Positions 1 through 64,000 of a DNA stretch of 64,000 bases are shown here, in pieces. The stretch is from the NCBI RefSeq assembly GCF_030297555.1, contig NZ_AP028136.1, positions 1,178,001 through 1,242,000 on the forward strand, in the 5' to 3' direction. Source of the stretch: Polynucleobacter sp. HIN5. GTDB lineage: Bacteria; Pseudomonadota; Gammaproteobacteria; Burkholderiales; Burkholderiaceae. The translations under genes and the position numbers were made by a program. The notes beneath the pieces are model-generated. The model was not told where the DNA came from. It did no database searches and saw nothing but the letters and a program-made list of their open reading frames with translations. Numbering within the stretch: position 1 is the first letter of the stretch; the number at the start of each line of letters is the position of its first letter.

Positions 1-1853
1 CTCAACACGCGCATGCGCTCGTTGATCGCCAATACCACCTGTATCAGCAAGTTTTGCTTCCTCAACTTTATAAAGTCAATATTCAATTCTTACTGCCTGA
101 GCACTGGAATCACGAACAACGCGTTTGGGCCGAAGACTTCTTTAAAGAAGAGCTCTTTCCCCTTCTTACCCCCATCGCCCTCGATCCCGTTCATCCTTTT
201 CCACGCGTCATCAATAAGAGTCTGAACTTTATTGTTCAGCTCGAGGGTAAGGATGCATTTGGGCGCAAAGCGAATCTCGCTGTGGTGCAGGCGCCGCGTT
301 CACTTCCTCGCCTGGTCAAAATGCCTAGGCGCCTTGCGGGTCATCAAGAAGCATTTGTCTTTTTATCATCGTTTATTCAGGCCTTTGTGGGTCAACTGTT
401 CCCAGGGATGAGCGTCCTAGGCTGTTACCAATTTCGGGTCACGCGCAATTCCGATCTCTTTGTATCCGATGACGAGATCACCGACTTACGCCAAGCCTTA
501 CAAGGTGAGTTGCCCACCCGCCATTTAGGCGATGCCGTGCGACTTGAAGCAAACATCAATATTCCAGAAACGTTGTTACAACGCCTATGTAAAGAGAACA
601 ATCTCGACATGCGCGATTGCTATCGGGTTAATGGCCCGGTCAATTTAGTCCGCCTTGCGCAACTCCCTGACTTGGTCGATCAACCCAAACTGGTCTTTAA
701 GCCTCATATCCCTGCCATGCCATTCAAACTCGGCTCAGGTAGTGGCGTGATCTCATTCTTTGAGCGCATAAAACAGTCTGATCTACTCTTGCATCATCCT
801 TATGAGAGCTTTGAGCCTGTCTTAGACCTGTTACGCGAAGCCAGTCGAGACCCTGACGTAATGGCGATTAAGCAAACGGTATACCGAACTGGCGATAAAT
901 CACCAGTGATGGAGGCGCTGATTGAGGCAGCCCAAAATGGTAAAGAGGTCACAGTAGTTCTTGAGCTTCTTGCCCGTTTTGATGAGCAAACCAATATCAA
1001 TTGGGCAGCCCGCTTAGAGGAAGTAGGCGCGCACGTGGTGTATGGGGTGGTCGGCCATAAATGCCATGCCAAACTGTTGCTGATCGTTCGCAAAGAGAAA
1101 ATCCATAAGTCAGGTAAGACATCGCTGGTGCGCTATGCACACCTAGGAACCGGTAACTACCACCCTCGTACCGCCAAGATCTACACTGATTTTGGTTTGA
1201 TGACCTGCGATCCGCTTATCACTAAGGATGTGCATCAGGTTTTTCAGCAACTCACAGGGACTGGCATGCAACTCGAGACCCGAGAGCTATGGGAAGCACC
1301 CTTCACAATGCTTGAGCAACTCGTACATCACATCCGCGCTGAGACGAAGGCTGCGAAGCAAGGCAAGAAAGCGCGCATCATTGGCAAGATGAATGCGCTT
1401 TTAGAGAAAACCATCATCGAGGAGCTCTATAAAGCCTCGCAAGCTGGAGTGAAGATTGATTTGATTGTACGCGGTGTCTGCGCCCTACGCCCCGGGGTCA
1501 ATGGCCTGTCCGAGAACATTAAGGTACGCTCGATCGTGGGTCGCTTCTTAGAGCATCATCGGATTTATTACTTCTACCATGGTGGCTCTGAGCAGGTCTA
1601 TCTGTCGAGTGCAGATTGGATGGAGCGCAATCTCCTACGCCGCGTCGAGGTCGCCTTCCCCGTCAAGGATCCCAAACTAAAGCAACGGGTGATTAACGAA
1701 GGCTTGATGATTTTGCTCAAAGACAATGCCTCAGCATGGCTCATGAAGGCAGATGGTAGTTATGTCAAGAGTAAACCACGCATCAACCAAACCCCGATCG
1801 TGGGTCAACTCGAACTACTTAAGAAATTCGTTCGGGGGGAAAGCGCAGAGTAA
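1..1853 (+). CDS. ppk1: Polyphosphate kinase 1, 5' end outside the window
   Basis: Makes inorganic polyphosphate from the terminal phosphate of ATP. The reading frame is open from base 3 with no stop, and the first visible residues already look like the PPK N-terminal domain, so the start lies upstream. About 616 residues are visible, against roughly 690-700 for the family. The HxK motif CHAKLLLI (near base 1065) should hold the autophosphorylated His, and FLEHHRIYYF (near 1550) the second active-site His. HLGTGNYHPRTA lies between them. The 3' end overlaps phoR by 35 bases tail to tail. Placement beside the phosphate regulon fits its role in phosphate storage. Identity is secure. Confidence 0.97.
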   Translation, partial: QHAHALVDRQYHLYQQVLLPQLYKVNIQFLLPEHWNHEQRVWAEDFFKEELFPLLTPIALDPVHPFPRVINKSLNFIVQLEGKDAFGRKANLAVVQAPRSLPRLVKMPRRLAGHQEAFVFLSSFIQAFVGQLFPGMSVLGCYQFRVTRNSDLFVSDDEITDLRQALQGELPTRHLGDAVRLEANINIPETLLQRLCKENNLDMRDCYRVNGPVNLVRLAQLPDLVDQPKLVFKPHIPAMPFKLGSGSGVISFFERIKQSDLLLHHPYESFEPVLDLLREASRDPDVMAIKQTVYRTGDKSPVMEALIEAAQNGKEVTVVLELLARFDEQTNINWAARLEEVGAHVVYGVVGHKCHAKLLLIVRKEKIHKSGKTSLVRYAHLGTGNYHPRTAKIYTDFGLMTCDPLITKDVHQVFQQLTGTGMQLETRELWEAPFTMLEQLVHHIRAETKAAKQGKKARIIGKMNALLEKTIIEELYKASQAGVKIDLIVRGVCALRPGVNGLSENIKVRSIVGRFLEHHRIYYFYHGGSEQVYLSSADWMERNLLRRVEVAFPVKDPKLKQRVINEGLMILLKDNASAWLMKADGSYVKSKPRINQTPIVGQLELLKKFVRGESAE

Positions 1854-3111
1854 AGGTACTGCCCTTGCCAAGCGTACTCTCAATCAATAACTGGGCTTGA
1901 TGGCGATTAGCCACATGCTTCACAATTGCCAATCCTAAGCCAGTGCCACCGGTCTCACGCGAGCGACTTCGATCAACCCGATAAAAACGCTCCGTTAAGC
2001 GCGGGATGTGCTCCGATGAAATACCCGGCCCAGTATCAGTGACCGAGAACTCGCCCTCGCCTGCGGCATTAATACCCCATGAGACCGTGACCGATCCAAC
2101 CTCGGGGGTATACCGGATCGCATTGGACACCAAATTACTAAAGGCTGATAAAACTTCACGTTCCTCACCCAATAAATTACAAGATGTATTGAGATTCATG
2201 TTGAGCGCGTGTTTACCTTGCGATAAGGCATAAGCATCATTTTTAATGAGAGACATCAGATAGCTCATGGAAACGCTATTAAGAGGGGCTGGCTGCGTAT
2301 TGGCCTCGAGGTTTGCCAGGGTTAAGAGATCCTCAACGAGGTTTTTCATACGCTTACCCTGATCCATCATCATCTCAAGGTATTGGGCTTTTTGCTCTGG
2401 GGGAAGATCCAAGGTCTGAACCGTCTCCAAAAATCCCATCATGACGGTCAATGGTGTGCGCATCTCGTGCGACACGTTCGCCACGAAGTCACGTCGCATG
2501 GCCTCAGCCTTACTTAAATCCGTTATATCCTGAATCAAGACTAAGCGCCGGTTCTCAGAGAATGGGAAGGCTTGCAAACGAAGAATCGGGTTCGAGCTAC
2601 TCATCTTCTCCAACACAATCGGCTCTTCATAATTGCGCTCAGTAATGTATTGCACAAACTCAGGCTTGCGGACGATGTAATGAATGCGTTGTAACACATC
2701 ACGTTTGAGCTCAATCCCCAAAAAGCGTTCCGCAATCGCATTGCACCACTCGATTTGATCTTGATCATCGAGCATCACAATGCCATTAGGGGATGCCTGA
2801 AAGGCCTCAATAAAGCGTTTATGTTGGCGCTCTACCTGCTCGATGTCTTTACGTAAGCTGGTAATGATGCGTTGGAGTTTGAAGAAGATATCAGCCCAGG
2901 CGCCACCAAATCCAGACAAATGAGAAATCCCTGCGCCCTTCACAAAGGCATCTAGACGAGATTGATTGACGTAAGCGATGAAAAGACAAAGAACGATAAT
3001 AAATACCGCAAGAAGCCAACCAAGCTCATCACCCACAAATGACTCACAAATCAAGCCAGCAACTCCAGCGAGCATAAGGATTGGGATAAGGCGCAGAAAT
3101 CCAGAAAACAT
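1819..3111 (-). CDS. phoR: Phosphate regulon sensor histidine kinase PhoR
   Basis: Membrane sensor kinase that phosphorylates PhoB when phosphate is scarce, taking its signal from PstSCAB and PhoU. At 430 residues it has the usual length. Two membrane segments lie within residues 5-48, a PAS-like domain at about 100-195, and the HisKA motif FVANVSHEMRTPLT with phosphoacceptor His215. The ATPase has an N box (SNLVSNAIRYTP), DTGPGIS and GTGLGLAIVKH. It is the last gene of the pst-pho run, 51 bases after phoB, and that gap holds two hairpins. No strong Shine-Dalgarno sequence precedes the ATG. Its 3' end overlaps ppk1 on the opposite strand. Confidence 0.96.
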   Translation of the reverse strand: MFSGFLRLIPILMLAGVAGLICESFVGDELGWLLAVFIIVLCLFIAYVNQSRLDAFVKGAGISHLSGFGGAWADIFFKLQRIITSLRKDIEQVERQHKRFIEAFQASPNGIVMLDDQDQIEWCNAIAERFLGIELKRDVLQRIHYIVRKPEFVQYITERNYEEPIVLEKMSSSNPILRLQAFPFSENRRLVLIQDITDLSKAEAMRRDFVANVSHEMRTPLTVMMGFLETVQTLDLPPEQKAQYLEMMMDQGKRMKNLVEDLLTLANLEANTQPAPLNSVSMSYLMSLIKNDAYALSQGKHALNMNLNTSCNLLGEEREVLSAFSNLVSNAIRYTPEVGSVTVSWGINAAGEGEFSVTDTGPGISSEHIPRLTERFYRVDRSRSRETGGTGLGLAIVKHVANRHQAQLLIESTLGKGSTFTLRFPPERIS

Positions 3112-3123
3112 GAGGACATCTTA

Positions 3124-3166
3124 GAGCATCTTGCAGAGATGCTCAAAATTTAAGCAAGTTGCTTAA
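3124..3166 (-). other. Paired hairpins between phoB and phoR
   Basis: A perfect 8-bp inverted repeat (GAGCATCT at 3124-3131, AGATGCTC at 3137-3144, 5-base loop) lies directly upstream of the phoR start. A second dyad of TTAAGC/GCTTAA type (3150-3166) overlaps the phoB stop. Neither is followed by a T tract on either strand, so they are probably not intrinsic terminators. On the phoB-phoR transcript they could stabilise the phoB 3' end or limit phoR translation. The function is inference. Confidence 0.55.
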
Positions 3167-3873
3167 CCTGGGGTTTTAGTGATTCGGTAACCGCTACCAC
3201 GCACGGTCTCGATGTATTGGTCGCAATTAGCTGCCGAAAGAGCAGCGCGTAAGCGCTTAATATGAACATCGACGGTCCGCTCCTCGATATAAACTTGGTC
3301 ACCCCAAACTCGATCTAGCAGCTGAGTACGAGTATGAACACGCTCTGGATTGCCCATAAAAAACTGTAAGAGACGAAATTCCGTTGGGCCCAAATTAATG
3401 GCTTGCTCTTCTTCTCCAGGATGGGTTACGGAAATGCGATGAGTGACTGGATCTAAGTGAATAGGGCCAAGTTTCAATACATCATCACTCATCCCCAAGA
3501 CCTTATTACGCCTTAGCAGTGCCTTTACTCGAGCAATTAACTCTTTAGGGGAAAACGGCTTCGTGACATAATCATCCGCCCCAGAATCCAAACCCTGGAT
3601 CTTGTCGGCCTCGGCACCCTTCGCAGTAAGCATCAGAATGGGAATATTTTGCGTCTCAGGGCTTGAGCGCAGTTCCTTGGTAAATTGCACTCCCGACTTA
3701 CCGGGCATCATCCAATCAAGGATCAACAAATCAGGCTTTTGGGACTTTATTTTTTGAAGTCCCTCCTCAGACTGCAGAGCACGCTCCACAGTAAATCCTG
3801 CGTGCGTTAAATTAATCGCAATGAGTTCTGCAATCGAAGGTTCGTCTTCAATAACCAGAATGCGATGCAACAT
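3163..3873 (-). CDS. phoB: Phosphate regulon response regulator PhoB
   Basis: DNA-binding regulator that binds Pho boxes after phosphorylation by PhoR. It has an OmpR/PhoB layout: receiver domain at residues 3-118 with acidic pocket E9/D10, phosphoacceptor D53 in LILDWMMPG, and the conserved Lys in DDYVTKPFS. A winged-helix effector domain occupies about 135-233 (RTVDVHIKRLRAAL, VRGSGYRI). The length of 236 is normal. It lies 3 bases after phoU and upstream of phoR. The Pho box in front of pstS is its obvious target. Confidence 0.97.
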   Translation of the reverse strand: MLHRILVIEDEPSIAELIAINLTHAGFTVERALQSEEGLQKIKSQKPDLLILDWMMPGKSGVQFTKELRSSPETQNIPILMLTAKGAEADKIQGLDSGADDYVTKPFSPKELIARVKALLRRNKVLGMSDDVLKLGPIHLDPVTHRISVTHPGEEEQAINLGPTEFRLLQFFMGNPERVHTRTQLLDRVWGDQVYIEERTVDVHIKRLRAALSAANCDQYIETVRGSGYRITKTPG

Positions 3874-3876
3874 GGG

Positions 3877-4581
3877 CTATTTGGTAGCTTCGCGGACGAG
3901 GTCGTCATGCGGAACATGACGAACATCAGCGCCCTTAACGATATAAATCACAAACTCTGCAATATTTTTTGAGTGATCACCAATCCGTTCTATCGCCTTT
4001 GCAATCGATAAAAGATCAAGGCCGGTTGAGATCATCTTTGGGTCTTCTGCCATATACGTAATCAGCTTACGCACAAAACCCCTAAATTCTTCATCAATTT
4101 GTCGATCATCCTCAACGACTTTAGCTGCAGATGCTGCATCAAGGCGTGCAAAACAATCCAGAGAGCGGCGCAATAGATCAATGGCCATTTGCCCAGAGAG
4201 CTTTATTTCAGCAGCATTAATTTTGTAATTAGGGGCTTGCTCAATCACTCGCTTGGCACGCTTTGCAACAATTTCTGCTTCATCGCCGGCTCGCTCAAGA
4301 TTAGTAATCGCCTTAGAAATCGCCATCACTAAACGCAAGTCACGCGCTGTCGGTTGGCGACGTGCAATTAGTTCAGTGCATGCAGAATCAATTTCGACTT
4401 CTAAGGTATTGATTGATTTCTCCCGCTCAATGACCTGATTACATAAATCAATATTAGTTTCAGAAAACCCGCGCATGGCGACCTCGACCTGAGACTCTAC
4501 TAAGCCGCCCATTTTAAGCAGCTTGCTACATAAGGAATTTAAGTCCTCGTCAAATTGGGATGATAGGTGGCGATCGTTCAT
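3877..4581 (-). CDS. phoU: Phosphate signalling protein PhoU
   Basis: Cytoplasmic negative regulator that links the PstSCAB transporter to PhoR and damps phosphate uptake. The 234-residue protein has the family pattern of two tandem three-helix PhoU repeats, each with an acidic metal-binding signature (TNLERAGDEAE in the first half, ERIGDHSKNIAEFV in the second). It follows pstB by 12 bases and precedes phoB by 3, so it is cotranscribed. No anomalies are seen. Confidence 0.96.
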   Translation of the reverse strand: MNDRHLSSQFDEDLNSLCSKLLKMGGLVESQVEVAMRGFSETNIDLCNQVIEREKSINTLEVEIDSACTELIARRQPTARDLRLVMAISKAITNLERAGDEAEIVAKRAKRVIEQAPNYKINAAEIKLSGQMAIDLLRRSLDCFARLDAASAAKVVEDDRQIDEEFRGFVRKLITYMAEDPKMISTGLDLLSIAKAIERIGDHSKNIAEFVIYIVKGADVRHVPHDDLVREATK

Positions 4582-4593
4582 TGCTTCTCCTCA

Positions 4594-5418
4594 CTAACCA
4601 AAACGTCCAGTAATGTAATCTTCAGTTTCTTTTCGTTTTGGTTTAATAAATATCTCATCGGTTTTGCCGTATTCAATCAGTTCACCCAAATACATATAGG
4701 CGGTGAAATCAGAAACACGCGCAGCTTGTTGCATATTATGAGTCACAATCGCAATCGTGTAATCCTTTTTGAGCTCATTAATTAGCTCCTCCACCTTAGC
4801 CGTTGAAATTGGGTCTAGAGCCGAGGTTGGCTCATCCAATAACAAAACCGATGGCTTAACGGCCACGCCACGAGCAATACATAGCCGTTGCTGTTGACCA
4901 CCGGAGAGCGATAAACCACTTTGATTAAGCTTGTCTTTGACCTCATTCCACAAGGCGGCTTTATTCAATGCCCACTCAACCCGCTCATCCGTCTCTGCCT
5001 TGGATAGGCGCTCATAAAGGCGAACGCCAAAGGCAATATTCTCATAAATTGACATTGGAAATGGTGTCGGTTTTTGAAATACCATCCCAATCCGTGAGCG
5101 GAGTAAATTGACATCCTTACCCTTCTCCAAAATGTTCTCGCCATAGAAGGTGATCTCACCTTCAGCACGTTGACCAGGGTATAGGTCATACATCCGATTT
5201 AAGGTTCGTAATAAAGTTGATTTACCGCAGCCCGATGGGCCAATAAAGGCGGTGACCTTCCGCTCCAAAATATCTAAGTTAATATTTTTGAGCCCCTGAA
5301 AACTACCATAGAAAAAGTTTAGATCCTTAATCTTTAGGGCAATTGCCACCTGTTCTGCCGAGTGCTGTTCAACCGTCTGATTAATATCCGCATGGAACAT
5401 CGTTTTCATCATTGTCAT
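4594..5418 (-). CDS. pstB: Phosphate ABC transporter ATP-binding protein
   Basis: ATPase of the high-affinity phosphate importer. Walker A is GPSGCGKST, the ABC signature [12 protein letters not shown], and Walker [13 protein letters not shown]; the switch His is in IVTHNMQQ. At 274 residues it carries about 25 extra N-terminal residues compared with the shortest PstB proteins. The start ATG overlaps the pstA stop by 4 bases (ATGA), implying translational coupling. An AAAAGG ribosome site about 7 bases upstream supports this start. Confidence 0.97.
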
Positions 5419-6272
5419 ACTTTTACCTTTTCACGTAATACTACGCGAGCCAAAATATTTAAACCAAGAACCGCAAACGTAATTAAGAGTGCGCCACCCC
5501 AGGCCAGATTGACCCAATTGTCATAGGGACTCATGGCAAACTGGAAGATCACCACCGGCAAATTAGCCATCGGGGCATTCATATTGGTGGAGAAGAACTG
5601 GTTATTCAGAGCAGTAAAGAGGAGTGGCGCGGTTTCGCCACTCACCCGTGCAATTGCTAGCAATACGCCGGTGATTACGCCACTTTTCGCAGCTCTCAAA
5701 ACAACGCTCAGTGACACCTTCCATTTTGGTGCCCCAAGCGCAAAAGCAGCCTCTCGCAGCGTGGTTGGTACCAACTTCAGCATATTTTCAGTGGTACGTA
5801 CGACGACTGGGATTGCAATTAAGGAAAGCGCTACGGTTCCAGCCCATCCTGAAAAGTGCTTTACTTGGTAGACGATGATGGCATAGACAAAGAGACCGAT
5901 CACAATGGATGGAGCCGACAACATAATATCGGTTACAAAACGCGTCACTTCTGAAAATTTATTATTTTGGCCATACTCTGATAGATAAATACCCGCCAAG
6001 ATTCCGATCGGAGTACTGATGAAGGCACAGAAAAAAACTATCATTAAGCTACCCACAATTGGGTTAGCCAAACCGCCCCCTTCAGATCCAGGCGCTGGGG
6101 TGCTGGCCAGGAATAAGGATGGACTAATTGCAGCAAAACCCTTCCACAACAAAATAGCCAAAATCCAGAAAAGAAACAGCATACCAATTGACATAGCAAT
6201 CATAGAAAAGGTCAGGCCCAGGGCGTTGGCCTGCTTTCGTTTAGCAAATAAGGATGGATCGCGCGCGCTCAT
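5415..6272 (-). CDS. pstA: Phosphate ABC transporter permease PstA
   Basis: Inner-membrane permease of the phosphate importer, pairing with PstC. The 285-residue protein has about six hydrophobic segments and the binding-protein-dependent permease loop ([21 protein letters not shown]), which contacts PstB. It shares one base with the pstC stop (TAATG arrangement) and four bases with the pstB start, so pstC-pstA-pstB form a tightly coupled block. Confidence 0.96.
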
Positions 6273-7258
6273 TAGGTTTTTACTCCTTGATTGGCTTCCA
6301 TCCGCATCAACATGATCTTTGCGAGCGATAAGACGATGAAAGTGATCACAAATAATGCCAAACCTAAGGCAAACAATGAGGAGTAATGCAAACCAACTTC
6401 CGCCTCGCCGAACTCATTCGCTAAGGTCGATGCAATCGAGTTACCAGGTGCAAACAATGATGCAGAAATCTTATGGGCATTACCAATCACAAAGGTAACG
6501 GCCATGGTCTCCCCTAGGGCGCGCCCCAGGCCCAACATAATGCCCCCAATGACACCGGTCTTGGTATAAGGCAAAACAACGTTCTTAACCACCTCCCAGG
6601 TAGTACAACCAATGCCATAGGCAGACTCTTTTAATACCGGGGGAACGATTTCAAATACGTCACGCATGACCGAAGCAATAAATGGTAGAACCATCATCGC
6701 CAAGATTAAGCCGGCACACAGAATGCCAATTCCATTAAATGCACCAGAGAATAAAATACCTAGCCCAGGGATTTGCCCCAATGTTGCAGCAAGGGCTGGC
6801 TGTATGTAATCCGCAAATAGGGGGGCGAATATGAACAGACCGAACATGCCGTAAATAATGGACGGCACTGCAGCCAAGATCTCAATTGCCGTTCCGAGTG
6901 GACGTCTAAGGACAGTGGGACAGATCTCGGTTAAAAAGACTGCGATTCCAAAGCTTAAGGGGACTGCGATTACCAGGGCAATCAGCGAGGTCATCATGGT
7001 TCCGTAGATGGCAATCAAGCCACCAAACTCGCCATTAATAATGTCCCACTCTACCGTGGTGAAGAATCCGAAACCAAATTTACTGAGTGCAGGAGCTGCG
7101 TTGAAAATTAAAGAAGCAATAATCCCAAGTAATGCAAGTAATACGGTGAGCGCAAAGAATTGGGTGGAGTATTTAAAAACTCGGTCTAAGACACGCTGAC
7201 GTCTAGCAATACTCAATACTCCCTGATTGACTGTGTGATTAACTAACGCCACTTCCAT
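6272..7258 (-). CDS. pstC: Phosphate ABC transporter permease PstC
   Basis: Second inner-membrane permease of the PstSCAB system, 328 residues with about six membrane spans. The permease loop is [22 protein letters not shown], shown here in part as [15 protein letters not shown], which docks on PstB. The start has an AAAAGG site about 7 bases upstream. It is separated from pstS by an intrinsic terminator, so pstC expression depends on read-through or on a start between the two genes. Confidence 0.96.
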
Positions 7259-7274
7259 AGATAGACCTTTTTAG

Positions 7275-7303
7275 AAAAAACAGCCCCAGACGAACTAGGG
7301 CTG
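7275..7303 (-). terminator. Intrinsic terminator between pstS and pstC
   Basis: Read on the minus strand, CAGCCCTAG and CTGGGGCTG (7303-7295 and 7289-7281) form a 9-bp stem with one U-G pair and a 5-base TTCGT loop. Six T residues (7280-7275) follow at once. The element lies 25 bases after the pstS stop and 16 bases before the pstC start. It should stop most pstS transcripts and let a fraction continue into pstCAB. Confidence 0.9.
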
Positions 7304-7327
7304 ATTTTAGAACAGTCAGTAAAGAGA

Positions 7328-8365
7328 TTACTTCGTATTAATTTGATTCCAAACGTTCTTGCGAATGAAGTCGGTAGTAGCATCAGGCATTGGCACATAG
7401 TCCAACTCGGCAGCCATCTTTTTACCCTCTTTAAAGGCGAAATCAAAAAACTTCAACACTTCAGCAGAACTTGCCTTGTTAGTTGGGTTTTTATACATCA
7501 AGATGAATGATGCGCCAGTGATTGGCCATGAGCTTGCACCAGGCGCATTGGTAATGAAAGTTCCCATACCAGGAATCTTGCTCCAATCCGTACCTGCGGC
7601 TGCAGCTGCGAAGGTGCTGTCATCAGGTTGAACAAATTGACCAGCTTGATTACGCAACTGAACGTGGGTCATATTGTTCTTCTTGGCATAGGCATACTCA
7701 ACATAGCCAATCGAGTTTTTTACACGTGATACGTTCGCCGCAACACCTTCGTTACCCTTACCACCAACCGATGAAGCAGCTGGCCACTTCACAGCAGCAC
7801 CGGCACCAACAGCGGATTTCCAATCTGCGCTTACTTTGGCCAAGTAATCAGTGAAAATCGCGGTAGTACCCGAACCGTCTGCACGGTGAACTACGGTAAT
7901 TTCGCCAGCAGGAATCTTCACGCCGGGGTTCAAGTCAGCAATACGCTTGTCATTGAAGTTTTTAATTTTGCCTTGGAAAATATCAGCTAAGGTTTGACCA
8001 TCCAAGCGAATTTGTCCTGGCTTAATACCTTCTAAATTAATGATCGGTACGACACCACCGATGATTGCAGGGAACTGAACCAATCCATCGGCCTGTAGAT
8101 CCTCAAACTTCACTGGGTTGTCAGATGCACCAAAGTCTACAGTCTTGGCTTTAATTTGTTTGACACCGCCTGAGGAGCCGATTGATTGATAGTTCAAACC
8201 ATTGCCAGTGCGTGCTTTATAAGCCTCTGCCCACTTGGCATAAATTGGATATGGGAATGTTGCGCCAGCACCCGTAATGTCCGCAGCAAAAGCTGTCGGA
8301 GCAAAACTAGCAGTGGTCATAGAAAGAGCCGCTACGGCTAGGGCTTTTTTCAAGGTAATCGTCAT
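7328..8365 (-). CDS. pstS: Periplasmic phosphate-binding protein PstS
   Basis: High-affinity periplasmic receptor that delivers phosphate to PstCAB. The 345-residue precursor has a signal peptide with a cleavage site after AFA at residue 27. The mature N-terminus ADITGAGATFPYPIYAKW is typical. Phosphate-contact loops are visible as GSSGGVKQ and RADGSGTT. The start has an AAGGAA site 4 bases upstream. It is the first gene of the operon, directly behind a Pho box, and is followed by a terminator, so it should be the most highly expressed member. Confidence 0.97.
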   Translation of the reverse strand: MTITLKKALAVAALSMTTASFAPTAFAADITGAGATFPYPIYAKWAEAYKARTGNGLNYQSIGSSGGVKQIKAKTVDFGASDNPVKFEDLQADGLVQFPAIIGGVVPIINLEGIKPGQIRLDGQTLADIFQGKIKNFNDKRIADLNPGVKIPAGEITVVHRADGSGTTAIFTDYLAKVSADWKSAVGAGAAVKWPAASSVGGKGNEGVAANVSRVKNSIGYVEYAYAKKNNMTHVQLRNQAGQFVQPDDSTFAAAAAGTDWSKIPGMGTFITNAPGASSWPITGASFILMYKNPTNKASSAEVLKFFDFAFKEGKKMAAELDYVPMPDATTDFIRKNVWNQINTK

Positions 8366-8422
8366 TTATATTCCTTTAAATGGGTCTCGCACATTGCGAT
8401 ACCTAGACATTAAATAGGAAAT

Positions 8423-8440
8423 GTGACGCTTTTATGACAA
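8423..8440 (-). promoter_or_regulatory. Pho box upstream of pstS
   Basis: On the minus strand the 18 bases TTGTCATAAAAGCGTCAC match the PhoB consensus of two CTGTCAT-like half sites spaced by 11 bases. The first half has 6 of 7 matches and the second ends in GTCAC. A candidate -10 (TATTTAAT, 8416-8409 region) follows about 6 bases later, ahead of the pstS ribosome site. In this class of promoter the Pho box replaces the -35 element. PhoB control is inferred from the match and the location. Confidence 0.85.
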
Positions 8441-8460
8441 AAAATTAAGTGAAATTTCTT

Positions 8461-8505
8461 GAAAAAATCAAATAAATCAATGGGCTAGCAAGCTACGCCA
8501 GCCCA
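8461..8505 (-). terminator. Intrinsic terminator after the phasin-like gene
   Basis: On the minus strand TGGGCTGGC and GCTAGCCCA (8505-8497 and 8489-8481) form a 9-bp stem with one G-U pair and a 7-base loop. A T-rich tract (8480-8461) ending in six T residues follows. It lies 16 bases after the phasin-like gene and separates that gene from the pst operon promoter. Confidence 0.85.
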
Positions 8506-8521
8506 CGCCCTCTTCAATCGA

Positions 8522-9157
8522 TTAAAAAGGCGACTGATTGGAGCCGTTTCCGGACGGGGTTGATTGGGCCCTCGTCGCAGGCTGAGAAGTTTTTCTGGGA
8601 ACTAACTTTTTTGCCGGGGTCTTTCTTTTCGTTGGCGCCTTTGGCTGAATCGCTTTACTGGCTTTTTTAGCAACTGCATGTAAATTTTCTTCGGCCGAAT
8701 CAATCGCATCCTCTACTGCTTTGCGCCCTTCTTTAAATACTTTGGCACCTGCATCTGATACCTCACGCACGACCTTTGCAAGCTTTTCACCACCCATTGG
8801 TATTTTCTTATCTGCCTCTTTAATCCAATCGCTAATTGCATCGCGAGCGCGATCGAAATGCTTTTCAGCACCATCGGCCGCTTCATTACCAATATCCTTT
8901 AGGATTGCCTTAACCTTCTTCTGATAAACACCCATTCGCTTAGCTGCATCGGCTGCAGCCTTCTTCTGCATTGCCTGCAATTTAGTCATATCTTTTTGAG
9001 CAGCAGTCTTAGCAGCCTCCATCGCTTGCTGCATGTTATAGCGTAGCTCTGCTGCATGATGCTCACTTAGCTGTTTGGCAGCATCTAATAATTTGTGAGA
9101 AAGGGTAAATAACTCCTGTGCTTTTGCTTTCTTAGCGGCTGCTGACGGCTTTTTCAT
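8522..9157 (-). CDS. Phasin-like protein with basic C-terminal tail
   Basis: The 211-residue protein is Ala/Lys-rich and strongly helical. Residues 10-165 show heptad-like amphipathic helices as in phasins that coat polyhydroxyalkanoate granules. The last 45 residues are a Lys/Pro/Thr/Arg tail (QPKAPTKRKTPAKKLVPRK) resembling the histone H1-like tail of PhaF-type phasins, which bind DNA. No phaC, phaZ or phaR gene lies in this window, so granule binding is inference from composition. A general nucleoid-associated or stress protein is the alternative. It is flanked by glmM upstream and its own terminator downstream. Confidence 0.6.
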   Translation of the reverse strand: MKKPSAAAKKAKAQELFTLSHKLLDAAKQLSEHHAAELRYNMQQAMEAAKTAAQKDMTKLQAMQKKAAADAAKRMGVYQKKVKAILKDIGNEAADGAEKHFDRARDAISDWIKEADKKIPMGGEKLAKVVREVSDAGAKVFKEGRKAVEDAIDSAEENLHAVAKKASKAIQPKAPTKRKTPAKKLVPRKTSQPATRAQSTPSGNGSNQSPF

Positions 9158-9253
9158 GAGACACCTCGTATTAAATGAAGATGATTCAGTCTAACAAACG
9201 AATATGACAATAGCTTGATGCGCCGCACAAGTTATCAATCAGTTAATTTAACT

Positions 9254-10597
9254 TCAGGAAACCTTCACTTCCCTTGCGATTGCCTCGGCACTTGCTTGGG
9301 CCAGGCTTTTCTCATTGGCTTCAACCATGACGCGCAGGACCGGTTCAGTTCCTGATGGCCGGATTAAGACTCTGCCCTTACCAATTAAACTTTGCTCCAC
9401 CTTACTCACCATGGCGGCGAGCTTTTGATCGGCTTGCCACTGATAGCTCGGATTGGTCTTCACATTGATGAGCACTTGCGGATAGATGGTGATGCCATCT
9501 AATAGTTCGTTGAGAGATTGTTGCTTTTGTTGCATCGCTGCGAGTACTTGCAGAGCTGCAATCGTGCCATCGCCAGTGCTGTGTTGATCTAGGCACAGCA
9601 GATGCCCTGAGCCCTCTCCGCCAATGATCCACTGCTTGGCTTGCAAAAGCTCGAGTACGTAGCGATCTCCAACCTTGGCTCGCTCAAATCCAAGGCCCAG
9701 GTTCTTGATGGCAACTTCAATCGCTAAGTTCGTCATTAAGGTACCTACTACTCCACCAATTGCCTTACCTTGCTCTAAACGATCTTTAGCCAAGATATAG
9801 AGGAGCTCGTCACCATTAAACAAGCGCCCGTTTTGATCCACCATTTGTAGACGATCGGCATCACCATCGAGGGCAATCCCAATATCGGCATTCACTTCCT
9901 TAACCTTTGCAATCAGCGCAGCTGGTGCGGTGGCACCACAATGATCGTTGATGTTCTTGCCATTGGGTTCTACTCCAATCGCAATCACCTCAGCGCCGAG
10001 CTCATGAAACACTGGCGGTGCAGTGTGATAGGCAGCGCCATTGGCGCAATCGACCACAATCTTCAATCCTCTGAGATTAAGGTCTTGTGGAAAAGTGGAT
10101 TTGCAAAACTCAATATAGCGCCCTGCGGCATCATCCAAACGAAATGCCTTACCAATTTTGTCGGAGCTGACACAACCCATTGGCTTCTCGAGCTCTGCTT
10201 CAATCTCAAGCTCGATGGCATCGGAGAACTTATCCCCCTTGCCATTAAAAAACTTGATGCCGTTATCTTGATAGAGATTATGCGACGCAGAGATCACCAC
10301 GCCGGCAGATAAGCGCAGGGCTTTGGTGAGGTAGGCCACTCCTGGAGTGGGCATTGGTCCACACAAGGTGACATCAACCCCGGCAGCCGAGAACCCGGAC
10401 TCTAAGGCAGCTTCGAGCAAATAGCCCGAGACCCGCGTGTCTTTACCAATTAGGATGCGTTGACGCTCATTGGGTTTGCCATGGCGCTTAAGCACCATAC
10501 CAGTAGCGTAACCGAGGCGCAACATAAACTCCGGAACGATGGGTGGAATACCAACTTCACCCCGAATGCCATCGGTCCCAAAATATTTTTTAGTCAT
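9254..10597 (-). CDS. glmM: Phosphoglucosamine mutase
   Basis: Converts glucosamine-6-phosphate to glucosamine-1-phosphate for UDP-GlcNAc, peptidoglycan and LPS. The 447-residue protein begins with the family hallmark [12 protein letters not shown]. The phosphoserine loop [17 protein letters not shown] holds the active Ser at about 105; most relatives have Pro where this one has Leu after SASHN. The metal loop is DGDADR and the phosphate-binding loop [14 protein letters not shown]. It lies 6 bases after folP in the conserved ftsH-folP-glmM block. Confidence 0.97.
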
Positions 10598-10603
10598 ACT
10601 TCA

Positions 10604-11479
10604 TTATAAAACTGAGGTACTTTGCTCTCGCATAGCCTGCCAAACCTGCAGTGCGTTCACGGTCTCAGGTACATCGTGCGTACGCACAATCATGGCGCCA
10701 CGCTCGACTGCCATGATAGCTGCTGTAATACTCGGGATCAGACGCTCACCCACCTCAAGATTGGTGACCTTACCGAGCATGGACTTACGCGATAGGCCCG
10801 CTAAGACCGGGTAACCATGCTCAGTGAATGCGTTCATGTGAGCCAATAACTGATAGTTATGCTCCAAGCTCTTACCAAACCCAAATCCAGGATCAATGGC
10901 AATCCGTTGCGAGTCAACCCCTGCTTCTTCGATCACTGCAGCACGCTCCAATAGGAATGCTTGCACCTCTTGAACCACGTGTTGGTAGTTGGGATCAAAT
11001 TGCATGGTTTGAGGATCACGCTGCATGTGCATCAACACAATGCCACATTGGCTTGATTTGATGGCATCGACTGCTCCCGCTTGTCGCAAGGCCCAAATAT
11101 CATTGACACAATCAACACCCATGGCGAGTGCAGCTTGCATGGTTTGGGGCTTATAGGTATCAATCGAGAGAGCAACGCCGCAATCTTTAAGGACTTCAAT
11201 CACCGGTAAGACGCGATCGAGCTCCTCTTGTAAGCCAACGGGTTCGGCCCCAGGTCGGGTGGACTCTCCACCAATATCAATAATGTCAACGCCAGCAGCG
11301 AGCATTTTTTCTGCTTGAGCAAGGCCTGCGTCGCGCTGATAAAACCGCCCACCATCCGAGAATGAATCTGGTGTGGCATTGAGGATGCCCATCACCAATG
11401 GGCGTTTGTGCTGATCGGAGGGGAGCTCAAAAAGAAAACGCCCGCAGCGCCATGCCACGGGCGATGATGAATACGACAT
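10604..11479 (-). CDS. folP: Dihydropteroate synthase
   Basis: Joins p-aminobenzoate to dihydropterin pyrophosphate in folate synthesis and is the sulfonamide target. The 291-residue TIM-barrel protein has both signatures: MGILNATPDSFSDGGRF near residue 30 and DIGGESTRPGAEPV near 65. The C-terminal RTHDVPETVNAL loop is also present. About 20 extra N-terminal residues precede the barrel. It lies 2 bases after ftsH and 6 bases before glmM. Confidence 0.97.
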   Translation of the reverse strand: MSYSSSPVAWRCGRFLFELPSDQHKRPLVMGILNATPDSFSDGGRFYQRDAGLAQAEKMLAAGVDIIDIGGESTRPGAEPVGLQEELDRVLPVIEVLKDCGVALSIDTYKPQTMQAALAMGVDCVNDIWALRQAGAVDAIKSSQCGIVLMHMQRDPQTMQFDPNYQHVVQEVQAFLLERAAVIEEAGVDSQRIAIDPGFGFGKSLEHNYQLLAHMNAFTEHGYPVLAGLSRKSMLGKVTNLEVGERLIPSITAAIMAVERGAMIVRTHDVPETVNALQVWQAMREQSTSVL

Positions 11480-11481
11480 GC

Positions 11482-13368
11482 TTACGCAGTTGCGGGTGCG
11501 CTACCTGCTGCAGGACCCTGCGTACCACCGCCACCCGCAGAGTTACCAAATGCGGTTGCGGTGACTGGCTTGGGTGGCTTCGGTGTGCGACCCGCCATGA
11601 TGTCATTGATCTGCTCCGAATCAATCGTCTCCCACTCAAGAAGCGCGTTAACCATGGCCTCCACCTTGTCACGGTTCTCTTCCAAAATCTTCTTGGCGAG
11701 TGCGTATTGACTATCAATCAGAGTCCGAATCTCGGCATCCACTTTTTGCTGGGTAAGCTCCGATACGGTCTTACTGTTCATACGACCAAACATGCTGTCT
11801 TGCTCGGTGTCCACGTAGACCATGGTACCCAAGCTATCGCTCATGCCGTAGCGGGTCACCATATCGCGAGCCATTTTGGTGGCGCGCTCAAAGTCGTTCG
11901 ATGCGCCGGTACTCATCGAGCCTAAAAACACCTCTTCAGCGGCACGACCACCAAACAAGATGGCCAACTCTTCGAGCATGCGATCTTTGTATAAGTTCAC
12001 CCGATCAAACTCAGGTAACTGCCAGGTCACACCGAGGGCCATACCGCGAGGCATGATGGTGACCTTGTGAACGGGATCGGCCTTGGGCAGCATCTTCGCC
12101 ACCACCGCATGACCCGACTCGTGATAAGCCGTATTGCGGCGCTCTTCCTCGCGCATCACCGCCGACTTGCGCTCAGGACCCATATAGATCTTGTCCTTGG
12201 CATCTTCGAAGTCTTGCATATCCACCGCACGCTTACTACGACGGGCTGCAAACAAAGCGGCTTCATTGACTAAGTTAGCCAGATCGGCACCCGAGAACCC
12301 TGGAGTACCACGAGCCAAGACCGCAGGATCAACGTCAGCATTAATCGGCACTTTGCGCATATGCACACGCAGAATTTGCTCACGACCCCGAATGTCGGGT
12401 AAACCAACATGCACTTGGCGGTCAAAACGACCAGGACGCAGCAAGGCGCGATCCAAAACATCCGAACGGTTGGTCGCAGCAATCACGATCACACCGCTAT
12501 TGGTCTCAAAGCCATCCATCTCAACCAGCATTTGGTTTAAGGTTTGCTCGCGCTCATCATTACCGCCACCCATGCCGGCACCGCGATGACGACCTACTGC
12601 ATCGATCTCATCAATAAAGATGATGCAGGGAGCATGCTTTTTAGCGTTCTCAAACATATCGCGCACGCGTGCAGCACCCACACCCACAAACATCTCAACG
12701 AAGTCAGAGCCGGAGATGGAGAAAAATGGTACTTTAGCCTCGCCTGCAATGGCACGGGCTAATAAGGTCTTACCGGTTCCGGGAGGACCAACTAAGAGTA
12801 CGCCATGTGGAATGCGGCCACCAAGCTTCTGGAACTTTTGGGGATCCTTGAGGAAGTCGACAATCTCAAATACTTCTTCTTTAGCCTCATCGCAACCCGC
12901 GACATCCGCAAAAGTTACTGAATTGCTATTCTCATCAATCAGGCGTGCCTTGGATTTACCAAAGGAGAACGCACCGCCCTTACCGCCACCTTGCATCTGG
13001 CGCATCATGAAGAACCAAAAGCCGATGATTAATAAGGTAGGCCCTAAGTAATACAGTGCAGAGACCAACAGGTTCGGTTCATCTTCGGTCTTGCCGGTAA
13101 CCTGAACGCCGTATTTCATGAGATCACCCACCATCCAGATGTCACCTGGGGAAATGATCGAATATTTATTGCCGTCGACTGGGGTGATTTGCAAGGTACG
13201 GCCTTGCACATCCACGCGCTTAATCTTGCCAGCCTTGGCGTCATCCATAAATTGGGAATACGTGACCTGATCTTGAGTCCGTGGTTTATCAAACTGTTTA
13301 AAGACAGTAAACAAAACCAAGCCCACGATGAGCCATACACCCACTTTTTGGAACATATTGTTATTCAA
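11482..13368 (-). CDS. ftsH: ATP-dependent zinc metalloprotease FtsH
   Basis: Membrane-anchored AAA+ protease that degrades misfolded and regulatory membrane proteins. With the TTG start at 13368 it has 628 residues, beginning NNNMFQKVG. An AAAGGTG site 4 bases upstream favours this start over the 13389 frame start. It has two membrane spans (about residues 8-25 and 100-120), Walker A GPPGTGKT, Walker [12 protein letters not shown], the second region of homology ending RPGRFDRQ, and the HESGH zinc motif. The C-terminus is a Gly/Ala/Pro tail. It lies in the rlmE-ftsH-folP-glmM order known from E. coli. An ATG at 13356 is another possible start. Confidence 0.96.
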
Positions 13369-13530
13369 AATACACCTTTGCCGGATCAATCCGGGAGTTA
13401 TCAGGGTTTAGAACCAAACCTCACCCTATGTATTTGATTCTACTCCCGTTGAAATTCAAGGGTTGGAGATCTAATTTATCCTAAAAATGCTGGGTTTTCT
13501 ATGGTTTTTGGGCAATCTCTACCATTTACC

Positions 13531-14202
13531 CTACTTCAAATAGCGCCCTAGCAGAAAGGTTTCCGAGGATTTATCCCGTGAAGCCTTGGGTTTACGGGGG
13601 GAAACGGTCTTAAATACCCCCTTAAAGGCCTCAACTATTTGGCTATAGCCACTCCCATGAAAGCACTTAATCAATAGTGCCCCATCGGGCTTGAGATGCT
13701 CTTTGGCAAACTCCAAAGCGAGCTCCGCGAGATTGGCCATCCGCGCTGCATCGGCTACACCGACACCAGAGAGGTTGGGCGCCATATCAGAGAGCACCAA
13801 ATCAACTTTGCCATTTGCCTCTGGGGGTAAGGCAGCTTCAAGTGCACGCAAGCCTTCCTCCTCCCGAAAATCTCCTTGAATAAAGGTGACATCGGCTACG
13901 GGCTCCATCGGCAAGAGATCAATTGCGATGATGCAACCATCGGGCTTGCCCGCTGTCTCGGGTGTGGAGTGTTTACGAAGCTGCACTAAGCGATTACGAA
14001 TGTACTGACTCCAGCTACCTGGGGCGCTACCCAAGTCAACGACGGTCATCCCAGCCTTAATCAGATGATCTTGTTCGTCGATCTCAGAGAGTTTATAGGC
14101 CGCCCGCGCACGATAACCCTCTTTCTGCGCGAGCTTAACGTACGGATCATTGACATGATCGTGCAACCAATTTTTATTGAACTTGTTCTTTGCCACAAAC
14201 AC
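13531..14202 (-). CDS. rlmE: 23S rRNA 2'-O-ribose methyltransferase RlmE
   Basis: Methylates U2552 of 23S rRNA late in 50S assembly. The Rossmann fold has motif [30 protein letters not shown] and KCFHGSG, which give the K-D-K-E type active site. I chose GTG at 14202 because AAGGA lies 5 bases upstream (223 residues). GTG at 14196, starting [10 protein letters not shown], fits the family N-terminus equally well. Downstream lies ftsH after about 160 bases. It is divergent from yhbY with only 49 bases between the starts. Confidence 0.95.
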
Positions 14203-14215
14203 TATTGTCCTTGTT

Positions 14216-14245
14216 TTGGGTTGCACACTGCAAATCCTCTATGAT
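14216..14245 (+). promoter_or_regulatory. Candidate yhbY promoter
   Basis: TTGGGT (14216-14221) and TATGAT (14240-14245) are spaced by 18 bases in the 49-base rlmE-yhbY gap. The expected transcription start falls at or beside the yhbY ATG (14252), so the message would have little or no 5' leader. The -35 is weak and this is only a candidate. Confidence 0.35.
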
Positions 14246-14251
14246 GCAGGG

Positions 14252-14707
14252 ATGACTACTCTCTCTCTGACACCAGCGCAACGCAAGGCGCACCGCGCGC
14301 AAGCCCATGCTCTTAACCCCGTCGTCATGATCGGTAACGAAGGACTCACTGTTGCCGTTCGCAAAGAAATTGATCGTGCCCTGTCGAGCCATGGCCTGAT
14401 TAAGATCCGCGTACTGGGTGACGATCGCGATGCCCGCATTGCGATGTATGAATCGATTTGCGATGACCTGAATGCTGCCCCGATTCAGCACATTGGCAAA
14501 CTGCTCGTGGTGTGGCGCCCTGTCGCATCAAAGCCTGAGAAAGTAGTTCCCACTAAAAAAGTGGCACGCGCCTATCAAACCGCCCGCAGCAATCAACGTG
14601 GCAGTGGCTCGCGTGCAGGCTTTAAAAAGGCAACCGTGGCTAACACCAGCAAACCAAAGCGCCGCAAGACTCGCTTAGCGAGTCCCAAAAAAGCGGCTTT
14701 GGGTTAG
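14252..14707 (+). CDS. yhbY: YhbY family RNA-binding (CRM domain) protein
   Basis: Small CRM-domain protein associated with 50S ribosome assembly. The ATG at 14252 starts MTTLSLTPAQRKAHRAQAH; GCAGGG directly upstream is a weak ribosome site. Residues 1-95 are the CRM domain with its GNEGLT loop in place of the usual GxxG. Residues 100-151 are a Lys/Arg/Ser tail, making this longer than the roughly 97-residue E. coli protein. The tail may add RNA affinity. The 3' end overlaps the DUF4149 gene on the other strand by 33 bases. It is the only plus-strand gene between ppk1 and the methyltransferase at 24482. Confidence 0.9.
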   Translation: MTTLSLTPAQRKAHRAQAHALNPVVMIGNEGLTVAVRKEIDRALSSHGLIKIRVLGDDRDARIAMYESICDDLNAAPIQHIGKLLVVWRPVASKPEKVVPTKKVARAYQTARSNQRGSGSRAGFKKATVANTSKPKRRKTRLASPKKAALG

Positions 14708-15178
14708 TCGCCAAACCAAGTAAATACCCAAGAGGCTTTGTACCAAAAAAACACTGCTTGAGATACCGTGCAAGGTAGCAAACAAACTCGCCGATGGTGA
14801 ATACATTACTGGCATACCTTGCAACAAGGCATCCTCGCGTAAGTTCTCCATCCAGGGCATGAGCACGAAACTGCCAAGCGCCGCACATACAAGCATGGTG
14901 AGTAAAATCCATCGAATCGCACGATAGGCTTGTAATCCACGACTTACCAAGAGGTTTGCTAAGACCAGTAGCCCCACACAGAGCACGAGACTTACATAGG
15001 CTTCCACCTGAAAAATCGCGCCAGCCACCATACCGGCCACCTGACGGTCGGTGAGGGTTGCAAAAAGCGTCGGCGCAACTAAATAGCCTACGGTAATTAG
15101 GCTACCAACCCAAAGACTACTGATGAAGAGAAAAAGGCGTTGCGCAATTTGGTGCTGCCCAGTACCAGCCTGAGTCAT
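14675..15178 (-). CDS. DUF4149 family membrane protein
   Basis: A 167-residue inner-membrane protein with four predicted spans (about residues 13-35, 58-80, 87-108 and 138-158). A conserved-looking WVGSLITVGYLVAPTLFATL segment, cited here as WVGSLITVGYLVAP, lies at the N-terminus. I recognise it as a DUF4149-type protein; no function is known to me. Its ATG overlaps the greA stop by one base (TAATG), so it is translationally coupled to greA. The 3' end overlaps yhbY. Confidence 0.8.
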   Translation of the reverse strand: MTQAGTGQHQIAQRLFLFISSLWVGSLITVGYLVAPTLFATLTDRQVAGMVAGAIFQVEAYVSLVLCVGLLVLANLLVSRGLQAYRAIRWILLTMLVCAALGSFVLMPWMENLREDALLQGMPVMYSPSASLFATLHGISSSVFLVQSLLGIYLVWRLTQSRFFGTR

Positions 15179-15660
15179 TAGATGTAACGAACCGAGAGGA
15201 TCTCAACCTCTCGAGCGCCTGCGGGGGCTTGAACGGTCACCACATCGCCCTCCTCTTTGCCAATTAAGGCGCGAGCAATGGGGGAGCTAATCGAAATCTT
15301 ATTGGCAGCGATATCGGCTTCATCATCGCCCACGATTTGGTAAATCATATTTTTGCCGTCATCGAGATCTTCAAGCTCAACGGTGGCCCCAAAGACGACA
15401 CGACCCTCTGCTTCGAGCAATGCAGGGTCAATAATTTGTGCAGCCGATAATTTCGTTTCAAGCTCTTTGATGCGGCCTTCAATAAACGCCTGCTTCTCTT
15501 TAGCGGCATCGTACTCGGCATTCTCAGAAAGATCACCTTGGGCGCGTGCTTCAGAGATTGCATTAATCACAGCAGGACGATCGACATGCTTTAAGCGCGT
15601 GAGCTCTTCTTTCAAGAGCTCAGCGCCATGCTTGGTAATGGGAATGGTATTTGTACTCAT
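15178..15660 (-). CDS. greA: Transcription elongation factor GreA
   Basis: Rescues backtracked RNA polymerase by stimulating transcript cleavage. The 160-residue protein starts MSTNTIPITKHGAELL. ATG at 15660, with AAGG 9 bases upstream, is preferred over the TTG at 15669. The N-terminal coiled coil carries the acidic tip (LSENAEYDAAKE), and the C-terminal FKBP-like domain includes YQIVGDDEAD and SPIARALIGKEEGD. It follows carB by 38 bases, and its stop is fused to the start of the DUF4149 gene. Confidence 0.97.
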   Translation of the reverse strand: MSTNTIPITKHGAELLKEELTRLKHVDRPAVINAISEARAQGDLSENAEYDAAKEKQAFIEGRIKELETKLSAAQIIDPALLEAEGRVVFGATVELEDLDDGKNMIYQIVGDDEADIAANKISISSPIARALIGKEEGDVVTVQAPAGAREVEILSVRYI

Positions 15661-15698
15661 ACTGCTCAACCTTAAAATCGATGAAGCTCGATTTTAGT

Positions 15699-18600
15699 CT
15701 AGCTAAGCGAAATGTGTAAATTCTGTAAGGAATAGACCTCGAGCAAGTCCTTCGCCCGCATCCCTTCCATTACGGCGCGTGCCGCACTGATCGTAGTGTA
15801 GTAAGTCACACCATTCGCCTGCGCCGTGGTTCGAATCGAGCGAGAGTCTGCAATCGCGTTACGGGTTTCATCCACGGTTGTAAACACTAAGGTGATCTCA
15901 CCGTTTTTAATCATATCCACAATATGCGGACGGCCTTCTTTCACTTTGTTCACCACCGATACCGGAATATTCGCTGCGGCAATGGCTGCAGCAGTGCCTT
16001 TAGTAGCAACCATCGGAAAGCCCATCTCGTGCAAGAGCTTGGCCACCACGACAGCGAGTGGCTTATCGCCATCTTTCACGGTCAACACTACATTACCGCT
16101 CTTGGGTAATTTGATCCCCGCTGCTAATTGCGATTTGAATAAGGCTTCCCCGAAGGTTTTACCAACACCCATCACCTCACCGGTGGAACGCATCTCAGGG
16201 CCTAAGATTGGATCAATGCCTGGGAACTTATTAAATGGGAATACCGCCTCTTTAACCGAGTAGTACGGAGGAATCACTTCCTCCGTAATGCCCTGCTGAT
16301 CAAGACTTTGACCGACCATGCAGCGCGCGGCAATCTTCGCGAGTTGCAAGCCAGTTGCTTTTGATACATAGGGCACTGTGCGTGATGCACGAGGATTGAC
16401 CTCGAGAACAAAGATGGTGTCTTTGCCGTCGCTTTGCTGAATGGCAAATTGCACGTTCATTAAACCAACCACATTCAGACCCTTGGCCATCGCCGCAGTC
16501 TGGCGCTTGAGCTCAGCAACGGTCTCTTTCGATAAGGAGTATGGCGGCAATGAGCAGGCCGAGTCACCGGAATGAACACCCGCTTGTTCGATGTGTTCCA
16601 TCACGCCACCAATGAACACGCGAGTTCCATCGGAAATACAATCCACATCACACTCAATCGCATCATTTAAGAAGCGATCTAACAATACAGGTGAGTCATT
16701 CGATACCTTGACAGCCTCGCGCATATACCGCTCAAGATCACGTCCATCATGCACGATCTCCATTGCTCGACCACCCAACACATAAGAGGGACGAACGACT
16801 AAGGGATAACCGATCTCTTCGGCCAGCTTGAGTGCTTCATCTTCAGCACGGGCGGTTCGATTAGGCGGTTGACGTAATTTGAGTTCATGCAGGAGTTTTT
16901 GGAAGCGCTCCCGATCCTCAGCAGCATCAATCATGTCAGGCGAAGTGCCAATAATCGGTACGCCATTGGCCTCAAGATCAAGGGCGAGCTTCAGTGGCGT
17001 TTGTCCACCATACTGAACAATCACGCCCTTGGGCTTCTCCTTGGCGACGATCTCCAGTACGTCCTCTAAGGTCAAGGGCTCAAAGTACAGACGATCCGAA
17101 GTATCGTAGTCGGTCGACACAGTCTCGGGGTTGCAGTTCACCATGATGGTTTCGTAACCATCGTCGCGCATTGCAAGTGCCGCATGCACGCAGCAATAAT
17201 CAAACTCGATGCCCTGGCCAATCCGGTTGGGTCCACCACCAAGCACCATGATCTTCTCACGCTGTGTGGGCTGTGACTCGCACTCGCCATGCTCTGCTTC
17301 GTAAGTCGAGTACATGTAAGCCGTATTGGTTGCAAACTCAGCCGCGCAGGTATCGACCCGCTTGTAGACTGGGAATACCCCATGCTGATGACGCGCTTGA
17401 CGCACTGCCGTCGCATCGGTCTTCAGTAATTTGGCGAGACGCCGATCTGAAAATCCTTTTTGCTTTAAAAACCGCATCTCCGCAGCGCTAAGACTTGCCA
17501 AGGTGTGCTCTTTAACTGCATTCTCAATCTCAACCAGTTCTTCAATTTGCTCGAGGAACCATGGATCAATTTTGGTCTCTTCGAATACCTCATCAATCCC
17601 CAGACCCATGCGGAAGGCATCGGCCACATACCAAATCCGATCCGGTCCCGGCTCACCAATCTCAGCAATGATGTCCTCGAGGTCGGTGGATTTCTCATCC
17701 AGACCATCAACGCCCACTTCAAGGCCGCGCAAGGCTTTTTGGAATGACTCTTGGAAGGTGCGGCCAATCGCCATCACCTCACCCACGGATTTCATTTGGG
17801 TGGTTAAGCGTGGATCTGCTTCACGGAACTTCTCAAAGGCAAAGCGTGGAATCTTGGTGACGACGTAGTCAATACTGGGCTCAAACGATGCCGGCGTAGC
17901 ACCACCCGTAATATCGTTTTGCAACTCATCTAAGGTATAGCCCACCGCTAATTTGGCAGCGACCTTGGCAATCGGAAAGCCAGTAGCTTTGGATGCAAGA
18001 GCAGATGAGCGTGAGACGCGCGGGTTCATTTCAATCACGATCATGCGGCCATCAACTGGATTAATCGAGAACTGCACATTCGAGCCACCGGTATCTACGC
18101 CAATCTCACGCAAGACCGCGATCGAGGCGTTCCGCATGATTTGATACTCTTTATCGGTGAGTGTTTGTGCAGGAGCCACCGTGATCGAATCCCCGGTATG
18201 CACGCCCATTGGGTCTAAGTTCTCAATCGAGCAAACGATGATGCAGTTATCGGCACGATCACGCACCACCTCCATCTCAAACTCTTTCCAACCTAAGAGC
18301 GACTCCTCAATTAATAGCTCACGCGTTGGCGATAGATCCAGGCCGCGTTTGCAAATCTCTTCAAACTCTTCGCGGTTGTAGGCAATACCGCCGCCCGATC
18401 CACCCATCGTGAACGAAGGCCGAATCACCACCGGAAATCCTGAGCTACCGGTCTCCGCTTGAATGCGTTGCTGTACGGCAATCGCTTCTTCCATCGAATG
18501 CGCAATCCCAGACTTTGCCGAGCCCAAACCAATTTTGGTCATCGCGTCTTTAAACTTCTGACGATCCTCAGCTTTGTCAATCGCTTCCGGGGATGCACCA

Positions 18601-18947
18601 ATGAGCTCGCAATTGTATTTTTTGAGAACGCCATGGCGATGCAAATCAAGAGCGCAGTTCAGCGCAGTCTGGCCACCCATGGTGGGCAAAATTGCATCGG
18701 GCCTCTCGGTAGCAATGATGCGCTCTACCACTTCCCAAGTGATCGGTTCGATGTAGGTCACATCGGCCATCTCTGGATCGGTCATGATCGTTGCTGGATT
18801 ACTGTTCACCAGAATGACGCGATAGCCCTCTTCGCGCAAGGCTTTACATGCTTGCGCACCTGAGTAATCAAACTCGCAAGCCTGTCCAATCACAATGGGG
18901 CCAGCGCCAATAATCAAAATACTCTGAATGTCGGTACGCTTTGGCAT
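15699..18947 (-). CDS. carB: Carbamoyl-phosphate synthase large subunit
   Basis: Makes carbamoyl phosphate from bicarbonate, ammonia and two ATP for arginine and pyrimidine synthesis. The 1082-residue protein has duplicated ATP-grasp halves (about 1-550 and 551-935), each opening with a nucleotide-binding glycine loop ([39 protein letters not shown]). The C-terminal methylglyoxal synthase-like domain (about 940-1070) binds allosteric effectors. The start shares a base with the carA stop. Confidence 0.98.
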
Positions 18948-20134
18948 TAGCGAGCTCCTTGGCCAGCGGCATTCATGAGGTGCATGAAGCGATCAAATAA
19001 ATAGGCAATGTCATGAGGGCCTGGGGAGGCTTCTGGGTGCCCCTGAAAACAGAAGGCTGGCTTATCTTTCCAGGCGAGACCCTGCAAGGATCCATCAAAT
19101 AAGGAAATATGTGTCACTCGCAACTCATCCGGCAAGGTCTTGGCATCAACTGCAAAGCCATGGTTCTGTGAGGTGATCGCTACCCGACCACTGTCTAAAT
19201 CTTTTACAGGATGGTTTGCACCATGGTGCCCAAACTTCATCTTCAAGGTCTTCGCACCCGCAGCCAAGCCCATGATCTGATGACCCAAGCAAATACCAAA
19301 CGTTGGAATATTTTTACTAATAATGGTTTGCGCTGCACTAATCGCATAATCACAGGGCTCGGGGTCGCCAGGGCCATTGGATAAAAATACGCCATCGGGC
19401 TTTAATGCCAATACTTCAGCCACCGGAGTTTTGGCGGGTACAACCGTCAATGCACAACCGCGCTCGGCCAGCATGCGCAAAATATTGCGTTTGACACCAA
19501 AGTCATAGGCCACAACCCGCTTACTTGGGTTCTTCATGATTCTGAATGCGGGCTTGCCATTCTCACCATGCAACTGCCACTCACCCTCTTGCCACTCATA
19601 GGCAGTATTGGTGGTAACCACTTGCGCGAGATCCAGGCCCGCCATTCCCGGAAATGCCTTGGCTAGGCTTAAAGCACGCTTGGCAAGCGCATCCACATCA
19701 TCGCCAATCTTTCCAGCCACAATCGCGCCTGATTGAGCACCGCGATCACGTAACAGACGCGTGAGCTTGCGAGTATCAATGCCACTGATACCAGGAACTT
19801 TGGCAGCGCGCAGATAATGATCGAGACTGTCTTCGGCTCGAAAGTTTGAGACGCGTGCGGATAAATCTTTAATGATGAGGCCGGCAGCGTAGATTTGTGC
19901 TGACTCCGCGTCTTGGGCATTGACACCCACATTGCCAATGTGCGGATAGGTTAAGGTGACAAGCTGGCGTGCGTAACTCGGATCCGTAATGATTTCTTGA
20001 TAACCCGTTAATGCGGTATTAAAAACGACTTCACCGCTGGTCTCACCAGGAGCGCCGATACTTTGACCAGAGAAAATAGATCCATCAGCAAGAGCTAAAA
20101 CAGCGGGGGGAAAGGAAGGAAGCAAGGGCGACAA
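18947..20134 (-). CDS. carA: Carbamoyl-phosphate synthase small subunit
   Basis: Glutamine amidotransferase subunit that supplies ammonia to CarB. The N-terminal CPSase domain opens with [15 protein letters not shown], and the class I glutaminase domain has catalytic Cys in [11 protein letters not shown] and His/Glu in [11 protein letters not shown]. The TTG at 20134 has GGAG 5 bases upstream and gives 395 residues. The frame opens at an ATG at 20185 (412 residues), but that codon has no good ribosome site and would add an unusual N-terminus. TTG starts are known for carA in other bacteria. The TAATG junction couples it to carB. Confidence 0.95.
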
Positions 20135-20257
20135 ACAATCTCCAATACCCTGTTGCCGTCCAACACTTTTTGCCCCAAAAGACATACCCGAGGCGAAATT
20201 GCGGGGAGGTAAGTGTCTTTAAGCGCTAGGGCAAATTATTAGTTACTGATAGGCGTA

Positions 20258-20266
20258 ATGATACCA
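20258..20266 (-). promoter_or_regulatory. Candidate extended -10 upstream of carA
   Basis: On the minus strand TGGTATCAT in the 130-base prpE-carA gap has a TG just ahead of a TATCAT hexamer, an extended -10 pattern. No convincing -35 is seen 17 bases upstream. No arginine or pyrimidine operator could be recognised. The rest of the gap shows nothing I can name. Confidence 0.35.
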
Positions 20267-20316
20267 GTTCTCCGCCCCTCACCCTACCTTCACGCAAAAC
20301 CGTTTACTTTGCCCGG

Positions 20317-22194
20317 CTACTTTCCAATCACCAGTTTGATCTGCGCTAGAACCGATTGATCTTCCATCGTACTGATATCCCCGGGATCGCGCCCTTCCGC
20401 AACTGCTTGCAATGCCCGGCGCACAATCTTGCCCGAACGCGTCTTTGGTAATGCACTCACCAAATACACGCGGGCGGGTCGTGCCACCGCACCTAGTTGA
20501 GAGTCGACGGTCTTCATGACCTCCGCTTCCATGTTCTCGGTTTTATTTGGATCCTTTGCGATCACAAAGCCAATTGCTACCTGACCCTTGAGTTGATCCT
20601 CCACTCCAACGACTGCCACTTCGGCAACATTAGCGTGACTAGAAATGCTCTCCTCGATCTCGCGTGTCCCCAATCGGTGTCCAGCGACGTTAATCACATC
20701 ATCGGTGCGGCCCAAGATGAAGAAGTAACCATCTTTATCTTTAATTGCCCAATCAAAGGTGGAATACACCATCTTGCCAGGCACGGTCTCCCAATAGGTC
20801 TTAATAAAGCGTTGATCATCGCCCCACACGGTCTGCATGCATCCGGGTGGCAATGGCCCTTCAATGGCAACCACGCCCTTTTGATCTGGGCCCAACTCAG
20901 CACCGGTTGCTTCATCGAGTAGTTTCATGTTGTAGCCATAGACCGGCACACCAGGTGAGCCAAATTTATGTGGCATCACCTCCACGCCTCGCTGAATCGC
21001 CAAGATTGGCCAACCGGTCTCGGTCTGCCAGTAGTTATCCACCACGGGCTTCTTAAGCGCATCATGAATCCATGAAGCCGTTGGTTCATCGAGCGGCTCA
21101 CCGGCTAAAAACAGAGTCCGTAGTGTCGATAAGTTGTATTTACTTAAGAAGGCGGGGTCCTGTTTCTTGAGTACTCGCACCGCCGTGGGAGCAGAGAACA
21201 TCACCGACACCTTGTATTTCTCAACTAAGCTCCACCAAATACCTGCGTCAGGGCGCAAGGGTGTGCCCTCGTACATGATGGTGGCCATGCCATTAATGAG
21301 TGGGCCATAGATGATGTAGCTATGCCCGACTACCCAACCAATGTCGGAGGTGGTAAACATGGTCTCACCTGGATTACCACCAAAGATGAGGCGCATCGAG
21401 CTTGCCAGTGCAACTGCATAACCGCCCGTATCACGCTGTACCCCCTTGGGTTTGCCAGTGGTGCCAGAGGTATACAAAATATAGGAGGGATGGGTTGCAT
21501 CGACCCACTCGACGGGAACCTTGGTGTTGAAATGCTTCTCACGCTCAGAGGCGTAATCCAAATCGCGATTGGCCACGGTGGTGTATTCCGAGAGACCGCG
21601 GTTCACAATCAATACCTTCTCAGGCTTGGCGGTTGATAGTGTGATCGCCTCATCGAGGAGTGGCTTGTAAGGCACTGCCTTGCCACCGCGCATTCCGGCC
21701 TCGGCAGTAATAATCATCTTGGGCTTCGCATCATCGATCCGGGAAGCCAAACTATGCGATGCAAATCCACCAAACACGACTGAATGAATTGCGCCAATGC
21801 GAGTACAAGCGAGCATTGCAAAGCAGGCTTGCGCAATCATTGGCATGTAAATCAGAACACGATCGCCCTTCTTCACTCCGTTGGCTTGCAAGATCGCAGC
21901 CATGCGATTGACCTCATCATGCAGCTCTGCAAATGTATAGGCATGCTCCTGATTGGTTTCGGTGGAGACCGCAACCAATGCGATCTGGTTTGCACGATCC
22001 TTTAAATGGCGATCAACGGCATTGTGGCAAAGATTGGTTTGCCCGCCGACAAACCACTTTGCAAAGGGTGGATTGGAATAATCGAGGACTTGTGAAAACG
22101 GCTGATGCCAATCAACTAATTTAGCCTGCTCAGACCAAAATGATTTTGGATCCCGAATGGAGTTCTCATGAAATGATTTGTAGCCCGTACTCAT
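20317..22194 (-). CDS. prpE: Propionate-CoA ligase (propionyl-CoA synthetase)
   Basis: Activates propionate, and usually acetate more weakly, to the acyl-CoA via an acyl-adenylate. The 625-residue protein carries the AMP-binding core YTSGTTGKPKGVQRDTGG, whose RDTGG extension is typical of PrpE rather than Acs. It also has YWQTETGWP, the hinge GRTDDVINVAGHRL, and the C-terminal catalytic Lys in LPKTRSGKIVRRAL. No other propionate gene is adjacent; mmsA at 36372 is the nearest propionyl-CoA-related gene. An acetyl-CoA synthetase role is the alternative. Confidence 0.9.
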   Translation of the reverse strand: MSTGYKSFHENSIRDPKSFWSEQAKLVDWHQPFSQVLDYSNPPFAKWFVGGQTNLCHNAVDRHLKDRANQIALVAVSTETNQEHAYTFAELHDEVNRMAAILQANGVKKGDRVLIYMPMIAQACFAMLACTRIGAIHSVVFGGFASHSLASRIDDAKPKMIITAEAGMRGGKAVPYKPLLDEAITLSTAKPEKVLIVNRGLSEYTTVANRDLDYASEREKHFNTKVPVEWVDATHPSYILYTSGTTGKPKGVQRDTGGYAVALASSMRLIFGGNPGETMFTTSDIGWVVGHSYIIYGPLINGMATIMYEGTPLRPDAGIWWSLVEKYKVSVMFSAPTAVRVLKKQDPAFLSKYNLSTLRTLFLAGEPLDEPTASWIHDALKKPVVDNYWQTETGWPILAIQRGVEVMPHKFGSPGVPVYGYNMKLLDEATGAELGPDQKGVVAIEGPLPPGCMQTVWGDDQRFIKTYWETVPGKMVYSTFDWAIKDKDGYFFILGRTDDVINVAGHRLGTREIEESISSHANVAEVAVVGVEDQLKGQVAIGFVIAKDPNKTENMEAEVMKTVDSQLGAVARPARVYLVSALPKTRSGKIVRRALQAVAEGRDPGDISTMEDQSVLAQIKLVIGK

Positions 22195-22234
22195 CCTGCA
22201 TTCCCTTCACAGCAAAATAATCAATGGCTAGGGA

Positions 22235-23629
22235 TTAAGGAGCCGTTTTTACACTGGCGCTTACTCCAGAGCCGGAGGTAGTACCAGTTTTCGCTGATTT
22301 TGCGGTGTTTGTCGATGGGGATTTTTGCTGAGTGCTTGCGGTCTTAGGGTTAGCGACCTTTTTGGGGGCCGATTTGTTTGCAGCACTTGCCCGCGCTGGC
22401 TTACTAGTCTTGGGTTTGGGTGGGGCCGCCTTGTCGAGCTTCAATTGCCCATGCTCAGCCAGATACTCGGAAATATCCGACTCTTTTCCTGGGGGTTTAG
22501 GGATTAAAACGGTTGATCCCGCCCGAATCCGCATGCCACGGGGGATGTTATTCACATCCCGGATGGTCTCAGGATTTAAAGCCAATCGGCTTGCTAATTG
22601 CTCAGGGGTCTCGCTTTTAGTAATCTTCAATGCAGTCCATGACGATAAAGGCTTGTTGTAGCCAGCCAGGTTCATCTGAAACAGTTCTGCACGTGCAAAA
22701 GGTAATAGCATTTGCTGATCGGTTGCGGCCAAGATCACGGGTTTATTAAATGCCGGATTGAGATTACGAAAATCCTCTAGGGACATCTCGGCCAATTGGG
22801 CGGCAACGTCCACATCAATATCGCGGGTCACATCAATCGCTACAAAATAGGGGTGGTTCTCAAGCTCCGGTAAGACGATGTTGTACGCCCCGGGATTTTG
22901 CACAATGTTTTTATAGGCCATCAACTTGGGTACATACTCACGGGTCTCGCGGGGCATCGTGAGGCTTTGATAATCTGTGGGCTTACGCTGTGCTTGATTG
23001 CGTTTAATCGCACGGGCCACATTCCCCTCGCCCCAGTTATAGGCAGCGAGAGCGAGTTGCCAATCGCCAAATTGTTTATACAGGCGCTGAAGATAATCGA
23101 GAGCGGCGTTTGTTGATTGCAAGACATCGCGTCGCTCATCCCGAAATACATTCTGCGTTAACTTAAAGTCTTGGCCGGTTCTCGGCATGAACTGCCAGAT
23201 CCCCATTGCCTTTGATGTCGACTTCGCCTCGGGATTGAAGGCGCTCTCAACAAATGGTAGTAGCGCAATCTCGGTGGGCATATTGCGACGGTTGACCTCT
23301 TCGACGATATAGAAAAGATAGCGCGAAGAGCGTGCCATCGAGCGATCAACGTAATCCGGGCGTTTCATAAGCCATTGCGTTTGCTGCTCCACCAAGGGGC
23401 TATCAAGTTCAGGAAGCGCAAAGCCCTGACGAATCTGGATCCAAAGATCGTTTGAGGGTGCCATGATGCTACTAACGGATTGCTTACTAAGATCCACACG
23501 CGGCGCTTTGGCTGCCCGCGGATCACGCCGCGCATCGGTGCTTGAAGACCACTCGGGCGAAGTACTAGCACAACCACTCAAGACCAGAACAACTGCGCTG
23601 GCGATTAGTAAGAGCGAGCGGCGCATCAT
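22235..23629 (-). CDS. mltD: Lipoprotein membrane-bound lytic transglycosylase MltD
   Basis: Cleaves peptidoglycan glycan strands. ATG at 23629 begins one base after the gloB stop and gives 464 residues with a lipoprotein signal ending in LSGC, Cys20. The SLT domain (about 100-240) has catalytic Glu in PFVESAFNPEAKS and the MGIWQFMPRTG motif. One clear LysM-like segment lies near residues 335-382 (TPEQLASRLALNPETIRDVN). The last 70 residues are a Lys/Ala/Ser/Thr/Pro low-complexity tail. E. coli also pairs mltD with gloB. Confidence 0.92.
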   Translation of the reverse strand: MMRRSLLLIASAVVLVLSGCASTSPEWSSSTDARRDPRAAKAPRVDLSKQSVSSIMAPSNDLWIQIRQGFALPELDSPLVEQQTQWLMKRPDYVDRSMARSSRYLFYIVEEVNRRNMPTEIALLPFVESAFNPEAKSTSKAMGIWQFMPRTGQDFKLTQNVFRDERRDVLQSTNAALDYLQRLYKQFGDWQLALAAYNWGEGNVARAIKRNQAQRKPTDYQSLTMPRETREYVPKLMAYKNIVQNPGAYNIVLPELENHPYFVAIDVTRDIDVDVAAQLAEMSLEDFRNLNPAFNKPVILAATDQQMLLPFARAELFQMNLAGYNKPLSSWTALKITKSETPEQLASRLALNPETIRDVNNIPRGMRIRAGSTVLIPKPPGKESDISEYLAEHGQLKLDKAAPPKPKTSKPARASAANKSAPKKVANPKTASTQQKSPSTNTAKSAKTGTTSGSGVSASVKTAP

Positions 23630-23630
23630 C

Positions 23631-24449
23631 TTAGAAGCGATCCTTCCATGCCCGCACAACTGCTAAAACCTCGGCAGGACTTTTAAGGTCTTGCCCAATT
23701 TGCGCACGCGCAGCTGCAATGACTGGGGTTTGATCACAGCGCATGAATGGATTGACCCGCTTCTCATGACCAATCGTAGTGGGTACCGTGGGTTGATTGC
23801 GCTGACGTAAGGCATTGGCCGTTTGCGACCACTCGATTAAGGCTGAATTGTCTGGCTCGACAGCAAGCGCAAACCGAATATTGGATAAGGTGTACTCGTG
23901 GGTGCAATACACCAAAGTGTCAGGGGGTAAAGCTAAGAACTTTGCTAGTGAGCTCGACATTTGAGTGGGGGTGCCTTCAAAAAGCCGCCCGCAGCCTGAA
24001 GCAAAGAGTGTGTCGCCACAGAATAATTTTGGGGTCTGTCCAGCGTTATCCTCGCTGCGCGCTACATAAGCGATGTGACCCAAGGTATGCCCTGGGACCT
24101 CCAAGACCTGGAGTTGGATCTTAGGTGCATCAAATGTTACGGTATCACCCTCAAAGAGTGCATGACTGCGCAAGGCAATATCCTCGCCAGCAGGGCCATA
24201 CACTGGGACCGAGAGGCCACCTTGGCTTGCCCACGCGAGGATCTCCGGTAATCCACCAATATGGTCAGCGTGGTAATGAGTGATTAGAATTCCGGTAAGG
24301 CGCAAGTTCTGTTGAGTAACATAATCAATCGCTGGCTTTGCTTCACCAGGATCAACCAAAATAGCCGACTGTTGATCGTGAATGCACCAGATGTAGTTGT
24401 CGGTAAAGGCAGGTATGGGCCACACTTGTAATAAGGAATTTGAAACCAT
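23631..24449 (-). CDS. gloB: Hydroxyacylglutathione hydrolase (glyoxalase II)
   Basis: Hydrolyses S-lactoylglutathione to lactate and glutathione, the second step of methylglyoxal detoxification. It is a 272-residue metallo-beta-lactamase fold with the zinc motif THYHADHIGG (His58, His60, Asp62, His63), HTLGH, and FCGDTLFASGCGRLFEG. The C-terminal substrate motif is CTHEYTLSNIRFA. It is divergent from the methyltransferase, with 32 bases between starts, and abuts mltD. Confidence 0.97.
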   Translation of the reverse strand: MVSNSLLQVWPIPAFTDNYIWCIHDQQSAILVDPGEAKPAIDYVTQQNLRLTGILITHYHADHIGGLPEILAWASQGGLSVPVYGPAGEDIALRSHALFEGDTVTFDAPKIQLQVLEVPGHTLGHIAYVARSEDNAGQTPKLFCGDTLFASGCGRLFEGTPTQMSSSLAKFLALPPDTLVYCTHEYTLSNIRFALAVEPDNSALIEWSQTANALRQRNQPTVPTTIGHEKRVNPFMRCDQTPVIAAARAQIGQDLKSPAEVLAVVRAWKDRF

Positions 24450-24481
24450 GGCAACACCTTAGGACACAAGATAATCCGTCT

Positions 24482-25282
24482 ATGATACCAACGACCCCAC
24501 CGAACGTGCAGACCGATACTCCGCCCGAGAGTTCGTGGGAGACGTGGCTGCAATCGCCTCCAGGGCAATATATTCTTAAATCGGAGCAAGAGCTCTTTAA
24601 TCAAGCGGTTGTCGATGTGTTTGGCTATTACGCCTTGCAAATTGGTTTACCGCAAATCAATACCCTCGCAGAAAATCGGATTTCACTGAAACTCATGTTG
24701 CTTCCCCATGGGATTGCGAAAGCCGATGGCGATCTGCCCTATCAACCGATTGAAGGGATTCCGGAGGAATTACCATTTGCTGATCAATCCATTGATTTAG
24801 TGGTACTGCCCCATGTCTTGGAGTTTGCCCAAGATCCGCACCAGATTCTGCGCGAGGTCGATCGTGTCTTAATGCCCGAGGGCCGCGTTGTGATCTCCGG
24901 TTTTAATCCGGCGAGTCTTTGGGGCTTGCGGCAATATGCAGGGCGCTTAATTGGTAAAAACTATTTACCGCGTGAGGGTCAGTTCTTAAGTTTGCTGCGT
25001 GTAAAGGATTGGTTGAAATTACTCGACTACTCCCTTGATCGTGGTCACTTTGCATGCTATCGCCTACCGTTGCGCAAAGAGAAAAATATGGTCCGCATGG
25101 CCTTCCTCGAAAAAATGGGTAATCGCTGGTGGCCGATCTTTGGTTCGGTCTTTTTAATCTCAGCCATTAAGCGCCATCCGGGCACCCGTTTGGTGGGGCG
25201 CGTTCCCAAACAAGCTTTGGCGCTTCCACAACTCAACCCCGCTGCCCAGCAAACTTCCCACAAAGTTACCGAAGAGGTATAA
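24482..25282 (+). CDS. Putative SAM-dependent methyltransferase, YafS-like
   Basis: The 266-residue protein matches class I methyltransferases in its central part: [20 protein letters not shown] (post-motif region), then [20 protein letters not shown], as in type 11 enzymes. The glycine-rich SAM-binding motif I (usually DLGCGxG) is not visible; its place holds [15 protein letters not shown]. coli has a putative methyltransferase, yafS, in the same gloB-rnhA interval, so this is probably its counterpart. Substrate unknown. ATG at 24482 is preferred because the longer frame would run into the gloB start; no good ribosome site is seen. Confidence 0.75.
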
Positions 25283-25289
25283 AGAGTCC

Positions 25290-25739
25290 ATGAGCAAACC
25301 CCACATCACGATCTATACCGATGGTGCTTGCAAAGGTAATCCCGGCCCTGGTGGCTGGGGAGTGGTGCTGCGATCGGGTGCGCATGAGAAACACTTGCAT
25401 GGGGGCGCTCATGACACCACCAACAATCGCATGGAAATTAGTGCGGTGATCCACGCACTCAAAGCCCTCAAGCAAGCCAGCGTGGTTGATCTCTATACCG
25501 ACTCCCAATACGTCCAAAAAGGAGTAAGTGAGTGGCTTGCCGGTTGGAAGGCGCGGGGATGGAGGACAGCAGACAAATCTCCGGTCAAGAATGTCGACCT
25601 TTGGCAAGAGCTCGACGCCCTTTTACCTCTCCATGAGATTCAGTGGCACTGGGTGCGCGGCCATAACGGCCACCCTGGAAATGAGCTGGCCGATCAACTC
25701 GCCAATCAAGGCGTGGAAGCCTACCTATCCAAGAGCTGA
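25290..25739 (+). CDS. rnhA: Ribonuclease HI
   Basis: Degrades RNA in RNA-DNA hybrids. The 149-residue protein has the complete active site: Asp11 ([15 protein letters not shown]), Glu49 (NNRMEI), Asp71 (LYTDSQYV) and Asp135 (GNELAD), with His125 in the flexible loop. The basic handle segment ([20 protein letters not shown]) is present. It follows the methyltransferase by 7 bases. In E. coli rnhA adjoins dnaQ; here an RND pump lies between them. Confidence 0.98.
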
Positions 25740-25810
25740 ACTGCACCCCGCTTGGGCTTATGAGAGAATGCTTTAACTCTTTAAATAACAAAGCAATTTA
25801 GACTAGCGCT

Positions 25811-27079
25811 GTGACCAAACCTCCATCCTTTTTAGCTCGAGTCAAACAAACCATCATGGATTGGGGTTGCCAACTGGTCACCCGACTCCAGAAAATTGAC
25901 CTCAAGCAATTTGCGGCGTTTCTGATCAAGCGCAAATGGTGGGTCGTTGCAATTGTAGTTTTGGTTTATGCAGGCAATAAAGCCTACGATCATTTTTTCC
26001 CACCCGAAAGTAAACGTGGTGGACCACAGACAGTCACCACCCTGGTCCTCGAAAAACAAGACATCCCCATCATTATTGAATCAACTGGAACCGTTGTGGC
26101 AGCCAATATTGTGGATGTCCGTCCGCAGGTGAGCAACGTGGTCAAAGAGATTCATATTAAAGAAGGTCAAGAGGTCAAGAAGGGGCAACTCCTCTTCACC
26201 TTAGACGATCGCAATGATCGCGCGAATTACGATAAAGCCAAAGCTGTAGCTGATGATGCACAACGTCAACTACAACGTGCCAAAGAGCTGGTGGCTCAAA
26301 ACTTTATTTCCAAGGCGGGCTTAGATACGGCCGAAGCCAATGCCAAATCCGCTGCCGCTACTGCACGTGCTGCTGAAGTACAACTCTCCTTTGATTACAT
26401 TCGCGCACCGATTGATGGGCGTGCGGGCATTATTAATGTATTCCCTGGCTCCTTGGTGGCACCAGGCAATATTGTGACCACAGCCTCCAGCTCCACCGCA
26501 ACCACCGCCTTGGGTGCGATGGTGACGATCACTCAGCTAGATCCCATCAATGTTCAATTTATTGTGGGCGAGGACAATATCCCGCTGTTGATGCAAACGG
26601 ATTCTGCCAACTTGAAGGTGTCGGTTACCGTAGGCGATAACCGCACCCAGGTCTACGAGGGTAAGGTCTTAGTGATTGATAATCAAGTCGATCCGGCGAT
26701 CGGGGCTGTAAGAGTGAAAGCACAAATTGCTAATGACAAACGCACCTTATTACCTGGACAATTTGCTCGGGTCAAACTCGAAGCCAATACCTTAAAGGAC
26801 GCTATTTTGGTTCCATCCCAAGCGGTGGTGATTAATCCGCGTGGGCGCTTTATCTATGTGGTGGGCGCCGAGGATAAGGTCAGCCTCAAACCCATTAAAG
26901 TGAGCTATGAGTATCAGGGCAAAGCGGCGATTACTGGTGTTGAGGTTGGTGAGCGCGTGGTGATCGAAGGTAAACAAAATCTACGCCCTGGCAGCAAAAT
27001 TCGAGAGAGTAAGCCCGCTACTGCTCCCAAACCTGCTGACGCCCCCAAACCTGAATCCAAACCTGCTGACAAAAAATGA
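25811..27079 (+). CDS. RND efflux periplasmic adaptor subunit
   Basis: Membrane-fusion protein linking an RND pump to an outer-membrane channel. The 422-residue protein has about 42 cytoplasmic residues, one anchor helix (about 43-56, WWVVAIVVLVYAG), a barrel-sandwich lipoyl half (VDVRPQVSNVVKEIHIKEGQ), a coiled-coil hairpin (about 130-185) and a beta-barrel domain. It ends in a Lys/Pro/Ala repeat tail. The start is GTG without a clear ribosome site. It resembles MdtA-type adaptors. The stop overlaps the RND gene by 4 bases. Substrates cannot be told from sequence. Confidence 0.92.
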   Translation: MTKPPSFLARVKQTIMDWGCQLVTRLQKIDLKQFAAFLIKRKWWVVAIVVLVYAGNKAYDHFFPPESKRGGPQTVTTLVLEKQDIPIIIESTGTVVAANIVDVRPQVSNVVKEIHIKEGQEVKKGQLLFTLDDRNDRANYDKAKAVADDAQRQLQRAKELVAQNFISKAGLDTAEANAKSAAATARAAEVQLSFDYIRAPIDGRAGIINVFPGSLVAPGNIVTTASSSTATTALGAMVTITQLDPINVQFIVGEDNIPLLMQTDSANLKVSVTVGDNRTQVYEGKVLVIDNQVDPAIGAVRVKAQIANDKRTLLPGQFARVKLEANTLKDAILVPSQAVVINPRGRFIYVVGAEDKVSLKPIKVSYEYQGKAAITGVEVGERVVIEGKQNLRPGSKIRESKPATAPKPADAPKPESKPADKK

Positions 27080-30000
27080 CGCTCTCTGAGCTTTGTATCC
27101 GACGGCCTGTTATGACCGTCCTGCTCTCAGTAGTGACGGTCATTGCTGGCGCAGTAGCGTACACCCGTATTCCGGTTGCGGCCTTGCCTAGTTTTAATAC
27201 ACCAGTCATTTCTGTATCAGCCTCATTGCCAGGCGCCTCTCCCGAAAATATGGCGTCTTCGGTTGCCCTGCCTCTCGAGAAGGAGTTCTCGACCATTGAT
27301 GGCATTACGGTGATCAGTTCCACCAATTTCTTGGGAACAACCAATATCACCCTCGAATTTAATAACGATCGCGACATTGACAAAGCTGCAGTTGATGTGC
27401 AAGCAGCACTGTTGCGCGCCCAGCGCCGCTTACCGATCGAGATGACCGTACCGCCATCCTATCGCAAGGTTAATCCTGCCGATGCACCGGTCCTCATCAT
27501 TGGCATGACCTCGCCGTCGATGGATTTATCAGAGCTCAACGATTACGCCGAGAACCTGATTTCTCCAACGCTATCCACGATTGATGGGGTTGCTCAAATT
27601 ATTGTGTATGGCATTAAGCGCTATGCCATCCGCGTACAAGCGCGACCTGACTCCCTAGCAACCCATAACCTCACGATGGAAGATCTCTCGATCGCCATCA
27701 ATAAAGCGAACTCAAATACCCCCGTGGGTGTTTTAGAGGGCCCACGGCAGCTACTCACTATTTATGCCAATAAGCAATTAGTGAGTGCTTCAGATTTTGC
27801 CAACCTCGTCATTGCCCAAAAAAATGGCTTACCGATCTATCTACGTGATGTAGCCGACGTGGTTGAGAGTTATGAGAATGTTCGCACCCTCTCCACCACC
27901 AATGGTGAGCGCTCGATTGCGCTAGCGATTCAGCGCCAGCCCAATGCCAATACGGTCAAGGTAGTGGATGCGGTCAAGGCGATGATCCCACAGTTTGAGA
28001 AGCAGCTACCAGCCTCGATCAAACTCACACTGATCAATGATCGCTCTTCCTCAATTCGGGAGGCAATTGCTGACGTCAATTTCACTCTAGCGTTAACTGT
28101 GGCTTTGGTGGTGCTGGTGATATTCCTGTTCCTCAAACACCTCTCAGCCACCATCATTCCATCCCTAAGTCTGCCTATTTCTCTGATTGGCGCCTTCTTC
28201 TTGCTCTATTTCATGGGCTACAGCTTAGATAACGTATCGCTCTTGGGGATTACCTTGGCGGTGGGCTTAGTGGTTGATGATTCTATTGTGGTCTTAGAGA
28301 ACATCGTACGCTATGTCGATCAGGGCATGAGTCCGTTAAAAGCCGCTCTCAAAGGCAGTCGCGAGGTTGGGTTCACCATTCTCTCCATTTCACTTTCCTT
28401 AGTGGCTGTTTTTATTCCCATCTTCTTCATGGAAGGTCCAATCGGTCTTTTATTCCGTGAGTTTGCGGTGGTCGTCTCCTTGGCGATCGTAGTGTCGGCG
28501 GTGGTCTCACTCACCTTGGTACCCATGCTCTGCAGTCGCTACCTACCCAAACCCGGTCAGCATGCCCGCGAATTTGCGATCAATCGTCACTTTGATCGTT
28601 GGTTTGAGTGGACGCAAAAGACCTATGTGCATTATTTGGATATTGCCTTACAAAAGCGTAAACAAGTCTTATGGCTAGCAGTGGCTACCTTCGTGATCAC
28701 AATTGCCATGTTTGTCTATACGCCAAAGGGATTCTTTCCAGAGGAAGATATTGGACAGATCACCGCAACGACCGAGGCGGATCAGGATATTTCCTTTAAG
28801 GCCATGCTGGAGTTACAAGACCGCGCTGCGCAGATCGTGGCGAACGATCCGAATGTCGCAAATTTTGTTTCCATATTAGGTGGCGGCCTCAGTGCAGGTA
28901 GTAATACGGGTCGCTTTTTTATTGTTCTCAAGCCACGCGATGAACGCGAATCCATGACCAAAGTTCTTGAGGGTCTGCGTGCAAAGTTCAGGGACGTTCC
29001 AGGTTTGCAAGTGTTTATGCGTCCCATCCAAAATTTGCAACTCGGTGGACGATCCAGTAAAAGTCGCTATCAATTTACTCTGCAAAGCGTTGGTTTTGAG
29101 GGGGTGAATGAGTGGTCAGAGAAATTGCTCGAAAAATTACGAGTTGATCCAATCTTTAGGGACGTCACCTCTGACTCGCAAATGAAAGGTCTTAACGTAC
29201 AAATTGATATCAATCGTGATAAAGCCGCGCAGGCAGGGGTCACAATCGCGGATATTCGTCAAGCTTTGTATAACGCCTTTGGGCAGCGCCAGGTCTCTAC
29301 CATTTACACAAGCGTCAATACCTATTACGTTATTTTAGAGACAGCAGAGGATCAACGCCAGTTTGAGACCGATCTCAATAAAGTGTTCTTGCGGGGCCGC
29401 GCGACCAATCAATTAATTCCGTTATCGAGTCTCGCAAGTTTCAAACGCACCATTGGCCCGACCGCGGTCAACCATCAAGGGCAGATTCCGGCAGTGACTC
29501 TATCATTCAACTTAGCGCCTGATGTCGCTTTGGGTGAGGCGACTGACAAGATTGAAAAGTATGTCAAAGAAATTAACTTACCGCCCTCCATCATTACCAG
29601 CTATGGCGGAGATGCCAAAGTCTTTAAAGGCAATCAAACTGGGCAATTTGTTCTGATCATCGCCGCTCTAGCGGTAATCTATATTTTGCTTGGGGTGCTT
29701 TATGAGAGCTATATCCACCCCATCACCATTTTGGCTGGCTTACCGTCCGCAGCGATTGGAGCTCTGCTCTCTCTGTGGATGTTTGGGATGGAACTCACCA
29801 TCATTGCCACGATTGGTATTTTGATGTTGATTGGCATTGTGAAGAAAAATGCCATCCTGATGATTGACTTCGCCCTTGACGCGCAACGTAAACAAAAAAT
29901 GAGTCCCACCGAGGCTATTCGGACCGCATGTATCTTGCGCTTCCGACCCATCATGATGACCACCCTCGCTGCAATTATGGGCGCCTTGCCGATTGCGCTC

Positions 30001-30174
30001 GGCCTTGGTGCTGGCGCTGAACTACGCCAACCCCTTGGTATTAGCGTCGTCGGCGGTTTGATCTTGTCACAATTTGTGACCTTATTCATCACCCCTGTCA
30101 TATATCTGTATCTAGATCGCTATGCTGGGCGCGGACCCCTTGAGATACCCCCAGAAGATCTCCAAGATACCTAA
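27076..30174 (+). CDS. RND family multidrug efflux transporter
   Basis: The 1032-residue inner-membrane pump of the HAE1/AcrB type uses the proton gradient to expel toxic compounds. It starts MTLSELCIRRPVMTVLLSV. Twelve spans are expected in two halves with two large periplasmic domains. The proton-relay helix 4 segment GLVVDDSIVVLENI carries the paired Asp, and helix 10 has GIVKKNAILMIDFA. It is MdtB/MdtC-like. The ATGA overlap couples it to the adaptor. No TolC-type gene or regulator is adjacent. Confidence 0.94.
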   Translation: MTLSELCIRRPVMTVLLSVVTVIAGAVAYTRIPVAALPSFNTPVISVSASLPGASPENMASSVALPLEKEFSTIDGITVISSTNFLGTTNITLEFNNDRDIDKAAVDVQAALLRAQRRLPIEMTVPPSYRKVNPADAPVLIIGMTSPSMDLSELNDYAENLISPTLSTIDGVAQIIVYGIKRYAIRVQARPDSLATHNLTMEDLSIAINKANSNTPVGVLEGPRQLLTIYANKQLVSASDFANLVIAQKNGLPIYLRDVADVVESYENVRTLSTTNGERSIALAIQRQPNANTVKVVDAVKAMIPQFEKQLPASIKLTLINDRSSSIREAIADVNFTLALTVALVVLVIFLFLKHLSATIIPSLSLPISLIGAFFLLYFMGYSLDNVSLLGITLAVGLVVDDSIVVLENIVRYVDQGMSPLKAALKGSREVGFTILSISLSLVAVFIPIFFMEGPIGLLFREFAVVVSLAIVVSAVVSLTLVPMLCSRYLPKPGQHAREFAINRHFDRWFEWTQKTYVHYLDIALQKRKQVLWLAVATFVITIAMFVYTPKGFFPEEDIGQITATTEADQDISFKAMLELQDRAAQIVANDPNVANFVSILGGGLSAGSNTGRFFIVLKPRDERESMTKVLEGLRAKFRDVPGLQVFMRPIQNLQLGGRSSKSRYQFTLQSVGFEGVNEWSEKLLEKLRVDPIFRDVTSDSQMKGLNVQIDINRDKAAQAGVTIADIRQALYNAFGQRQVSTIYTSVNTYYVILETAEDQRQFETDLNKVFLRGRATNQLIPLSSLASFKRTIGPTAVNHQGQIPAVTLSFNLAPDVALGEATDKIEKYVKEINLPPSIITSYGGDAKVFKGNQTGQFVLIIAALAVIYILLGVLYESYIHPITILAGLPSAAIGALLSLWMFGMELTIIATIGILMLIGIVKKNAILMIDFALDAQRKQKMSPTEAIRTACILRFRPIMMTTLAAIMGALPIALGLGAGAELRQPLGISVVGGLILSQFVTLFITPVIYLYLDRYAGRGPLEIPPEDLQDT

Positions 30175-30191
30175 GCGTTTTACAATTGGGT

Positions 30192-30887
30192 ATGCGCCAA
30201 ATCATTCTGGATACTGAAACTACGGGGCTTAATCCAGCCACCGGTGATCGCATCATCGAGATTGGCTGTATTGAGTTAATCAATCGCCGCCAAACCGGCA
30301 AGACCCTTCATCATTACATCAACCCTGAACGCGATATTGCCGAGGGTGCATTTGCAGTACACGGTCTATCGCGAGAGTTTTTATCCGATAAGCCCGTCTT
30401 CGGAGTGATTGTTGATGAGCTCACTGAGTTCATTGCTGGGGCTGAGGTAATTATTCATAATGCGCCCTTTGATTTATCGTTTCTCAACAATGAGTACGCC
30501 TTACTCAAGCGCCCTAATTTCTCAGAGCTTGCCGCAAAAATTACCGATACCCTAGTGGATGCGCGCCGTATGTTTCCAGGTAAACGCAATTCTCTGGATG
30601 CCTTATGTGAACGTTTTGCAGTCAGCAACGAACACCGCACCCTCCATGGCGCCTTACTTGATGCTCAGCTCCTAGCCGAGGTGTACTTAGCTATGACCCG
30701 AGGTCAGGATGACCTCACCATTGATTTAATTGATTACAGTGTCGCAGGGAAAGATGGCATATCAAAGGCCCCGCTACCCAGCGATTTGATCTACTTCAAA
30801 GCGAGTGACCTCGATTGCGCCGAGCATGAAAAAGTTTTAGAGGCTATCGAGAAAGCCAGTAAAAAGACCCTAATTTGGGGTCTCTAG
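30192..30887 (+). CDS. dnaQ: DNA polymerase III epsilon subunit, proofreading exonuclease
   Basis: The 3'-5' proofreading exonuclease of the replicative polymerase. ATG at 30192 gives 231 residues beginning MRQIILDTETTGLNP with Asp7/Glu9. ExoII is IIHNAPFDLSFLN, and ExoIII is HGALLDAQLLAEVY with the catalytic His and Asp. The C-terminal polymerase-binding tail is present. No obvious ribosome site precedes the start. Its last codons form part of a terminator used by the convergent downstream gene. Confidence 0.96.
   Translation: MRQIILDTETTGLNPATGDRIIEIGCIELINRRQTGKTLHHYINPERDIAEGAFAVHGLSREFLSDKPVFGVIVDELTEFIAGAEVIIHNAPFDLSFLNNEYALLKRPNFSELAAKITDTLVDARRMFPGKRNSLDALCERFAVSNEHRTLHGALLDAQLLAEVYLAMTRGQDDLTIDLIDYSVAGKDGISKAPLPSDLIYFKASDLDCAEHEKVLEAIEKASKKTLIWGL
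30861..30883 (-). terminator. Intrinsic terminator for the dmlA/ttuC-like gene
   Basis: Read on the minus strand, AGACCC and GGGTCT form a 6-bp stem with a 7-base loop followed by TTTT. It lies 11 bases past the stop of the dehydrogenase gene and is embedded in the 3' end of dnaQ. On the plus strand no T tract follows, so it serves mainly the minus-strand gene. Confidence 0.65.
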
Positions 30888-30893
30888 TTCACT

Positions 30894-31985
30894 CTAGATC
30901 GCCGCAGCGATCGCCTTACCTAAGTCTTGGGTACTCGCTTTGCCCCCAATGTCTGGTGTGAGGGGAGCATGCGCAGGACCAGCAGATAACACTGACTCAA
31001 TCGCTGCAAACACACGTGCGCCTGCTTCTGGGTAGCCTAAGTGATCCAGCATGAGAGCACCGCTCCAGATTTGACCAATGGGATTGGCAATATTTTTGCC
31101 ATAAATGTCCGGGGCTGAACCATGCACAGGCTCAAAGAGGGATGGGAACTTCCCTTCTGGATTAATACTGGCCGACGGAGCAACGGCAATCGTACCGGTG
31201 CATGCGGGCCCTAAATCAGAGAGGATGTCGCCAAACAAATTAGAGGCAACCACGACATCGAAGCGATCAGGGTTCATTACAAACTGAGCGGTCAAGATAT
31301 CGATGTGGTACTTGTCCGTTCGCACATCGGCATAGTTTTTAGCCATTGCTTCGACACGCTCATCCCAATATGGCATCGTGATCGCAATCCCATTGGATTT
31401 GGTTGCGGAGGTCAAATGTTTTTTGGGGCGACTCTGAGCGAGATCAAAAGCAAACTTCAGAATTCGATCAACGCCATGACGCGAGAATACTGACTCTTGA
31501 ACCACAATCTCGCGATCGGTATCAGCAAACATCTTGCCGCCAACCGCTGAGTACTCCCCTTCGGTGTTCTCGCGCACCACAAAGAAGTCGATATCACCCG
31601 GTTTACGGTTCGCTAGTGGGCATGGTACACCAGGCAATAAACGGACTGGGCGCAGATTGACATACTGATCAAAGCCACGACGGAATTGGATCAAGCTGCC
31701 CCATAAGGATAAATGGTCAGGCAAGATATTAGGCATTCCCACAGCCCCAAAGAAGATGGCGTCGTACTTCATGAGGGTATCAAACCAGTTATCCGGCATC
31801 ATCTTGCCATGCTGTTGGTAGTAATCGCAGCTAGCGAAATCAAAATGATCAAACTGAAACTGAATACCAAACTTTTTGGCAGCCGCTTCTAAAGCACGCA
31901 CGCCCTCCGGCATCACCTCTTTACCGATTCCATCACCTGGAATCACGGCAATTTTAGGATTGGTTATTTTCTTTCTTGTGTTCAT
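30894..31985 (-). CDS. Tartrate/D-malate dehydrogenase-like decarboxylating enzyme
   Basis: A 363-residue member of the isopropylmalate/isocitrate dehydrogenase family, which oxidises and decarboxylates 2R-malate-type substrates with NAD and a divalent metal. It opens IAVIPGDGIGKEVMPEG. The region WGSLIQFRRGFDQYVNLRP differs from LeuB and Icd and fits DmlA/TtuC. The metal-site signature is NLFGDILSDLGPACTG. The leuA gene of this window is far away and no leuC/leuD is beside this gene, which argues against LeuB. Exact substrate is inference. Confidence 0.85.
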   Translation of the reverse strand: MNTRKKITNPKIAVIPGDGIGKEVMPEGVRALEAAAKKFGIQFQFDHFDFASCDYYQQHGKMMPDNWFDTLMKYDAIFFGAVGMPNILPDHLSLWGSLIQFRRGFDQYVNLRPVRLLPGVPCPLANRKPGDIDFFVVRENTEGEYSAVGGKMFADTDREIVVQESVFSRHGVDRILKFAFDLAQSRPKKHLTSATKSNGIAITMPYWDERVEAMAKNYADVRTDKYHIDILTAQFVMNPDRFDVVVASNLFGDILSDLGPACTGTIAVAPSASINPEGKFPSLFEPVHGSAPDIYGKNIANPIGQIWSGALMLDHLGYPEAGARVFAAIESVLSAGPAHAPLTPDIGGKASTQDLGKAIAAAI

Positions 31986-32019
31986 GAATCATGTCTCATT
32001 GATTAAAAAAATGATTTTA

Positions 32020-32685
32020 CTAGCTGATGGCTCGGCGGATTTCGCGCTCTGCCTGGCGCTCTTTTTCCTTGGCTTCCTCATCGATATCGACCGACGGAAT
32101 TGATAATGCGAGCTCTTCCATGCGAAGGTTATCTTTGGGGCAAATGGGTGCACCATAACTGGCCCAGCGCTTTAAGAGCGTCACCTCATAGCCACATTGT
32201 GGGCACTTGGCCTTATTGCGACTGAGATTACTGGCTCGTGGCGGGGGAAACACAATCGCTTGATGAGGATAAGGGCCTAACTTTTGACTAATGGTCATGA
32301 GGCGCACTTGCAAGGCCTCCGATGCATGCGCCATGCGTGCAGGCCCTTCAAGACCAACGGCTTGGCAAATTCCCTTGAAATCCTCACCGTGACCGCTATG
32401 GCAATCATCCACTGCATGGCATAGCTCATGCAAAAGCGTATCGAGAAGCGTAACGGGGTCATCTAACTTCGGAGAAATAAAGATCTCATTAACACCACCG
32501 CCCGAGCGCTCGCGCGGCCAGCATTGGCCTAAGGTGGTTCGTGGGCTGCTCGATGCTGGAAAACCACACGAAACCCGCACTGGCGGAATCGCATAGCCAG
32601 CCTTAGCAAAAATAGGCTCTAGATAACGAACGCCGTCTTGCAACCAGGCTTCACGAGTGCTGTGAGAGGAATTACTTTGACTCAT
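32020..32685 (-). CDS. SprT-like zinc metalloprotease domain protein
   Basis: The 221-residue protein has the SprT/Spartan-type active site HELCH (His86, Glu87, His90) with a third ligand candidate His99 in HSGHGEDF. A zinc ribbon follows (Cys161, Cys164, Cys182, with CPQCGYE). The tail after 200 is highly charged (DIDEEAKEKERQAERE). Spartan proteins cut DNA-protein crosslinks in eukaryotes; for the bacterial relatives the substrate is not established. It lies 34 bases upstream of the dehydrogenase on the same strand. Confidence 0.8.
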   Translation of the reverse strand: MSQSNSSHSTREAWLQDGVRYLEPIFAKAGYAIPPVRVSCGFPASSSPRTTLGQCWPRERSGGGVNEIFISPKLDDPVTLLDTLLHELCHAVDDCHSGHGEDFKGICQAVGLEGPARMAHASEALQVRLMTISQKLGPYPHQAIVFPPPRASNLSRNKAKCPQCGYEVTLLKRWASYGAPICPKDNLRMEELALSIPSVDIDEEAKEKERQAEREIRRAIS

Positions 32686-32774
32686 ACAATAAGTGGGGGA
32701 TGAAAAGGTAAATGGGGTATTCTAAAAGGGTCAATCAACGAAACCACGAGCATAAACGCATTTAAGCCCAAACG

Positions 32775-34094
32775 ATGACATCCTTTAAAAATCTAGCTAA
32801 CCTCAGCGCCACTCAAGCCGCAAAAGCACTCGCCCAACGCGAAATCAAGGCTGAGGATCTCCTCAATGATTGCTTAAATCAAATTGGGATACGTGAGCCT
32901 GAGGTGCATGCGTGGGTAAGTTTTGCCAAGATACATGCCCAAACCCAAGCCCGTGAACTGGATCGTGGACCGATTCAAGGGATATTGCACGGCCTCCCTA
33001 TTGGCGTGAAGGATCTATTTGATACACACGATCTACCCACCAATTACGGCTCGCCCATCTATGGCAATAATCATCCGGTCTGCGATGCAGTTTCGGTATC
33101 GCTGATGCGTGAGGCTGGCGCAATTGTTCTGGGTAAAACAGTCACCACCGAGTTTGCCAGCTTCAAACCAGGCCCCACCCGCAATCCACGTAATCTTGAT
33201 CACACTCCCGGTGGATCTTCGAGCGGCTCTGCTGCAGCGGTTGCGGATTGTATGGTCCCTCTTGCGACAGGGAGCCAAACGGCCGCCTCGATTATTCGGC
33301 CAGCGAGTTACTGTGGTGTAGTTGGCTATAAACCCAGCTACGGCAAGATTAGTATTGGTGGGGTCAAGAGCCTATCGGTATCCCTCGATACGCTTGGTGT
33401 TTTTGGCCGCATCGTATCGGATGTGGCTTTAGGCGTTGCTGCGATGTCGGCTGATCATGATCTGATGAACATTGCTCCCTTAGAGTCCAAGATCCGCGTT
33501 GGGATTTGCAAGACCGATGATTTTGCTCATGCTCAGGCTGAAACTGCTGCCGCCCTCTCACTCGCTGGTTTTGCAGCGAAGGGGTTTGCCAAAGGCGGTG
33601 TTGGAGAAATTACCCTACCGATGGATTGCACCAAGCTGAGTGAGACCCAAACCACGATCATGCTTTTTGAGATGGCCAAAAGTTTTACCTTTGAAAAGCT
33701 CAATCATTTTGATCAAATTAGCCCAACCCTCAAAGCGATTATTGAGCGCGGCGATGCGATTGCGTATGACCAATACCATGACGCACTCCTCAAGGCTAAA
33801 TTAGCCCGAGCTGCCATCAAGCAACTCTTTGAGGATCAGGTTGATATTTTGATTGCACCAAGCGCACCCGGTGAGGCCCCAAAGACCTTGGAGCAAACCG
33901 GCGATCCCATTTTTAGTCGCGGCTGGACCCTACTTGGTTTGCCGTGCATAAATCTGACAGTTACTGCCGGACCTAATGGTCTACCAGTTGGAGTCACGCT
34001 GGTTGCGGGACCCGGGCAAGATCGCCTATTGCTCAGCGCTGCAAGCGCTCTCGCCCAACAACTCTCGGATCCATTTGCAATTAATCAATCTTGA
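32775..34094 (+). CDS. Amidase signature family hydrolase
   Basis: A 439-residue amide hydrolase with the Ser-cisSer-Lys triad: Lys79 (GVKDLFDT), cis-Ser in PGGSSSGSAAAV (about 148) and the nucleophile Ser172 in QTAASIIRPASYCG. The two residues before the nucleophile are usually Gly-Gly or Ala-Gly and are Ala-Ala here. The family covers GatA, allophanate hydrolase, mandelamide and indoleacetamide hydrolases; the substrate cannot be assigned. It is not GatA, as no gatB/gatC is near. It ends 14 bases inside the convergent Bug gene. Confidence 0.85.
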   Translation: MTSFKNLANLSATQAAKALAQREIKAEDLLNDCLNQIGIREPEVHAWVSFAKIHAQTQARELDRGPIQGILHGLPIGVKDLFDTHDLPTNYGSPIYGNNHPVCDAVSVSLMREAGAIVLGKTVTTEFASFKPGPTRNPRNLDHTPGGSSSGSAAAVADCMVPLATGSQTAASIIRPASYCGVVGYKPSYGKISIGGVKSLSVSLDTLGVFGRIVSDVALGVAAMSADHDLMNIAPLESKIRVGICKTDDFAHAQAETAAALSLAGFAAKGFAKGGVGEITLPMDCTKLSETQTTIMLFEMAKSFTFEKLNHFDQISPTLKAIIERGDAIAYDQYHDALLKAKLARAAIKQLFEDQVDILIAPSAPGEAPKTLEQTGDPIFSRGWTLLGLPCINLTVTAGPNGLPVGVTLVAGPGQDRLLLSAASALAQQLSDPFAINQS

Positions 34095-35070
34095 TGTTTG
34101 CTGCTTTAATCGCTTTTTGCGTTAACGCAATTTCTCTTTTTAGCAAGGCATCGGTTGCCTGTGGATTTAAATAACGTAGCTCAATTCCTGCGGCATCTGC
34201 CCGTTGTTTAGCTTCTGGCAGTTCTAAGGCTTTTTTTACATCCTGCGTTAATTTGCTCACAATCGGCGTTGGGGTTCCTGCGGGAGCATATAGCGCAACC
34301 CATGACTCCAGCTCAAATCCTGGCAATCCTGCCTCAGCAACCGTTGGCACATTGGGCATCATTGGGTGCCGGGCTTTACCAGTAACTGCTAGCGCCTTTA
34401 ACCTACCGCCTTGAATGTGGCCCATGACCGAGGGCGGGGTCGTGATAAAGACTTGCACTTGTCCAGCCAATACATCCTGAATCGCTTGCCCAGACCCTTT
34501 ATAGGGAATGTGAGTTAATTTGATATCCGTTGCTTGCTCAAAAATCTCAGTTCCAATGTGCGAGACCGAGCCATTTCCTTGAGAGGCGTAGTTCAACTTC
34601 CCTGGGTTTGCTTTGGCATACGCAATAAATTCTTTTAGGTTGTTCACAGGAACCGAGGGATGAATCGCAATGACGTTCATAGCGACCGTTAATAAAGCAA
34701 TTGGCGTAAAGTCTTTAAAGGGATCCCAATTTAACTTATCCATGAGAAGAGGATTGGCTGCGTGGTACCCGGAGTAAGAGGCTAGCAAGGTGTAGCCGTC
34801 CGGTTTGCTGCGGGCAACGTATTGATAGGCAATATTGCCACTCGCTCCCTGGCGATTATCAATCACAATCGATTGGCCAATCACACGTGCTAATGGCTCA
34901 CTCAATAAACGTGCTGATGCATCAACCAAACCACCCGGAGGAACTGGGACGACGATCGTGATCGCTCGATCCGGAAAATTTTGAGCAATCGCTTTATAGG
35001 GTGCAACAAAACCCAGAACAATACCTAATATGGTAACGACGAGCGTCTTAAGTACTCTTTTTGTGGTCAT
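34081..35070 (-). CDS. Bug/TctC family periplasmic solute-binding protein
   Basis: A 329-residue receptor of the tripartite tricarboxylate transporter class. It has an N-terminal signal anchor (about residues 8-28, ending AIAQ) followed by FPDRAITIVVPVPPGG, the family opening, and the ligand motif DNRQGASGNIAYQYVA. A strong GAGGAG site precedes the ATG. No TctA/TctB membrane subunits are adjacent, so it is an orphan receptor, as is common in Burkholderiales. The ligand, probably a carboxylate, is unknown. Confidence 0.92.
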   Translation of the reverse strand: MTTKRVLKTLVVTILGIVLGFVAPYKAIAQNFPDRAITIVVPVPPGGLVDASARLLSEPLARVIGQSIVIDNRQGASGNIAYQYVARSKPDGYTLLASYSGYHAANPLLMDKLNWDPFKDFTPIALLTVAMNVIAIHPSVPVNNLKEFIAYAKANPGKLNYASQGNGSVSHIGTEIFEQATDIKLTHIPYKGSGQAIQDVLAGQVQVFITTPPSVMGHIQGGRLKALAVTGKARHPMMPNVPTVAEAGLPGFELESWVALYAPAGTPTPIVSKLTQDVKKALELPEAKQRADAAGIELRYLNPQATDALLKREIALTQKAIKAANIKID

Positions 35071-35105
35071 CGCAGTCTCCTCTTGTAGTTATGATGAATT
35101 TCATT

Positions 35106-36227
35106 CTAACGCTGCCCCATCTTTGCTTCCACGAAGACGCTTTGCGCTTCCCTCGGTAAGCAGCGCCAGTATTGTGGACTGGCACTCACTTGCCCTCCTA
35201 AGGCGGCTGCTGCCTCCCACGCCCAACGGGGCTTGTATAAGAATGCGCGAGCCAGTGCAATTAAATCAGCCTCTTGGTTTTCGAGGATGGTCTCAGCTTG
35301 CTTTGGATCGGTAATGAGACCAACGGTCATGGTTGGCATCCCAGTTGCTGCTTTAATCGCTTTCGCAAATGGCACTTGATAGTTTGGGCCTAACTTAATT
35401 TGCTGCTTCGGAGAAATTCCTCCCGAAGAGACATGGATGTAATCGCAGCCCAATGCGCTCAGTTGTTTTGTGAGCTCGATGGATTCATCAAGCGACCAGC
35501 CACCCTCGATCCAATCACTGGCCGAGAGACGCGCGCCCAACACACCCTGCCACTGAGCGCGGACTGCTGCAAATAATTCCAAGACAAAACGCATCCGGTT
35601 CTCAAGTGATCCACCGTATTGGTCTTGGCGCTGATTGGCAATCGGCGATAGAAATTGATGAAGTAGATATCCGTGAGCAGCATGAAGTTCGATTCCATCG
35701 ATACCAATTTCTTCTGCGCGCTTGGCGGCAATCGCAAACTCATGAATGATCTGCTCAATCTCCTCCACCTTCAAGGCATGCGGTGGTCGCTCACCCTCCA
35801 ATTGCGGAATATCGGAAGGCCCTTGGGTTTCCCAGCCACCTTGAGTGATTGGTAATAGCTGACCGCCCTGCCATGGGGCTGCACTCGATGCTTTGCGGCC
35901 AGCATGGGCCAGTTGGATGAACACTGGGGTCTTGGGTGCCAATTGTTTGGCGCGCTCTAAGGTGCTGTGTAGCGCGCTTTGAGTTGCTTGATCCCATAGC
36001 CCCAAGCAATAGGGAGTGATTCTGCCCTCAGGGCTCACTGCAGTAGCCTCGATGATAAAAAGTCCGGCGCCACTATTAAGTAAATTACCCCAATGCATCA
36101 GATGCCAATCGGTCGCCTGACCCTCCTGCGCAGAGTATTGACACATCGGCGCTACCACCACCCGATTAGCTAATGTAAGAGATCCTTTGGGGGCTGAAAG
36201 TGAATAAGGAGAAAAGAGGAGGCTCAT
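35106..36227 (-). CDS. NADH:flavin oxidoreductase, Old Yellow Enzyme family
   Basis: A 373-residue FMN-dependent TIM barrel of the YqjM/OYE class that reduces activated alkenes. The N-terminus has [12 protein letters not shown] with the Cys that tunes FMN potential in YqjM relatives. The substrate-site pair HAAHGYL is present, as are [10 protein letters not shown] and [10 protein letters not shown]. It lies 35 bases upstream of the Bug gene on the same strand and diverges from mmsA. Physiological substrate unknown. Confidence 0.9.
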
Positions 36228-36311
36228 GGGCGGTGTGTTGGATTAGGGTGTGGAAGTGACCCGCTTACGGGTTTATCTGAAACGATTAAAATGATACCAA
36301 TAGCTTTGATA

Positions 36312-36342
36312 ACCAATGCGTTGGTAAGCCATTCGATTACCA
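36312..36342. promoter_or_regulatory. Dyad-rich region upstream of mmsA, possible operator
   Basis: The 144-base gap between the divergent OYE gene and mmsA holds two overlapping inverted repeats: ACCAA-N4-TTGGT (36312-36325) and TGGTAA-N9-TTACCA (36322-36342). They share the central TTGGTAA. This would suit a dimeric regulator in front of mmsA. No regulator gene is adjacent and no firm -10/-35 pair is seen. Confidence 0.3.
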
Positions 36343-36371
36343 CCCACCCACTTTCAAGAGACACCCATACC

Positions 36372-37892
36372 ATGAATGCTCCCCAAGCCTTTGAAATTAA
36401 AGAAGATATTGCTCATTACATTGGTGGCCAAATGGTCTTGCCCCAAGGTAGCCGCTTTGCCGATGTCTATAACCCTGCCAAGGGGAGCATCTCGCGCCGC
36501 GTGGCATTGGCCAGCAAAGCCGATGTCAATCAAGCGGTGGCTTCTGCACAAGCCGCCTTCCCAGCCTGGGCAAACACCTCCCCACTGCGGCGCGCGCGCA
36601 TCTTGTTTAAATACTTAGAGCTCTTAAATCGTCATCGCGATGAACTGGCTGCCATCATTACCGCTGAGCACGGCAAAGTGTTCACCGATGCCCAAGGGGA
36701 AGTCACCCGTGGAATTGAGATTCTGGAATTTGCTACTGCCATTCCTGAACTCCTCAAGGGCGATTACACCGAACAGGTCTCAACCGATATTGATAACTGG
36801 GTGATGCGCCAACCCTTAGGTGTGGTCGCAGGCATTACGCCCTTTAATTTTCCGGTGATGGTACCAATGTGGATGTTCCCCGTTGCGATTGCCTGCGGCA
36901 ACACCTTCATCCTCAAGCCGAGTCCAACTGACCCATCGGCTTCTTTACTCTTAGCACGCCTCCTAAAAGAAGCGGGTCTCCCCGATGGCGTATTTAATGT
37001 GGTGCAAGGCGATAAAGAGGCAGTTGATGCTCTCTTAGAAAATCCCGATGTCCGTGCAGTGAGTTTTGTAGGCTCCACACCAATCGCTAATTACATTTAC
37101 GAGCGTGGTGCCCACTTTGGTAAACGCGTTCAGGCCCTCGGTGGCGCCAAGAACCACATGGTAGTGATGCCCGATGCCGATATTGATAAAGCGGTGGATG
37201 CCTTAGTTGGCGCGGCATACGGATCCGCGGGTGAGCGTTGCATGGCCATCTCGGTTGCCGTACTCGTTGGCGATGCGGCTGAGAAAGTCATGCCTAAACT
37301 CATTGAGCGCACCAAGACCCTCAAAGTAAAAAATGGCCTAGAGCTCGATGCTGAAATGGGTCCGATTGTGACCAAGGCTGCGCTCGAGCGCATTTCTGGC
37401 TATATCGATAAGGGCGTCAGTGGTGGCGCCAAGCTATTGGTTGATGGTCGTGGGCTCAAAGTGCCTGGCTATGAGAATGGATTCTGGCTCGGGGGCACAC
37501 TCTTTGATCAGGTCACCCCAGAGATGACCATCTACAAAGAAGAAATCTTTGGGCCAGTCTTGTCGTGTGTACGGGTTGCCAACTTTAGTGAAGCGCTTGA
37601 GCTGGTTAATGCCCATGAATATGGCAACGGCGTAGCCTGCTTTACCAGCGATGGCAATATCGCCCGTGAATTTGCACGGCGCGTTCTGGTTGGCATGGTG
37701 GGGATTAATGTGCCCATTCCAGTACCAATGGCTTGGCATGGTTTTGGTGGCTGGAAGCGTTCTCTATTCGGCGACACCCATGCGTATGGCAAAGAAGGTG
37801 TGCGTTTTTACACCAAGCAAAAGAGTGTGATGCAACGCTGGCCAGAGAGTATCTCCAAGGGGGCAGAGTTTGTGATGCCCACCTCCAAATAA
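36372..37892 (+). CDS. mmsA: CoA-acylating methylmalonate-semialdehyde dehydrogenase
   Basis: Converts methylmalonate semialdehyde, and malonate semialdehyde, to propionyl-CoA or acetyl-CoA in valine and beta-alanine breakdown. The ATG at 36372 gives 506 residues beginning [19 protein letters not shown]. The catalytic Cys290 is in GSAGERCMA, a pattern typical of MmsA, and [17 protein letters not shown] is also diagnostic. The longer frame from 36291 adds an implausible N-terminus. No mmsB follows. Propionyl-CoA links it functionally to prpE. Confidence 0.92.
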
Positions 37893-37902
37893 AACGAGTC
37901 GT

Positions 37903-38532
37903 TTACTTCTTGCGTGAGATGAACATCACTGGAACTTTCAGGTTCCAGTAGATCGCAGCCGAGCGAAACGCAAAGATCAGTACGATGCAGGCAATCGATC
38001 CGACCATCGCATGCTCAGGAAAGTAGTTCAAGAGCAAGACATAAAGCATGCAACCGAGTGATACGGGGATCGCATAGAGCTCATAGGACATCAATAAGGT
38101 TTTGCGTCCTGCTAATACATCGCGAATGAGTCCCCCACCAATGGCGGTGACCACGCCTAGAATGATCGCTGCTGCCGATCCAACAAAGTCATAATGCCAA
38201 GCCTTATCGGCGCCTTGGATACCAAACAGAGCCGCTCCTAAGCCGTCGATGTAAAGAATGGCCTTGTACAGTTGAGGCTGAGATAAAGTGGATTCTGCGT
38301 AGAAGGTAATGATGCTGGCAATCGCTGCCACCAGAATATAGATGGGGGCATCTGCCCAAAACACGGGCACTCCCAGAATCACATCCCGAATCGTGCCGCC
38401 ACCAATCGCAGTGATGATGCCAAGCACCAAAACGCCAAAGAGATCCACGCCTCGATCAGAGATTGCTAAAACGCCGGTAACCGCAAAGGCTGCGGAAGCA
38501 ATAATGCCTACCCAAAAACCTAGCTCTTCCAT
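37903..38532 (-). CDS. TRIC-type (UPF0126) membrane channel protein
   Basis: A 209-residue membrane protein with about seven spans made of two homologous three-helix halves. Each half carries the same signature, GIITAIGGGTIRDVILG near residue 35 and GVVTAIGGGLIRDVLAG near 125. This duplicated GGG-x-x-RD motif defines prokaryotic trimeric intracellular cation channel homologues (YicG family). Bacterial members conduct small cations in vitro; the role in the cell is unclear. It is convergent with mmsA, 10 bases apart. Confidence 0.88.
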   Translation of the reverse strand: MEELGFWVGIIASAAFAVTGVLAISDRGVDLFGVLVLGIITAIGGGTIRDVILGVPVFWADAPIYILVAAIASIITFYAESTLSQPQLYKAILYIDGLGAALFGIQGADKAWHYDFVGSAAAIILGVVTAIGGGLIRDVLAGRKTLLMSYELYAIPVSLGCMLYVLLLNYFPEHAMVGSIACIVLIFAFRSAAIYWNLKVPVMFISRKK

Positions 38533-38566
38533 GGAGCCCTTTTAATCGATTGTGAAGAAGGAGTAA

Positions 38567-39037
38567 TTATTGCAAAGTATTTTTGAGGACCGGCATTTCA
38601 GGGAGTGCAAGGACATCAATTCCCTCTTCGCGTAATGCCATCACCTCATCGGCACTGGTCTGCCCCCGGATGCTGCGCTCGGGCGACTCTTTGTAATGAA
38701 TCTTCCTGGCCTCCTCGGCAAAGGCTGCACCAACATCCTCCGATTTACCAACCAACTCCCGCATCGCTTTCATGAAGGTTGCTTGGATCTGACGCTCAAG
38801 CTGTCCATGATCCGCATTGGATAAAGCAATGCTTTGACTTGGTTCAACGGCCGACGGTTCTTCAGAACTTACCCTACCGCCAATACGAGGGGCCGATGGT
38901 AAGCGACTAACATGTGCACTATCACAGACCGGGCAGCACAATTTGCCACTGACTTGTTGCGATAAAAAGTCATGCTCGGAGGCAAACCACCCCTCAAAAT
39001 GATGCTCGAGATCGCAGGCTAAGTTATAGACTTTCAT
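38567..39037 (-). CDS. DUF1178 family protein
   Basis: A 156-residue cytoplasmic protein. The N-terminus MKVYNLACDLEHHFEGWF with a Cys-rich segment (Cys8 and LCCPVCDS near residue 35) looks like a zinc-binding domain. The rest is charged and probably helical. I recognise it as DUF1178; no activity is known to me. It lies at the end of the nuo-NUDIX run, 75 bases after the NUDIX gene. No strong terminator is seen between them. Confidence 0.8.
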   Translation of the reverse strand: MKVYNLACDLEHHFEGWFASEHDFLSQQVSGKLCCPVCDSAHVSRLPSAPRIGGRVSSEEPSAVEPSQSIALSNADHGQLERQIQATFMKAMRELVGKSEDVGAAFAEEARKIHYKESPERSIRGQTSADEVMALREEGIDVLALPEMPVLKNTLQ

Positions 39038-39112
39038 GAAGAACAGATGGGGATGAAGGTTGGATATTCAATAGCAACATGACATATTTGTCGATATTGC
39101 CATTTTAAGCCC

Positions 39113-39691
39113 TTAACGCAGTCGCCGTTGGCGATCGAGCCAGTACAGCGAGATGATGGTCTTCACATCCGTAATCGTGCCGTTCTCTACCCACTCGATC
39201 AACTCCTCAAGGGGCGCAGCAAAAACATCTAAAAACTCTTCGGCATCAAGACGCGCTGGGCCGGCGGTTAAACCCTCTGCCAGGTAAATATCGATGAACT
39301 CGGTGGAATATGAAATCACTGGATGAATCCGCCGAATCTTGCTCCATCGTTTTGCGACGTAGCCAGTTTCCTCTTGCAACTCCCGTTGTGCACAGAGTAA
39401 GGGGTCCTCCCCTAAGTTAAGCTTACCCGCCGGAATCTCAATCACGGCTTGCTCAATGGGATAGCGGTATTGACGCTCTACCACGACTCGTCCGTCCTTC
39501 AAGATTGGCAAAATAGCAACCGCGCCCGGATGCTCGAGATACTCCCGCAGGGCTTGCTGCCCGTCTGGTAGCAACACCGTATCGCGCTTCATCTTTAAAA
39601 AGATGCCAGTGTAAACATCCTCACCCGATACGCGCTTCTCGACTAAATGATCATCGGTATCCGCGAGATCTTGAAACGATTTCTCGCTCAT
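39113..39691 (-). CDS. NUDIX hydrolase, ADP-ribose pyrophosphatase-like
   Basis: The 192-residue protein has an intact Nudix box (GKLNLGEDPLLCAQRELQEETGY) shown here by its key residues: Gly, Glu six on, and the RE-x-x-EE-x-G core near residues 95-117. The preceding EIPAG and VVVERQYRYPIEQAV strand pattern fits the ADP-ribose pyrophosphatase (NudF) branch, which cleaves ADP-ribose to AMP and ribose-5-phosphate. It lies 10 bases after nuoN, so it is probably cotranscribed with complex I. A link to NAD turnover is inference. Confidence 0.88.
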   Translation of the reverse strand: MSEKSFQDLADTDDHLVEKRVSGEDVYTGIFLKMKRDTVLLPDGQQALREYLEHPGAVAILPILKDGRVVVERQYRYPIEQAVIEIPAGKLNLGEDPLLCAQRELQEETGYVAKRWSKIRRIHPVISYSTEFIDIYLAEGLTAGPARLDAEEFLDVFAAPLEELIEWVENGTITDVKTIISLYWLDRQRRLR

Positions 39692-39701
39692 ACCAACACC
39701 A

Positions 39702-41192
39702 TTAAGAACCGATGAGGGTATTGCGCATGATATTGAGGCAAAGGGCCATAAGGCCTGCCGGGAATACGCCTAACAGGAGAACCATTAAGCCATTGAGACC
39801 CAATACCCCTTTTACAATCCCTGAACCAGTTACCGAATGCTCATGGCTTGGTTCATCAAAATACATGACCTTCACTACGCGCAGGTAATAAAAAGCACCA
39901 ATCAGCGATGCGATCACCGCAATCACAGCCAGTGCAATGTAATCAGCATCAACCAATGCTTCCAAAACAGAGAGTTTGGCTGCAAAGCCCAAGGTGGGAG
40001 GTACTCCAGCTAGGGAGAACATCATAATGAGGCCAATAAAGGCATACCATGGGTGCTTGCGATTGAGACCCTTCAAACCTTCCAGGGTGTCGCAATCGTA
40101 GCCCTTGCGCGATAAAACCATCAACAAGCCGAAAGTGCCTAAGGTGGTGATCACATAGGCAATCACGTAGAACATCGAGGCACTAAAGGCGTGATCATCA
40201 AAAATCGAGAGCATGCCAAGCAGCACAAAGCCCATCTGCGCAATCGCTGAGTACGCCAACATCCGCTTGATATTGGTTTGAGCGATCGCCGTAATATTAC
40301 CGATCACCAACGATAGAACCGCAAGAATCATCAACATCGGCTGCCAATCAGAGATCAACGGTAATAAGGTATTGATCAGCAGGCGGAACAGGAGGGCAAA
40401 GGCAGCGAGCTTTGGAGCCGCCGCAATTAACAAGGTGACTGCGGTCGGAGCACCCTGATAAACATCGGGTACCCACATATGAAATGGCACTACACCAAAC
40501 TTAAAGGCGACGCCAGCCACAATAAAGACCAGGCCAAACGCCATGATGAGATGATTAATGCGGGGATCAAGGAGTGAACGTAAGATCTCCAAGAGATCCA
40601 GTGATCCGGTCACACCGTAGATCATTGACATGCCATAGAGCAAGAATCCGGATGCCAAGGCGCCTAATACAAAGTACTTAATCGCCGCCTCGGAGGATAG
40701 GCCACTGGAATGACGCATCGCTACCAAACCATAGGTTGATAGAGCCATCAGCTCAAGACCCAGATACAAAGTAATGAGGTTTGATGCGGAGATCAAAACC
40801 AATTGCCCTAATAAGGCAAATAAGGTGAGGACCAAGAAATCGGGTCGGAAGAGCCCTCGATCAATTAAATACTGCTTGGAGTAAATCAGGCTAATCAGTA
40901 GCGCAAAGCAGCACCCTGCTTTGAGTAGATTGGCGATTGGATCGGACTGGAACAGACCGGCCATGGCAAAGTACGGCAGATCAATCATTCTGCTTAAAAA
41001 CGCAATGCCCAAGCCAATTAAGAGTAAGCAGGAACAGAAATACACAAAGGATGCTGCCCGTGGCGTATGAAATACATCACTGGCGATATGATCCCTCTTC
41101 TCTTTAATAAAGGCACTGGTCAACAATAAATCACTGGCGACAAAGGCCAAAATCAGTTCAGGAGCAATCGCAATGAGGTCAAAAGTATCCAT
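39702..41192 (-). CDS. nuoN: NADH-quinone oxidoreductase subunit N
   Basis: Antiporter-like proton-pumping subunit of complex I, 496 residues and about 14 spans. The conserved [21 protein letters not shown] helix segment (shown in part: [16 protein letters not shown]) and [16 protein letters not shown] carry the broken-helix lysines. It is last of the 14 nuo genes, 13 bases after nuoM. Confidence 0.96.
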
Positions 41193-41205
41193 TCAGTAAC
41201 CTTAC

Positions 41206-42672
41206 TCAGAGTTTGCTAATCGCGACATGTTCGAGCAATTGCATCACTGCCGGATGAATAATGTCGGTAAAGGGTTTGGGATACACGCCCATGCCAATCA
41301 CGCAGAGCGATAGAACAATAAACATAAAAAACTCGCGGCCGTTGAGGTCTTCAAGCTTCTCGACCTCTGGATTAGTGATCGCACCAAAGATCACGCGCTT
41401 AACCATCCATAGGGAGTAAGCAGCGCCAAGGATTAATGCGGTCGCTGACAGCAGACCAATCATGAAGTCGTAATCAACGGCGGCCAGGATCACCATAAAC
41501 TCCCCCACAAAACCCGAGGTTGCTGGCAAACCGCAATTGGCCATCGCCATGAGGACCATAAATGCCGAGAACTTTGGCATCCGATGCACCACACCACCGT
41601 AATCGGCGATCTGACGAGTGTGCATACGGTCGTATAAAACGCCAATGGCTAAGAACATCGCGCCCGATACAAATCCGTGCGAGATCATTTGAATAATGCC
41701 GCCCTCAATACCGAGAGGACTGAAGATAAAAAACCCTAGGGTCACAAAACCCATGTGCGCAATTGAGGAGTACGCCACCAACTTCTTCATATCTTGCTGA
41801 ACCAGTGCCACCAAACCAACGTAGATCACCGCCACTAGGGATAAGAAAATAATGATCGGTCCTAAAAGGATGCTGGCATCTGGCGCAATCGGCAACGAGA
41901 ACCGCAAGAATCCATAAGCACCGAGCTTCAACATAATGGCCGCCAGCACCACCGAGCCACCGGTCGGTGCCTCAACGTGAACATCGGGCAACCAAGTATG
42001 CAGAGGCCACATCGGTACCTTCACGGCAAAGGCTATGAAGAAAGCAATAAAGATCAGTACCTGTTCCACAATATCCAACTTTGCTCGGTGCCAGGTGAGC
42101 AAGTCAAAGGTATTGGTTAGGTTGTAGAGATACAAAATGGCGACCAGTGCCAATAATGATCCCAACAGGGTATAGAGGAAGAACTTAAATGCGGCATAGA
42201 TGCGGTTTTGTCCACCCCATACTCCGATGATGATGTACATCGGAATAAGTGTTGCCTCAAAGAAGATGTAAAACAGCAGGCCGTCAAGCGCCGAGAACAC
42301 CCCAATCATGAGGCCCGACAAAATCATGAAGGCGGCATAGTATTGCGAGGCCTTCTCGGTAATCACCTCCCAAGCAGCGATCACCACAAAGATGTTGATA
42401 AAGGCGGTCAAGACCACAAACCATACCGAGATACCATCCACACCCAAGTGATAGTTAATGTCGTAGCGTGGAATCCAACTATTCTTTTCCACAAACTGCA
42501 TGCCAGCATTGGCAATGTCAAAGTTAGCGATTAGGGGTAAGGTGGCAATAAAGCCCAAAATAGCCCCAAACAAGGCCAAATACTTCACGCCGGCAGATGG
42601 ACGCTCAGAGCCATAGACCAAAATCATCAGGCCAAAAACAATCGGAATCCAAATCGCGTAAGAAAGAATCAT
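41206..42672 (-). CDS. nuoM: NADH-quinone oxidoreductase subunit M
   Basis: Antiporter-like proton-pumping subunit of complex I, 488 residues with about 14 spans. Diagnostic segments are KVPMWPLHTWLPDVHVEAPT, with the conserved helix-break Lys and Pro, and DMKKLVAYSSIAHMGF. It also has GVDGISVWFVVLTAF near residue 80. It lies 12 bases after nuoL. Confidence 0.97.
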   Translation of the reverse strand: MILSYAIWIPIVFGLMILVYGSERPSAGVKYLALFGAILGFIATLPLIANFDIANAGMQFVEKNSWIPRYDINYHLGVDGISVWFVVLTAFINIFVVIAAWEVITEKASQYYAAFMILSGLMIGVFSALDGLLFYIFFEATLIPMYIIIGVWGGQNRIYAAFKFFLYTLLGSLLALVAILYLYNLTNTFDLLTWHRAKLDIVEQVLIFIAFFIAFAVKVPMWPLHTWLPDVHVEAPTGGSVVLAAIMLKLGAYGFLRFSLPIAPDASILLGPIIIFLSLVAVIYVGLVALVQQDMKKLVAYSSIAHMGFVTLGFFIFSPLGIEGGIIQMISHGFVSGAMFLAIGVLYDRMHTRQIADYGGVVHRMPKFSAFMVLMAMANCGLPATSGFVGEFMVILAAVDYDFMIGLLSATALILGAAYSLWMVKRVIFGAITNPEVEKLEDLNGREFFMFIVLSLCVIGMGVYPKPFTDIIHPAVMQLLEHVAISKL

Positions 42673-42684
42673 GACCAGGTGTAC

Positions 42685-44727
42685 TTAGTAAGCAATGTAA
42701 ATATGGGTATACAAAATCCAGGCCATTAAGCCAATCAAACCGACGATCATGGCAAAGGCATAGTGATAGAGATAACCTGACTGCAAATGACGGATCACCC
42801 CAGAGAACTTACCAACCAAATGAGCGCTACCGTTCACCACAAAACCATCAATGACTCGTTGATCGCCCTGCTTCCATAAGCCGCCACCAATCAGCAGCGC
42901 GCCCTTTGCAAAAATCCATTGATTCAAATCATCAAGGTAATACTTGTTATCCAATAGGGTCTTGATCGGGGCAAAGGTCTTAGCGATTTTCTCGGGCAAG
43001 GATGTAGCCCACAGGTAGCAGATGGCTGCTACTAAGACACCCAAGACCAACAAAATAAACACGGGGGTCGTAAAGCCATGCAAGGCCATCGCCACTGGCC
43101 CGTGGAAATGGGATGCAAACATTGCGAGCGTAGGATGCTTAGCCTCATCAATATAGATCGCGTCCCCAAAGAAACTACCAAACAACATGGGATCAATGGT
43201 GTAGTAACCAATAATCACCGAAGGAATTGCCAATGCAATCAACGGCAAGGTGATCACCCAGGGTGACTCGTGAGGCTTCTCGCCTGGTGCAAGACCATGA
43301 TGATGCTCATCGTGCGCATCATGCGAATGGTGATGGCCATGATCATGACCAAAGCGCTCTTTACCATGGAAGACATAAAAGTAGAGGCGGAAGGAATACA
43401 AAGCGGTCACGAAGACACTCGCCATCACTGCAAAGTATGCAAAGCCCGATCCAGGGATGGTGCTTGCTGCCACCGCCTCAATAATCGAGTCTTTGGAGTA
43501 AAAGCCCGAGAAGAATGGTGTGCCAATCAATGCCAAGGAACCAATCAACATCATCAAACAGGTAATTGGCATGTATTTCCAGAGGCCGCCCATCTTGCGC
43601 ATGTCCTGCTCGTGATGCATTCCAATGATCACACTACCCGCGCCTAAGAACAGCAAGGCCTTAAAGAAGGCATGGGTCATTAAATGGAATATAGCAATTG
43701 GATAGGCAGAGACGCCGAGCGCAACGGTCATATAGCCCAATTGCGAGAGCGTTGAATACGCTACCACACGCTTGATATCGGTTTGCACGATTCCTAAGAA
43801 TCCCATGAAGAGTGCGGTGATTGAGCCCATCACCAGAATGAAGCTCAAGGCAACATCGGAGAGCTCAAACAATGGCGACATGCGGGTCACCATAAAAATA
43901 CCCGCGGTCACCATCGTCGCCGCATGAATCAACGCAGATATTGGGGTTGGACCTTCCATCGAATCCGGCAACCAAACATGCAATGGAAACTGCGCTGACT
44001 TACCCATTGCCCCAATAAATAGACAGATACAAGCGGCAGTGATCAGATTCCAGTTTGTTCCTGGGACAGTCTGCGCTGCTAAGACAGTATTTTGGGCAAA
44101 GATATCGGCGTAGTTCATCGAGCCAGTGGCCGCAAGTAATAGCCCAATCCCCAAGATGAACCCAAAGTCGCCCACCCGGTTGACCAAGAAGGCCTTCATG
44201 TTGGCAAAAATCGCGGTAGGCCGATCGTAATAGAAACCAATCAACAGATAAGAAACAACGCCAACCGCCTCCCAGCCAAAGAATAACTGCAGCATGTTAT
44301 TGCTCATAACGAGCATCAACATCGCAAAGGTGAACAAGGAGATGTACGCAAAGAAACGGTTATAGCCCTCCTCACCTGCCATATAGCCAATGGTGTAAAT
44401 GTGAACCATCAGAGAGACAAAGGTCACCACCACCATCATCACGGCGGTCAATGGATCAATCAGAAAACCAATATCAAAACTCAACTCGCCAATCTTCATC
44501 CAGGTGTAGACGCTACCATCGAAGTAATAGCCGTTCATTACCTCATATAAAACCCAGCACGACAGCAAGAATGCAATTGCGACCCCCAAAATGGTGATCG
44601 ATTGGGATGCCACTTGACCAATCCGATTGCCAAAGAACTTCGTGCCTAATAGTCCTGCAAACGCCGCTCCCACTAGCGGGGCTAGTGGAATCGCACAAAG
44701 ATGGGCAGTTGTTAAAGCAGTGGTCAT
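42685..44727 (-). CDS. nuoL: NADH-quinone oxidoreductase subunit L
   Basis: Largest antiporter-like subunit of complex I, 680 residues, about 16 spans and the long lateral C-terminal helix. GKSAQFPLHVWLPDSMEGPT and TDIKRVVAYSTLSQLGYM mark the channel. Between spans, near bases 43270-43370, lies a His-rich loop of about 25 residues (DHGHHHSHDAHDEHHHG). The family normally has no such metal-like cluster in E. coli; it probably lies outside the channel core. Spacing to nuoK is 5 bases. Confidence 0.97.
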   Translation of the reverse strand: MTTALTTAHLCAIPLAPLVGAAFAGLLGTKFFGNRIGQVASQSITILGVAIAFLLSCWVLYEVMNGYYFDGSVYTWMKIGELSFDIGFLIDPLTAVMMVVVTFVSLMVHIYTIGYMAGEEGYNRFFAYISLFTFAMLMLVMSNNMLQLFFGWEAVGVVSYLLIGFYYDRPTAIFANMKAFLVNRVGDFGFILGIGLLLAATGSMNYADIFAQNTVLAAQTVPGTNWNLITAACICLFIGAMGKSAQFPLHVWLPDSMEGPTPISALIHAATMVTAGIFMVTRMSPLFELSDVALSFILVMGSITALFMGFLGIVQTDIKRVVAYSTLSQLGYMTVALGVSAYPIAIFHLMTHAFFKALLFLGAGSVIIGMHHEQDMRKMGGLWKYMPITCLMMLIGSLALIGTPFFSGFYSKDSIIEAVAASTIPGSGFAYFAVMASVFVTALYSFRLYFYVFHGKERFGHDHGHHHSHDAHDEHHHGLAPGEKPHESPWVITLPLIALAIPSVIIGYYTIDPMLFGSFFGDAIYIDEAKHPTLAMFASHFHGPVAMALHGFTTPVFILLVLGVLVAAICYLWATSLPEKIAKTFAPIKTLLDNKYYLDDLNQWIFAKGALLIGGGLWKQGDQRVIDGFVVNGSAHLVGKFSGVIRHLQSGYLYHYAFAMIVGLIGLMAWILYTHIYIAY

Positions 44728-44732
44728 GTCAA

Positions 44733-45041
44733 CTAGCCTTTGAGATGGTCGAGATCTTCGGTATTAATTGTGTCAACTTTGCGGAATAGAACCACCAAGA
44801 TTGCCAAACCAATTGCAGCCTCTGCTGCAGCTACGGTCAGAATAAAAAATACAAATACCTGACCGGCCATATCACCTAAGTAATGGGAGAACGCCACAAA
44901 GTTCATATTGACAGCAAGCAACATCAACTCAATTGCCATCAAGAGGATGATCACGTTACGTCGATTCAGGAAAATGCCGACGACGCTGATTGCAAACAGA
45001 ATGGCGCCGAGAACTAAATAATGAGCAAGGGTGATGGTCAT
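44733..45041 (-). CDS. nuoK: NADH-quinone oxidoreductase subunit K
   Basis: Small membrane subunit of complex I, 102 residues and three spans. Key residues are the membrane glutamates in [13 protein letters not shown] and in the [13 protein letters not shown] helix, which form part of the proton path. The ATG overlaps the nuoJ stop by 4 bases (ATGA coupling). Confidence 0.97.
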
Positions 45042-45700
45042 GCTGGATCACCTGGTTTGGTTCGAGACTTGAGGTCTTGCTTGGCATCACGCTCAGCATC
45101 CATCGAGACAATCCGCATCCGATCTTTAGCGGAAACTGCAACTTGATCTGCAATATTTTGCCCTTTGACATCTTTGCGTTTGCGCAGTGTGAGGGCAACA
45201 GCTGCGATGATGGCGACCAATAAGACAATGCCTGCGACCTCAAAGGCATAAATGTATTCTGTAAACATTAAATAACCAAGGGCTTGGGTATTATTTGCTG
45301 CCACTACATCGGGCAAGACATTCACGGGTGCGGTAGTCCCAATAAAGCCGCGGATTAATACGATCGAGAGTTGCAAGATGATCACCACACCAATTAGCAT
45401 GGCGAGTGGTAGATACTTCTTGAAATCACGTCGGAGATGCGCAAGATCCAAATCGAGCATCATCACCACGAATAAGAACAGCACCATCACAGCACCTACG
45501 TAGACCAGGATCAGAATCAGACTCAAGAACTCGGCCTTGAGTAACATCCAGATACCCGAGGCACTAAAGAATGCCAAAACCAAGAATAAGGCTGCGTGCA
45601 CAGGATTGGGAACCGTAATGACCCGCAATGCGGAAATCACCAACAGTGCCGCGAAGGCGTAAAAAAAAGCTGAGAAGATGAAATTAGGGTCGAGGGTCAT
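45038..45700 (-). CDS. nuoJ: NADH-quinone oxidoreductase subunit J
   Basis: Membrane subunit of complex I, 220 residues with five spans. The pi-bulge helix [20 protein letters not shown] segment (shown in part: [14 protein letters not shown]) is characteristic. The C-terminal 45 residues are a charged cytoplasmic tail rich in Lys/Arg/Asp, longer than in the E. coli protein. It overlaps nuoK by 4 bases and follows nuoI by 7. Confidence 0.96.
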
Positions 45701-45707
45701 AAATCAA

Positions 45708-46199
45708 TCAACGGTATGGCGCATCCGCCTCTCGGTTGGCTGCAATTTGCTTTTCGTATTCATCACCGACTGCCAGCAACATCTCCTTGGTGAAATACAA
45801 ATCACCGCGCTTATCGCCGAAATACTCAAAAATATTCGTCTCAACAATGGCGTCTACCGGACAAGCCTCTTCACAATAGCCACAGAAAATGCATTTAGTA
45901 AGGTCGATGTCATAGCGCGTTGTTCGGCGGGTACCATCCTCACGCTGATCAGACTCAATCGAGATTGCCAGAGCCGGGCAAACGGCTTCACACAGTTTGC
46001 ATGCAATGCAACGCTCTTCCCCATTGGGATAGCGACGCAGCGCATGTAAGCCACGAAAACGGGGTGACAATGGGGTCTTCTCTTCCGGATACTGAATCGT
46101 AATCTTGGGTTTAAATAAATAACGCCCAGTAATCGACATTCCTTTAAGAACATCTTTGAGCATTAAGCTATTGAGAAACTGAGAGGCGCGCTTGAACAT
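45708..46199 (-). CDS. nuoI: NADH-quinone oxidoreductase subunit I
   Basis: Peripheral complex I subunit carrying two 4Fe-4S clusters (N6a and N6b). The ATG at 46199 gives 163 residues starting [20 protein letters not shown], the usual betaproteobacterial length; the longer frame runs back into nuoH. Ferredoxin motifs are [12 protein letters not shown] and [12 protein letters not shown]. It starts 5 bases after the nuoH stop. Confidence 0.97.
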
Positions 46200-46204
46200 A
46201 GTGA

Positions 46205-47278
46205 TTAGCTCCAAATGTTCCAGGGGGACAAAATCCAGGCCCCAACCAACAATACCCAAACCACAGTTAGCGGAATAAAGATCTTCCAGCCCAAACGCAT
46301 AATTTGGTCATAGCGATACCGCGGCAATGAAGCTCGCAACCAAATAAAGCACGAGAGCACAAAAAAGATCTTCGCAAATAACCAAAAGAATCCTGGGATG
46401 TCGCGTAAGATGGGTAGATCAAGGATTGGCAACCAACCGCCCAAAAACATAATCGAGGTTAGGGCAGCAATCAGAATCATATTGGCGTATTCGGCCAAGA
46501 AAAATAAGGCAAAGGCCATACCGGAGTACTCCACCATATGGCCCGCAACAATCTCAGACTCCCCTTCCACAACGTCAAATGGATGACGATTGGTTTCTGC
46601 AACCCCAGATATGAAATAGATCACAAACATCGGCAACAAAGGCAGCCAGTTCCACGACAAGAAATTCAAGCCCATGTCGGCGAAGATGCCAACTTCTTGG
46701 GAGCGCACGATGTTACTGAGATTTAATGAGCCGGCCACCATTAATACGGTGACCAAAGCTAAACCCATGGCAATTTCGTAAGAAATCATTTGAGCAGAAG
46801 CACGCATGGCACCTAAGAATGGGTACTTCGAGTTTGAAGCCCACCCTGCCAAGATCACGCCATACACACCCACCGAGGTAATAGCCATGACATATAGGAG
46901 ACCCGCGTTTACATCCGCTAGAACCAAGTCTGCCTGAAATGGCACCACTGCCCATGCAGCAAGCGCAGGGGTTAGCACCATCAATGGGGCAATGATGTAG
47001 AGGGTATGGCTTGCTCGTGTTGGAGAGACGATTTCCTTCATCAGGAGCTTTAATGCATCCGCGATTGGCTGGAGTAAACCAAGGGGACCAACCCGATTAG
47101 GGCCTAAGCGGATGTGCATCCAGCCAATCAACTTGCGCTCCCACAGCGTGAGGTAAGCGACTGCACCAAAGATGGGTAATACGATGATCAGGATCTTCGC
47201 TAGGCTCCAAACCAAAGGCCAGAACGAACCAAACAGTTGTTCACCATGGCTAGTAATGAGATCGATCCAGTTGCCCAT
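46205..47278 (-). CDS. nuoH: NADH-quinone oxidoreductase subunit H
   Basis: Membrane subunit of complex I at the quinone entry site, 357 residues and eight spans. Conserved cytoplasmic loops are [19 protein letters not shown] and [15 protein letters not shown] with the acidic quinone-coupled residues. It lies 7 bases after nuoG. Confidence 0.98.
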
Positions 47279-47285
47279 AGCTAAC

Positions 47286-49658
47286 TTAAGCGCTCACCGT
47301 TAATTTAGAAAGAGCTACTTCACCAAACATCGCTGCTAGATGACCACTCAGCTCCGTGGCTGTTGCAATGCGCACTACACCTTCGGCCAAGCCGGGTTGT
47401 AATTGAACGCCTACTTCAACTGTCTGGCCAGCTTGGGTAAGCGCCACGCGATCACCGGCCTGTAAACCTAGTTGAGTCCAAAGGGTCTCCCCCACTCCAA
47501 CCATATTGGCATCCTTTGCATCACGAGTGCGTTGCAATGCAGGGGCGCGGCGCACAATCGCATCACTTGAATAAATCGCTTGATCGGCGAGGCGCTCGAG
47601 TGATGCGGTAATCTGAACCTGCTCTTGGATCTCAGGGCTAGCTGTGAAGCGATTGTTGAGTTGGTCTTGTACAGGCTTCGCAAACGCATCGGCATAAACC
47701 TCCTCCGGGAGCTTATACAAAAAGCCCTCAAGGTTTAGAAGACTTCCGAGTGCACGCAGCACCTTCCATGCCGGTCTGGCATCGGCCAAGGGTCGAACGG
47801 AAGGCTGAATCGTTTGCACCTGCCCCGCTAAGTTCACAAAACTTCCAACCGTTTCGGTATAGGGAGTGATTGGCAGAATCACATCGGCTAACTCAAGCAA
47901 ATCGGGGCTCGTGTAGGCGCTCATCGCAATTACGGTATCGGCGCCTTGTAACGCAGCTCGGGTTTGTTGTGGGTTGGGTAAATCCTGAAGTGGCTCGACG
48001 TGTAACATCACATAGGCGCGCGCCTTACTTTGTAATACCGTATCAATGCTGCCTTGGTTACCTTGCGTTGCGCCAACCATTTGCGCCCCAACCGAATTAC
48101 CGCCTTCGCACAAGAACCCAAAGGTACATCCCGTATGCTTGGCAATAAACTCGGCGAGAACATGTAAATCGGAGGCGTTGGGATGATCAATCGCTAAGGA
48201 TCCCAAGAATATTGCCTGCGGCTCAGGGCTCTCAAGTTTGGCATTGCTGAGTAATTGATCTGCAATCGCTTGCACCTGTGGAGAAACACTTTTCGCAGAG
48301 AGGCCAGCGGGAGACTGAACGGATTTTGCTTGCGCAATCGCTTGAGCAATTTGACCTAATTGATCCACCCACTGACTGGGCTTGGATTTCAGATGGGCAG
48401 CAATCGGCATGAGCCAATCGTTTCCACCTGCATCGAGTCGATAAACCTTGAGGCCCTGCTTGGTCGCCGTGCGCATCCGAGCAGCGATCAGCGGCAGATC
48501 TTTACGCAAATGGCTACCGATCACTAGAACACTTTTGAGTTCACCGAGCTTGGCAATTGGCATACCTAACCAAGGAAGCGTTGCAGCTCCGCGGGTATCG
48601 GTTTGGCGCAAGCGCGTCTCAATTTGCTGACTTCCTAGACCGCGCATCACTTTTTGCAAGAGGTAAAGTTCTTCAGCGCTTGCGATGGGGTGAGCCAATG
48701 CCGCTAACGCCTGACTACCATGCTGCTTCTGAATATCACTTAATGAGTGCACGACGTAATCGAGGGCGGACTGCCAATCGGTCTCTAACCACTGCCCATT
48801 TTGTTTCACCATCGGGGTGGTTAAACGATCAGGGCTATTTAGGCCTTCATACGCAAAGCGATCGCGGTCACTAATCCAACACTCATTGATGGCCTCGTTC
48901 TCGAGGGCTACAACCCGCATCACATGATTGGCCTTCGTTTGTACGGTAGTGTTGGCACCGACGGCATCATGTGGACTGATCGAGCGCTTGCGGACCAACT
49001 CCCAGGTACGCGCGGCATACCGAAATGGCTTACTCGTTAAGGCGCCCACCGGGCAGATATCAATCATATTGCCCGAGAGCTCAGAGTCAACCGTTTGGCC
49101 CACAAAGGTCGTGATCTCCGAATGCTCGCCACGGTTAATCATGCCAAGCTCCATCACACCAGCAACCTCTTGTCCGAAGCGCACACAACGGGTGCAGTGA
49201 ATGCAACGCGACATCTCTTCCATGGAAATGAGTGGTCCGACATTTTTATGAAAGACCACGCGCTTCTCTTCTTTGTAACGAGAGCTGGATTTGCCATATC
49301 CAACGGCTAAATCTTGCAATTGGCATTCGCCACCTTGGTCGCAGATCGGGCAATCCAAGGGATGATTAATTAACAAAAACTCCATCACGGATTTTTGAGC
49401 CTCAACTGCCTTGGCCGAATGGGTAAACACCTTCATACCGGCCATCACGGGGGTTGCGCATGCCGGCAATGGCTTAGGCGCCTTCTCCACTTCAACCAAA
49501 CACATGCGGCAGTTTGCTGCGATGCTCAGTTTCTTGTGATAACAAAAATGAGGAACGTAAGTCCCCAACTTATTGGTGGCATGCATCACCATCGAGCCTT
49601 GTGGAACCTCAACAGGCTTACCGTCGACATGGATCTCAATCATGTTCACCGTACTCAT
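47286..49658 (-). CDS. nuoG: NADH-quinone oxidoreductase subunit G
   Basis: Large iron-sulfur subunit of the complex I electron-input module. The ATG at 49658, 2 bases after the nuoF stop, gives 790 residues beginning [18 protein letters not shown]. The 2Fe-2S domain has [10 protein letters not shown] His-Cys3 cluster ([18 protein letters not shown]) and [11 protein letters not shown] follow, then a molybdopterin-oxidoreductase-like domain without evidence of cofactor use. The longer frame from 49694 overlaps nuoF and is not needed. Confidence 0.97.
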
Positions 49659-49660
49659 GA

Positions 49661-50965
49661 TTAGGCGGCCTTGGCAAATGAAGAGACCATGCAATGCTTA
49701 TGCTCGATGTGGTAAGCAAACTCATTCATATAGTGTTTGAGCATTCCTTGGACCGGCATCGCAGCGGCATCACCTAAAGCACAGATCGTCCGCCCTTGAA
49801 TATTTCCGGCAACGTCTTTGAGAAGATCCAAATCCTCTGGGCGACCTTGACCGTGTTCAATGCGATTAACGATGCGCCAGAGCCAACCAGTCCCCTCACG
49901 GCATGGGGTACATTGGCCACACGACTCTTCGTGATAAAAATACGAGAGGCGCAAGAGTGAGCGCACCATGCAACGGGTCTCATCCATCACAATCACCGCT
50001 CCAGAACCAAGCATCGATCCAGCCTTGGAGATTGCGTCGTAATCCATCGTGATATCCATCATGATCTTGGCAGGCAAGACCGGCGCCGATGATCCACCAG
50101 GGATCACTGCTTTGAGCTGTTTGCCATTGCGCATTCCACCTGCCAACTTCAATAACTCTGCAAAGGGCGTTCCGAGTGGAACCTCATAGTTGCCTGGGTA
50201 GGTAACGTCACCTGATACGGAGAAGATCTTGGTGCCGCCATTATTGGGCTTACCCAATTTAAGGTAGGCCTCCGCACCGATGGCCAGAATAAATGGCACG
50301 GCTGCAAAGGTCTCGGTGTTGTTAATGGTCGTTGGTTTGCCATATAGACCAAAGTTCGCTGGAAAGGGTGGCTTAAAGCGGGGCTGCCCTTTCTTGCCTT
50401 CAAGCGACTCTAAGAGCGCAGTCTCTTCTCCGCAAATATAGGCACCAAAGCCTGGGGCGGCATGCAACTGGAAGTTAAATTCCGTTCCTAAAATCTTCTC
50501 TCCAAGATAGCCAGCCGCACGCGCTTCCTCAAGGGCCTCTTCAAAGCGCTCATAGACTTCCCAGATCTCGCCATGAATATAGTTGTATCCGGTTGAGATC
50601 CCCATGGCATAGGCGCCAATGATCATGCCTTCAATCAATGCATGGGGGTTATAGCGCATGATGTCGCGGTCTTTAAAGGTACCGGGTTCGCCCTCGTCGC
50701 TATTGCACACCAGATATTTATTGCCAGTGTAGTTCTTAGGCATGAAGCTCCACTTCAAGCCCGTTGGAAATCCAGCGCCTCCACGGCCACGCAGTGACGA
50801 TGCTTTGACTTCGGCAATCACGGCATCCGGGGTAATCTTTTCATTGAGAATCCGGCGCAGTTGTTGATAACCGCCGCGCGCCTCATAGTCTTTGAGATGC
50901 CAGTTCTTGCCATCCAAGCCAGCCAAGATTAAGGGCTTGATGTGACGACTATGCAAACTGGTCAT
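49661..50965 (-). CDS. nuoF: NADH-quinone oxidoreductase subunit F
   Basis: NADH-binding flavoprotein subunit, 434 residues. The NAD site is [21 protein letters not shown] contacts are in [15 protein letters not shown], and the 4Fe-4S ligands are [15 protein letters not shown] with a distal Cys in [10 protein letters not shown]. The start overlaps the nuoE stop by 4 bases. Confidence 0.98.
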
Positions 50966-51477
50966 ACGCTCCCCCGTTTTGCTTGCGCATTTAACTCATC
51001 CAATAAGGCATCGATCTTTTCTTGGCTCATAAAACTACACATGCGGTGGTTGTTCACCAACATCACAGGTGAGTCGCCACAAGCGCCCATGCACTCACCC
51101 TCTTTTAAGGTGAAGGTTCCACATGGCGTGGTCTCATTGAAATTAATTCCGAGTTTTTTCTTGAGATAGTCGGCAGCCTCTTCACCGTGCGTAAGTTGAC
51201 AAGGTAAATTGGTGCAGATCACAAGTTTGAATTTACCAATCGGCTTGGTCTCATACATGTTGTAGAAGGTTGCTACCTCCTCAACTGCAATCTTGGGCAT
51301 CTCCAGAATATGCGCCACCTCCGCAATAATCTCGGGAGAAACCCAACCATGCTCCTCTTGTGCGGCAATTAGACATGCCATCACCGCCGATTGTTTTTGC
51401 TCTGGCGGATACTTCGCAATATTGCGATCCATCGATGCGCGGGTCTTAGCAGAAAAAAGGGATTGGGTTGTCATCAT
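50962..51477 (-). CDS. nuoE: NADH-quinone oxidoreductase subunit E
   Basis: Thioredoxin-like 2Fe-2S subunit (cluster N1a) of complex I, 171 residues. The four ligand cysteines are in CTNLPCQL and [10 protein letters not shown]-terminal helices include [21 protein letters not shown]. It lies 3 bases after nuoD and overlaps nuoF by 4. Confidence 0.97.
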
Positions 51478-51480
51478 GAT

Positions 51481-52734
51481 TTATCGATCGATCTCACCAA
51501 ACACAATGTCTTGGGTCCCAATGATGGTGACCGCATCGGCAATCATATGACCCCGTGACATCTCATCCATGGCTGCTAAATGGGCAAAACCAGGTGCTCG
51601 GATCTTTAAGCGGTAGGGTTTGTTAGCGCCATCCGAGATCGCATAGATACCAAACTCGCCCTTGGGATGCTCAACCGCTGCATAGGCTTCACCCGCTGGT
51701 ACATGAATCCCTTCGGTAAAGAGCTTGAAATGATGAATCAACTCTTCCATATTGGTTTTCATATCAACGCGCTTGGGTGGGGCTACTTTGTGGTTATCAC
51801 TCATTACTGGGCCTGGATTGGCACGCAACCACTTCACACACTGCTGAATAATGCGATTGGATTGACGCATCTCTTCCATGCGCACTAAATACCGATCATA
51901 GCTATCGCCATTCACGCCCACCGGAATATCAAAATCCAACTGATCATAGACTTCATAAGGCTGCTTCTTGCGCAAGTCCCAGGCAAAACCAGAGCCACGC
52001 AACATCGGGCCAGTAAAGCCCATCTGTAGAGCTCGCTCAGGCGAGACTACGCCGATACCCACCAAGCGTTGCTTCCAAATGCGGTTATCGGTCAATAAAT
52101 TGTTGTACTCATCCACATTCGCTGGGAAGCGATTACTAAAGTCTTCAATGAAATCCAATAATGATCCGCTGCGGCTCTCATTTAAGCGCTTCACGGCCTG
52201 CTCACTCCGAATCGCTGACTTGGCGTATTGAGGCATCTTCTCAGGCAAATCGCGATAGACCCCGCCGGGACGATAGTAGGCTGCATGCATACGCGCACCG
52301 GATACTGCCTCATACATATCAAAAATATCTTCGCGATCACGGAAGGCATATAAGAAGATTGCCATCGCACCAACGTCAAGACCATGGCAGCCAACCCAGA
52401 GCAAATGATTGAGTAGACGGGTGAGCTCATCAAACATCACGCGGATGTATTGAGCACGCACTGGCACGTCCACATCCAAGAGTTTCTCAATGGCCATGAC
52501 ATAGGCGTGCTCGTTAACCATCATCGATACGTAATCAAGACGATCCATGTATGGCACACTCTGAATCCAAGTCCGGGTCTCGGCGAGTTTCTCGGTCGCA
52601 CGATGCAATAAGCCAATGTGCGGATCGGCGCGTTGGATCACTTCGCCATCGAGCTCAAGCACTAAACGCAATACACCGTGAGCCGCAGGATGCTGGGGAC
52701 CAAAGTTGAGGGTGTAGTTCTTAATCTCAGCCAT
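51481..52734 (-). CDS. nuoD: NADH-quinone oxidoreductase subunit D
   Basis: 49-kDa-type subunit at the quinone site, 417 residues, related to NiFe hydrogenase large subunits. It opens [20 protein letters not shown] with the conserved quinone-site His. [11 protein letters not shown] and the C-terminal DIVFGEIDR are typical. It overlaps nuoC by 8 bases. The E. coli nuoC-nuoD fusion is not present here. Confidence 0.98.
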
Positions 52735-53332
52735 TTGCTAAGCCACCGTATTGTTCTTCACGAATCACGCGTGGGGTCACTTCACGCGGATCAATCGTGA
52801 CTGGCTGATACACCACCCGCTTTAACTCCGGGTCATAGCGCATCTCAACATGGCCGGAGATTGGGAAATCTTTACGGAATGGATGGCCAATAAAGCCATA
52901 GTCGGTCAAGATGCGCCGCAGATCCTCATGGCCATCAAACAGGATGCCAAAGAGATCGAAGGCCTCGCGCTCAAACCAATTGGCCGAGTTCCAAATAGGA
53001 ACCATCGATGCCACCAAGGGGTAGTCATCGTCTGGGGCAAATACCCGAATGCGCAGACGTTGGTTATGCTTGATCGACAGTAAGTGGCTAACCACCGCAA
53101 AGCGGGGGCCGCTCCAAGTGCCATCGGCATAGTCTTTGTAATCAACTCCACATAAATCAATGAGCTGCTCAAACGCTAAGCTGGGATCGTCTCGCAATAA
53201 CTTAGCTGACTCAGCATACGTTGCGTGATGCAAGACGATGGTCAACTCACGATGATCGATCGTGGCACTCTGAATACGGTTGCCTAAAACACGATCCAAT
53301 TGCAAACGAAGTTGTTCGAGGCGATCGCTCAT
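52727..53332 (-). CDS. nuoC: NADH-quinone oxidoreductase subunit C
   Basis: 30-kDa-type peripheral subunit, 201 residues from the ATG at 53332, which follows the nuoB stop by one base. The longer frame from 53368 would overlap nuoB. Signatures are [24 protein letters not shown] in part ([15 protein letters not shown]) and [15 protein letters not shown]. It is separate from nuoD, with an 8-base overlap. Confidence 0.97.
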
Positions 53333-53333
53333 C

Positions 53334-53816
53334 TCAACCCTTCCGCGCAATGGTACTGGTACGGCCAATTTTGGCCTGCAATTGAATGATGCCGTAGATC
53401 AAGGCTTCGGCCGTTGGTGGACAACCAGGAACATACACATCCACTGGAACGATACGATCACAGCCGCGGACCACCGAATAAGAGTAGTGATAATAGCCAC
53501 CACCGTTAGCACATGAACCCATCGATATCACCCAACGCGGTTCTGGCATCTGGTCATAGACCTTACGTAAAGCGGGGGCCATTTTGTTACATAAGGTGCC
53601 CGCCACGATCATCAAATCCGATTGACGAGGCGAGGGACGGAACACCACCCCAAAACGATCGAGGTCGTAACGCGATGCGCCCGCATGCATCATCTCAACT
53701 GCGCAACAGGCCAAACCAAAGGTCATCGGCCAAAGCGATCCGGTTCTGGTCCAATTAATTAACTGGTCAGCCGAGGTAGTTACAAAACCTTGTTTTAGAA
53801 CACCTTCAAGTGCCAT
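53334..53816 (-). CDS. nuoB: NADH-quinone oxidoreductase subunit B
   Basis: Iron-sulfur subunit carrying cluster N2, which passes electrons to quinone; 160 residues. Ligands include the tandem Cys of [13 protein letters not shown] and the Cys residues in [18 protein letters not shown] and [11 protein letters not shown]. It follows nuoA by 6 bases. Confidence 0.98.
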
Positions 53817-53822
53817 CGACGT

Positions 53823-54182
53823 CTACTCCCAATCCAGGGCGCCCTTTTTCCAGATGTAAGCAAAACCAACGATAAATTCGAGGAGGAAAATTGCCATCGC
53901 AATGTAACCTTCCCAGCCAATATCCCTCAAGGCAATGCCCCAAGGAAATAAAAAAGCGGTTTCGAGATCAAATAGGATAAAGAGAATGGCGACTAGGTAG
54001 TAGCGCACATCGAATTTCATACGAGCATCTTCAAAGGCTTCAAAGCCGCACTCGTAAGGAGAATCTTTTTCTGAATAAGGTTTGGAGGGGGCTAACACTT
54101 TTCCCAAAACAATGGGAGCAAGACCGACGCCGATACCGACAAGAATAAACAACAGTACTGGGAAGTAATTTGAAAGGTTCAA
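53823..54182 (-). CDS. nuoA: NADH-quinone oxidoreductase subunit A
   Basis: Membrane subunit of complex I, 119 residues and three spans. The loop after span 1 has [21 protein letters not shown] in part ([19 protein letters not shown]), including the redox-state-sensitive Cys. The start codon is TTG with AGGA 6 bases upstream. First gene of the nuo run, about 110 bases downstream of tRNA-Leu on the same strand. No confident promoter was found in that gap. Confidence 0.96.
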
Positions 54183-54294
54183 CTTCTTCTATCCTGTGTC
54201 AGATTTCCAAACGTTCGAATTATCAACGACTTTCATTTTGGGACTCTTGATTTACAGCAATAAGACAAGAATTCCCGACCAAACTAATCCACTT

Positions 54295-54379
54295 TGGTGC
54301 CGACGGCGAGACTCGAACTCGCACAGCCTAAGCCACTACCCCCTCAAGATAGCGTGTCTACCAATTTCACCACGTCGGC
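54295..54379 (-). tRNA. leuU: tRNA-Leu, anticodon GAG
   Basis: A full class II cloverleaf reads on the minus strand. The acceptor arms GCCGACG and CGTCGGC pair perfectly, with A and an encoded CCA (54297-54295). The D region is GGTGAAATTGGTAGAC. The anticodon stem CTATC/GGTAG (one U-G) encloses the loop TTGAGGG with GAG. A variable arm follows, and the T arm has GTTCGAGTC. E. coli leuU, also GAG, is likewise next to secG. Confidence 0.97.
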
Positions 54380-54408
54380 ATCTTGGAAAAGCCCTACAAC
54401 AACCTTCA

Positions 54409-54442
54409 ATTCTACCGCATTGCACCCTCCAAAAAGGTGCAA
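54409..54442 (-). promoter_or_regulatory. Hairpin after secG and candidate tRNA promoter -10
   Basis: One base past the secG stop, TTGCACC and GGTGCAA (54442-54436, 54426-54420) form a perfect 7-bp stem with a T-rich 9-base loop. No T tract follows, so termination would be weak. Just downstream TAGAAT (54414-54409) is a plausible -10 about 30 bases ahead of the tRNA; the -35 is unclear. The stretch may both mark the secG 3' end and start the tRNA. Confidence 0.4.
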
Positions 54443-54443
54443 A

Positions 54444-54806
54444 TTAGCGAGGTACAACCGGTTTACCGGGTTCCGAACTTGCTCCATTTGCTGGGGTCGC
54501 GCCACCTTGCTGGGCAGGGGCCACGGTCGGCAAGGTTGAGTTAGATAAAACCCCTGACTCAACAGGCTTTTTAGTACCCAACCACGTAATTCCTAGGGTG
54601 CTCACAAAAAAGATTACTGCAAAAATAGCGGTGGTGCGCGAGAGGAAGTTTGAGGAACCGGTTGCCCCAAATAAACTGCCTGAGGAGCCTGAGCCAAATG
54701 CAGCGCCCATATCAGCGCCCTTGCCTTGCTGAATCAAGACCAAGCCAATAATAGCCAATGCAGAAACTACTTGCAGGACCACGAATAAAGTTTTAAGCCA
54801 TTCCAT
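54444..54806 (-). CDS. secG: Protein-export membrane protein SecG
   Basis: Small auxiliary subunit of the SecYEG translocon, 120 residues. The ATG at 54806 (MEWLKTLFVVLQVVSAL) has GGAG 7 bases upstream. Two spans occupy about residues 4-22 and 53-72. The conserved loop LIQQGKGADMGAAFGSGSSGS lies between them, cited here as QGKGADMGAAFG. A Pro/Ala/Ser tail follows. It lies 36 bases after tpiA and just ahead of tRNA-Leu. Confidence 0.95.
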   Translation of the reverse strand: MEWLKTLFVVLQVVSALAIIGLVLIQQGKGADMGAAFGSGSSGSLFGATGSSNFLSRTTAIFAVIFFVSTLGITWLGTKKPVESGVLSNSTLPTVAPAQQGGATPANGASSEPGKPVVPR

Positions 54807-54842
54807 TTCTGTTCTCCATATCGTCATTCATCATGCAATCCA

Positions 54843-55592
54843 TCAGGCCCGACAGATTGCTAAAAACTCCTTAGCATCTAGCGATGCGCCACCAACTAAC
54901 GCCCCATCGATATCGGGCATGGCAAAAAGCTCCGTGGCGTTATCGGCCCGGACACTGCCTCCGTAAACAATCCCAATATGAGACGCCACATCATCATCAA
55001 ACTCAGCCAGTTGCAGCCGAATCGCCCGGTGCATATCTTGGGCCATTTGCGCACTCGCAACCTTGCCTGTACCAATTGCCCAAATCGGTTCGTATGCAAT
55101 CAAGCAATCCACCAAGCGGTCCTGCAGAGTGCTCACCTGACTGGCAACCTGTCGCCTCACCACCTCGACTGCACGCCCAGAATTTCGCTCATCCGCTGTT
55201 TCACCAACACAAATGATTGGGGTCAGCTCATGATCTAAAGCCTGCTCAGCTTTGAGGGCAATGCTCTCATTAGCCTCGCCATATTGCATGCGACGCTCCG
55301 AATGGCCCACGATCACAAAGCGCACACCCATCTCCTGCAACATGCTCGCGCTCACCTCACCGGTATATGGGCCAGATGCATAGGCTGATACATCCTGAGC
55401 TCCCAACTGAAGCTGCGAACTTCCTAAATAATGACTGCATTCTTGTAAATACGGGAAGGGCACACAGACAGCAAAACGCCGACCTGCCGGCATTCCCTGC
55501 TGTATCTCTGCAGTGACCGTTTGCAACCAATCCCGGTTACTACGAACACTGCCATTCATCTTCCAATTACCGATGACCGTCAATGCGCGCAT
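54843..55592 (-). CDS. tpiA: Triosephosphate isomerase
   Basis: Interconverts dihydroxyacetone phosphate and glyceraldehyde-3-phosphate. The 249-residue TIM barrel has the catalytic Lys in GNWKMNGS, His in VIVGHSERR, Glu in AYEPIWAIGTGK, and phosphate loops VYGGSV and LVGGASLD. It lies 10 bases after the quinone oxidoreductase and upstream of secG, an order common in Burkholderiales. Confidence 0.98.
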   Translation of the reverse strand: MRALTVIGNWKMNGSVRSNRDWLQTVTAEIQQGMPAGRRFAVCVPFPYLQECSHYLGSSQLQLGAQDVSAYASGPYTGEVSASMLQEMGVRFVIVGHSERRMQYGEANESIALKAEQALDHELTPIICVGETADERNSGRAVEVVRRQVASQVSTLQDRLVDCLIAYEPIWAIGTGKVASAQMAQDMHRAIRLQLAEFDDDVASHIGIVYGGSVRADNATELFAMPDIDGALVGGASLDAKEFLAICRA

Positions 55593-55602
55593 AGCAACTC
55601 TC

Positions 55603-56601
55603 TTACACCGTTAAAACAATTTTTCCGACATGCTCGCTCGATTCCATCAATCGATGCGCATCGGCGGCTTGCTCTAAGGAAAAGGTTTTATAAATGACTG
55701 GCTTTAGTTGACCGGCGTTCAGCAAGGGCCAAACCGTTTGATACAACTCTTTGGTAATTTGATGTTTAAAGGCAACCGGTCTAGGACGCAAGGTCGATCC
55801 CGTAATGGTTAATCGGCGACGCAGTATCTGACCGGTATTCACTTCGGCCTTTGAGCCTCCCATGATGGCGATCACCACAATGCGACCATCATCGGCCAAG
55901 CAATCAATCTCGCGCTGCAAATACGTGCCGGTGACCATGTCCAAAATGACATCCACACCCTTACCATTGGTAGCCTTCTTAATTTCTTCTACGAAGTCTT
56001 GGGTTTTGTAATTAATCGCTAGATCCGCGCCCAATTGCGTGCAAGCTGCGCACTTCTCATCGCTTCCTGCGGTCACAAATACCCGATGGCCAAAAGCTTT
56101 AGCGATAAGAATCGCAGTCACACCAATACCACTTGAGCCGCCCTGCACCAGCAAAGTCTCACCTTTACTCAAACGTCCCCGCTGAAATACATTGCTCCAT
56201 ACGGTAAAGAAGGTTTCTGGCAAAGACGCTGCCTCAATATCTGTGAAGTCTTTTGGATAAGGCAAGCACTGAGCAATTGGGGCGGTGCATAAATCCGCAT
56301 ATCCGCCACCCTGCACGAGTGCACACACTTTATCGCCCACCTTTAAACCAAAGGTGTTATCAGCATGCACGAGATCGCCGCCAATAATCTCTCCGGCCAC
56401 TTCAAGGCCGGGGATATCGGATGCGCCTGGAGGAACGGGATAATGCCCTTTTCGTTGCAAGACATCCGGACGATTAATGCCGGCTGCCTTCACCCGAATT
56501 AAGACCTCACCTGAGCTTGCGCTTGGTATAGCAGGATCTGGGCGCTCCGCTTTGACCAACATCTCTGGAGCGCCATACTCCCGAATCTCCATGACACGCA
56601 T
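55603..56601 (-). CDS. Zinc-free NAD(P)H quinone oxidoreductase
   Basis: A 332-residue medium-chain dehydrogenase/reductase of the PIG3/QOR type. The GroES-like half has AAGINRPDVLQRKGHYPVPPG in part (GINRPDVLQRKGHY). The Rossmann half has LVQGGSSGIGVTAILIAKAFG in part (GGSSGIGVTAILIAKA). The zinc-ligand Cys/His set of alcohol dehydrogenases is absent. It probably reduces quinones with NADPH; substrate unknown. It follows pnp by 14 bases and precedes tpiA by 10. Confidence 0.9.
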   Translation of the reverse strand: MRVMEIREYGAPEMLVKAERPDPAIPSASSGEVLIRVKAAGINRPDVLQRKGHYPVPPGASDIPGLEVAGEIIGGDLVHADNTFGLKVGDKVCALVQGGGYADLCTAPIAQCLPYPKDFTDIEAASLPETFFTVWSNVFQRGRLSKGETLLVQGGSSGIGVTAILIAKAFGHRVFVTAGSDEKCAACTQLGADLAINYKTQDFVEEIKKATNGKGVDVILDMVTGTYLQREIDCLADDGRIVVIAIMGGSKAEVNTGQILRRRLTITGSTLRPRPVAFKHQITKELYQTVWPLLNAGQLKPVIYKTFSLEQAADAHRLMESSEHVGKIVLTV

Positions 56602-56615
56602 ACCTATACTCCTAC

Positions 56616-58757
56616 TTAAACGGTCTCGTTGGGACTATCGCTTGCCTGCGTATCTGCTGAACCAGACTCCGGGGTTAACAGAGCTTTCATCGATAAACGC
56701 AAACGACCGCGCTCATCGGCTGCGAGTAATTTCACGCGCACGATCTGACCCTCTTGCAAGAAATCTTTGACATCCTTCACGCGCTCCGTTGAAATCTCAG
56801 AGATGTGCAACAGTCCGTCTTTACCTGGGAGAATATTGACGAGAGCGCCAAACTCGAGCAACTTCACTACGGGGCCTTCATAGACCTTTCCAACTTCGGC
56901 TTCAGCGGTAATGCCTTCAATCTTGGCTTTTGCTTGCGCCATGCCTTCTGCGCTAGTTGAGGCGATCGTGACCGTACCATCATCTTTAATATCAATGCTG
57001 CAACCGGTTTCTTTGGTGAGCGCCTGAATCGTTGCGCCGCCCTTACCAATCACTTCACGAATCTTGTCTGGATGGATCTTAAAGCTCACCATGCGTGGTG
57101 CATGCTCCGATAACTCTGTACGCACAGAGCCCATGGCTTCTTGCATCTTGCTCAAAATATGCAAGCGGCCTTCTTGGGCTTGGGCCAACGCAACCTGCAT
57201 GATTTCTTTAGTGATGCCTTGAACCTTAATATCCATCTGCAAGGCGGTAATCCCATTAGCAGTACCAGCTACCTTAAAGTCCATATCGCCTAAGTGATCC
57301 TCATCACCCAAGATATCGGTTAACACTGCAAAGCGATTGCCATCCAAGATGAGGCCCATGGCAACACCGGCCACATGCGCCTTCACTGGAACACCGGCAT
57401 CCATCAGGGCCAAGCAACCACCGCAGACCGAAGCCATCGAGGATGAACCATTGGACTCCGTAATCTCAGAAACCAAACGAATGCTGTACGCAAACTCTTC
57501 CATGCTTGGCAATACCGGCACTAAGGCACGTTTTGCTAAACGGCCGTGACCAATCTCGCGACGCTTGGGTGTGCCAACGCGACCGGTCTCACCCGTTGCA
57601 AATGGAGGCATGTTGTAGTGAAACATAAAGCGATCGCGGTACTCACCTTCGAGCGCGTCAATGATTTGCTCATCGCGCGCAGTTCCAAGAGTTGCAACCA
57701 CCAGGGCTTGAGTCTCACCACGGGTAAAGAGTGCAGAGCCGTGGGTGCGTGGCAATACGCCGTTGCGAATTTCAATCGGGCGCACAGTGCGAGTATCGCG
57801 GCCGTCAATGCGTGGCTCACCATTGAGAATTTGGCTACGTACGATCTTTGCTTCGATCTCGAACAAGAGATTACCAACCTCTACTTCATCCACTTCTCCG
57901 TCAGCGGCCAACTGGGTCATGACATTTGCAACCACTTCTTTAATCTTGGTGGAGCGAGCTTGCTTTTGACGAATTTGATACGCATCGCGCAATGGGCCCT
58001 CTGCCAAGCTTTGTAATTTGGCAATTAAGGCTTCGTTCTTCGCTGCCGGCTTCCAATCCCATTCGGGCTTACCAGCATCACGAACCAGTTCTTGAATGGC
58101 ATTGATTGCGATTTGTGACTGCTCGTGACCGTATACAACAGCGCCCAGCATGACAGATTCAGATAACTGTTGCGCCTCGGACTCCACCATCAATACTGCG
58201 GCTTGGGTGCCTGCCACGATCAAATCGAGTTCGCTCGTCGCTTGCTCGCTACGATTGGGGTTGAGTAAATACTGACCGTCACGGTAACCAACGCGCGCTG
58301 CACCCATTGGACCATTAAATGGAATACCTGAAATAGCCAGGGCTGCAGACGATGCGATTAAGGCTGGAATATCGGCTGGCACATCAGGATTAATCGACAT
58401 GACATGCACGACCACCTGGACTTCGTTGTAGAAACCCTCTGGGAACAATGGACGAATCGGACGATCAATCAGACGTGAGATTAAAGTCTCACCCTCCGAC
58501 GGACGTCCCTCACGACGAAAGAATCCACCAGGGATCTTCCCTGCCGAGTAAGTCTTCTCGATGTAGTCAACCGTTAAGGGAAAAAAGTCTTGACCCTCTT
58601 TGGCGGTTTTGGCACCGACTACTGTGGCAAGCACCACGGTGTCATCCATATTGAGGAGCACCGCACCACTCGATTGGCGAGCAATCTCACCAGTTTCCAT
58701 CGTGACCGTGTGTTGGCCCCATTGAAACGTTTTCACAACTTTATGAAACATTGACAT
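56616..58757 (-). CDS. pnp: Polyribonucleotide nucleotidyltransferase (PNPase)
   Basis: 3'-5' phosphorolytic exoribonuclease and degradosome component. The ATG at 58757 ([14 protein letters not shown]) with GGAG 8 bases upstream gives 713 residues, the usual size; the frame from 58808 runs into the leader hairpins. It has two RNase PH domains (about 8-230 and 315-545), then KH ([17 protein letters not shown]) and S1 ([20 protein letters not shown]). It lies downstream of rpsO, with a structured 224-base leader. Confidence 0.98.
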
Positions 58758-58780
58758 CTTTTTTTCTCCAAACATACACA

Positions 58781-58802
58781 CCGCGGATCCACAGCGCCGC
58801 GG
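58781..58802 (-). promoter_or_regulatory. GC-rich hairpin just upstream of the pnp ribosome site
   Basis: CCGCGG occurs twice (58781-58786 and 58797-58802), each self-complementary, and the two copies can pair as a 6-bp stem with a 10-base loop. The structure ends about 14 bases before the GGAG of pnp. It has no T tract. It may tune access to the start or act with the larger upstream stem. Confidence 0.5.
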
Positions 58803-58842
58803 TATCACTGGAGTGATTGGTTGATGAACCCAATTGGGATGC

Positions 58843-58882
58843 CATTCCAGTGCACCTCTTTAGAAAGAAGTGCATTGGAATG
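58843..58882 (-). promoter_or_regulatory. Long stem in the pnp leader, likely RNase III site
   Basis: CATTCCAATGCACTTCTTT (58882-58864) and AAAGAGGTGCACTGGAATG (58861-58843) face each other across 2 bases on the minus strand. They form a 19-bp stem with one A-C mismatch and one U-G pair; the terminal loop opens a few pairs. No T tract follows. In E. coli RNase III cuts such a stem in the pnp leader and PNPase then represses its own synthesis. The same role here is inference from position and shape. Confidence 0.75.
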
Positions 58883-58981
58883 ACACGATCCCTAGAAGCC
58901 GGACATCTTGAACCACTCAAAGTAGAGCCTTGCCCGTTTGGCAATACCCTACTTCATTGCAATGCTGACAAAAACAAAAAA

Positions 58982-59251
58982 TTACTTACGTAAACCTAGT
59001 TTGTCGATCAGCGCGCGATAACGGTCCAGATCCTTGCTCTTGAGGTAATCCAAGAGACGGCGACGGCGCGAGACCATTTTCAACAAGCCACGACGGCTGT
59101 GATGATCTTTTGCATTTGCCTTGAAATGGGGGGTAAGTTCATTGATACGGGCGGTTAATAATGCCACCTGAACTTCGGGGCTACCCGTATCGTTTGCGCC
59201 ACGCGCGTTTTGTTTGACGATTTCCGCCTTATTAATGTCTGCAACTGCCAT
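58982..59251 (-). CDS. rpsO: 30S ribosomal protein S15
   Basis: Primary 16S rRNA-binding protein of the 30S platform. The ATG at 59251 gives the standard 89 residues ([14 protein letters not shown]) with GGAG 7 bases upstream; the frame extends 2 codons further to 59257. RNA-contact motifs [16 protein letters not shown] and [22 protein letters not shown] (shown in part: [15 protein letters not shown]) are intact. A candidate promoter, TTAGAA-N16-TATAAA, lies near 59317-59345. It is followed by the pnp leader. Confidence 0.98.
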
Positions 59252-59309
59252 TTTCATACTCCATACGTGCGGTCACTCAAGCTTGCACCTGATATGCCGT
59301 GTTAATAAA

Positions 59310-59377
59310 AAGCTTTATAAATCAAAGCTTCAGCATTCTAACAGACCGCATCCTCCGATTGTGAGCAATGCGGTCTG
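59310..59377 (-). terminator. Two hairpins between leuA and rpsO
   Basis: Downstream of leuA, CAGACCGCAT and ATGCGGTCTG (59377-59368, 59351-59342) form a perfect 10-bp stem with a 16-base loop but no T tract. About 12 bases later AAGCTTT and AAAGCTT (59330-59324, 59316-59310) form a 7-bp AT-rich stem followed by TTTATT. Together they likely end leuA transcription. The same bases overlap the candidate rpsO promoter. Confidence 0.55.
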
Positions 59378-59414
59378 CTAGTTAATAAAGTTATATAAAT
59401 CAATAAGTTATGGT

Positions 59415-60962
59415 TTAGGGTGCCATCTGGGCATTGAGCTTGATGGCGCTTGGATCGTGCAATTTATTTAAAGCTGCCAAATAAGCCTTGGCCGAGGCGG
59501 CAATGATGTCGGGGTCCATGCCCACTCCGTTCACAATCCGCCCCCCTTTGGAGAGCCGCACTGTGACCTCGCCCTGCGACTCCGTACCCGACGTAATGGC
59601 ATTCACCGAGTAAAGCAAAAGTTCGGCACCACTTTGCACCTTGTTCTCAATGGCATGCAAGGTGGCATCGACTGGACCATTGCCTTCGGCCTCCGAATGC
59701 ACATCGTGACCGCCCATCTTGAACACCACCTTCGCCGATGGCTTTTCACCGGTCTCAGAATGTTGGTTCAAGGAAATGAAACTGAAGTGCTCATTCTGAT
59801 CAGCCACTGAAGAGTCTGACATTAAAGAAATAATGTCTTCATCAAAAATCTCGGCCTTTTGATCGGCTAAAGCTTTAAAGCGTGCAAATGCATCATTGAG
59901 TTCACTCTCCGACTCCAACACAATCCCCAACTCGGCAATGCGTTGCTTAAAGGCATTGCGACCAGACAACTTACCCAGCACGATGCGGTTGGTCGCCCAG
60001 CCCACATCTTCGGCACGCATAATTTCATAGGTATCGCGCGCTTTCAATACGCCGTCCTGATGAATACCTGATGCATGGGCAAAGGCATTGGCGCCAACCA
60101 CTGCTTTATTTGGTTGCACCACAAAGCCTGTGATTTGCGAAACCAACTTAGAGGCTGGCACGATCTGTTTGGTATCAATGCCCACATCCAATTGAAAGAA
60201 ATCCTTCCGAGTTCGTACCGCCATGACAATTTCTTCTAAGGACGTATTGCCCGCGCGCTCGCCAAGACCATTAATCGTGCACTCCACCTGGCGGGCGCCG
60301 CCAATGTGCACACCAGCTAAGGAGTTGGCCACGCCCATCCCTAAATCGTTATGGCAATGCACGGACCAAATTGCTTTATCCGAGTTCGGAATCCGAGTGC
60401 GTAAGGTTTTAATGAACTCGCCGTAGAGTTCAGGAACGGCATAGCCAACCGTATCAGGAACATTAATCGTGCTCGCACCTTCTGCAATGACCGCTTCCAA
60501 GACCCGGCACAAGAAGTCTATGTCCGAACGGTAGCCATCCTCAGGAGAGAACTCAATATCCCCAGCCAAGTTTCTGGCAAAGCGGATGGATTTTTTGGCC
60601 TGCTCATACACCTGCTCCGGGGTCATGCGCAATTTCTTTTCCATGTGCAACGCACTGGTTGCCAAGAACACATGAATCCGTTTTGCATTGGCTGCCTTCA
60701 AGGCATCGGAAGCACGCGTGATATCAGTCTCATTGGCACGTGCGAGTGAGCACACTACCGAGTCTTTCACCGCTGCAGCAACGGCAGAGATTGCTGCAAA
60801 GTCACCCTCTGAGCTAGCCGCAAAGCCGGCCTCAATCACATCGACCCGTAAGCGTTCAAGTTGACGAGCAATCCGTACTTTCTCATCCCGGGTCATCGAT
60901 GCACCAGGTGACTGCTCACCATCACGCAAGGTGGTATCAAAAATAATTAATCGGTCACTCAT
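59415..60962 (-). CDS. leuA: 2-isopropylmalate synthase
   Basis: First committed step of leucine synthesis, joining acetyl-CoA and 2-ketoisovalerate. The N-terminus is [20 protein letters not shown], and the metal site HCHNDLGMG lies near residue 205. The C-terminal LeuA dimer domain (about 390-510), which binds feedback leucine, is present. Two ATGs are adjacent; the second (60962, 515 residues) has AAGGA at better spacing than the first (60965). A leucine-rich leader peptide and terminator directly upstream indicate attenuation. Confidence 0.97.
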
Positions 60963-61001
60963 CATTGATTCCTTCTTTAATAATCCAATACTCTGTTTTC
61001 T

Positions 61002-61032
61002 AAAACAAAAACCCCAGCGGTTTGGCTGGGGC
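61002..61032 (-). terminator. Leucine attenuator terminator upstream of leuA
   Basis: On the minus strand CCCCAGC and GCTGGGG (61031-61025, 61018-61012) form a perfect 7-bp GC-rich stem with a 6-base loop, followed by TTTTTGTTTT (61011-61002). It lies about 37 bases before leuA. Its 5' arm GCCCCAGCC (61032-61024) can instead pair with GGCTCGGGGC (61088-61079) just after the leucine codons, giving 9 bp with one bulged C. That is an antiterminator arrangement. Confidence 0.9.
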
Positions 61033-61065
61033 TGGTTTGCGAACTTAGTGCCTTACTTCATGTGT

Positions 61066-61137
61066 CTAAGCGCGACCCGCCCCGAGCCGAAGGCCCAGTG
61101 CTAGAAGAAGTAGAAATGCACTTAATTGATTCATCAT
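61066..61137 (-). CDS. leuL: Leucine-rich leader peptide of leuA attenuator
   Basis: A 23-codon frame starting ATG ATG encodes MMNQLSAFLLLLALGLRLG followed by AGRA and a TAG stop. Eight of 23 codons are leucine, with four in a row (CTA CTT CTT CTA). A TATAGT hexamer (61149-61144) is placed so that transcription would begin near the first ATG. No Shine-Dalgarno is visible, so translation may be leaderless or depend on upstream read-through from pssA. GGGCC (61096-61092), directly after the leucine run, can pair with GGCTC (61088-61084), part of the antiterminator arm. A ribosome stalled on the leucine codons would cover it. It is too short for normal ORF calling. Confidence 0.85.
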   Translation of the reverse strand: MMNQLSAFLLLLALGLRLGAGRA

Positions 61138-61155
61138 GTAAATACTATACCGCAT

Positions 61156-62031
61156 TTACTCGGACTTGGCCGAGACTGTGGTTTCGCCACCAATCCGACG
61201 GCCCATCGCCCGCTCCCACATCCACAATACATAGCCAGACAGGGAATACACCACAAAGAGGCCAAATAGAGTCAAGGGTGGATTCGAAGAAATCAATACA
61301 AAACCGAGGATCAAAAGAACCATGGCCCAGAACGGTACTCGATACCGAATATCCAAGGCCTTGCCACTGTAAAAACGGGCGTTCGAAACCATGGTGAGTC
61401 CTGCATAAATCGTAATGAAGAAGGTTACCAACGGAATCGCAGAGTCCTTGACTGGTATCTTGTTATCGTCAGCCAACCAAATAAAACCCGCCAAGAGCGC
61501 TGCAGCCGCTGGACTTGGCAGGCCCTGGAAAAACTTTTTATCCACCACACCAATGTTGGCATTAAAGCGCGCCAATCGAAGTGCGGCGCCGGCACAGTAG
61601 GTAAATGCTGCTAACCAACCCCACTTACCCAGATCTTTTAAGACCCACTCATACGCCACTAAGGCTGGAGCCACACCGAATGAGACCATGTCAGCCAGAG
61701 AATCGTATTGCTCACCAAATGCACTTTGCGTGTTGGTCATCCGCGCGATTCGACCATCCATGCCATCAAGCACTAGTGAAGCAAAGACGGCGATGGCCGC
61801 AACTTCAAAACGATGGTTCATCGCGTTCACAATCGCAAAGAACCCGCAGAACAATGCCGCCGTCGTAAATAAATTCGGTAATAAGTAAATACCTTTGCTC
61901 CGAGGACGAGGCGGCTCGACGACAAGATCATCCTCCGTTAAATCCTCCGCAGAATCCCACTCCTCGCGTCGCGTATTTTTACTCCGCAGAAAACGCGAGC
62001 GGTCCGTACGGAACTTACTGCGCGGGGTCAT
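61156..62031 (-). CDS. pssA: CDP-diacylglycerol-serine O-phosphatidyltransferase
   Basis: Makes phosphatidylserine, the precursor of phosphatidylethanolamine. The 291-residue membrane protein has a roughly 45-residue basic/acidic cytoplasmic N-terminus and about eight spans. The CDP-alcohol phosphotransferase signature reads DGMDGRIARMTNTQSAFGEQYDS in outline: DG-x2-DGRIAR, then G-x3-D-x3-D near residues 89-115. It follows psd by 3 bases. Downstream, 18 bases past its stop, the leuL leader begins. Confidence 0.95.
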   Translation of the reverse strand: MTPRSKFRTDRSRFLRSKNTRREEWDSAEDLTEDDLVVEPPRPRSKGIYLLPNLFTTAALFCGFFAIVNAMNHRFEVAAIAVFASLVLDGMDGRIARMTNTQSAFGEQYDSLADMVSFGVAPALVAYEWVLKDLGKWGWLAAFTYCAGAALRLARFNANIGVVDKKFFQGLPSPAAAALLAGFIWLADDNKIPVKDSAIPLVTFFITIYAGLTMVSNARFYSGKALDIRYRVPFWAMVLLILGFVLISSNPPLTLFGLFVVYSLSGYVLWMWERAMGRRIGGETTVSAKSE

Positions 62032-62034
62032 GGC

Positions 62035-62682
62035 CTAATCCAATCCCGGTAAACGAGCAAGCGCGGTATTGGTAGCAAAGACCTTCTCGCCAACACTCAC
62101 TAAGGGCTCGGCCTCCAAAGGCAAATACACATCTACCCTCGATCCGAAGCGGATAAATCCATAACGTTCGCCGCGTTTCACACGGTCGTTGACGCGGATG
62201 TAGCATAAAATTCGTCGTGCAACCAAACCTGCGATTTGCACTAAGGTGACCGTTTTACCATTAGCGTCAATCACGACCGCATTACGCTCATTCTCCGTCG
62301 AGGCCTTATCAATACTGGCATTAAAGAACTTGCCTGGGAAATAGGTGACCTGCTTAACAAGGCCACTCACGGCACAGCGATTGGAGTGCACATTAAAGAC
62401 GTTCATAAACACACTAATCTTTAAGGCTTCCCGATTGGCATAGGGGTCATGGGCTTTCTCAACCACCACAATACGGCCATCGGCTGGCGATAAAACAAGA
62501 TCTTTCCCTAAGGGGGCGATTCGTTGTGGATCACGGAAGAACTGCAAGGTGAAGATAAAGAATAGCCACAATGGCCATGACCAGAAAAAACCTGCGTAGC
62601 GATGCACCACAAAAGCGAAGGCCCCAATCACAACCAGATAGAGCCAGCCCTCTTTGGCAATGATGGGGTGTGGATACATCAT
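62035..62682 (-). CDS. psd: Phosphatidylserine decarboxylase proenzyme
   Basis: Converts phosphatidylserine to phosphatidylethanolamine using a pyruvoyl group. The 215-residue short-form proenzyme is expected to self-cleave between Gly180 and Ser181 in [19 protein letters not shown] near residue 65 and [11 protein letters not shown] near 92 are conserved. One or two N-terminal membrane helices lie in residues 12-48. It lies 21 bases after ilvC and 3 bases before pssA. Confidence 0.95.
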
Positions 62683-62703
62683 CAGATGATTTACCTTCTG
62701 AAC

Positions 62704-63729
<1,026 letters not shown>

Positions 63730-63755
63730 TTAAATTAAATAAAGAGTGATTAAAA

Positions 63756-64000
63756 CTAAACTTTGAGAATGCGTTCTCCGCGCCCAATTCCTGAACCGCC
63801 AGAGCGGACAGTTTCCAGAATCGATGCGCGATCAATTGCGCTAATAAATGCATCTAACTTACTACTTACACCGGTTAGCTCGATCGTGTAACTTTTATCG
63901 GTCACATCAATAATGCGGCCTCGGAATATATCCGTAGTGCGTTTTAACTCCTCACGCTCCTTACCGACCGCCCTCACCTTAATCATCATGAGCTCGCGCT
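63756..64000 (-). CDS. ilvH: Acetolactate synthase small subunit, 5' part outside the window
   Basis: Regulatory subunit of acetolactate synthase. About 81 C-terminal residues are visible out of about 163. The frame stays open to the window edge (REL precedes the MMIKVRAVGKEREEL segment), so the ATG at 63989 is internal. The visible part is the C-terminal ACT-like domain (DKSYTIELTGVSSKLDAFI, ending GRGERILKV). It leads into ilvC. Confidence 0.93.
   Translation of the reverse strand, partial: RELMMIKVRAVGKEREELKRTTDIFRGRIIDVTDKSYTIELTGVSSKLDAFISAIDRASILETVRSGGSGIGRGERILKV

Follow-up and report, generated by a model that had tools for sequence, protein, structure and literature searches.

The leu attenuator of enteric bacteria, represented in Rfam by the Leu_leader family, has a leader with CTA codons for Leu. 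In E. coli and Salmonella, this leader has 28 residues, four of which are Leu, and putative leaders and terminators precede such genes in various Gram-negative species, as described in the available text of a review (PMC6123439). A leuA attenuator featuring terminator, antiterminator and anti-antiterminator stems, Leu codons and compensatory changes has been predicted in Shewanella (PMC2659441), and in actinobacteria a short ORF with Leu codons, the LEU element, lies before leuA (PMC1262725).

Leaders translated from leaderless RNAs have been described for other amino acids. In Sinorhizobium meliloti, the 5' end of the trpL RNA is the ATG of the leader ORF, and attenuation is ribosome-dependent (PMC7298713). 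In Corynebacterium glutamicum, transcription of ilvBNC starts one nucleotide from the start codon of a leader featuring branched-chain codons and a terminator hairpin (PMC11857589). Mycobacterial leaderless polycysteine ORFs, known here from a title cited in PMC13236596, are short ORFs acting as amino-acid attenuators. Leucine attenuation before leuA is of a classical kind, and precedents for a leaderless leader exist in trpL of S. meliloti and ilvBNC of C. glutamicum, as far as the accessible parts of these sources go.

Here we describe the region upstream of leuA in Polynucleobacter sp. HIN5. With a probability that we set at roughly 0.86, this region carries a ribosome-mediated, leucine-responsive transcription attenuator of leuA, the leader peptide of which would be translated from a leaderless transcript.

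The leader region upstream of leuA

The window, i.e., the whole stretch of 64,000 nucleotides that was analysed, carries on its minus strand, in this order, pssA, a TATAGT hexamer, six bases, a leader ATG at 61137, a terminator and leuA. Genes and signals are as follows:

61156..62031, minus strand: pssA, the upstream gene, with stop codon TAA at 61158-61156 (NCBIfam TIGR00473 above cut-off)
61144..61149, minus strand: TATAGT, a -10-type promoter hexamer 6 nt before the leader ATG
61066..61137, minus strand: leader peptide ORF MMNQLSAFLLLLALGLRLGAGRA, 23 codons, without a Shine-Dalgarno sequence (coding signature in 36 aligned rows)
61102..61113, minus strand: four adjacent Leu control codons, CTA CTT CTT CTA, codons 9-12 of the leader (Leu conserved in the 36 rows)
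60970..60975, minus strand: GAAGGA, Shine-Dalgarno-like sequence of leuA
59415..60965, minus strand: leuA (2-isopropylmalate synthase), the putatively controlled gene (NCBIfam TIGR00973 and NF002087 above cut-off)

NCBIfam models for LeuA, PssA, phosphatidylserine decarboxylase and IlvC scored above cut-off, confirming the names leuA, pssA, psd and ilvC given to these genes in the first-pass annotation. The same annotation regarded the ilvC-psd-pssA-leuA setting as unusual. This view was dropped: in 52 of the 79 regions sampled at order level, and in 31 of the 40 at class level, pssA shares the strand of leuA and lies no more than about 900 bases upstream of it. Since both this gene order and similar leaders are frequent in the two samples, the place is ordinary, and the leucine leader before leuA is probably old. 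In the same genome, leuC was located, and no branched-chain leader was seen by eye among the small ORFs in the 280 bases upstream of ilvB.

The region has no match in Rfam 15, T-box included, when the window is searched at the gathering score or positions 60950-61200 at E values up to 5. A known Rfam element, Leu_leader among them, was therefore rejected for lack of a covariance-model match. Elsewhere in the window, positions 20126-20328 of the minus strand match the Rfam carA motif (RF04192) with 101.8 bits. This motif occurs mostly in Polynucleobacter, according to the accessible part of PMC8632094.

The leader ORF runs from the ATG at 61137 to a TAG stop at 61068-61066. Eight of its 23 residues are Leu, four of them consecutive, exactly as previously noted, which makes it a short ORF rich in codons for the product of the pathway, as attenuators of this class have, and one that is conserved in the 36 rows. 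An in-frame ATG at 61155, which adjoins the pssA stop codon, would lengthen the leader to 29 codons. ATG-initiated ORFs of 8-45 codons encoding LLLL occur once per strand in the 64 kb, and only the leuA leader has a terminator near its end.

The search for relatives covered 61 genomes of the genus. All of them matched, one (G028) only weakly, and the DNA upstream of leuA was analysed in the other 60 (L081-L140); 36 of these 60 loci were aligned, with the window standing for L081. A Leu-rich leader is kept in 60/60 loci and has a length of 22-30 residues, measured from the most upstream in-frame ATG. Codons 9, 10, 11, 12 and 14 specify Leu in 36, 29, 33, 35 and 36 of the 36 aligned rows, respectively. 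Codon 10 encodes other residues in seven rows, Pro in three of these, and the longest Leu run is only 2 or 3 in 11 of the 60 leaders. Positions 1 and 2 of the Leu codons are mostly fixed in the 36 rows, and third positions are 39-78% identical. The maintenance of Leu while third positions vary points to selection on the meaning of the codons, not on the bases.

Measured against the ORFs of the window only, codon choice in the leaders is uneven: CTA is the rarest Leu codon in the 45 long ORFs of the window (8.1% of 1848), yet it is the most frequent one where the Leu codons of the leaders are most densely packed (96/307). In the leader of the window itself, two of the eight Leu codons are CTA (p 0.13). 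Conservation of the peptide is mainly confined to the Leu codons and to stretches involved in RNA pairing, and residues 4-8 vary. At one locus (L089:3097-3279), a single base is missing downstream of the Leu run, so that the frame changes and translation would end at another stop codon, with stems and Leu run left intact. This suggests that the C-terminal residues of the leader may be less important than the RNA.

The hexamer upstream of the leader, which the first-pass annotation did not mention, is present as TATATT, TATAGT or TATGAT in 60/60 Polynucleobacter loci, at a distance of 6 nt (50 loci), 7 nt (9) or 8 nt (1) from the ATG. Distances of 3-14 nt were allowed, and the list of three hexamers was picked after a first look at the loci. 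No clear -35 element precedes the hexamer in the Polynucleobacter loci examined. A Shine-Dalgarno-like tetramer was found before 8 of 60 leaders, compared with 54 of 60 leuA starts, and by eye the leader of the window has none, as a leaderless attenuator would require. The constant distance of 6-8 nt between hexamer and ATG suggests that the leader is probably served by a separate promoter directly before the ATG and probably transcribed as a leaderless RNA, predicted to begin on the ATG or no more than 1-2 nt away from it. Messages of this type, in which a TA-rich motif immediately precedes the start codon, have been described in Burkholderia cenocepacia (PMC4603805), and many leaderless messages in Cupriavidus metallidurans (PMC7563307); in the text available, leuA is not mentioned in the latter source and isopropylmalate in neither. 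If the leader has its own promoter, leuA would be uncoupled from psd-pssA, as initially proposed, but mainly by this predicted promoter rather than by attenuation of a shared pssA-leuA transcript.

Alternative pairings and their conservation in Polynucleobacter

Twenty-nine bases after the leader stop, the DNA reads ACCAGCCCCAGC, a 6-base loop, GCTGGGGTT and TTTGTTTT, followed by leuA. The terminator stem (61033-61025/61018-61010) has 9 bp and is accompanied by a U tract, the whole element spanning 61033-61002. The end of the tract at 61002 is 37 nt from the leuA ATG at 60965, the distance originally reported for the stem and T tract. An intrinsic terminator therefore precedes the first structural gene, in the window as in the 60 loci of the genus. 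The pairing elements are:

61092..61101, minus strand: region 1, 5' arm of the 1:2 (anti-antiterminator) hairpin (fold; 5 of 8 pairs changed on both sides in 36 rows)
61075..61088, minus strand: region 2, GGCTCGGGGCGGGT, partner of region 1 or region 3 (fold and covariation)
61024..61036, minus strand: region 3, ACCAGCCCCAGCC, pairing with region 2 (antiterminator) or region 4 (fold and comparison)
61010..61018, minus strand: region 4, GCTGGGGTT, 3' arm of the terminator (paired with region 3 in every cell of the 36 rows)
61002..61011, minus strand: TTTTTGTTTT, U tract of the intrinsic terminator, the first two T of which are also paired (U-tract terminator in 60/60 Polynucleobacter loci)

Folding reproduced the pairing of GGGCC (61096-61092) with GGCTC (61088-61084) that had been drawn from inspection alone. 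The segment containing GGCTC also pairs with the 5' arm of the terminator, as claimed, but the 9 bp assigned to this antiterminator fell short. When region 1 was left out of the RNAfold input, mimicking a stalled ribosome, GGCU, GGGGC and GGU (61088-61075) paired with ACC, GCCCC and AGCC (61036-61024), giving 12 pairs. The mutually exclusive 1:2, 2:3 and 3:4 pairings typical of the class are thus present, the first of them next to the control codons, with 2:3 weak when it is not anchored.

Tests on the single sequence gave mixed results. A terminator scan of positions 59500-64000 found 6 sites, compared with 5.5 expected, and because this count matches that of shuffled sequence, the scan alone was rejected as proof of an attenuator. 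The terminator alone folds better than shuffles (0/200, z -3.8). For the whole leader, the advantage over shuffles is slight (z -1.57, 14/200), and its folding energy was rejected as too weak a proof. Taken alone, the 1:2 hairpin of the window is not significant, being matched by 25 of 200 shuffles. Since these tests are weak in part, the decisive evidence comes from conservation, for which shuffle statistics on the stems ignore kinship among rows.

In the 1:2 stem, 79.5% of cells are paired, and 17 double changes occur in the 36 rows. The covariation score is 0.225, versus 0.140 in shuffled alignments (0/500), and exceeds that of every slid version of the stem. Of five measures, three are unreached by any of 500 shuffles, and two are reached by 41 and 38. 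In 31 of the 36 rows, the innermost position of the stem is unpaired. Single folds of the variants shown predict the 1:2 hairpin in all but L138. In the 3:4 stem, every cell is paired in the 36 rows, and covariation is not reached by any of 500 shuffles; as the stem hardly varies, 324 of 500 shuffles do at least as well on two measures.

The 2:3 stem is the weakest part of the case. On the MAFFT columns, it shows three double-changed cells; four measures are reached by 16-28 of 500 shuffles and the fifth by 121, and three of six slid versions score higher in covariation. The weakness on these columns results from a slipped register, one subgroup of the alignment being displaced by one column at 2:3. 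Pairs were recounted with the arms anchored on GGGG and CCCC (CCCCAG), choosing the best GGGG where several were available. Among 16 distinct arm pairs, a mean of 4.69 of 7 variable positions are paired, compared with 3.84 when partners are swapped (0/5000, a figure that ignores kinship). Telling arm pairs are GGGGUUCGUG with CACAAACCCC (L138) and GGGGCUAG with CUAACCCC (L135). The first-pass annotation had suggested aligning the pssA-leuA gap within and beyond the genus; within Polynucleobacter, the Leu codons and paired changes proved to be conserved, most strongly in 1:2, but support for 2:3 was weak on raw columns.

Leaders outside the genus

Leaders were called as ATG-initiated ORFs of 12-45 codons having at least 3 Leu in 8 codons and a TA...T hexamer 5-9 bases upstream. 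Controls were 964 equal-length segments from DNA further upstream, taken from both strands and mostly coding. Three samples were used: 71 named loci (80 of 589 scan matches, minus the Polynucleobacter-like L001-L009), an order set of 79 regions (80 of 102 order-level matches outside the genus, minus L155, which has 92 bases) and a class set of 40 of 43 class-level matches. Two places were tried in named loci where the pssA-leuA gap is long. A leader was called in 60 of the 71 named loci and in 47 of the 79 order-level regions, compared with 18 of 964 control segments; none was called in the other 11 and 32, respectively. With at least 4 Leu in 8 codons required, 41 of the 79 order-level regions, distributed over 25 of 45 family codes, still passed, compared with 10 of 964 controls. 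The caller also passes 17 of 40 class-level regions, and at least one of these ORFs (L234) resembles the end of pssA.

In nine named loci (L030, L040, L048, L051, L056, L064, L066, L074 and L079), pssA is separated from the matched leuA by about 1.9-2.0 kb, and in 9/9 a leader was called right after pssA. The long gap ends, by eye, in a LeuA-like C-terminus, and leuA thus seems to be doubled in tandem at these loci.

Leaders in the order-level regions (L144-L223) end in CTG CTG CTG CGC nnn GCG CGC stop, or similar, a form that is widely shared. A self-complementary GCGC...GCGC directly adjoins their terminal Leu codons (LLLRPAR, for example), and GCGC-N2-5-GCGC surrounds the last codons in 40 of 41 order-set leaders. 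ORFs at class level often end in LLLP. With Pro as the last residue, such ORFs are reminiscent of stalling leaders. In the class-level regions (L227-L266), Leu-rich ORFs ending in LRLLP or LLLLP plus stop occur before leuA in 21 of 40 cases; this LLP-type pattern was chosen after a first look, and start codons other than ATG were allowed.

Two tests for U-tract terminators were used, strict and lax, the strict one missing visible terminators among the named loci. In Polynucleobacter, 60/60 loci pass both (shuffled 0-3 for the lax test). Named loci with a leader directly before leuA pass in 35/51 (strict) and 43/51 (lax) cases (shuffled 2-10). Order-set leaders do so in 3/41 and 9/41 cases (shuffled 1-3), and RNAalifold found no consensus structure in this set except for a three-pair stem. 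At order level, the suggested comparison therefore recovered a similar leader in many regions, but the U-tract terminator in few. The 30 bases after order-set leader stops contain 40% C and 13% G, compared with 29% and 31% in DNA further upstream; Polynucleobacter leaders have no C excess after the stop. It is possible that this C-rich, G-poor RNA would suit a Rho- or pause-based switch. A simple Rho model, with a C-rich Rho site hidden under a ribosome that has stalled on Leu codons, fits the distances poorly, and no model was found that accommodates them.

We tentatively suggest, at somewhat less than even odds, that an old leaderless leucine leader in the pssA-leuA gap is common to many families of this betaproteobacterial order and to part of the class as sampled. 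Many of these leaders would seemingly lack an intrinsic terminator, while Polynucleobacter and Comamonadaceae-type relatives would have a classical one under the same layout. A shared layout of leader and promoter, joined to an intrinsic terminator in certain lineages but apparently to a different device elsewhere, would amount to a natural experiment. The presence or apparent replacement of the terminator under one layout suggests that attenuators may allow their termination module to be exchanged.

Proposed mechanism, alternatives and known systems

The leucine attenuator recognised in the first-pass annotation is well supported in the genus by conserved Leu codons, terminators and alternative pairings, from which we infer the response to leucine itself. 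RNA polymerase would start at or next to the leader ATG at 61137, from a promoter within the pssA-leuA gap, and ribosomes would bind the 5'-terminal ATG without a Shine-Dalgarno sequence. With little leucyl-tRNA, a ribosome would stall on the Leu run (61113-61102) and cover region 1, which begins right after the run. Region 2 could then pair with region 3, according to the computed folds, and transcription would proceed into leuA. With enough leucine, the ribosome would reach the stop at 61066 and cover region 2, allowing the 3:4 terminator to form and transcription to end near 61002. Without translation, 1:2 would form, and so would the terminator. Transcripts that enter from pssA, in which no clear signal marks the start of the leader, would be expected to end at the same terminator.

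A hairpin that follows pssA and precedes leuA could simply be the terminator of psd-pssA, leuA having a constitutive promoter and the Leu-rich ORF no regulatory role, all the more so as terminator-like sites turn up by chance in such scans. However, the conserved promoter-like hexamer is upstream of the hairpin, so RNA started there must meet the terminator before leuA. Moreover, a plain terminator does not fit with Leu codons that are kept while third positions are free, with covariation in the 1:2 and anchored 2:3 alternatives, or with the maintenance of the Leu ORF in many relatives having no detected U-tract terminator. We regard this explanation as very improbable.

Attenuation might also operate with a leader that is not leaderless but is translated from transcripts started upstream, for instance by reinitiation at the ATG at 61155, which is in frame and directly follows the pssA stop codon. 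The distance between pssA and leuA varies widely in the genus, however, whereas the spacing of hexamer and ATG stays within 6-8 nt in 60/60 loci; 52 of 60 leaders have no Shine-Dalgarno-like tetramer, and in L139, which has the same peptide end, the equivalent frame is stopped before the leader (by eye). This makes translation from upstream transcripts highly unlikely as well, if slightly less so than a plain terminator. Least likely of the three is a role in trans, besides attenuation, for the leader peptide or for the short terminated RNA, as in the trp leader of S. meliloti. For a leaderless attenuator RNA, a function in trans is on record there (PMC7298713, as far as available), but the peptide described here is conserved mainly where Leu codons or pairing stretches require it, with residues 4-8 varying and one species having a shifted C-terminus.

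The favoured reading, a leucine attenuator translated from a leaderless transcript, would provide a testable model of leaderless initiation feeding a stall-based switch, and would add a leaderless leucine attenuator to the proteobacteria. In the literature found, as far as it was accessible, leaderless leaders come from the trp system of an alphaproteobacterium and, for other amino acids, from actinobacteria. No betaproteobacterial leuA leader peptide was recognised in a search of mostly open-access literature. PMC1262725 cites a comparative survey of proteobacterial attenuators (Vitreschak 2004). Given this survey and the putative Gram-negative leaders of the review cited above, an earlier prediction of the leuA leader is possible.

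Like the enteric leu attenuator, in so far as its description was available, the window features a leader peptide with Leu control codons and a putative attenuation of leuA. It differs in having no Rfam match, other neighbouring genes, no Shine-Dalgarno sequence and a -10 hexamer 6 nt before the ATG. The Shewanella attenuator, likened by description, is built from the same kinds of stems, codons and compensatory changes, but belongs to a gammaproteobacterium, and the available text of PMC2659441 mentions neither 'leaderless' nor Burkholderia nor betaproteobacteria. S. meliloti trpL, also likened by description, has the 5' end at the leader ATG that is predicted here, but concerns another amino acid, an alphaproteobacterium and a peptide of 14 residues. 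C. glutamicum ilvBNC, which is similar in its branched-chain codons, its terminator hairpin and a start site like the one predicted here, is from an actinobacterium and differs in operon and structures, and the mycobacterial ORFs, likened by title alone, concern cysteine and are also actinobacterial. The LEU element, as far as its description is accessible (PMC1262725), lacks parts of a classical attenuator, like the relatives here without a U-tract terminator. Its description places a pseudoknot and a stem downstream of the Leu run, ahead of the leuA Shine-Dalgarno sequence, whereas the window has an ordinary terminator, and folds of the leader in the window show stems other than that of the LEU element.
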